Source: Pseudomonadota bacterium (GTDB taxonomy: Bacteria; Pseudomonadota; Gammaproteobacteria; Steroidobacterales; MnTg04). From it: DNA of 34,985 nt. A program made the position numbers and the translations under genes. The notes under the pieces were generated by a model. That model saw nothing but the letters and a program-made list of their open reading frames with translations. It was not told the DNA's origin and did not search any database. This document shows positions 1 to 34,985 of this stretch, one piece after another (position 1 is the stretch's first letter; each line of letters begins with the position of its first letter). The stretch covers positions 1 through 34,985 of the forward strand of contig JACZVC010000028.1 in the NCBI GenBank assembly GCA_022572885.1. Reading direction: 5' to 3'.

Positions 1-212
<212 letters not shown>

Positions 213-299
213 TCTCAGCGAGGTGATCACTCCGCAACATACGTCGACGATATTCTAATCGAATTTCGGAGACTCTCTGACCTCGGCCCGTATAACTCG

Positions 300-2607
<2,308 letters not shown>

Positions 2608-2640
2608 AAACTTTGATGATGCATTGAAACGGTACCCGCC

Positions 2641-4890
2641 ATGAAAAACCAGGAACTGAATCTCGAAGGCATCGAGGAACAACCGCTAAAGGTCTTCGCC
2701 GAGCAGGCCTATCTCGATTACTCGATGTACGTCATTCTCGATCGCGCCTTGCCGAGCGTCGGTGACGGACTCAAGCCGGTGCAGCGCAGGATCATCTACG
2801 CGATGAGCGAGTTGGGTCTGTCCGCCGGGTCCAAGCACAAGAAATCGGCGCGCACGGTCGGCGATGTCATCGGCAAGTTTCACCCGCATGGCGATGCCGC
2901 CTGTTACGAGGCGATGGTTTTGATGGCGCAACCGTTTGCTTATCGCTATCCGCTGGTCGACGGGCAGGGTAACTGGGGGTCCACCGACGATCCCAAGTCT
3001 TTCGCCGCGATGCGCTATACGGAATCCCGCCTGATGCCCTATGCCAGTGTGTTGCTCAAAGAGCTGGGCCAGGGCACGGTCGACTGGCAGGCGAATTTCG
3101 ATGGCACGCTGAACGAGCCGGTCACCTTGCCGGCGCGGTTGCCCAACATATTGCTAAACGGCGCCACCGGTATTGCGGTGGGCATGTCGACCGATATACC
3201 GCCGCATAATCTGAATGAAGTGGCCACTGCCTGCATACGATTGCTCGAAGAACCGAAAACCACCCTCGCCCAGTTGCTGGAACACATCAAGGGACCCGAT
3301 TTTCCAACCGCCGGTGAAATCGTCAGCCCGCCCGAAGACATCCGAAAAATCTACGAAACCGGCAACGGCACGCTGCGACTGCGCGCGCGCTACGAAGTGG
3401 AAAACGGCGAAATTATTATCCACGAATTACCGTGGCAGGTTTCCGGCAACAAGATCCTGGAACAGATCGCCAGCCAGATGCGGGCCAGGAAATTACCGCT
3501 GGTCGATGACTTGCGCGATGAATCGGATCATGAAACTCCGGTTCGCCTGGTCATTTCGCCGCGTTCAAACCGGGTTAATGTGGATGAACTGATGTCGCAT
3601 CTGTTCGCGACCACCGATCTTGAACGTACGGTGCGCGCCAATCTCAACCTGATTGCGCTGAACGGGAAACCCCGTGTTTTCGATCTCAGGGAACTGCTCA
3701 GCGAGTGGCTCAAATATCGCCTGGAGACGGTGACCCGGCGTCTTCGTTTCCGCCTGGAGAAAGTCGAGCAACGCATGCACCAGCTCGCCGGGCTGTTGAT
3801 CGCGTACCTGAACATAGACGAAGTGATTGCGATTATCCGCAGCGAAGACCAGCCCAAACCGAAATTGATGAAGCGCTTCAAGCTATCGGACGAGCAAGCC
3901 GAATCGGTACTCAATTTGCGCTTGAGAAACCTGGCCAAACTCGAGGAAATCAGGATTCGGGCCGAGCAGGAAGAGCTGGCCGCAGAGCGCAAGACGCTGG
4001 AGCAGATGCTGGGCAGCAAGGCGCGGTTGCGCAAACTGATCATTAGCGAAATCAAGGAAGACGCCGAGAAATACGGCGACGCGCGGCGCACCGTGTTGCA
4101 GGAAAAGGCGGCAGCCCAGGCGCTCGACGAGACTGCGCTGGTGCCCAGCGAACCGGTTACCCTGGTGTTGTCGCGACGCGGTTGGGCGCGGGCGGCCAAG
4201 GGTCATGAAATCGATCCGCTGTCATTGAACTTCAAATCGGGCGATGCCTTCCAGGCCGCGGCAACGGGCCGCAGCAACCAGCTGGCGATTTTCCTCGACA
4301 GCACGGGCCGCGCCTACAGCCTGCCGACACATACGCTGCCATCGGCGCGCAGCCTCGGCGAACCGCTGTCCGGGCGGCTGAAACCGCCGGATGGCGCGGT
4401 TTTTGCCGGCGTCATGATGGGCGAGGCCGATGACAAATGGCTGCTGGCCTCCACGGCCGGCTATGGGTTTATCGTGCGCACCGGCGACCTGCAAAGCCGC
4501 AACAAGGCGGGCAAGGCGGCGCTCAAAGTGCCACCCGGCGCCGGCGTGGTCGTGCCGGCAAAAGTGGCCGGCGATGCGCAAGAATTGTGGGTGGTGGCGG
4601 CGACGAACGCCGGTCACCTGCTGAGCTTCCCGCTCGAAGAGTTACCCGAGATGGCGAAGGGCAAGGGCAACAAGATCATCGGCATTCCGAAAAAGCTGCT
4701 CGCCAGCGGCGAGGAAATGCTGATTGCGGTCGCGGTCATCGGGCCGCGGCAAAAGCTGACGATATTGTGCGGCCAGCGCCACATGACCCTGGGCTACCAT
4801 GAAATGGATCGCTACGAGGGTTCCCGCGGCCTCCGTGGCGCGCTGCTGCCACGCGGCTGGCGCAAGGTGAGTGGTTTGCGAACGGAATAA
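2641..4890 (+). CDS. parC: DNA topoisomerase IV subunit A (ParC)
   Basis: The product has 749 residues (E. coli ParC 752). The breakage-reunion domain contains [25 protein letters not shown], the helix [12 protein letters not shown] and FAAMRYTES, whose tyrosine attacks DNA. A long coiled-coil tower follows at about 360-480, then the C-terminal beta-pinwheel that binds DNA and tunes substrate preference. The family residue matching E. coli Ser80, a known quinolone contact, is alanine here (Ala86), while the acidic partner (Glu90) is kept. The start is the ATG after a GGTACCCGCC leader; no strong ribosome site is visible, in line with coupling to parE. The assignment as ParC rather than GyrA rests on its pairing with parE and its length. 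Confidence 0.97.
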
Positions 4891-4969
4891 AACGCGACCG
4901 AATGGGTCAAACAGTCTTGTAAACCGGGTAGCGACCCGCATTAATCGTCGGCATACGGAGAGAACCCAG

Positions 4970-5857
4970 ATGAAACGAATCGTGCTTTTCCTGGCGACCA
5001 ATATCGCCGTCATCCTGATCCTGAGCATCGTCATGAGATTGCTCGGCGCCGATCAGTACTTGACGCAGCAGGGCTACAACTACCAGGCGCTGCTGGTGTT
5101 CAGCGCCATATTCGGCATGGGTGGCGCGTTCATATCGCTCAGCCTGTCCAAATGGCTGGCCAAAAGGTCGACCGGCGCGCGGGTGATCGAGAGGCCTAAT
5201 GGCGAAACCGAGGCGTGGCTGCTGAGGACCGTGGAGCGCCAGGCGCGCCAGGCCGGCATCGGGATGCCCGAAGTCGCCATTTTCCCCAGCCCCCAACCCA
5301 ACGCATTCGCGACCGGCGCGAAACGGGACGCGGCGCTGGTTGCGGTCAGCGAGGGTTTGTTGCAGCAGATGAGCCGGGATGAAGTCGAAGCGGTACTCGG
5401 TCACGAGATTTCCCACATTGCCAACGGCGACATGGTGACCTTGACCCTGATTCAAGGGGTCGTGAATACTTTCGTGATATTCCTGTCGAGGATTATCGGC
5501 GGCATCGTTAACCGGGTGGTCTTCCGGTCGAATTCCAACTATGGCATCGGCTATTTCGTATCGGTCATCGTTACCCAGATCGTGCTCGGCATCCTCGCGT
5601 CGACTATCGTCATGTGGTTTTCGCGTTACCGCGAATTTCGCGCGGACATCGGCGGCGCGAAACTGGCCGGCCGGCAGAAGATGATCGGTGCGCTCGAAAG
5701 GCTGAAAAGTGCGCACGGGCCTGCCCAGTTACCCAAGGAACTCAATGCCTTTGGTATTTCCGGCGGCGGGGAAAGCGGCCTGAAACGGCTGTTCATGAGC
5801 CACCCGCCCCTGGACGAGCGGATCCGGGCGCTGCGCGAGGCCAATCTTCATTCCTGA
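4970..5857 (+). CDS. htpX: Membrane zinc metalloprotease HtpX
   Basis: The start was set at the ATG at 4970, which has GGAGAG seven bases upstream and gives 295 residues (E. coli HtpX 293). The open frame runs upstream to 4871, but that part overlaps parC and is not family-like. Two membrane segments lie near residues 4-25 and 40-58. The zinc site is HEISH at 145-149, with the third ligand in the REFRAD helix further on. Two more hydrophobic segments lie between these motifs. M48 proteases of this type face the cytoplasm from the inner membrane and degrade misfolded membrane proteins together with FtsH. The gene stands alone after parC, about 80 bases downstream; no CpxR site was recognised. 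Confidence 0.95.
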
Positions 5858-5887
5858 GCAGGACGACCGGTTTATAACCGCGTTTAT

Positions 5888-7957
5888 TTATTGCGCGTTC
5901 GGCTCGCCGGCGAGCACGACATCGGGTTCCTGCACATAAAAGCCCTGCATGTATTCGACGCCGAGTTGCCACAAAGTCGCCATGGTATTCGCATCCTGGA
6001 CTTGCTCGGCGATGGTCAGCACCCGGTGCTCATGCGCGGCGCGTACAAGATCGCGCACCTTGTCCTGCAGATCACTGTTGCCGGCAATGCCCTGCATCAG
6101 CGAGCCATCGATTTTTGCGTATCTCACCGACAGCCGTTTGAGCAACTCGGCGGAATTTCGGCCAGTGCCAAAATGCTCCAGGGCCACTTGGCAACCGAGG
6201 GAAACGAGCTGTTTGGAAAGCTTGATGCTGGGTTCGACCTGTTGCGCGACATCGGATTCGGTGATCTGAAATACCAGTTTGTCTGCCGGCACTTCCTGTT
6301 CGGCCAGTTTTTTGCCCAGCCAGTCGATCAGCGAAAGATCGACCAGCGAGTCCCTCGACAAGCGGACGAAAACCTGGTCGGGATTTTTCGTCTGACAAAA
6401 GGACAGTGCGGCGCCGATGACCCAGCGGTCTATGGGCTTCATCAGGTTGTTACGCTGGGCCGCCGGTAGAAAATCATTGGGCAATATCGCGTTGTCCTGT
6501 TCATCGAGCATGCGCACCAGCAAATCGAAAATCGCCTGTTCCTTGCCGCCGAGGGTGGCGATCGGCTGATGCAGGAGACGAAACCGGTTCTGGATCAATG
6601 CGCTCTTGATGCGTTTGACCCAGGTCGCATCGTAGGCCTGGACCCGGGTATCGGTTTCGCTGAATTCCATGACGCTGAGGCAATTGCCGCCCTTTTTCCT
6701 GCCCTTGGCGTTTGCGATCTCGGCGTTTTTCAGCATGTCGCCGGCATCGTCGGATAGCGCTTCCGGCGGGACCATGCCGACGGTAACGGTCAGCGAAATC
6801 GACCGGTCTCCAGCGGTATAGGTGTGCTCCGCCATGCGCTGGATCAGGTTGTCTACCCAGGCATCGACGTCCCGGCTGTTGCCGCGGGCCAGCAACGCGC
6901 AAAAAATATTGCCGCCAAAACGTCCGTACAAGTCGCCGGGCTGGGTCAGCTCCTTCAGCAATCCCGCCATCTGCACCAGTATGCCTTCGGTCGCCAGTGG
7001 CCCGATTTCCTGGGTGATCGAGCCGAACTGGTCGGGTTTCAGATAGATCAGCGCCCGCACACCGCTGGTCGGCTCGCGTTTCATGATGGCGGACAGGCGT
7101 TTGAGAAAGTGCATTCGCTGATACAGGCCAGTGGCCGGGTCCAGATGCAGGGCGCGTTTCAACTTTTGTTCCGGCGCCCGGTTTACATCGTGATCGGCCG
7201 CGATGGTGATGATTACGTCGCTGTTGCCGGCGCTCGCGGACTTTTCGAGTTTCAAATCCAGCGGCAGGCTGCTGCCATCGCTGATCAAGGCCGAGGCGCT
7301 GATCAGATCCAGTTGCAAGCGGCCCAGCGCACAGGCAATCAGTGCGCCTTTGAGGGTGACGTGACTGGAACGAGCGAAGAAATCCAGCAGCGGCTGGTCG
7401 AGCAGTTCCTTTGCACTGGTGCGGCCAAACTGTTCCAGCCAGGCCGGGTTTACCTTGGTAATGATGCCCTCGCGGACCACCGCGATCGCTTCCGCCGAGC
7501 TATGCAGCGCGGCGGTCAGCTGGTTCTTGTAATCGCGAACCGTCTGGCCAGCCTTGTTCAGCGCTTGTTCCAGCCGAAACGCGCGCAGTTCGCGGGTGAC
7601 CACCGCCACCAGCCGGCTTGGAAAATTCAGGGAAACCACGTCCTGGGCGCCGATTCTCATTGCGGCGGCGATCCGGTTCTCGTCGACCTCCCGGGAGCAA
7701 ACGATGACCGGAATGCGGGAGGCGAAGCGGTCCCTGATCTTGATGATCGCTTTCATCAGTTTATCGACTTCATCCTGGAAAACGACGATTAGCTCGGGGT
7801 TGATCTGGTTCAGACCGTCGCCCAGCTCGTTGACCTCTGAAATCCATGAACACTGAACCGGATGGCCGGCATTGCGGATGATCTTGTTGAGCGCTTCGAC
7901 CTGGTCCTGTTGTCCCGCGATCACTATTAGCGGAATCGCGTCGGTGTGTCTTACCAT
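5888..7957 (-). CDS. FimX-like degenerate REC-PAS-GGDEF-EAL protein
   Basis: The ATG at 7957 is preceded by AGGGAGG with five bases between, so it is preferred to a TTG six codons upstream; it gives 689 residues (FimX of P. aeruginosa 691). Domain order is a receiver-like fold at about 5-125 in which the usual phospho-Asp is not evident (IVVFQDE), a PAS-like region at about 145-260, a GGDEF domain from DPATGLYQR with RFGGNIFC in place of GG(D/E)EF, and an EAL domain with FDLLVRM in place of EALLR and EHFGTGRNS in place of DDFGTGYSS. The residues for making or cutting cyclic di-GMP are therefore largely lost, as in FimX, which binds the nucleotide and controls type IV pilus assembly at the pole. 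FimV, a polar hub for such systems, is encoded at 15324. The orthology is inferred from architecture and length. Confidence 0.75.
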   Translation of the reverse strand: MVRHTDAIPLIVIAGQQDQVEALNKIIRNAGHPVQCSWISEVNELGDGLNQINPELIVVFQDEVDKLMKAIIKIRDRFASRIPVIVCSREVDENRIAAAMRIGAQDVVSLNFPSRLVAVVTRELRAFRLEQALNKAGQTVRDYKNQLTAALHSSAEAIAVVREGIITKVNPAWLEQFGRTSAKELLDQPLLDFFARSSHVTLKGALIACALGRLQLDLISASALISDGSSLPLDLKLEKSASAGNSDVIITIAADHDVNRAPEQKLKRALHLDPATGLYQRMHFLKRLSAIMKREPTSGVRALIYLKPDQFGSITQEIGPLATEGILVQMAGLLKELTQPGDLYGRFGGNIFCALLARGNSRDVDAWVDNLIQRMAEHTYTAGDRSISLTVTVGMVPPEALSDDAGDMLKNAEIANAKGRKKGGNCLSVMEFSETDTRVQAYDATWVKRIKSALIQNRFRLLHQPIATLGGKEQAIFDLLVRMLDEQDNAILPNDFLPAAQRNNLMKPIDRWVIGAALSFCQTKNPDQVFVRLSRDSLVDLSLIDWLGKKLAEQEVPADKLVFQITESDVAQQVEPSIKLSKQLVSLGCQVALEHFGTGRNSAELLKRLSVRYAKIDGSLMQGIAGNSDLQDKVRDLVRAAHEHRVLTIAEQVQDANTMATLWQLGVEYMQGFYVQEPDVVLAGEPNAQ

Positions 7958-8007
7958 AGCAGCCTCCCTGCGCAACGGTACCCTGATTTTTTTTCTTATG
8001 GCTCGCT

Positions 8008-8041
8008 ACTATAGCCGATAACGCATTGAAAAATTGCGTTT
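8008..8041. promoter_or_regulatory. Divergent intergenic hairpin and possible -10 for the FimX-like gene
   Basis: On the minus strand TATAGT (8013-8008) is a fair -10 sequence about 50 bases before the FimX-like start, with no convincing -35. Just upstream lies a hairpin with arms AACGCA (8020-8025) and TGCGTT (8035-8040), followed by a T-run on the plus strand. It looks like an intrinsic terminator facing right, yet no plus-strand gene ends here. It may instead act on the divergent transcripts. Confidence 0.3.
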
Positions 8042-8084
8042 TTTGCACACCGGCAGCGCCCGGCCCGAGCTCCAGCCAGGCATC

Positions 8085-8113
8085 TTATCTGGCTATGGCT
8101 GAACGGGTATCAT
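8085..8113 (+). promoter_or_regulatory. Candidate sigma-70 promoter of efp
   Basis: TTATCT (8085-8090) and TATCAT (8108-8113) are separated by exactly 17 bases and lie 24 bases before the efp start codon. Both hexamers depart from consensus, so the call is moderate to weak. No other hexamer pair in this gap is better. Confidence 0.4.
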
Positions 8114-8136
8114 CTCCATTTAAGACAGGAAAACCG

Positions 8137-8703
8137 ATGGCGAGTTACAGCACCAACGAATTTCGATCGGGACTCAAGATCATCATCGATCAAGATCCTT
8201 GTGTGATCGTCGAAAACGAGTTTGTAAAGCCGGGCAAGGGGCAGGCATTTAACCGGGTCAGGATAAAAAACCTGAAAACCGGGCGGGTCGTTGACAAGAC
8301 CTATAAATCGGGCGAATCGGTCGAGGCGGCCGATATCATCGAAACCGAGATGCAATATCTTTACGCCGATGCCGAGTTCTGGCATTTCATGGAGCCCGAT
8401 ACCTACGAACAGCACGTGGCCGACGCCACCGCAGTCGGCGATTCGAAAAAGTGGCTCAAGGATGGAGACCTCTGCCTGGTCACCTTGTGGAACAACACAC
8501 CGCTGATCGTCGCGCCGCCCAATTTCGTGCAGTTGAAAATCGTCGAAACGGACCCCGGGTTGCGCGGCGATACGGCGCAGGGCGGGATCAAGCCCGCCCG
8601 CCTGGAAACCGGCGCAGTGGTCAAGGTCCCGTTGTTCCTGGAAGAGGGCGAGACGGTCAAGGTGGACACGCGCAGCGGTGAATACGTGTCCAGGGTCAAA
8701 TAA
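8137..8703 (+). CDS. efp: Translation elongation factor P (EF-P)
   Basis: The start is the ATG at 8137, with AGGA nine to six bases before it, giving 188 residues as in E. coli. The acceptor loop reads VKPGKGQAF, with Lys34 at the position that EpmA beta-lysylates. The C-terminal OB domain ends with the family signature [10 protein letters not shown] and [16 protein letters not shown] binds between the P and E sites of the ribosome and rescues stalling at polyproline stretches. The modifying ligase gene epmA is 0.5 kb away on the opposite strand, so target and modifier are linked. The efp stop directly abuts the stop of the convergent msrC gene, with no base between. The lysine mutase gene epmB is not in the window. 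Confidence 0.97.
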
Positions 8704-9174
8704 TCAGCAAAGCTGCTCGCTGTTGTTGAGATACAGATCGGCCACGGTCTCCAGGCCTTGCTGATCGATCGGGTCGAAACGCGCCAACCGCGGGCTGTCT
8801 ATATCCAGCACGCCCAGCAAGGTACCGTCTTTGAGCAGCGGAACCACGATCTCCGATCGGGAGGCGCCATCGCAGGCGATATGGCCGGCAAACTCGTCGA
8901 CATTGTCGACGATCAGGGTCTGCCGGTTTTCACCGGCGGTGCCGCACACCCCCTGGCCAAGCCCGATGCGCACGCAGGCCGGTTGGCCCTGGAACGGACC
9001 GAGGACCAGCTCCGTGCCCTTGAGAAAATAAAAACCGACCCAGTTGACCTCATCGAGCTCCATGAACAGCAGCGCGGCCAGGTTGGCGGCATTGGCGATC
9101 GGGTCGTTCTCGCCGCTGAGCAAGCCTGCGGCCTGCGCGTGAATGCGCGCGTACAGTTTCTCCTTGTCGCTCAT
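8704..9174 (-). CDS. msrC: Free methionine-(R)-sulfoxide reductase (GAF type)
   Basis: This 156-residue protein is a single GAF domain with the fRMsr signature GPFQGQPACVRI, GQGVCGTA and GHIACDGASRSEIVVP. The three cysteines fall at 67, 77 and 101, the same spacing as the E. coli enzyme (84, 94, 118), so the catalytic and resolving residues are all present. It reduces free methionine-(R)-sulfoxide using thioredoxin. The ATG at 9174 has AAGGTG a few bases upstream. It is the last gene of the minus-strand run SCO-PCu(A)C-psd-epmA-msrC, 12 bases after epmA. A regulatory GAF protein is the less likely alternative given the cysteines. Confidence 0.9.
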   Translation of the reverse strand: MSDKEKLYARIHAQAAGLLSGENDPIANAANLAALLFMELDEVNWVGFYFLKGTELVLGPFQGQPACVRIGLGQGVCGTAGENRQTLIVDNVDEFAGHIACDGASRSEIVVPLLKDGTLLGVLDIDSPRLARFDPIDQQGLETVADLYLNNSEQLC

Positions 9175-9186
9175 GGCTGCACCTTA

Positions 9187-10149
9187 CTATGCCCGGGCAG
9201 TATTGAAAGCCATCACCTCGGCGATATCGTTGCTGCCGGCTGCCAGCATGACCACCCGGTCAAAACCCAGGGCGACGCCGGAACAAGCCGGTAGCCCCTG
9301 TGCCAACGCGGCGATCAAGCGCTGGTCGATGGCGATCGCGGGTCTGCCGGCCCGCTCGCGCAGCTCGGCGTCATGGGCAAAACGTTGTCGCTGTTCGACC
9401 GGGTCCACCAGTTCCTGAAAACCGTTGGCCAGTTCCATGCCCTGGCAGAAGACTTCGAAGCGTTCCGCCTTGCCCGGGTCGTCCGGGCACAACCGGGCCA
9501 GCGCCGCCTGTTCCGCCGGGTAGTTATAGATCACTGTCGGCTTTTCGTGACCCAGCCGGGGGACCACCAGCGTGGAAAAAACGAAATCCTGCAACGCGGT
9601 CCCGCTTGCCCGATCGGGGATGGCCACCCCCTGCTTATCGAGTGCCGCCAGCCACTTCTGCTCCGCGGGATCGTCCGCGCCTGTCCCGGCAAAGCGCTCG
9701 AGCGCTTCCGCGTATTCGAGAAACTCCGGTTCGGCCAGACCGGGCTGGTCGAGCAAGGCGGCCAGCAGCTCGCAGACTTCGCTGGCCAGATCCAGGTAAG
9801 TCATCGCCAGGCGGTACCACTCGATCATCGTAAATTCGGGGTTGTGCCGGCGGCCGGCTTCGCCGTCGCGGAACACCCGGCAGACCTGGAAAATGTCGCC
9901 GCTGCCGGCAGCCAGCAGCCTTTTCATGTGGTATTCGGGCGAGGTTTGCAGGTAAAAATCAGTCTCCTGGCCCGCCAGGCGAGTGACCAGGCTATCGATG
10001 TGCAGGTCGCTAACCGTGTGGGCGCCGATGACCGGCGTCTCGACCTCCAGCAGCGAACGGGCGGCGAAAAAAGCCCTGGCCCGGGCCAGCATCGCGGCGC
10101 GCAGCCTGAGTGTTTTATTGCCGCTGCCGGGTCGCCAGTCCGCGTCCAT
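9187..10149 (-). CDS. epmA: EF-P lysine ligase EpmA (GenX/PoxA)
   Basis: The 320-residue product is a class II aminoacyl-tRNA-synthetase-like catalytic core without an anticodon-binding domain, the hallmark of EpmA. Motif 2 reads VFRDGEAGRRHNPEFTMIEWYR in the sequence around residue 90-112, and motif 3 reads SGVALGFDRVVMLAAG near the C-terminus. It activates (R)-beta-lysine as an adenylate and attaches it to EF-P Lys34. A true lysyl-tRNA synthetase would be about 500 residues with an N-terminal OB fold, which is absent. The start ATG shares one base with the psd stop (TGATG), indicating translational coupling. The target efp lies close by on the other strand. Confidence 0.95.
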   Translation of the reverse strand: MDADWRPGSGNKTLRLRAAMLARARAFFAARSLLEVETPVIGAHTVSDLHIDSLVTRLAGQETDFYLQTSPEYHMKRLLAAGSGDIFQVCRVFRDGEAGRRHNPEFTMIEWYRLAMTYLDLASEVCELLAALLDQPGLAEPEFLEYAEALERFAGTGADDPAEQKWLAALDKQGVAIPDRASGTALQDFVFSTLVVPRLGHEKPTVIYNYPAEQAALARLCPDDPGKAERFEVFCQGMELANGFQELVDPVEQRQRFAHDAELRERAGRPAIAIDQRLIAALAQGLPACSGVALGFDRVVMLAAGSNDIAEVMAFNTARA

Positions 10150-11030
10150 CAGTCGACCCCTGGCCTTGCTTGCGCGCTGGCAAGCGCCAGGGTCTGTCCG
10201 AGTTCGACGGCCTGGCCGGGCGCCATTGCCGGGTCCAGGCGGACCGCGTCCCGGGCAAACAAGACGATCACGGTAGAGCCCATGTTGAACCGGCCCATTT
10301 CAGCGCCCCTCGCCAGGCGTACTCGCTCATCGTCATAACGTCGGTAATCGATGCGGCGCTCCTTGCGTGGGGTAACATCGCCCGCCCAGACGGTCGCCAT
10401 CGAACCGACGTTGAACGCGCCCACCAGTATTTGCACAAGCCGTCCGACGGCGGTCGCAAATTCGCAGACGATGCGCTCGTTGCGGGCGAACAGGCCGTCG
10501 ACGCCGCTAACCGTCGACGGGTTGACGCTGAAAAATTTTCCGGGGAGATAGCGCATCGATAACAACGTGCCGTCTATCGGCATATGCACCCGGTGATAGT
10601 TGCACGGCGCGAGATAAACGGTCGCGAAACTGCCGCCATCGAAAACCGCGGCCAGTTCCGCGTCGCCGAGCAACGCCGCCAGGGTGTACGACCTGCCTTT
10701 GGCTTGCAACACACGCTGGCCATCGATCTGCCCGGCCTGGCTGACGGTGCCATCCACCGGGCACAGGATTCTTGCGGCGGGACCGCCGAGGGATCGAACG
10801 CCGGGTCTCAGTTCGCGGGTGAAAAATTCATTGAAACTCGCGTAGTCGCTGATCTTTGGTTTCAGCGCCTCGTCCATGCGGATCGGATAGAGGCGGCAGA
10901 ATGCGCGGATGCACAGGTTTTTGAACCAGCGCAGGCGAAGCCGCGTCAGCCGGAAAACCAGGCTGGAGATCAGCCGTTTTGGCAGCAGGTACTGCACGAC
11001 CACAAAAACCGAGAAGCCGGCTTTGTTCAT
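10149..11030 (-). CDS. psd: Phosphatidylserine decarboxylase proenzyme
   Basis: The start is set at the ATG at 11030, which overlaps the preceding stop as ATGA; the open frame extends further upstream but only as a shadow of the previous gene. The 293-residue protein has the family region FNEFFTRELRPG and the self-cleavage site FNMGSTVIVLF near the C-terminus. There the serine of GST becomes the pyruvoyl cofactor and splits the chain into beta and alpha subunits. The first base of the motif is Met rather than the common Leu (LGST). The enzyme forms phosphatidylethanolamine at the inner membrane. The catalytic His/Asp region (NYHRVHMPIDG) is also visible. The length is slightly below that of E. 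coli (322). Confidence 0.95.
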   Translation of the reverse strand: MNKAGFSVFVVVQYLLPKRLISSLVFRLTRLRLRWFKNLCIRAFCRLYPIRMDEALKPKISDYASFNEFFTRELRPGVRSLGGPAARILCPVDGTVSQAGQIDGQRVLQAKGRSYTLAALLGDAELAAVFDGGSFATVYLAPCNYHRVHMPIDGTLLSMRYLPGKFFSVNPSTVSGVDGLFARNERIVCEFATAVGRLVQILVGAFNVGSMATVWAGDVTPRKERRIDYRRYDDERVRLARGAEMGRFNMGSTVIVLFARDAVRLDPAMAPGQAVELGQTLALASAQARPGVD

Positions 11031-11506
11031 TGCCCGGCTTTGACCGGAACGCGAAGCGCCAGGTCCGGCTGATCGGCAAAATGCAATACCAGGCGCACGG
11101 AATCCCCGGCCACCAGGTTTGCTTGCGGGTCGATCAGCATCAAGTGCGTTCCGCCCGGGCGCAACGATTCCGCCTGGCCCGGTCCAATCGCCAGTTCGCC
11201 GATCATTCTCATCCTGGCCACGCCGTCGTGCATGGTGGTGCGGTGGATTTGGACCATGGCAAACGAATCGCTGCTGACGCCGGTCAGCGTGATCGCGGTG
11301 GACAGGTTGTTGTTGATCACCAGGTAGGCGGCAAGGCGTTGCGCGCCCGGCGGCGCTTCGCGGATCCACGCAGCGCTGGCGGTAATGGCGCCCGGTCGCA
11401 CGCAGGCAACCAGCAACGGCAGAAGAAAAAATAATGTAGCCGCGGTGCGCAAACGCCGGCAGCAGCGGAAACTATGTGTGGCCGGTGATAATGAGATAGT
11501 CGTCAA
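11027..11506 (-). CDS. PCu(A)C-type periplasmic copper chaperone
   Basis: The C-terminal domain carries the copper site: His in VQIHRTTM, Met in MRM about ten residues on, and GGTHLMLID providing the second His/Met pair. This is the H(M)X10MX21HXM pattern of PCu(A)C proteins, which carry Cu(I) to cytochrome oxidase or to SCO. The N-terminus has a hydrophobic segment ending in LLVAC, a likely lipobox, so a lipoprotein is probable. The start is uncertain: the coordinates use a TTG at 11506 that overlaps the SCO gene by 35 bases, and another TTG lies 18 codons later, nearer the signal sequence. It lies directly behind a SCO gene, a common pairing in copper delivery. Confidence 0.85.
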   Translation of the reverse strand: MTTISLSPATHSFRCCRRLRTAATLFFLLPLLVACVRPGAITASAAWIREAPPGAQRLAAYLVINNNLSTAITLTGVSSDSFAMVQIHRTTMHDGVARMRMIGELAIGPGQAESLRPGGTHLMLIDPQANLVAGDSVRLVLHFADQPDLALRVPVKAGQ

Positions 11507-12125
11507 TGATTTGTTCCGTGATATGCGGTGCGCTGAAAATTCCGCTCAGCCGCCCATCGGGGTCGATCAGGAAAAGCGTCGTGGAATGATCGACCGTATA
11601 ATTTTGTAGTTGGTCTTCCTGACCGGCCCCAGTCTGCTTTATGGGTGAGTAATTGACCGCTACACCCAGCTCGCGGGTCAGATTCTGGATACGGGCGAAC
11701 TCACCGGTGAGGCCAATGAAATCAGGATTGAAATACGGCACGTAGGCGGCAAGCTTGTCCACGCTGTCGCGCATCGGGTCCACTGAAACGAAAATTACCC
11801 GCGGCGGGCGCTTGCCCTGGTCGGCGATTCCGCCGACGACGCGATTCAAAGTGGCCAGCGTCGTCGGGCAGACATCCGGGCAATTGGCAAAGCCGAAAAA
11901 CAGAATACTCCAGTTGCCGGCGAGATTTTCCTTGCTAAAGGCTTGTCCGGAATGGCTCAAAAGTTCAAACTCCGGCAGCGGTCTGGGCGCGCGCAACCAG
12001 GTGGCGTTGATCGGTTCGAGCGCGGCCTGTTCAGCCGGTATCAGGAAACGGGCGACGACGACACCACCGGCCAGTGCGGCGACGGCCAGCAATACGATCC
12101 ATGGAGATTTTGCAGCAACAGGCAT
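11472..12125 (-). CDS. SCO1/SenC family copper-binding protein
   Basis: The 217-residue protein starts with an uncleaved or signal-anchor segment (about 8-28) and then has a thioredoxin fold. The metal ligands are C82 and C86 in the CPDVC motif and H180 in YTVDHSTT, the classical SCO set. SCO proteins insert copper into the CuA site of cytochrome c oxidase or act as thiol reductants for it. The next gene on the strand is a PCu(A)C chaperone, which in known systems hands copper to SCO or to subunit II. No oxidase genes are in the window, and the run continues into psd and epmA, so the operon mixes unrelated tasks. It begins about 60 bases from the divergent prmB. Confidence 0.93.
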   Translation of the reverse strand: MPVAAKSPWIVLLAVAALAGGVVVARFLIPAEQAALEPINATWLRAPRPLPEFELLSHSGQAFSKENLAGNWSILFFGFANCPDVCPTTLATLNRVVGGIADQGKRPPRVIFVSVDPMRDSVDKLAAYVPYFNPDFIGLTGEFARIQNLTRELGVAVNYSPIKQTGAGQEDQLQNYTVDHSTTLFLIDPDGRLSGIFSAPHITEQIIDDYLIITGHT

Positions 12126-12184
12126 GGCCGCGCATTATCACACAGCGGCAAGTTTTCGGCATCGGGAAAAACACAAAGCAGCAG

Positions 12185-13105
12185 ATGGACCAGCAAACAA
12201 AAACGGTGGCGGATTTTATCAGGCTCGGCACCGTGCAGCTGGAGGAGGCCGGTGTGCACTTCGGTCACGGCACGGACAACGCGCTGGATGAAGCGGCGTG
12301 CCTGGTATTCGACGGGCTTGGCCTGGCCCATGAAGATGCCGGCAAACTGGCGGACATGGAACTGGACCAGGCGCAGCGGGAAAAAGTATGCGCGCTTTTT
12401 GAACGCAGGGTCAGCGAAAGAAAACCCGCCGCGTATCTGACCGGCAAGGCGTGGTTTTGCGGCTTGCCTTTCAAAGTCGATGAACGGGTGCTGGTTCCCC
12501 GCTCGCCGATTGCCGAACTGATCGAAAGCGGGTTTCAGCCATGGATCGCGCCAGGGCAGGCCGGCAGCCTGCTCGATCTGGGTACCGGCAGCGGTTGTAT
12601 CGCGATTGCCTCGGCCATGGCATTGCCGGACGCGCAGATCAGCGCCAGCGATTTGTCAGCGGATGCGCTGGTACTGGCGCGGGAAAACGCAGCGTTCCAT
12701 GGTTTGTCGGAGCGCATCGAATTTATCCACAGCGATGTGTTTGCAGGCCTGCGGGGACGAACCTGGGATATCATCGTCAGTAACCCGCCATATGTTGCGG
12801 AACATGAAGTGCGCGCACTGCCGGCGGAATATCGGCACGAGCCGGGGATGGGTCTGGCGGCGGGACCCAGCGGTCTGGATATCGTCGATCGTATCCTCGC
12901 GCAGGCGGTAGCGATGTTGAACCCCGCCGGCGCGCTTTTTGTCGAAGTCGGCGAGAGCCGCCAACGGCTCGAACGGCAATATCCGGACTGGCCGTTTACC
13001 TGGCTGGAATTTTCGCGCGGTGGAGAAGGCGTATTCCTGCTCTATCGAGAGCAAATTGTGAACCAATCGGAGCAGCGGACCCATGTCGGGAAACAGCATC
13101 GGTAA
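12185..13105 (+). CDS. prmB: Ribosomal protein L3 N5-glutamine methyltransferase PrmB
   Basis: The 306-residue protein (E. coli PrmB 310) has a helical N-terminal substrate domain and a class I methyltransferase domain. The SAM loop is [13 protein letters not shown] and the glutamine-binding motif is NPPY. PrmB rather than the release-factor enzyme PrmC is supported by [10 protein letters not shown] and by the downstream aroC, a common neighbour. It methylates Gln150 of L3 in E. coli, which helps 50S assembly. The ATG at 12185 is chosen because the open sequence upstream overlaps the divergent SCO promoter; its ribosome site is weak. The end overlaps aroC by 23 bases. Confidence 0.92.
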
Positions 13106-14189
13106 ATTGTTCGTGCTGAGCAGTTTTGGCGAAAGCCATGGCCCGGCGATCGGCGGTATCGTCGATGGTTGCCCGCCCGGGCTGGAATTGAGCGAGGATG
13201 ATTTGCAGCGCGACCTGGAGCGCCGCCGCCCGGGCCGTACGCGACACACCAGTCAGCGGCGGGAACCGGATCGGGTGCGGATACTTTCCGGTGTATTCGA
13301 GGGTAAAACAACGGGTGCGCCGATCGGCCTGCTGATAGAAAATGTCGATCAGCGCTCGCGCGACTACCAGCAGCTCAAGCATGTTTTTCGCCCCGGCCAT
13401 GCCGACTACACCTATCAACAAAAATACGGGATACGCGACTATCGTGGCGGCGGCCGCTCGTCGGCGCGGGAAACCGCGATTCGGGTCGCTGCCGGCGCCA
13501 TCGCAAAAAAATACCTGGCCGGCAGGCTGGGCGTCGAGATCCGCGCTTACCTGGCCCAGCTTGGGCCGTTGCCGTTGCAGGCGGTCGATCTGGCGACCAC
13601 CGATGACAATGCATTTTTCTGCGCGGACCCGGGGCGCGTGGCGGAGCTCGAAACCTTTATGGATGCATTGAGAAAATCCGGCGATTCGGCTGGCGCGAGG
13701 GTCAATGTCGTGGCCCGTGGCGTGCCGCCCGGCCTGGGCGAACCGGTTTTCAGCCGGCTCGATGCCGATATCGCCGCCGCGATGATGGGCATCAACGCAG
13801 CCAAGGGCGTGGAAATCGGCGCCGGTTTTGGGTCGGTCGAACAAACAGGCAGCGTACACCGCGACCCGATGCGCCCCGACGGCTTCGTCAGCAACCACGC
13901 GGGCGGTATCCTGGGGGGTATTTCCAGCGGCCAGGAGATCCTGGTCAGCGTGGCTTTCAAACCGACCTCCAGCCTGCGGCTGCCGGTCGACACCATCGAC
14001 GATCAGGGTAAGCCGGTGATAGCGGTCAGCAAAGGCCGCCACGATCCCTGCGTTGGCTTGCGTGCCGTACCGATCGTCGAAGCGATGCTGGCGCTGGTGC
14101 TGATGGATCATTATCTGCGACACCGTGCGCAGAATCAGGACGTCGTTTGTGAGACGCTGCCGATACCGGGTTCCCTGGCACAGACATAA
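13083..14189 (+). CDS. aroC: Chorismate synthase
   Basis: The product has 368 residues, close to the 361 of E. coli. It opens with the family start [20 protein letters not shown] and continues with [25 protein letters not shown], a basic loop binding substrate, and [18 protein letters not shown]. Near the end FKPTSSL and [17 protein letters not shown] are also standard. The enzyme removes phosphate from EPSP to give chorismate and needs reduced FMN. It overlaps prmB by 23 bases and is followed by asd after 17 bases, so all three are likely co-transcribed. Confidence 0.97.
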
Positions 14190-14206
14190 CGGGCCTCAGG
14201 TCGCAA

Positions 14207-15223
14207 ATGGCGAAAAAACTGAATATTGCAGTGGTTGGCGCAACCGGCCTGGTCGGGGAGACGATGCTGGATATCCTGGCCGCGCGGGAATTTCCCGCGG
14301 ACAAGGTTCACGCCGTCGGCAGCAAACGGTCCTTCGGCAAGACGGTCGAGTTCGGCCGTCGTGAGCTGCCGGTCGAGATGTTGTCCGATTTCGATTTTTC
14401 GAAGATGGATCTCGCACTTTTTTCGGCCGGCGCAGCGGTTTCCGCCGAATATGCCGAAAAAGCGGCTGCCGCCGGTTGCGTGGTCATCGATAACACCTCG
14501 TTTTTTCGTAACGACGCCGACGTTCCGCTGATCGTACCGGAGGTCAATGAGGACAAAATACAGAATTATCGCCAGCGAAACCTGATCGCCAACCCGAATT
14601 GCTCGACTATCCAGCTGGTCGTAGTCCTCAAGCCGTTGCATGACGCGGCGGGTATACGCAGCGTACGCGTCAGCACCTACCAGTCGGTGTCGGGCGCGGG
14701 CAGGGAAAAGCTCGAAGAGTTGGCGAGGCAATCGTTGGATCTGCTCGCCGGCAAAGGACGCAAGGATGGCAACGCGGACATCGCGTTCAATGTCTGGCCG
14801 CAGATCGATGAGTTTGAGGATAACGATTATACCCGTGAGGAAATGAAAATCGTCTGGGAGACCCGTCGCTTGCTCGGTTTGCCTGAACTCCCGATCAGCG
14901 CGACCGCGGTCCGCGTGCCGGTTTTTTTCGGCCACTCGGAAGCGGTCGCTATCAGCACCGAGCAACCGCTGAGCGCCAGCCAGGCCAGGGACCTGCTTGG
15001 CCAGGCGCCCGGCGTAAAACTGATGGATGTACCGCGGGACAAGGTGTTTCCGACACCGGCGCTGGATACGCCAAACACGGACGCCGTCTTTGTCGGCCGG
15101 GTGCGGGAGGACCTGGCGGGTGATCATGGGCTGAATTTGTGGATAGTCGCGGACAACGTCCGAAAAGGGGCTGCTTTGAACAGCATACAAATCGCTGAAA
15201 TATTGGTAAAAGCCTATTTGTAA
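14207..15223 (+). CDS. asd: Aspartate-semialdehyde dehydrogenase
   Basis: The 338-residue enzyme begins with the NADP-binding motif VVGATGLVGETM. The catalytic cysteine is C132 in NPNCSTIQL, and the substrate-binding region includes STYQSVSGAG and the active-site His within VFFGHSE. It reduces aspartyl phosphate to the semialdehyde that feeds lysine, diaminopimelate, methionine and threonine synthesis. Length and motifs fit the shorter class seen in Pseudomonas rather than the 367-residue E. coli form. The pairing with fimV immediately downstream is typical of the Pseudomonas-like order. Confidence 0.96.
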   Translation: MAKKLNIAVVGATGLVGETMLDILAAREFPADKVHAVGSKRSFGKTVEFGRRELPVEMLSDFDFSKMDLALFSAGAAVSAEYAEKAAAAGCVVIDNTSFFRNDADVPLIVPEVNEDKIQNYRQRNLIANPNCSTIQLVVVLKPLHDAAGIRSVRVSTYQSVSGAGREKLEELARQSLDLLAGKGRKDGNADIAFNVWPQIDEFEDNDYTREEMKIVWETRRLLGLPELPISATAVRVPVFFGHSEAVAISTEQPLSASQARDLLGQAPGVKLMDVPRDKVFPTPALDTPNTDAVFVGRVREDLAGDHGLNLWIVADNVRKGAALNSIQIAEILVKAYL

Positions 15224-15323
15224 GCTATAGTTAGGCGCTGAAACTAAAGAGGCTTGTTAGGTTGGCGGGGGTTGTCAGTCCGGCAAGCGAATGGTTGGTT
15301 GGCAGATATTCTAGGGAGTAGGA

Positions 15324-18287
15324 ATGGTGCGCAAAATTGCGTTTTCGATCTGGCTGACATTGCTGATCGTACCGTTTTCGGCGCAGGGACTGGGCCTCGG
15401 CGAAATCACGCTGAATTCCGCTTTGAATCAACCGCTGGATGCGGATATCGAGCTGTTGTCGGTTGAGCGGGAAGATCTGGCGACGCTGACGGCAACGATG
15501 GCCTCCGACGATCTGTTTGCCCGTTACGGGCTGGATCGGGCCTCATTTCTCAATTCGATCAGCCTGGATATCAGGAGCCCGTCGGCCGACCGCCATGTCA
15601 TCCACGTATCGTCGAGCCGCTCGATATCCGAGCCGTTCGTGACCATGCTGATCGAGTTGAACTGGGGGCGGGGCCGCATGCTCAGAGAGTACACGGTGCT
15701 GCTCGATCCACCGGTATTCGCTGCCCAGCCAGCGCAGCCTGCGCCGACACCGGTAGCGCCGACACCGCGCGCGACCACCGGCACAACCGGTACCGTGGTG
15801 CGTATACCGCAGCCGGTTGCCGAACCCGAATCGATGCCGGTGTCCAGACCACCAGCCATGCCGAGCGCATTGCCGGCCGCCGGGCGGCCAGACGAATACA
15901 TGGTGCAGCGAAACGACACGCTGTGGGAACTGTCGCGCGACCTGCGTCCGGCCGGCACGGAAATCAACCAGATGATGATTGCCATGTTCCGGGCCAATCC
16001 CGAGGCGTTCTACGGCAACATCAATCGGCTGAAAGCCGGCGTGATTTTGCGAATTCCCGACAGTGTGGATATGGCCGGGATCAATCGCGCGGCCGCCAAT
16101 GCTGAAGTCCGCCGGCAAATGGCGGAATGGCGTGGCGGCAGTTTTGTCAGCGGCGCTGAAGACCGCGGGCGCCTGAAACTGGTCCCGGCGGACAGCGGCA
16201 GCCTAGGCGGCGCCGGCGCGGCGGGCGCCGATGAGGCGCTGGCCCAGGAATTGGCCGACCAGACCACGGAAAACCTGCTCCTGCGCAACCAAATCGAGGA
16301 ATTATCGGGGCGCCTCGAAGAGCAGGAACGCTTGCTGCAAGTGAGAGATTCTGAGCTGGCGATGTTGCAAAGCCAGGCCGCGGCGCGCCTGGCCGCTGAT
16401 GACACCGAGATTCCGGTTGACGATGAGCCCGCGACCGCGGAGCCGGTAGCCGCGGATGATGCAGCCGCAGTTGCCGACACGACGGCCGACCTGCCAGCGG
16501 ACACGACTGTGGCGGATAGTGCCACGACGGTTACCCGGCCGGTGCCGACCGTGATCAGCCGGCCGCGCAGCAGCCCGTCGTTGCTGGACCGGGTGACGGA
16601 TCTGGCTGGCAACCAATGGCTGTGGATCGGTCTGGGCGTGGTCGTGCTGGCGATGGGCGGGCTGATTTTCGCCAGGCGGCGTCGCGAAGAAGCGGTGCTG
16701 ATGGAAGCGATAGTTGCCGACGAGCAGTATGCAAGCGACGAGCGCGGCACCGGCACGGCCAGGATACAGACGATTAAACCGGAGACGGACGACAGCTTTG
16801 TCGTTGAGGAATCCGTCGCTCCCGAGGTCGATCCGTTTGCCGACACCATTGCGGAAGAGGACGAAGAAGAGGCCGTCGAAGTAGACCTCGAAACGACGAT
16901 GCCCGGCGTGGAAGTCGATCTTACCGACGTCGATCAGACGATCAGCGGCGACACGCAGATAAACCTCGAAGGCGCGGACCCGATGGCGGAAGCGGATTTC
17001 CATATGGCATATGGCCTTTACGACCAGGCTGCCGACCTGGTGCAGAAAGCGCTCGATAAAGATCCCGAACGCAACGATTTCCGCAACAAACTGGCCGAAA
17101 TTTTCTTTGTCTGGGGCAACAAGGATTCGTTCCTTGATACGGCCCAGTATCTCCATGACCATCAGGAGCAAATGGCCGAGGGCGAATGGGACAAGATCGT
17201 CATCATGGGTCGGCAGATTGACCCGGACAGCCATTTATTCACCGAAGAGTCTGGCGCGGGCATGGTCGGGGCGGTCGATATGCCACTCGAGGAAACCAAG
17301 GTTAGCGAGGTCGATGTCGACCTGCTGATGGGCGCCGACGATGACGAGGATCAGGCCGCGGAAGCGACCGAATTCGACGATGTTTTTGCAGACGTCGCAG
17401 ACGATGACGCGGGTGACCTGCTCGGCACGGACGCAGGCGGGGAGGACGAGCTCGATGTCAGCGGCCTCGCCGCGGCAGAGTTGGGCAAGGATGAGGGGAT
17501 CACCGCCGCCGAGGACGAAATTGACGATCTGGAAGCGACCAGCCAGACCGCGGAATTGAATATCGATGACCTGGGTTTGGGCGATGAACTGGATGCCACC
17601 GGAACGATGCAGATAGTCGATCTGGAAGACCAGGAAGAACCAGCAAAAGAGAGCGGTCAGGAAACCGAGCAGATCAGGATACAGGCGCTGAAGGAATCGG
17701 CAGAAGAGGGTCTGGATTTCGAGCTTGGCGATGAGGGTGAGGCTGCCGCCATTGACCCGGGTCAGACTGCGCAAATGCCGAAGCTGTCGATGGATGAAGA
17801 TGAAGATGACGATGAAGAAAAGATGTTCAGCGATGTTTTCGGTGAGGACGATGAGTCGCGTATCTCGGATAACCTGGACCTGGATATAGGCGTCGATTTC
17901 GATTCCACGGACAAAGACGATACGCTCGCCCAGACCACGGAAATGACGCGCGAGATGGAAGCCGTCGATGAAGGCGATGACCTGGAACATACCGGCACCA
18001 TGCGCTTGCCCGATCCTGCTCCGACCGATGCGACGGGCATGCACGATGTCACCGGCATCCACGAAGCCATCATCGTGGACGAGGATTACACCGGCACGAT
18101 AAAACTACCGGATGCCGACTCCGAAGCTGAAACCATGAGCGAAGTCGGGACCAAACTCGACCTTGCGAGAGCCTACGTGGACATGGGTGATCCGGATGGC
18201 GCCCGCAGCATCCTTGATGAGGTGCTCGAAGAGGGCAATGAGCAGCAAAAAGTGGAAGCTCAAGCGCTGCTCGATAGCCTGGCCTGA
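15324..18287 (+). CDS. fimV: FimV/HubP-type polar landmark protein
   Basis: The 987-residue protein has the FimV layout. A signal peptide (about 1-23) is followed by the FimV N-terminal domain LGLGEITLNSALNQPLDADIELL. A Pro/Thr-rich linker leads to a LysM domain (EYMVQRNDTLWELSRDL, about 191-250), a coiled coil at about 305-350, and one membrane span (WLWIGLGVVVLAMGGLIF, about 432-450). A long, very acidic cytoplasmic region ends in the FimV C-terminal TPR domain (DMGDPDGARSILDEVLEEG). Such proteins bind peptidoglycan and organise the cell pole for type IV pili, twitching and chemoreceptors. GGGAG stands close before the ATG at 15324. A FimX-like gene at 5888 belongs to the same process. The acidic part shows compositional bias, not exact repeats. 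Confidence 0.93.
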   Translation: MVRKIAFSIWLTLLIVPFSAQGLGLGEITLNSALNQPLDADIELLSVEREDLATLTATMASDDLFARYGLDRASFLNSISLDIRSPSADRHVIHVSSSRSISEPFVTMLIELNWGRGRMLREYTVLLDPPVFAAQPAQPAPTPVAPTPRATTGTTGTVVRIPQPVAEPESMPVSRPPAMPSALPAAGRPDEYMVQRNDTLWELSRDLRPAGTEINQMMIAMFRANPEAFYGNINRLKAGVILRIPDSVDMAGINRAAANAEVRRQMAEWRGGSFVSGAEDRGRLKLVPADSGSLGGAGAAGADEALAQELADQTTENLLLRNQIEELSGRLEEQERLLQVRDSELAMLQSQAAARLAADDTEIPVDDEPATAEPVAADDAAAVADTTADLPADTTVADSATTVTRPVPTVISRPRSSPSLLDRVTDLAGNQWLWIGLGVVVLAMGGLIFARRRREEAVLMEAIVADEQYASDERGTGTARIQTIKPETDDSFVVEESVAPEVDPFADTIAEEDEEEAVEVDLETTMPGVEVDLTDVDQTISGDTQINLEGADPMAEADFHMAYGLYDQAADLVQKALDKDPERNDFRNKLAEIFFVWGNKDSFLDTAQYLHDHQEQMAEGEWDKIVIMGRQIDPDSHLFTEESGAGMVGAVDMPLEETKVSEVDVDLLMGADDDEDQAAEATEFDDVFADVADDDAGDLLGTDAGGEDELDVSGLAAAELGKDEGITAAEDEIDDLEATSQTAELNIDDLGLGDELDATGTMQIVDLEDQEEPAKESGQETEQIRIQALKESAEEGLDFELGDEGEAAAIDPGQTAQMPKLSMDEDEDDDEEKMFSDVFGEDDESRISDNLDLDIGVDFDSTDKDDTLAQTTEMTREMEAVDEGDDLEHTGTMRLPDPAPTDATGMHDVTGIHEAIIVDEDYTGTIKLPDADSEAETMSEVGTKLDLARAYVDMGDPDGARSILDEVLEEGNEQQKVEAQALLDSLA

Positions 18288-18350
18288 TTTTTTTCCTGGC
18301 ATTCCCATTCCTTTGTTTTTGCGACCGGTGGCCCGGTGGGAGCGCACCTG

Positions 18351-19184
18351 ATGGCGCGTTTGGCATTTGGCGTCGAGTACGACGGTAGTAATTTGCGTGG
18401 CTGGCAGGTGCAGCCGGAAGGCCGCAGCGTGCAGGGCTGTCTGCAGGAAGCGCTGTCCAAAGTGGCGGACGAAACGCTGACAGTCGTTGGTGCCGGCAGA
18501 ACCGATGCCGGCGTACACGCAACGGCGCAAGTCGCCCATATCGATACCAGCGTCCAACGCAACGAGCGCAGCTGGCTGTTGGGCGCCAACAGCAATCTGC
18601 CGGATGACATCAGCGTGAACTGGGTCCAGCCGGTCGATGACCGCTTTCATGCGCGGTTCAGCGCTCTTTCGAGAACCTACCAGTATCTGATCCTCAATCG
18701 CGCCGGGCGCAGTGGCCTGTGGTGGCGGTATAGCAGTTGGGTGCGGGAAGAACTCGAGATCGAGCGCATGCGGCAAGGTGCACAATTTCTGCTGGGGGAA
18801 CACGACTTCAGTTCATTTCGTGCCGCGGCCTGCCAGGCAAAAACACCGGTCCGCACAGTCCACTGCATCGAAATTGAGCGGCGCGGCGACTTGATCAGCC
18901 TGCGGATACGCGCGAACGCCTTTTTGCAACACATGGTCAGAAATATCGCCGGCACCTTGATTCGCATCGGCCGCGGCGAGGCCGAGCCGTCCTGGGCGGG
19001 CGAAGTGCTGGTGGCCAGGGATCGATGCGCGGCGGGCAGCAAGGCGCCAGCTTCAGGCCTGTACCTGGTGGGCGTGGCGTACGATGATCGCCATGGTTTG
19101 CCCGCCGGTATCCTGTCCGCCAAACTGTTTCAAGGTAGGATGGAACCGCCCCGAACCCAGAGGATGCCTGATGAGCTGGTTTGA
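18351..19184 (+). CDS. truA: tRNA pseudouridine(38-40) synthase TruA
   Basis: The ATG at 18351, with a GGGAG-type site before it, gives 277 residues (E. coli 270). The catalytic aspartate is D52 in [11 protein letters not shown], and the closing motif [13 protein letters not shown] is present. TruA modifies uridines 38-40 in the anticodon arm of many tRNAs. The gene overlaps accD by 14 bases. In the Pseudomonas-like order trpF normally lies between them, so its absence is a rearrangement. The C-terminal tail after [10 protein letters not shown] is not conserved family sequence and may be a by-product of that event. Confidence 0.95.
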
Positions 19185-20040
19185 AAAACTCATGCCCTCG
19201 AGAATAAAGACCGATCAGCGCACGCGCTCGGTTCCCGAAGGCCTGTGGATGAACTGCAAGTCCTGTAACGCGGTTTTGTACAAGTCGGACGTGGAACGCA
19301 ACCTCAGCGTCTGCCCCAAGTGCGGATACCACATGCGGGTCAGCGCACGTGTGCGCATAGAGGGGTTCCTCGATGAGGGCAGTTATCAGGAAGTCGCCAA
19401 CAACCTGGAATCGATAGACACGCTGCGTTTCAAGGACTTGAAGCGTTACCGGGACCGGTTGCAGGCGGCACAAAAAAAGACCGGCGAGAACAGTGCGCTG
19501 CTGGTGTTCAAGGGAACATTGAAGGGGATACCGGTGGTTGCCTGCGCGTTCGAGTTCGGCTTTCTTGGCGGCTCGATGGGCTCGGTCGTCGGCGAAAAAT
19601 TTGTTCGTGCGGTCGGTATGGCCATGCAAGACAACCGGCCGCTGATCTGTTTCTCTGCCAGCGGCGGTGCACGCATGCAGGAGGCCTTGCTGTCGTTGAT
19701 GCAGATGGCCAAGACCAGCGCCGCCCTTGCCCGGATGGGTCAGCGCGGAATTCCCTATGTTTCCGTATTGACCGATCCCACGACCGGCGGCGTTTCCGCC
19801 AGCCTCGCTTTGCTCGGCGATGTCAATATCGGCGAGCCGGGCGCGTTGATCGGTTTTGCCGGTCCCCGGGTGATCGAGCAAACCGTCCGCGAGACCCTGC
19901 CCGAAGGATTCCAGCGCAGTGAGTTTTTGCTCGATCATGGCGCGCTGGACCAGATCGTCGACCGGCGCGAGATGCGCGCCCGGATCGCCGATATTATCTC
20001 GATGCTTGCCGGTCAGCCGCGGCCGGAGGCTGACGCCTGA
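19171..20040 (+). CDS. accD: Acetyl-CoA carboxylase carboxyltransferase subunit beta
   Basis: The 289-residue protein opens with a four-cysteine zinc ribbon (C29, C32, C48, C51), then the crotonase-like transferase fold with [12 protein letters not shown], the conserved SGGARMQE and the [10 protein letters not shown] loop. It forms the carboxyltransferase with AccA and moves CO2 from biotin to acetyl-CoA, the first step of fatty acid synthesis. AGGA lies eight bases before the ATG at 19171, which is inside the end of truA. folC follows after 27 bases, the conserved accD-folC pair. Confidence 0.97.
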
Positions 20041-20067
20041 CCGGCGGTCATCCATCGCGGCATCGGC

Positions 20068-21396
20068 ATGCCATCGCCACATCCTGGATTGCACAGCTCG
20101 CTGGCTGAGTGGCTGCGCTGGCAGGAAACACTGCATCCGAACCGTATAGACCTCGGCCTGGAGCGCTGCCGCGAGGTGCTGGGCAGGCTGGCTGACGGCG
20201 CGCCGGCGTGGCCGCTGATCACGGTCGCGGGCACCAATGGTAAGGGTTCCTGCGTCGCGTTTATGGAACAGGCCTTGCTTGCGCTGGGGCGCCGGCCCGG
20301 GGCGTTCAGTTCGCCTCACCTGAACCGTTATAACGAGCGGATTCGCATCGCGGGCGCGGAAGCGACCGACCGGCAACTGGTCGAGGTTTTTTTTGCGATC
20401 GACCAGGCGCGCGCCGGGACCAGCCTGACTTACTTTGAGTTCAGTGCGCTGGCGGCGATCGAACTGTTCAGGCGTGAAAATGTCGATGTTGCCCTGCTCG
20501 AGGTCGGTCTGGGCGGTCGCCTGGACGCGAGCAATGTCATAGACGCCGATATCGCGGTGGTGACCTCGCTGGCGTTGGACCACCGGGAATGGCTCGGTGA
20601 AACCCTGGCCGAAATAGCCGGCGAAAAAGCCGGGATATTTCGCGCCGGCAAGCCCGCGATCTGTGGTGAGCCCGACCCACCCGACAGCCTGATTCGGACC
20701 GCCGCGGGCCTGCCGGCCCGATTGTTGCTCAGGGAGCGGGATTTTTCTTTTCGATGGCAGGGAGAAAGCACCGGGAAGTGGCTTTGCGAAGGGCCGGGGT
20801 GGCGCTTTGACGATCTGCCGCTGCCGCCCGTATGCAGTAATCCCATACTCTCGAACATCGCTTGTGCGATTGCAGCATTGCAGTTGCTGCGGCCCGCGCC
20901 GGTTGCCGATAAACGGCAGTGGCCAGCGGCGCTGGCGACGGCGATGCGGCTTGGGACGCCACCCGGCCGCTTCCAGGTTTTTCCCGGGGATGTGGAGTGG
21001 ATCGTCGATGTTGCCCACAATGCAGCTGCGTTCGAGCACCTGGCCGACAACCTGGCCCGGCAACCGGGTTACCGCGATGGCCGCAACGTCCTGGTGCTGG
21101 GCATGCTGGCGGACAAGGATGTGGCGGCGCTCGCACCGTTGGCGGCGCTGGTCGATTGCTGGTACGCGGTCAGCACCGAAGGCGCGCGCGGGGTGGCGGC
21201 GGACACCCTGGCCGATCGCCTGAGCGGCCTGCTCGGCAAAGCGGTGGCTTGCCTGCCGCAGGTCGAGGAAGCCTGTGCCGCGGCGGCAGGCCAGGCCAGA
21301 CCGGGCGACCGGATCGTCGTTACCGGTTCATTTACGGTGGCCGGTCCCGCGCTTGCCTGGTTGCGTGGCGAGACCTCGACGCAGGCGTTAAACTAA
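20068..21396 (+). CDS. folC: Bifunctional dihydrofolate/folylpolyglutamate synthase
   Basis: The 442-residue Mur-ligase-type protein has the P-loop GTNGKGS at 55-61, SSPHLNRYNERIRI, LEVGLGGRLDASNV and, in the C-terminal domain, VDVAHNAAAFE. It adds glutamate to dihydropteroate and extends folate polyglutamate tails. The ATG at 20068 is kept because it begins just before the conserved LAEWLRWQE helix; its ribosome site is poor. The stop at 21394-21396 is followed after two bases by the SPOR gene, so translation is probably coupled. Confidence 0.95.
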   Translation: MPSPHPGLHSSLAEWLRWQETLHPNRIDLGLERCREVLGRLADGAPAWPLITVAGTNGKGSCVAFMEQALLALGRRPGAFSSPHLNRYNERIRIAGAEATDRQLVEVFFAIDQARAGTSLTYFEFSALAAIELFRRENVDVALLEVGLGGRLDASNVIDADIAVVTSLALDHREWLGETLAEIAGEKAGIFRAGKPAICGEPDPPDSLIRTAAGLPARLLLRERDFSFRWQGESTGKWLCEGPGWRFDDLPLPPVCSNPILSNIACAIAALQLLRPAPVADKRQWPAALATAMRLGTPPGRFQVFPGDVEWIVDVAHNAAAFEHLADNLARQPGYRDGRNVLVLGMLADKDVAALAPLAALVDCWYAVSTEGARGVAADTLADRLSGLLGKAVACLPQVEEACAAAAGQARPGDRIVVTGSFTVAGPALAWLRGETSTQALN

Positions 21397-21398
21397 GG

Positions 21399-21980
21399 AT
21401 GATGAGCCAGCAACTCAAAGAACGTCTGACCGGCGCGGCCGTACTGGTAATCCTCGGCGCATTGCTGATTCCCGAATTCCTGTCCGGCCCGCCGCCGGAT
21501 AATCCGAGCGGCAGCGACGACCTTTTATTGCCCGCTGCCGATGCGCAACCGGTACGCACCCACACGATCCGCCTGAATGACCCGCAGGCCGCGGACCAGC
21601 CGCCGGTCGCACAACGGGTGCGCAGCGAGCCGCAGACTGCGCGGCACGATGCCGGTTTGGCGACTGCGAACAGCCCGGGTGGACCACAGGCGGTGAAGCC
21701 TGGTGCCGGAAATGCCGCGGCAGCCGGCCAAAAAACACCGGCCCGGCTGGACGGCTGGGCCGTACAGGCGGGCAGTTTCTCCAGTCTGGAGAACGCGCGC
21801 CGGCTCGCCGCGACCTTGCAATCGATGGGCTATGACAGTTTCATCAGCGAGACGGTCATCGACGGCCGCAATTTGCACCGGGTGCGGATCGGTCCGCTGG
21901 CCGATCGCAAAGCGGCAGACCGCATCGCGAAGGAGCTTCAGCAGCAAGGGCAACAGGCGAAATCCGTACCCCATCCATGA
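21399..21980 (+). CDS. SPOR domain protein, DedD-like
   Basis: Two adjacent ATGs (21399 and 21402) follow the folC stop; the first gives 193 residues. A single membrane segment (GAAVLVILGALLIPEFL, about 12-28) comes first, then a low-complexity Pro/Ala/Gln linker. The C-terminal SPOR domain begins at GWAVQAGSFSSLENA (about 115) and includes LHRVRIGPLADRKAAD. SPOR domains bind denuded glycan at the division septum. In this conserved place between folC and cvpA the E. coli gene is dedD. The linker differs from E. coli, so the symbol is not given as certain. Confidence 0.88.
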   Translation: MMSQQLKERLTGAAVLVILGALLIPEFLSGPPPDNPSGSDDLLLPAADAQPVRTHTIRLNDPQAADQPPVAQRVRSEPQTARHDAGLATANSPGGPQAVKPGAGNAAAAGQKTPARLDGWAVQAGSFSSLENARRLAATLQSMGYDSFISETVIDGRNLHRVRIGPLADRKAADRIAKELQQQGQQAKSVPHP

Positions 21981-21985
21981 CCGCT

Positions 21986-22016
21986 TTGCTGCAGGTAACG
22001 CCGAGTCTGCTAAAAT
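21986..22016 (+). promoter_or_regulatory. Possible promoter before cvpA
   Basis: TTGCTG (21986-21991) and TAAAAT (22011-22016) precede cvpA by about 30 bases. The -10 is good, but the spacer is 19 bases, longer than ideal. It would give cvpA-purF transcription independent of the folC run. No PurR-like palindrome was recognised. Confidence 0.3.
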
Positions 22017-22047
22017 ACCCGCCACTCACTCCCGCGGGCCGTAAATA

Positions 22048-22539
22048 ATGGGTTTCGATTTATTGCTGATCGTCATACTCCTGATATCGATGGTGATGGG
22101 CGTCATGCGCGGATTTTTTCGCGAGCTGTTATCCATGGTCGGCTGGATTGTCGCCATCTGGGTTGCCTGGGAATACAGCTATCTGCTTGCGCCTTACCTG
22201 GGCGGCGAGCTTTCGGTGACGGTAAAAATCTGGGTCAGTCGGGTGATTCTGTTCATCGGCGTCCTGATCCTGGCATTGCTGATCGGCAACCTGGTCGGCA
22301 TGATCGTGGAAAGAAGCGCGTTGTCCGTTCCCGATCGCAGTCTCGGTATGTTGTTCGGTTTTGTCCGCGGTATTATCCTGATCGGACTGGTGGTGATGAT
22401 CGCGCAAGTCCTGCAGATGCCGGATCAGCCTTGGTGGGACAATTCAAAACTGGTTCCGTACGGAACCGCGGTGGCAGACTGGATGCAACAGTTTCTGGAT
22501 GCCGGGGTAAGCTATATCGAAGATTCGGTGGATTTCTGA
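22048..22539 (+). CDS. cvpA: CvpA family membrane protein
   Basis: The 163-residue protein has four hydrophobic segments (about 3-20, 27-47, 60-85 and 103-125) and the family sequence MVMGVMRGFFRELLSMVGW near the N-terminus. CvpA is required for colicin V production in E. coli and for envelope fitness in several bacteria; its molecular role is unsettled. Its place just before purF is conserved in Gammaproteobacteria. Between the two genes a G-rich segment followed by TTTTTTT (22556-22566) resembles a weak terminator, but no strong stem can be drawn. Confidence 0.95.
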   Translation: MGFDLLLIVILLISMVMGVMRGFFRELLSMVGWIVAIWVAWEYSYLLAPYLGGELSVTVKIWVSRVILFIGVLILALLIGNLVGMIVERSALSVPDRSLGMLFGFVRGIILIGLVVMIAQVLQMPDQPWWDNSKLVPYGTAVADWMQQFLDAGVSYIEDSVDF

Positions 22540-22583
22540 TCGCCTCTTGAGATCCGGGGTTTTTTTGTCGGTGAGATTCTAAA

Positions 22584-24083
22584 ATGTGTGGTGTAGTCGG
22601 AATTGTTGCTCAGGCCGCTGTCAACCAGTCTATTTACGATGCGCTGACGGTTTTGCAGCATCGTGGCCAGGATGCTGCGGGCATCATGACCTGCGATGGT
22701 TTCGAGTTGCACCAGCGCAAGGACAACGGCCTGGTGCGCGACGTATTCCGGACGCGCCACATGCTCACGCTGAAAGGGAATATGGGTATTGGCCATGTGC
22801 GCTATCCGACCGCGGGCAGCGCCAGTGCAAGCCAGGCACAGCCGTTTTACGTCAACAGCCCGCACGGTATTTGCCTGGCCCACAACGGTAATCTCACCAA
22901 TACCCGGCAACTGACCAGCCTCCTGATCAAGGAAGACCGGCGCCACCTGAATACGCAGTCCGATTCGGAACTGGTGCTCAATGTACTGGCGCATGAATTG
23001 CAGCGCCAGGACGGTGAACTCAAGCCTGACAATGTATTCCGCGCGGTTAGCGCGTTGCACCGTCGCTGCGCCGGCGGCTATGCGGTGGTCGCGATGATCA
23101 TCGGTCACGGCATCCTGGGTTTTCGCGATCCCAACGGCATTCGTCCGTTGATCATCGGTGTTCGGCAAACCGATAAGGGCCAGGAGCACATGCTAGCCTC
23201 GGAGAGTGTCGCGCTCGACGGGCTGGGCTTCGAAATCCTGCGCGACGTGGGGCCCGGCGAGGCGGTCTGGATCGATACCAGCGGCACGCTGCACAGCAAG
23301 CAATGCGCGGCCGGTGCGCGCCATGCGCCGTGCATATTCGAGTTCGTTTATTTTGCCCGGCCGGACTCAATTATCGACAATATTTCGGTATACAAGGCGC
23401 GGTTACGGATGGGCGACCGGTTGGCCGCCCGGATCCTGAGCATCTACCCGGACAACGATATCGATGTCGTGATACCGATCCCGGACACCAGCCGCACCAG
23501 TGCAGTGCAGGTTGCGCACGCGCTCGGCGTCAAGTATCGCGAGGGCTTTATCAAGAACCGCTATATCGGCCGGATATTCATCATGCCGGGTCAGGAAATG
23601 AGACGCCGGTCGGTGCGCAGAAAGCTCAACGCGATCGATCTCGAATTCCGCGGCAAGAACGTGTTGCTGGTGGATGATTCGATTGTTCGCGGGACCACCT
23701 CACAGCAGATCATCGAGATGGCCAGGGAAGCTGGCGCCAGCAAAGTCTATTTCGCCTCGGCCGCGCCGCCGGTGCGCTTTCCCAATGTCTACGGCATCGA
23801 TATGCCGGCTGCCGCGGAACTGGTCGCCAATGGCCGCAGCGAACACGAAGTTTCGATGATCATCGGTGCGGACTGGCTGGTCTACCAGGATCTCGCAGAC
23901 CTGATTGCCGCGGTTCGCTACGACAATGCCGCCATCGAATACTTCGATACTTCCTGTTTCTCGGGCGAATACATCGCTGGCGATATCAGCGAAGAATACC
24001 TGCACCGAATCGAAAAGGAGCGTTCCGAAGAAGCCATGGCAAAACGCATTGGCGAAGACAGCGATCTGCAACAGGTGGTCTGA
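22584..24083 (+). CDS. purF: Amidophosphoribosyltransferase
   Basis: The 499-residue enzyme (E. coli 505) begins MCGVVGIV, with Cys2 becoming the N-terminal nucleophile of the glutaminase domain after Met removal. HRGQDAAGI and [10 protein letters not shown] follow. The phosphoribosyltransferase domain has the PRPP loop [14 protein letters not shown]. The absence of a long propeptide before the cysteine is typical of proteobacterial enzymes. It carries out the first committed step of purine synthesis, giving phosphoribosylamine from PRPP and glutamine. Confidence 0.97.
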
Positions 24084-24113
24084 CATCGATTCGCCCCGCC
24101 CGCCCGGTTTTCG

Positions 24114-25367
24114 ATGACAGTCCGAATCCTGATAATCGACGACGACCCGCAGTACCATAAACTGCTGGCGCGTCATATCAAGAGCGAATGGGCCGATGCC
24201 GAGGTCAGGTCGATAAGAAAAACCGACTGCTCCGCCGACGGCCAGTTGATCCCCGACGGCGTCAATGCGAGCGACTACCATGCGGTGCTGCTCGATCGAG
24301 CGCCTTCAGGCAAGGACGGGCTGAAATCGTTGCGGGATTTCAAGCGCCGGCCCGACTTTCCACCGGTGATTTTCATAATCGACCGAGGCAACGAATTGCT
24401 CGCCGTCGAGGCGGTCAAGGCTGGCGCGGAAGATTACCTGCTCAGGGAGGAGATCAACCACGATCGCTTTATCGCCAGCCTGCGGAGCGCGATCCGTAAA
24501 CACCAAAGGACTTCTGCGTTGCTTAGCCGGCGGCAGGCGCTGGACGAGGCTTGTCGTTTTGGCGCGGTAATCATTCGCGGCCACCGATTTATCCGTGAAC
24601 TGGGCAGTGGTGGAAATTCCTCCGTTTACCTGGCCGAGGGTGACAAGGAGAAAGGCCTGGTGGTGCTCAAAGTGTTCAGGCTGGCGCCTGAAATCACGGA
24701 AGCGCAGAATTCTTTCGATCGTTTCATCCAGGAATACGAGCTGATTTCGCGGATCGAGCATCCCAACATCGTGCGCATTTTCGATCTCGGCGTGGCCGAC
24801 GATCATGCCTATATCGCGATGGAGTATTTCATGGGAGGCAGCCTGCGCGCGAAAATGAAGCAGGCCTTGCCGGTCGCGACGGTACTGGATTATCTGCGGC
24901 AGATCGCCGGCGCGCTGATGGCCATTCACGAAGTCGGTATCTTGCATCGCGATCTGAAACCGGCCAACGTCATGTTTCGGGAAGACCAGTCCATGGCGCT
25001 GATCGATTTTGGCCTGGCTAAGCAGATGACGCTGGATCAGGAGATTACCGGTTCCGGTGAGATTTTCGGTACGCCGTATTACATGAGCCCTGAACAAGGC
25101 CACGCGGGCCAGGTCGATGAGCGCAGCGATATCTACAGCCTCGGCGTGATGCTTTTTGAAATGCTCAGCGGCGAGAAACCCTATACCGCCGATACGCCGA
25201 TGGCGGTCATTTACAAGCACGGCAATACGCCGTTGCCGCGGCTGAGCGAAGCGTTGGCCGAGTTTCAGGAGTTGCTCGACCGGATGTTGGCCAAGGATCC
25301 GCACGACCGTTTCCAGTCCACGCAGGCACTGCTGGCTTACCTGGATAGCCAGTGGCCACCGCAATGA
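24114..25367 (+). CDS. Receiver domain fused to a Ser/Thr protein kinase
   Basis: This 417-residue protein joins a response-regulator receiver (about 1-130) to a Hanks-type kinase (about 150-410). The receiver keeps the acidic pocket D9-D11 and the phospho-acceptor D61 in AVLLDRAP. The switch residues are altered: FIID where Thr/Ser is usual, and DYLLRE where Lys is usual. The kinase is complete: GSGGNSSVYLAE glycine loop, VVLKVF lysine, HRDLKPANV catalytic loop, DFGLAK, and GTPYYMSPEQ. There is no membrane segment or DNA-binding domain. It could link a two-component signal to Ser/Thr phosphorylation of unknown targets. It overlaps miaE by ATGA, so both are likely made together. No sensor kinase gene is nearby. 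Confidence 0.9.
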   Translation: MTVRILIIDDDPQYHKLLARHIKSEWADAEVRSIRKTDCSADGQLIPDGVNASDYHAVLLDRAPSGKDGLKSLRDFKRRPDFPPVIFIIDRGNELLAVEAVKAGAEDYLLREEINHDRFIASLRSAIRKHQRTSALLSRRQALDEACRFGAVIIRGHRFIRELGSGGNSSVYLAEGDKEKGLVVLKVFRLAPEITEAQNSFDRFIQEYELISRIEHPNIVRIFDLGVADDHAYIAMEYFMGGSLRAKMKQALPVATVLDYLRQIAGALMAIHEVGILHRDLKPANVMFREDQSMALIDFGLAKQMTLDQEITGSGEIFGTPYYMSPEQGHAGQVDERSDIYSLGVMLFEMLSGEKPYTADTPMAVIYKHGNTPLPRLSEALAEFQELLDRMLAKDPHDRFQSTQALLAYLDSQWPPQ

Positions 25368-25993
25368 ACGATGCCATGGGCGAAGTGCCGGAGGCGCTCA
25401 ATGCGTTCCTCGGCGCCGGGACGCCGGCCGAATGGGTGGCGGAGGCGTTGAGACAGCCGGAGGTCCTGCTGCTCGATCACGCCAGTTGTGAATTGAAAGC
25501 GGCGTCGACGGCGTTGAGCCTGATGTTCCGTTACCCGCGTCATCGGAAACTGGTCTACCGGATGTCCAGGCTGGCTCGCGAGGAACTCCGGCATTTTGAG
25601 CAGGTGCGCGCGTTGATGGAAAAAAGGGGCACGGCCGACCGGCCCTTGACCGCTTCGCGTTACGCCGCGGGTCTGCGCAAGCTGGTCAGGAAAACCGGGC
25701 CCGGCGCGCTGGTCGACATGCTGATCACGGGCGCGTTCATCGAGGCGCGTTCTGCGGAGCGCTTCGCGGTGCTCGCACCGCAACTCGATGAAGAGCTGGG
25801 GCGGTTTTATGCCGGCCTGCTGGCCGTGGAAGCGCGTCACTTCGAACAATACCTCGGCCTTGCTGTCGAATATCACGCCGGCAGCGAGGCCGAACTACAG
25901 CAAAGAATCGAATTGTTTCGCGACGCGGAAGCGGCACTTTGTTGCGATCCGGATCCCCAGTTTCGTTTTCACAGCGGGATGCCGGTAATTTAA
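25364..25993 (+). CDS. miaE: tRNA-(ms2io6A)-hydroxylase MiaE
   Basis: The 209-residue protein has the ferritin-like di-iron ligand set: the Glu in SCELKAAST, REELRHFEQV, the Glu in GAFIEARSAERF, and EARHFEQYL. MiaE hydroxylates the isopentenyl group of ms2i6A37 in tRNAs reading UNN codons, using oxygen. The ATG at 25364 overlaps the stop of the upstream kinase as ATGA and is preferred to a GTG four codons earlier. Its stop overlaps that of the convergent lpxH by four bases. The family occurs in a subset of bacteria. Confidence 0.93.
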   Translation: MNDAMGEVPEALNAFLGAGTPAEWVAEALRQPEVLLLDHASCELKAASTALSLMFRYPRHRKLVYRMSRLAREELRHFEQVRALMEKRGTADRPLTASRYAAGLRKLVRKTGPGALVDMLITGAFIEARSAERFAVLAPQLDEELGRFYAGLLAVEARHFEQYLGLAVEYHAGSEAELQQRIELFRDAEAALCCDPDPQFRFHSGMPVI

Positions 25994-26712
25994 AATCCCT
26001 GGATCAGTTCGATCCCGTTTTTGTCCCAGCGCACCATGCTGCCTTGTTCATACCACGCGCCCAGTACTATGCGGCGCGCCTCGACGCCGTCTGCCAGCGT
26101 GAAATCGTGTACCGCGGGCCGGTGGGTATGCCCGTGCAGCAACAGCGTTACCTGTAGCTCGGTCATCAGCGCCTCGACCGCTTGCTGGTTGACGTCGCCG
26201 ATTGCCGGCGGCTGTCGTTGCTGATATTGCGCGGATGCATCGCGGGCGCGGCGGGCGAATTCACGCCGCTGTGCCAGTGGCTGTGCAAGAAACCGCTGTT
26301 GCCATTGCGGGTCGCGAACTTCTTTCCTGAACGCCTGGTAGCCGAGGTCATCGGTGCACAGTGAATCTCCGTGACTGAGCAGCAGGGTCTCGCCATGCAA
26401 TTCCAGCCGGGTCGGGTCGTCGAGCAATTGGCAGCCGCTGTCTTTGGCGAAGCGCTCGCCAATCAGGAAATCGCGGTTGCCATGCATGAAGTAAACCGGC
26501 ACGCCGGAATCGCTGAGCGCACGCAGCTTGCGGGGGACCATTTTCGCAAAATCATCGTCGTCGTCATCGCCGACCCATGCTTCGAACAGGTCTCCGAGCA
26601 AGTACAGTGCATCGGCTTGTCTGGCCTGTAGTTCCAGGAAGCGAAAAAAACGCTCGCTGATATCCGCTCGCCCGCGCTCTAAATGGACATCGGATACGAA
26701 AACCACGGCCAC
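25990..26712 (-). CDS. lpxH: UDP-2,3-diacylglucosamine diphosphatase LpxH
   Basis: The 240-residue protein (E. coli 240) shows the calcineurin-like metal-binding motifs in order: SDVHLERG, LGDLFEAWVGDD, HGNRDFLIG, LLSHGDSLCTDD and LLHGHTHRP. It cleaves UDP-diacylglucosamine to lipid X at the inner membrane, step four of lipid A synthesis. The start appears to be a GTG at 26712, with AAGAG about a dozen bases upstream; no ATG fits the family N-terminus. It lies seven bases behind the cyclophilin gene, an order (ppi then lpxH) common in Gammaproteobacteria. Confidence 0.96.
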   Translation of the reverse strand: MAVVFVSDVHLERGRADISERFFRFLELQARQADALYLLGDLFEAWVGDDDDDDFAKMVPRKLRALSDSGVPVYFMHGNRDFLIGERFAKDSGCQLLDDPTRLELHGETLLLSHGDSLCTDDLGYQAFRKEVRDPQWQQRFLAQPLAQRREFARRARDASAQYQQRQPPAIGDVNQQAVEALMTELQVTLLLHGHTHRPAVHDFTLADGVEARRIVLGAWYEQGSMVRWDKNGIELIQGF

Positions 26713-26719
26713 CGTCGGC

Positions 26720-27307
26720 TTACTCTTGCAGCGTCGCTTTCTGCATCATCACCGTGGCTTTTTTGATGATTACCATGGTTTGTGGTACATCGGTCGGGAA
26801 CGGCCCCCCGGGACCGGTGGGAATGGCGACAATGGCGTCGATTACATCCATGCCGTCGATCACCGTGCCAAACACGGTATAGCCCCAGCGGCTGGGTTTG
26901 GGGTCCAGTTTGGTGTTATCGGATACATTGATGAAAAATTGCGAAGTTGCCGTGTGCGGCAGGTTGGTGCGCGCCATCGCGATCGTGCCCGGCTGATTGC
27001 TCAGACCGTTGCCCGATTCATTCGGGATGGGATTGCCAACCGGTTTTTCGCTGTAATCGGCCGCATAGCCTCCGCCCTGGACCATGAACCCCGGTATGAC
27101 CCGGTGGAATATCGTACCGTCATAATGGCCGCTCTCCACATACTTGAGGAAGTTGTAAACAGTGATTGGCGCCCGTACAGAGTCGAGTTCCAGCACGATG
27201 TCCCCGCGGTTGGTTTTCATTTTTATCTTTGGATAAAGCGGCAGTTCCTGCGCCTGCAAGGCGGCGGCAAACAAACCCAGGACCAACCCAACGATCAGTT
27301 TTTTCAT
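26720..27307 (-). CDS. Periplasmic peptidyl-prolyl cis-trans isomerase, cyclophilin type
   Basis: The start is the ATG at 27307, with a strong GGAGG seven bases upstream, giving 195 residues. A signal peptide, MKKLIVGLVLGLFAAALQA, is cut before QELPLYP. The cyclophilin core has the active-site arginine in FHRVIPGFMVQGGG and the FFINVSDN strand. Known cyclophilins of this kind isomerise Xaa-Pro bonds in exported proteins (PpiA of E. coli). The Pseudomonas gene at this location is called ppiB and is thought to be cytoplasmic, so the signal peptide here is a difference worth noting. I give no symbol because location and name conflict. Confidence 0.92.
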   Translation of the reverse strand: MKKLIVGLVLGLFAAALQAQELPLYPKIKMKTNRGDIVLELDSVRAPITVYNFLKYVESGHYDGTIFHRVIPGFMVQGGGYAADYSEKPVGNPIPNESGNGLSNQPGTIAMARTNLPHTATSQFFINVSDNTKLDPKPSRWGYTVFGTVIDGMDVIDAIVAIPTGPGGPFPTDVPQTMVIIKKATVMMQKATLQE

Positions 27308-27431
27308 CAACAACCTCCGGCATGCCAATGCCGCCAATGATAGGCTGAGTCGGCCGATGGATGATAGCCTTGCGATCTGCCCATGCATTGTCTTTTGTCG
27401 CAGGACCAGGTTTTAGCTACCATTGCGCGCC

Positions 27432-28871
27432 ATGAATAAAGTCGTCGTCACAACCCGTTTCGCACCGAGTCCGACCGGTTATACGCATCTTGGCAATTTG
27501 CGTACCGCGTTGTTCAACGCGCTGCTCGCGCGGGCCGCGGACGGTGAGTTTCTGTTGCGTTCGGAAGATACCGATCGCGACCGCAGCGCCGAAAAATATC
27601 TCGATGCGCTGTGCGATGACCTGCGCTGGCTGGGGCTGGACTGGGACCTCGGACCGGGCATGGAAGATCCCGCCGGCGGGCGCGGTCCGTTTCGCCAGTC
27701 CGAGCGACAGGCCATCTACCAGGCCTGGTTTGACAGGCTCAGCGAGCAGCGGCTGGCCTATCCGTGTTTTTGCAGCCGTGAGGAGCTGGAAAAATCGCGC
27801 AGAAAGCAGCAGCGCGCGAACCAGGCGCCACGCTATGCGGGCACTTGTCGCGAGCTCGATGACCAAGAAATCGACGAACGATTGCTCGCCGATCAGCGGC
27901 CGACCCTGCGCTATCGGGTCGCCGATGAAGGGGTCGTCGAATTTTCCGACCTGGCGAAAGGGCCGCAGAAATTCGAGTTGGCGGATATTGGCGATTTCAT
28001 TATTCGTCGCTCGGATGGTACCCCGGCATTTTTTTTCAGTAACGCGCTGGATGACTCGCTGATGGGGGTCACCCATGTGCTGCGCGGCGAGGATCACCTG
28101 GCCAATACGCCGCGGCAGATCGTCTTGCTGCGTTCGCTGGGTCTGAATGTACCCGCGTACGGGCATTTGTCGCTGATCGTCGGCGATGACGGCAAACCGC
28201 TCTCGAAACGCAAGGGTGCCGCCAGTCTCAAAGACCTCAGGGCGAAGGGTTACCTGCCGGCCGCGCTGAACAATCACCTGTTTCGCCTCGGCCATGCCAG
28301 CGACAGCGGCGAGTTGATGACCCTGGCTGAACTGGCCGCGCGTTTCGATTGCGCGCGCCTGGGCCGGGCGCCGGCCCGCCATGACCCAGTCCAGCTCGAT
28401 CACTGGCAGAAACTGGCGGTGATGAAACTCAGCGACGCGGAAGTCAAAACCTGGCTGGGCGCCGGCGGCGACGGAAGTTTTCTCGACGGCATGGTGCCGG
28501 CCGATCAAGAGGAAGCCTTCATCAACCTGGTGCGCGACAACCTGCAGCGCCCGGCGGAGGGCGCCGACTGGGCGAAAATATTGTTTCGGGACGAGCCGAT
28601 GACCGGGGGACTGATCGCTGCCGAGTTGAGCGATAGCGGTGCCGATTTCTTCGCAACAGCGGTACGCTCGTGGGGCAATGGGCACGATAGCTTTGGCGAT
28701 TTTTCGCGCGAACTGAGCGAAAAAACCGGCCGCAAGGGCAAAAAGCTGTTCCAGCCCCTGCGCCTGGCGCTGACCGGCGAGCTGCATGGGCCGGAGCTCG
28801 AGAAAATCGCCGCGCTGATGGGCAAAGACCGCGTGGAACGGAGACTGCGCGAGGCCGCCGAGAGATGCTGA
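27432..28871 (+). CDS. gltX: Glutamate--tRNA ligase
   Basis: The 479-residue class I synthetase has [20 protein letters not shown] at the start, with HLGN (19-22) as its HIGH motif, and KPLSKRKGA as its KMSKS loop. A zinc-type segment CFCSREELE continuing to RYAGTC follows the acceptor-binding insert. [12 protein letters not shown] is a GluRS signature, so this is not GlnRS. The start is the ATG at 27432; a TTG three codons earlier is less likely. The C-terminal anticodon-binding domain is complete. In the Pseudomonas order this slot between ppi and cysS holds glnS. The protein overlaps cysS by seven bases. Whether it charges tRNA-Gln as well (non-discriminating) cannot be told from sequence alone. 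Confidence 0.92.
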
Positions 28872-30274
28872 AAATACACAACAGCATGAGCGGCAAGAAA
28901 GAGGAATTTGTGCCGCTGGAAGCGGGCAAGGTGCGCATGTACGTGTGCGGCATTACCGTTTACGACTACCTGCACTTAGGCCATGTGCGCATGCTGCTGG
29001 TGTTCGACATGGTTACGCGCTGGCTGCGCGCCAGCGGCTATCAGCTCACCTATGTTCGCAACATCACCGACATCGACGACAAGATTATCGCCCGCGCCAA
29101 CGAAAACGGAGAAGACATCGACGCGCTGACGGCACGGTTTATCGAGGCGATGAACGAAGATTGCGCCGCGCTCGATATCCTGCCGCCGACCCATGAGCCG
29201 CGGGCGACCGAAACCATGGACGCGATCATCGCGATGATCGAGGCGCTGGAAAAACGCGGTTACGCCTACCGCGGCGACAACGGGGACGTCTATTACGCGG
29301 TGGCGAAATTCGACGGCTATGGCGCCTTGTCCGGCCGGAACCCGGCCGACCTGCGGGCCGGCGCGCGCGTCGAACCCGATCCGCACAAACGCGATCCGCT
29401 GGACTTCGTGCTGTGGAAAACGGCCAAGCCCGGCGAACCGTCCTGGCCGTCACCGTGGGGCGACGGCCGGCCCGGCTGGCACATAGAGTGCTCGGCGATG
29501 GCGACGAAAGTCCTCGGTAATGTATTCGATATCCATGGCGGCGGCATGGATCTGAAATTCCCGCATCATGAGAACGAAATCGCCCAGTCCTGCGCAGCCA
29601 CCGATGAAGACTTTGCGAAGCTGTGGATGCACAACGGTTTTGTGCGCGTAGACAACCGAAAAATGTCGAAATCGCTGGGCAACTTTTTCACCCTGCGCGA
29701 GATATTCAAAAGTTATCACGCCGACGAGGTCCGCTATTTCCTGTTGGGTCCGCATTACCGGCAGCCGGTGAATTACAGCAGCAAGGAACTGGATGCGGCG
29801 CGCGCGGCGCTGGGTGGTCTATATGCGGCGCTGGCGAAGGTCGATCTGCAGGAATCCGATGGCGAGCCAGTGCTCGAGCAAAGTTATGCGCAGCGTTTCG
29901 CCGATTCCATGAACGACGATTTCAATACCCCGGGGGCAATGGCGGTGCTCGCCGATCTCAAACACGGTCTGAACCGCAGCCTCGAATCCGGCGATCAGGC
30001 CCTGGCTGACAGCCTCGGCCGGGAGTTGGTCCGGCTCGGTGGCATACTCGGCCTGCTGGGCGAGGAACCGCAGGCATGGCTGCGACGGCCGGCGCCGGAT
30101 GCGAAGACCAGCGAGGAATTGAACGATACCGAGATCGAATCGCTAATCGCAAAGCGCCAGCAGGCGCGGGCAGACAAAGATTTTCCCGAGTCCGACAGAA
30201 TCAGAGATTTGCTGGCCAAGGCCGGCGTGCAGCTCGAAGACGGCCCCGACGGAACGACCTGGCGACGGATGTAG
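28865..30274 (+). CDS. cysS: Cysteine--tRNA ligase
   Basis: The 469-residue enzyme (E. coli 461) has the first zinc cysteine at C28 in [14 protein letters not shown] (37-40) as its HIGH motif, WHIECSAM with the second zinc Cys, and KMSKSLGNF at about 267. The C-terminal part contains the helical anticodon-binding DALR-type region. It is translated with gltX through a seven-base overlap. The TAG stop begins a roughly 80-base segment that reappears after the fic gene, so the sequence right after cysS is not the original intergenic region alone. Confidence 0.97.
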
Positions 30275-30348
30275 GAGGGCCTTCGGGCCCGAACCAAAAA
30301 TCAATCCCGCAGTTGTGCGGATTTCAACGTGTTTTCGGCCAAATGGCC
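30272..30348. repeat. Left copy of a direct repeat containing a second folD 3' end
   Basis: This stretch aligns with 31459-31542 across the stop codon of the upstream gene, GTGCGGATTTCA(A/G)CGTGTTTTC and beyond. On the minus strand it encodes [12 protein letters not shown] followed by TGA (complement of 30301-30303), against [12 protein letters not shown]-stop at the end of folD. Differences in the coding part are mostly silent, so the copy once was a working folD terminus from a related lineage. Together the two copies bracket the fic gene. Confidence 0.8.
30277..30290. terminator. GGGCC-TTCG-GGCCC hairpin after cysS
   Basis: A perfect five-pair GC stem with a TTCG loop lies three bases after the cysS stop. 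No T-run follows on the plus strand, so intrinsic termination would be inefficient; on the minus strand a run of T precedes rather than follows it. It may still stabilise the cysS mRNA end. The corresponding segment after fic has lost the perfect stem. Confidence 0.35.
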
Positions 30349-30395
30349 GGATATTAATACTTATCCGGCCATAGTTGCACTATAATGGCCGGGTA
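30343..30395. promoter_or_regulatory. Promoter and operator-like palindromes before fic
   Basis: ATGGCCGGATA (30343-30353) and TATCCGGCCAT (30362-30372) form a perfect 11-base inverted repeat around eight bases. A third half site ATGGCCGGGTA (30385-30395) begins inside a consensus -10 hexamer TATAAT (30381-30386). No clear -35 was found. A protein bound to the third site would block the promoter. The Fic protein has an N-terminal winged-helix domain and is the natural candidate to bind here; this is inference. Confidence 0.6.
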
Positions 30396-30416
30396 AATCG
30401 ACAACATCCGCATTTT

Positions 30417-31463
30417 ATGGCCAGGAACGCCCTCCGCAAAATTGTCTTCTCGCTGCTGAAAAATAGCTCGGCGCCACTTTCCCTGGCTCAAATTTCGCAC
30501 AGGATCGACGGGGAAGCGCCACCGCGAACGCTGCGCCGCTGGTTGTCCGCATGGGTCACAAAAGGCGCAATTGAACGTCTGGGCACTGGCCGCGCGACCC
30601 GATATCGATACCTGGTACGAGCCGAGGATGCCGCCCGCACGGTCACCGAATCACTGGGCTTTCTGAATGGTTTGGATAATGACTTGAAGGCGGAGTTGCT
30701 GGCACAGATACGAGATCTTTGGACACACACATCGACTGCCCTCGAAGGCAATACCCTATCGCTGGGCGATACCCACTTTATTCTTCAAGAAGGGCTGACC
30801 ATTTCGGGCAAGCCGCTCAAAGATCACCAGGAGGTGATCGGCCATGCCAGGGCCATCGAAATACTTTACCTTTGTTTGCTGGGACAGCTCACCGAAGCCA
30901 TCGTTTTTGCGCTGCACCTGGCGGTGCAAACGGCGCAGGTGACAGACACACAAAATCCGAATGGCGCCTGGAAAGTCGAGCCAAACGGTACCTACATGAT
31001 CGGACCCGATGGTACTCAGTTATTTATCGAATATGCGATGCCGTTTTCTGTTCCGGCGTTGATGACAGAAATCATTGACTGCATCAATGGCGTGAATCTC
31101 GCCAATCTGACAGCGGTTACGGCGCACAGGGACTACGCCAAAATTCATATGGGCATCGTACACATACATCCCTTTTGGGATGGCAATGGTCGAATTGCAC
31201 GATTGCTGGCAAATATTCCTTTGCTGAGGGCAGGGCTGCCTCCTCTTACAATCCCACAGGATCAAAGGCGTACCTACATTCAGATTCTGGCCAACTATCA
31301 AATTGCGATTGGACAACTGAATGGTGCAACTGGCGTCTGGCCGAACCCATCGCGGTTGATGGAATTCAGTCAATTTTGTGCGTCTTGTTACGCACCTACC
31401 GAAAAGCTGGTCGCTGCCGCATATGAGGTTCAGCGCAGGCGAGATCGACTAATCGAGGTGTAG
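30417..31463 (+). CDS. Fic domain protein with N-terminal winged helix
   Basis: The ATG at 30417 gives 348 residues. A winged-helix domain covers about 1-65 (PLSLAQISHRIDGEAPPRTLRRWLS in the sequence at 20-44). The Fic domain has the active-site motif HPFWDGNGRIAR at 251-262 and an inhibitory helix motif STALEGN at 106-112. It is thus a class II Fic enzyme held off by its own glutamate (E110). Such proteins transfer AMP, or another nucleotide part, to Ser/Thr/Tyr hydroxyls of targets. The target here is unknown and no antitoxin gene is adjacent, as expected when inhibition is internal. Base composition is lower in G+C than in neighbouring genes. It is inserted between the convergent cysS and folD with a duplicated folD end, a sign of acquisition. 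Confidence 0.92.
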   Translation: MARNALRKIVFSLLKNSSAPLSLAQISHRIDGEAPPRTLRRWLSAWVTKGAIERLGTGRATRYRYLVRAEDAARTVTESLGFLNGLDNDLKAELLAQIRDLWTHTSTALEGNTLSLGDTHFILQEGLTISGKPLKDHQEVIGHARAIEILYLCLLGQLTEAIVFALHLAVQTAQVTDTQNPNGAWKVEPNGTYMIGPDGTQLFIEYAMPFSVPALMTEIIDCINGVNLANLTAVTAHRDYAKIHMGIVHIHPFWDGNGRIARLLANIPLLRAGLPPLTIPQDQRRTYIQILANYQIAIGQLNGATGVWPNPSRLMEFSQFCASCYAPTEKLVAAAYEVQRRRDRLIEV

Positions 31464-31542
31464 GAAGGCCCTCCACAACATGTCCGAACCAGCGATCAAT
31501 CGCGCAATTGTGCGGATTTCAGCGTGTTTTCCAGCAATATGG
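31459..31542. repeat. Right copy of the direct repeat flanking fic (native folD end)
   Basis: This copy starts in the fic stop codon and runs into the true folD 3' end. It differs from the left copy by scattered substitutions and a few indels, the largest about five bases near 31475. See the left copy at 30272. Confidence 0.8.
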
Positions 31543-32347
31543 CTACCGTCATCGGCCCGACGCCGCCGGGTACCGGCGTAATCCACGCCGCTCTCTTGCT
31601 GGCTTCGGCAAAGCCCACATCGCCGACCAGTTTGCCGTCATCGGTCCGGTTGATGCCGACATCGACGACCACCGCGCCATCGGCAATCCACTCACCCGGG
31701 ATCAACCCCGGTTTGCCGACCGCGGCGATGAGAATTTCAGCTTTTTCGACCCGCGCCCGCAGGTTCCTGGTGAAACTGTGACAAATGGTGACGGTGGCGT
31801 CGGCCAGCAACAACTCCAGCGCAATCGGCCGGCCCACGATAATCGATCGGCCGACCACGACCGCATCCTTGCCGCGAATTTCGATCCCGTTGGCTGCCAG
31901 CAAACGCATGATGCCCAGCGCGGTGCAAGGGTGCAGGCGTGGTGCGCCTTGCGCAAGCAAGCCCATGTTTATGGCGTGAAAACCGTCGATGTCCTTGAGC
32001 GGGCCGATCGCCTCGGTGATGGCGTTTTCGTCGATCTGATCGGGCAGCGGGAGCTGCACCAGGATGCCGTCTATTTCCGGGTCCGCGTTGAGTCGGTCGA
32101 TCAACTCCAGCAGTTGCGCCTGCGCGGTATCCGCCGGCAGGTCAAATGCTTTCGAGACGATACCCGCTTCCTCGCAGGCTTTTCGTTTCTTGCCGACATA
32201 GATTCCCGATGCAGGATCGTCACCGACCAGGACGACCGCCAGACCGGGTCGTCTCAGTCCCCGGGCGAGACGCTCTTTCACCGCCAGGCGCACGCTTTCC
32301 CTGATCTGGTTCGCGACGATTTTTCCATCCAGTAATCTGGCTGCCAT
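31496..32347 (-). CDS. folD: Methylenetetrahydrofolate dehydrogenase/cyclohydrolase
   Basis: The 283-residue protein (E. coli 288) has the catalytic Y50 and K54 in [31 protein letters not shown] and [13 protein letters not shown]. It interconverts methylene-, methenyl- and formyl-tetrahydrofolate with NADP. The ATG at 32347 has AGGA upstream. One family position is unusual: DGFHAINMG replaces the more common DGFHPYNVG or DGLHPxNxG. Its last codons are duplicated before fic. It converges with fic and is divergent from the tRNA cluster. Confidence 0.96.
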
Positions 32348-32378
32348 TTTCGATTCCTGCCATCCGCGAAAAGCGCGA

Positions 32379-32417
32379 ATTATACACAGCCGCTGCCATC
32401 ACACGTGAATATTCACG
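32379..32417 (-). promoter_or_regulatory. folD promoter with overlapping palindrome
   Basis: On the minus strand a perfect TATAAT (32384-32379) lies about 30 bases before the folD ATG. The expected -35 position (about 32402-32407) falls in or beside a perfect 14-base palindrome, CGTGAATATTCACG (32404-32417). A repressor or activator bound there would affect folD. The protein is unknown. Confidence 0.5.
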
Positions 32418-32529
32418 CTTTGCCCGAACATTGGTTATGCTGCCGAATAACTACACAGCGGACCTGAGCTGACGTATCATGCGTCTCCCGCGCAGAGGGG
32501 CGATGATCGCTGCTGCAGGCGGGTAGTCG

Positions 32530-32606
32530 CGGGGCATAGCGCAGCTTGGTAGCGCGTCTGCTTTGGGAGCAGAAGGTCGGGGGTTCGAATCCCTCTGCCC
32601 CGACCA
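32530..32606 (+). tRNA. tRNA-Pro(UGG)
   Basis: A full cloverleaf can be folded: acceptor CGGGGCA/TGCCCCG, D stem GCGC/GCGC, anticodon stem TCTGC/GCAGA with loop TTTGGGA (anticodon TGG), and T stem GGGGG/CCCTC around TTCGAAT (one G-T pair). CCA is encoded. It is 77 bases long. It is the first of a cluster downstream of the folD promoter region; its own promoter is not clear. Confidence 0.96.
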
Positions 32607-32625
32607 CCAATTCCGGATTTTGGGA

Positions 32626-32645
32626 GCCCGCCACGCGGGCGATTT
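32626..32645 (+). terminator. Rho-independent terminator after tRNA-Pro
   Basis: The stem GCCCGC/GCGGGC with a CAC loop (32626-32640) is followed by GATTTTA. This is a compact terminator shape 20 bases after tRNA-Pro. It would separate tRNA-Pro from the split tRNA-Arg, for which TATACT (32653-32658) is a possible -10. Confidence 0.6.
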
Positions 32646-32710
32646 TACAGATATACTTAGGAGTGAAAAAAAGTAGCGCCCGTAGCTCAACCGGATAGAG
32701 CATCGGCCTT

Positions 32711-33354
32711 TGAGTGAGGAGCCTGTGCCGGGAAACTGAACCGGTACAGTGGACTGCACTGTAACGGGGAACCCTTAACAGGTAGTGCTGATGGCAATCC
32801 CGTGGAAACCTGTGGTTGACCCGTATGATGGTGTAGGACTCGGTCATGTCGACCGTGCATCACACCAAAGAAAAGGGCGACCTGGGTGTCTTAAAGGCTC
32901 AGATCGATCTATTCGAACAGGGGTTCACAATTCTGTTGCCATTAACGGAACACAGTCCGTTTGATTTGGCGGCTTACAGAAAAGGCGAATTCCGACGGGT
33001 TCAAGTTAAATATAGAACCGTTGATAAGTTTGGCACAATCCAGGTGAAGTTCTCCACATGCTGGACAGATAAGCATGGAACTCACACGGTACCAATTAAC
33101 AAAAGCGAAGTTGATTTGTACTGTATTTATTGTCCGGACACTGACGAGTGCTATTACCTGGAACCCGGCAAATTTCGTTCGAATGTATCGCTGAGGGTAG
33201 AGACACCCAAGAATAGTCAGCAAAAACGCGTTAACTTCGCGGCAGACTTTCGCAGGGCTCCGTAGAGACTATACGTGCGGCGCCTGTGACGGCGAAGAGA
33301 TAGTCCAGACCACAAACGTGCAAGTGCACGGCCGTGAAAACGGTAGTTGGTAAG
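32711..33354 (+). mobile_element. Group I self-splicing intron in tRNA-Arg(UCU)
   Basis: The 644-base intron follows a U and ends in G, as group I introns do. P1 pairs exon CCTT (32707-32710) with GAGG (32716-32719), giving the U-G pair at the splice site. P2 is a nine-pair hairpin (32723-32731 with 32741-32749). P3 pairs CTGCAC (32754-32759) with GTGCGG (33275-33280). P4 pairs ACGGG (32764-32768) with CCCGT (32799-32803). P7 pairs GACTA (33267-33271) with TAGTC (33301-33305), with the S-type sequence AAGAGATAGTCC. P8 is CGCC/GGCG (33281-33294). P9 hairpins include GTGC/GCAC and CCGT-GAAA-ACGG. P5 could not be placed with certainty. The ORF sits in the P6 region. The core resembles the Azoarcus tRNA-Ile intron. 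Confidence 0.93.
32846..33265 (+). CDS. Intron-encoded PD-(D/E)xK homing-endonuclease-like protein
   Basis: The 139-residue protein begins at the first ATG after an in-frame stop, with AGGA seven bases upstream. It has the small PD-(D/E)xK nuclease layout: an N-terminal helix with EKGDLG (9-14), D40 in SPFDLAAY, and Q53 and K55 in RRVQVKY. This resembles I-Ssp6803I, the endonuclease of the Synechocystis tRNA-fMet group I intron, in size, motif order and setting. Such enzymes cut the intronless tRNA gene and drive intron spread. Here the likely target is the tRNA-Arg(UCU) anticodon region. The TAG stop lies one base before P7. All core residues look intact, so it may be active. DNA cutting is not shown. 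A vsr-like or host nuclease is less likely given the location. Confidence 0.85.
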   Translation: MSTVHHTKEKGDLGVLKAQIDLFEQGFTILLPLTEHSPFDLAAYRKGEFRRVQVKYRTVDKFGTIQVKFSTCWTDKHGTHTVPINKSEVDLYCIYCPDTDECYYLEPGKFRSNVSLRVETPKNSQQKRVNFAADFRRAP

Positions 33355-33451
33355 CTAAGCCGAGGGTTGCAGGTTCGAGTCCTGCCGGGCGCGCCAATTT
33401 TTCGTTCGATTTATAGTTGTGAGAATTTATCTTTAGTACGACAAAAATAAT

Positions 33452-33528
33452 GGTGGGCGTAGCTCAGCTGGTAGAGCCCCGGGTTGTGATCCCGGTCGTC
33501 GTGGGTTCGAGTCCCATCGTCCACCCCA
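33452..33528 (+). tRNA. tRNA-His(GUG)
   Basis: The gene has the extra 5' G(-1) opposite C73 that is typical of tRNA-His, then an acceptor beginning GTGGGCG, D stem GCTC/GAGC, an anticodon stem CCGGG-type with loop TTGTGAT, and T stem GTGGG/CCCAT-like around TTCGAGT. CCA is encoded, total 77 bases. It lies 55 bases after tRNA-Arg. A small hairpin CGACC-TTC-GGTCG (33538-33550) follows without a T-run. Confidence 0.95.
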
Positions 33529-33572
33529 ATTTTCGCTCGACCTTCGGTCGGCCAAAAATGATCGGTAAAAAT

Positions 33573-33640
33573 TGATCTTTAGTAATATATTCAAAGAATA
33601 AGATAACGTGGAACCACGAATAGCGGATCACCAAAGATCA
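33573..33640. repeat. Nested inverted repeats between tRNA-His and tRNA-Lys
   Basis: TGATCTTT (33573-33580) and AAAGATCA (33633-33640) form an outer inverted repeat. Inside it CGTGG-AA-CCACG (33607-33618) makes a second one. The decamer ATCTTTAGTA at 33575 also occurs at 33429, before tRNA-His. The purpose is unknown; processing sites of a shared tRNA transcript are one option. Confidence 0.4.
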
Positions 33641-33685
33641 ATCCTCACCTATCAACAAAGTTATTCTGATCAACGCGGGAGAATT

Positions 33686-33762
33686 GGGGAGCTAGCTCAA
33701 TTTGGCAGAGCAAGCGGCTCTTAACCGCTAGGTTCAGGGTTCGAGTCCCTGGCTCCCCACCA
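33686..33762 (+). tRNA. tRNA-Lys(CUU)
   Basis: The acceptor GGGGAGC/GCTCCCC, D stem GCTC/GAGC, anticodon stem AGCGG/CCGCT with loop CTCTTAA (anticodon CTT) and T stem CAGGG/CCCTG around TTCGAGT make a full cloverleaf with encoded CCA, 77 bases. A degraded copy of its 3' half lies at 34655-34699. Confidence 0.95.
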
Positions 33763-34068
33763 ATTCTCATACGGTAGTCACTTTTGTTTTTGCATAATTC
33801 GCCGAATATGGATTGAAGATGCGCAGTTTCTTCACATATTGTCACCACGGTCGGAAATTTTTACAAAGTCACGCAAGCGAATGCGATTTTGAGGCGGCAT
33901 TGCCGGCTTATGCCTGCCCTCGGGTGCCGAGCTGAATCGATAGTGTGAATGGCGTCTCAGTTTCCACGCCAGAGATGTCGATTACTTTAACGATCGCGGA
34001 AGTTCTATTTTTAAGTGACTGATATAAAAGCATAAAAAAAATGGCATGGCATTTGCTTAATACTTGCC
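33763..34068. other. Intergenic region after tRNA-Lys
   Basis: This 306-base stretch is richer in A and T than the housekeeping part. No gene is supported on either strand. It ends in an A-rich tract followed by a sigma-54-type promoter sequence at 34042-34057. No terminator for the tRNA cluster was recognised; short T-runs occur near 33783-33795 without a good stem. Confidence 0.6.
34042..34057 (+). promoter_or_regulatory. Sigma-54-type promoter sequence
   Basis: TGGCATGGCATTTGCT matches the -24/-12 consensus TGGCACG-N4-TTGCW at all fixed positions but one, with GG (34043-34044) and GC (34055-34056) exactly 12 apart. The predicted transcription start, about 12 bases after the GC, falls at about 34068, one base before the ATG of the next gene. 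The transcript would be essentially leaderless, which argues for caution. No enhancer-binding protein gene is nearby. Confidence 0.45.
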
Positions 34069-34608
34069 ATGACTACTTATATACGCAATCTCATCTGTAT
34101 CCCCTTAATCGTGCTATGTGCCTCTGCCGGCACGGCAGTGGCCGGGCAACTCGATCTGATCGTCAATGGGCGTTCGCACCACGTCAATTCGGACTACGAC
34201 TGGAACGAGAACAACTATGGCCTCGGACTCGAGTACCAGTACGACAGTTCCTCGCGCTGGCTGTGGTCGGTCAACGGCAACGCGTTCCTGGATAGCCAGA
34301 ACAACATTTCATACATGGCCGGCGGCGGCCTGAAGAGACGACTGTTGCAGTCGGAGCACCCGGCCGGTTTCTACCTGGATGCGGGGCTGATCGCGTTCAT
34401 TATGGCGCGCGCCGACATCTATGACTATCTGCCGTTTCCGGGCATTCTGCCGGCAGTGTCCTTTGGCACCAAACGCGTCGGCGTGAATCTGACCTATCTG
34501 CCGAAAGCTGCGGTGCGCGACTTCGCGCAAGCCAAGGTGGTGGATCCGAACATCGGCGGCGTATTCTTTCTGCAATTCAAATTCCGCCTGCGAAAACTGT
34601 CCCGCTAA
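34069..34608 (+). CDS. Small outer-membrane beta-barrel-like protein of unknown function
   Basis: The 179-residue product has a signal peptide (LICIPLIVLCASAGTAVA, cleaved about residue 25). The rest alternates polar and hydrophobic residues with many aromatics, for example NNYGLGLEYQYD, SRWLWSVNGNAFL and VGVNLTYLP, and ends in FFLQFKFRL, in the manner of small outer-membrane barrels that end in an aromatic-rich strand. The central YDYLPFPGILPAVSFG recalls PagP-like lipid A acyltransferase relatives, but no catalytic set can be confirmed. No clear ribosome site precedes the ATG, which is consistent with a leaderless mRNA. It lies between tRNA-Lys and a decayed tRNA-Lys fragment, so it may be accessory DNA. 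Confidence 0.65.
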   Translation: MTTYIRNLICIPLIVLCASAGTAVAGQLDLIVNGRSHHVNSDYDWNENNYGLGLEYQYDSSSRWLWSVNGNAFLDSQNNISYMAGGGLKRRLLQSEHPAGFYLDAGLIAFIMARADIYDYLPFPGILPAVSFGTKRVGVNLTYLPKAAVRDFAQAKVVDPNIGGVFFLQFKFRLRKLSR

Positions 34609-34654
34609 GCCTGATTCCAACGGTGGCCGTGGAATCGCCCCGGTATTCCGGAGA

Positions 34655-34699
34655 CTCCTGACCGCCAGGTTCAGGTTTCGAGTTCCTGGCTCGCCACCG
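34655..34699 (+). pseudogene. Degenerate 3' fragment of tRNA-Lys
   Basis: These 45 bases match tRNA-Lys from its anticodon loop to CCA (33718-33762) at 38 positions without gaps. Changes are not compensated: the last T-stem pair becomes T-T and CCA becomes CCG, so it cannot be a working tRNA. No 5' half is present. Such 3' tRNA fragments are the usual mark of a site-specific integration end. Confidence 0.75.
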
Positions 34700-34746
34700 G
34701 TTCCTTGACGTCAACCCAAAAGACCGCCTGCTAAACAGCAACACGC

Positions 34747-34791
34747 CCCGTGCCTCTGCATCTTCATTGGTGCGCGCGCGGGTTTTCTTTT
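34747..34791 (+). terminator. Probable rho-independent terminator
   Basis: CCCGTGC (34747-34753) pairs with GCGCGGG (34776-34782), including one G-T pair, around a 22-base loop and is followed by TTTTCTTTT. The long loop lowers its strength. It may end the transcript of the gene at 34069. Confidence 0.5.
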
Positions 34792-34851
34792 GTCTGCGAC
34801 TTTAAGAGTATCTAAATACCTGTCACGGCCCATGAGGGTTGTAGCCAGCCG

Positions 34852-34908
34852 TAGGAGCGGCGTCCCGCCGCGATCGGATTCTGGATTCGCGGCGGGACGC
34901 CGCTCCTA
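34852..34908. repeat. REP-like palindrome
   Basis: Two perfect 22-base inverted arms (34852-34873 and 34887-34908), each starting or ending in the TAGGAGCGGCG type of sequence, flank a 13-base centre. Sequences beginning GTAGGAGCGGC are a familiar repetitive extragenic palindrome class in Gammaproteobacteria, spread by RAYT transposases. No RAYT gene is in the window. It may also act as a transcription end or mRNA stabiliser. The remaining bases to 34985 show nothing recognisable. Confidence 0.75.
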
Positions 34909-34985
34909 GTGTGCCCGGCATGGGCATGAACTTGCAATCTGAAAGGAGGTTGCCGAATAGCGTGACGAGAATCGTAGGTGATCCC

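What the first reader, a model, noticed from the sequence alone, without database searches (positions are those of the whole stretch)
32676..33396. Group I intron inside the anticodon of tRNA-Arg(UCU)
The two exons make a standard 77-base tRNA-Arg(UCU) split between U34 and C35. The insert has the U-G splice pair, terminal G, P1-P4, P7-P9 and R/S-type core sequences of a group I intron. Bacterial tRNA introns I know of lie in Leu(UAA), Ile(CAU), Arg(CCU) and fMet genes; the UCU isoacceptor in a gammaproteobacterium is not one I recall. If this is the only UCU tRNA, decoding of AGA depends on self-splicing.
Basis: partly seen in the sequence, partly recalled or inferred. Interest (0 to 1): 0.85.

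Follow-up and report, generated by a model that had tools for sequence, protein, structure and literature searches.

The report
Mobile self-splicing intron in tRNA-Arg(UCU)
A transfer-RNA gene in this bacterium is interrupted by a real, probably self-splicing group I intron carrying its own DNA-cutting enzyme, but such introns turn out to be widespread at this exact spot and were reported before, and this genome also keeps an intact spare copy of the gene.

Summary
Exons 32676-32710 and 33355-33396 form a 77-nt tRNA-Arg(UCU). An uninterrupted gene on another contig of the same genome (C32:4249-4325) is identical to the spliced product, which fixes the 644-nt insert at 32711-33354. The insert is a group I intron: 59 homologues support P2-P4 and P7-P9 with compensatory changes, including the P3/P7 pseudoknot, although Rfam misses it.

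The intron is not unusual: the same insertion point (U34|C35) is interrupted in 55 further loci, mostly Gammaproteobacteria but also Bacteroidota, Acidobacteriota and Omnitrophota, and interrupted tRNA-Arg-TCT genes were reported in giant sulfur bacteria (PMC4853749). AGA decoding does not depend on splicing here, because an intact gene exists; in 26 relatives with the split gene, no intact copy was found.

The interrupted gene seems to sit, with extra tRNA-His and tRNA-Lys genes, in an integrative element inserted into tRNA-Pro: a 50-bp repeat plus an adjacent integrase, absent from a congener. Most likely a mobile intron recently brought in by that element. Splicing and homing were not tested.

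The parts
32676..32710 (+). 5' exon of tRNA-Arg(UCU), ending at U34
   Evidence: Sequence; identical to nt 1-35 of the intact gene C32:4249-4325
32711..33354 (+). Group I intron, 644 nt; last base is omega-G (33354)
   Evidence: Insert relative to the intact gene; 59-sequence covariation
33355..33396 (+). 3' exon of tRNA-Arg(UCU), from C35 to encoded CCA
   Evidence: Identical to nt 36-77 of the intact gene
32708..32721 (+). P1: exon CUU (32708-32710) with GAG (32719-32721), U.G at the 5' splice site
   Evidence: Paired in 99.4% of cells in 59 sequences
32723..32749 (+). P2 (32723-32731 with 32741-32749)
   Evidence: 98.5% of cells paired, 9 of 9 pairs with changes on both sides
32754..33280 (+). 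P3 (32754-32759 with 33275-33280)
   Evidence: 99.2% of cells paired, 5 of 6 pairs with changes on both sides
32764..32803 (+). P4 (32764-32768 with 32799-32803), enclosing P5
   Evidence: 100% of cells paired, 5 of 5 pairs with changes on both sides
32804..33261 (+). P6 (32804-32812 with 33253-33261); the ORF fills its loop and the last codons form its 3' strand
   Evidence: Sequence; P6a 87.7% and P6b 83.5% of cells paired
33267..33305 (+). P7 (33267-33272 with 33300-33305), G-binding helix, crossing P3; encloses P8 (33281-33284 with 33291-33294)
   Evidence: P7 98.9%, P8 100% of cells paired
33309..33351 (+). P9.0 (33309-33312 with 33348-33351) and P9 hairpins, with a GAAA tetraloop at 33336-33339
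32846..33265 (+). Homing endonuclease gene, 139 aa, PD-(D/E)XK
   Evidence: PF11645 E 6.8e-40; profile match to 2OST E 9.1e-9; Foldseek best match 2OST I-Ssp6803I E 2.3e-10, TM 0.76; dN/dS 0.09-0.14 by YN00 to three relatives
32530..32606 (+). tRNA-Pro(UGG), the probable attachment site (left junction); repeat 32557-32606
   Evidence: 50 bp identical at C32:4174-4223, next to a tyrosine integrase
33453..33528 (+). Extra tRNA-His(GUG) of the same array
   Evidence: ARAGORN; a second tRNA-His lies on C32
33686..33762 (+). Extra tRNA-Lys(CUU) of the same array
   Evidence: ARAGORN; a second tRNA-Lys lies on C32

Best explanation
A homing-competent group I intron of the bacterial tRNA type interrupts a supernumerary tRNA-Arg(UCU) gene at U34|C35. 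After transcription, exogenous G bound in P7 attacks the U.G splice site in P1, the exons are joined and a normal tRNA results (inferred, not tested). The ORF in the P6 loop encodes a PD-(D/E)XK endonuclease that most likely cuts intronless tRNA-Arg(UCU) genes and so spreads the intron (inferred from the family). In this genome the interrupted gene lies with extra tRNA-His and tRNA-Lys genes inside an integrative element inserted into the 3' end of tRNA-Pro, so it probably arrived with that element; the host's own intact tRNA-Arg(UCU) follows downstream of the element. Shown: sequence anatomy, covariation, intact copy, distribution, repeat and integrase. Inferred: catalysis, cleavage, and the linkage of the two contigs. 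The confidence given is for the mobile group I intron; for the element alone it is about 0.7.
For: Intact identical gene. Covarying group I core in 59 homologues. Split tRNA-Arg(UCU) in 55 named loci and a P7-P3-P8 motif in 19 of 369 gammaproteobacterial genomes with zero control hits; 19 of its 20 places are tRNA-Arg(UCU), the 20th a broken copy. Intron-bearing relatives lack an intact copy while 299 of 370 class genomes have one, which implies that the intron splices there. Endonuclease fold and constraint. Stages of ORF decay in the same order: 644 nt here, 418-453 nt with broken ORF, 227-319 nt in five others without a match to the endonuclease. Element: 50-bp repeat, integrase, AlpA, primase-like gene; the congener G376 has Pro-Arg-His-Lys-Leu uninterrupted and collinear with both contigs; the only full-length tig is on C32.
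Against: No RNA or splicing data. Rfam does not recognise the intron. C28 and C32 are not joined in the assembly, so the element is inferred. A constrained endonuclease next to an uncut, identical target is unexplained: an active enzyme should have converted the intact copy.
Confidence: 0.85

Rival explanations
1. The split gene is a dying pseudogene: the intact copy has relaxed selection and the intron no longer splices.
For: An intact identical copy exists.
Against: All core helices are intact in this sequence, both exons are perfect, and the ORF is under strong constraint.
Confidence: 0.1
2. No element: contigs C28 and C32 come from two strains or species wrongly binned together, one with the intron and one without.
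For: C28 and C32 are unlinked; the tRNA-His and tRNA-Lys copies on the two contigs differ; the genome is a draft in 66 contigs.
Against: Contamination 0.25%; both contigs match the same congener locus collinearly, C28 ending at tRNA-Pro and C32 resuming from its 3' 50 nt; tig is found full length only on C32; an integrase sits at the junction.
Confidence: 0.12
3. The tRNA-Arg/His/Lys array arose by tandem duplication of the local cluster, with later homing of the intron into one copy, the integrase element being a separate insertion.
For: The order Arg-His-Lys equals the native order.
Against: Spacers differ and the His/Lys copies have diverged (91% and 82.5% over aligned pieces), while the Arg exons are identical; the repeat ends exactly at the tRNA-Pro 3' end.
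Confidence: 0.18

Closest known systems
Synechocystis PCC 6803 tRNA-fMet group I intron with I-Ssp6803I
   Same: tRNA group I intron of 655 nt with a 150-aa PD-(D/E)XK endonuclease (PMC1995217); best structure match 2OST
   Different: Host tRNA (fMet, not Arg-UCU), cyanobacterium; only about 24% identity in the structural alignment of the endonucleases
Interrupted tRNA-Arg-TCT of Ca. Maribeggiatoa (BOGUAY) and Ca. Thiomargarita nelsonii Bud S10
   Same: Same host tRNA, putative group I intron, Gammaproteobacteria (PMC4853749)
   Different: Bud S10 gene span 324 nt, hence without a full ORF; in the text read, not described with an endonuclease, an intact second copy or an element
Cyanobacterial and plastid tRNA-Leu(UAA) intron
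   Same: Anticodon-loop insertion; from memory the insertion point is also after U34, with a CUU/GAG P1
   Different: Other tRNA; not aligned here, so a lead only
Azoarcus tRNA-Ile(CAU) and Agrobacterium tRNA-Arg(CCU) introns (IC3)
   Same: Small tRNA introns of Proteobacteria (from memory)
   Different: Other host tRNAs; not compared by sequence here

Membership tests
Group I intron | P3/P7 pseudoknotted core with P4, P6, P8 | tested here: met
   Covariation in 59 sequences
[quoted passage not shown]
   U 32710 with G in P1, G 33354
Group I intron | Guanosine-dependent self-splicing | not testable with these tools
   No RNA data
Rfam RF00028 (a curated model, not itself a defining property of group I introns) | Match to the covariance model at the gathering score | tested here: not met
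   No hit here or on nine relatives; group I membership is rested on the core helices
Subgroup IC3 (bacterial tRNA introns) | IC3 peripheral and core signatures by alignment with Azoarcus/Anabaena introns | not tested
   No reference intron was aligned; tRNA host, GAAA in the P9 hairpin and small core are only suggestive
PD-(D/E)XK homing endonuclease (I-Ssp6803I type) | PD-(D/E)XK fold with conserved D and QxK motif | tested here: met
   PF11645; D40, Q53, K55 invariant in 18 proteins; 2OST best fold match
PD-(D/E)XK homing endonuclease (I-Ssp6803I type) | Cleavage of the intronless target | not testable with these tools
   No assay
Integrative element at a tRNA gene | Integrase next to a direct repeat of the tRNA 3' end, absent from a relative | tested here: met
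Integrative element at a tRNA gene | Both ends on one continuous sequence | tested here: inconclusive
   C28 and C32 are separate contigs

The most novel reading that the evidence does not exclude
A tRNA-integrating element acts as a carrier that brings an intron-bearing tRNA array into an intronless species, giving the homing intron a resident donor copy beside its target: an element-borne tRNA gene that is itself a mobile-intron vehicle.
Probability: 0.45. Interest if true: 0.55.

Novelty: new member of a known kind. Interest (0 to 1): 0.4.

Why it matters
It is one member of a widespread, poorly annotated family: ARAGORN and Rfam both miss it, so genomes with it look as if they lacked tRNA-Arg(UCU). 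In about 5% of sampled gammaproteobacterial genomes the decoding of AGA probably rests on a ribozyme. This genome is useful because it shows donor and intact target together, next to relatives with intact, decayed and lost endonuclease ORFs: the homing cycle at one tRNA site.

Tried and rejected
Rfam on the window, on the region at E<=10 and on nine relatives gave no group I hit at this site. A phylum-wide pattern search used a wrong gap length: the known intact gene of G000 itself was missed, so that result is void and not used. No covariance model was built, because a model of about 225 positions would probably exceed the calibration limit; a motif search was used instead. A pattern for the 5' end of the intron found nothing in IMG/VR, and plasmids match only the 3' exon. 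The 23S intron of the same genome was not pursued as a relative: unlike this one it matches Rfam. The primary report of the Beggiatoa introns (MacGregor 2013a) was not read; its content is taken from PMC4853749. A related paper (PMC3697557) is not held.

Full report
Observation. The window holds tRNA-Pro, tRNA-His and tRNA-Lys by ARAGORN and Rfam, with an unannotated gap between Pro and His. In that gap 32676-32710 and 33355-33396 form a complete tRNA-Arg with anticodon UCU. The whole genome, 2.76 Mb in 66 contigs and 96% complete, has 48 tRNA matches; among those read is an uninterrupted tRNA-Arg(TCT) at C32:4249-4325. It is identical over all 77 bases to the spliced product. That is direct proof of the insert limits, and it rules out that this is the only UCU gene in the assembly.

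Nature of the insert. Rfam's Intron_gpI does not report it. Homologues do the work instead. The ORF at 32846-33265 has a strong PF11645 match, and a search with it gave 8 of 369 gammaproteobacterial genomes, this one included, and 80 named loci. In 55 of these, plus four class loci, the ORF lies inside a split tRNA-Arg(UCU), nearly always between U34 and C35. A 59-sequence alignment of the cores gives the classical group I helices, with compensatory changes in P2, P3, P4, P8 and P9 and near-perfect P7. P3 and P7 cross, as they must in a group I ribozyme. The ORF fills the loop of P6, and its last codons and stop make the 3' strand of P6 and J6/7, so coding and ribozyme sequence overlap.

The endonuclease. 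The predicted structure (pLDDT 88.9) has the four chains of I-Ssp6803I (2OST) as its best matches in the PDB, and a profile finds the same protein by sequence (E 9.1e-9). D40, Q53 and K55 are invariant in 18 relatives. dN/dS of 0.09-0.14 by YN00 to three close relatives indicates constraint. I-Ssp6803I is encoded by a 655-nt intron in tRNA-fMet (PMC1995217), so the architecture is the same with another host tRNA.

Distribution. A P7-P3-P8 motif occurs in 19 of 369 gammaproteobacterial genomes and the reversed control in none. Nineteen of the 20 places are tRNA-Arg(UCU); the twentieth is a broken copy. In the same order nine more genomes have the split gene, two of them with recognisable broken ORFs. 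Among 27 intron-bearing genomes other than this one, of which 26 have a verified split gene, none has an intact gene by pattern, whereas 299 of 370 class genomes do; two of the 27 (G377, G422) have a D-loop variant that the pattern could miss, but a DNA search showed no full-length close copy there. This argues that the intron splices in those organisms. Here the argument cannot be used, since an intact copy exists.

Setting. In the congener G376, which lacks the endonuclease, one contig carries tRNA-Pro-Arg-His-Lys-Leu uninterrupted and is collinear with C28 up to the end of tRNA-Pro and with C32 from the last 50 bases of tRNA-Pro onward. Those 50 bases are identical in C28 (32557-32606) and C32 (4174-4223). 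Next to the C32 repeat lie a tyrosine integrase, an AlpA-like regulator and a DUF5906/DUF3854 primase-like gene. The simplest reading is an integrative element in tRNA-Pro whose left end carries the interrupted tRNA-Arg with extra tRNA-His and tRNA-Lys. The two contigs are not joined, so this is inference.

What remains open. Splicing and cleavage are untested. A constrained endonuclease beside an identical uncut target needs an explanation: recent arrival, low expression or a mixed bin. The IC3 assignment is likely but was not tested.

Prior knowledge. [quoted passage not shown] Maribeggiatoa and Ca. [quoted passage not shown] The host tRNA and class are therefore not new. The 2014 review PMC4033280 lists only cyanobacteria and alpha- and betaproteobacteria, so the wide spread shown here is under-appreciated, but this is a new member of a known kind.

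Noticed in passing
G000:C17:19603-19809 (L031:1501-1707): A second group I intron in the same genome, in the 23S rRNA gene; it passes the Rfam threshold.
   Followed up: partly
L054 and L126; L108 (Nocardioides), L116 (Mycobacterium), L103: Relatives of the endonuclease lie outside any recognised intron, near an intact tRNA-Arg(UCU): possible free-standing homing genes.
   Followed up: no
L050 (G360); L074 and L082 look similar: Intron and endonuclease present but the tRNA-Arg exons are truncated, and G360 has no intact UCU gene by pattern; real loss or misassembly is open.
   Followed up: partly
L104 and L190: The intron seems to sit at 36/37 (CUUCU|...G|AA) and not at 34/35 of the same tRNA.
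   Followed up: no
window 30375-31463: Fic/DOC-family gene between cysS and folD; the corresponding stretch finds no match in the congener G376 locus.
   Followed up: no
window 34069-34608: PagP-like outer-membrane acyltransferase gene in the putative element, after tRNA-Lys.
   Followed up: no
L043:427-3499 (C32): About 3 kb between the native tRNA-Arg and tRNA-His seems to hold several similar small genes in tandem; the congener G376 has only a short spacer there.
   Followed up: no
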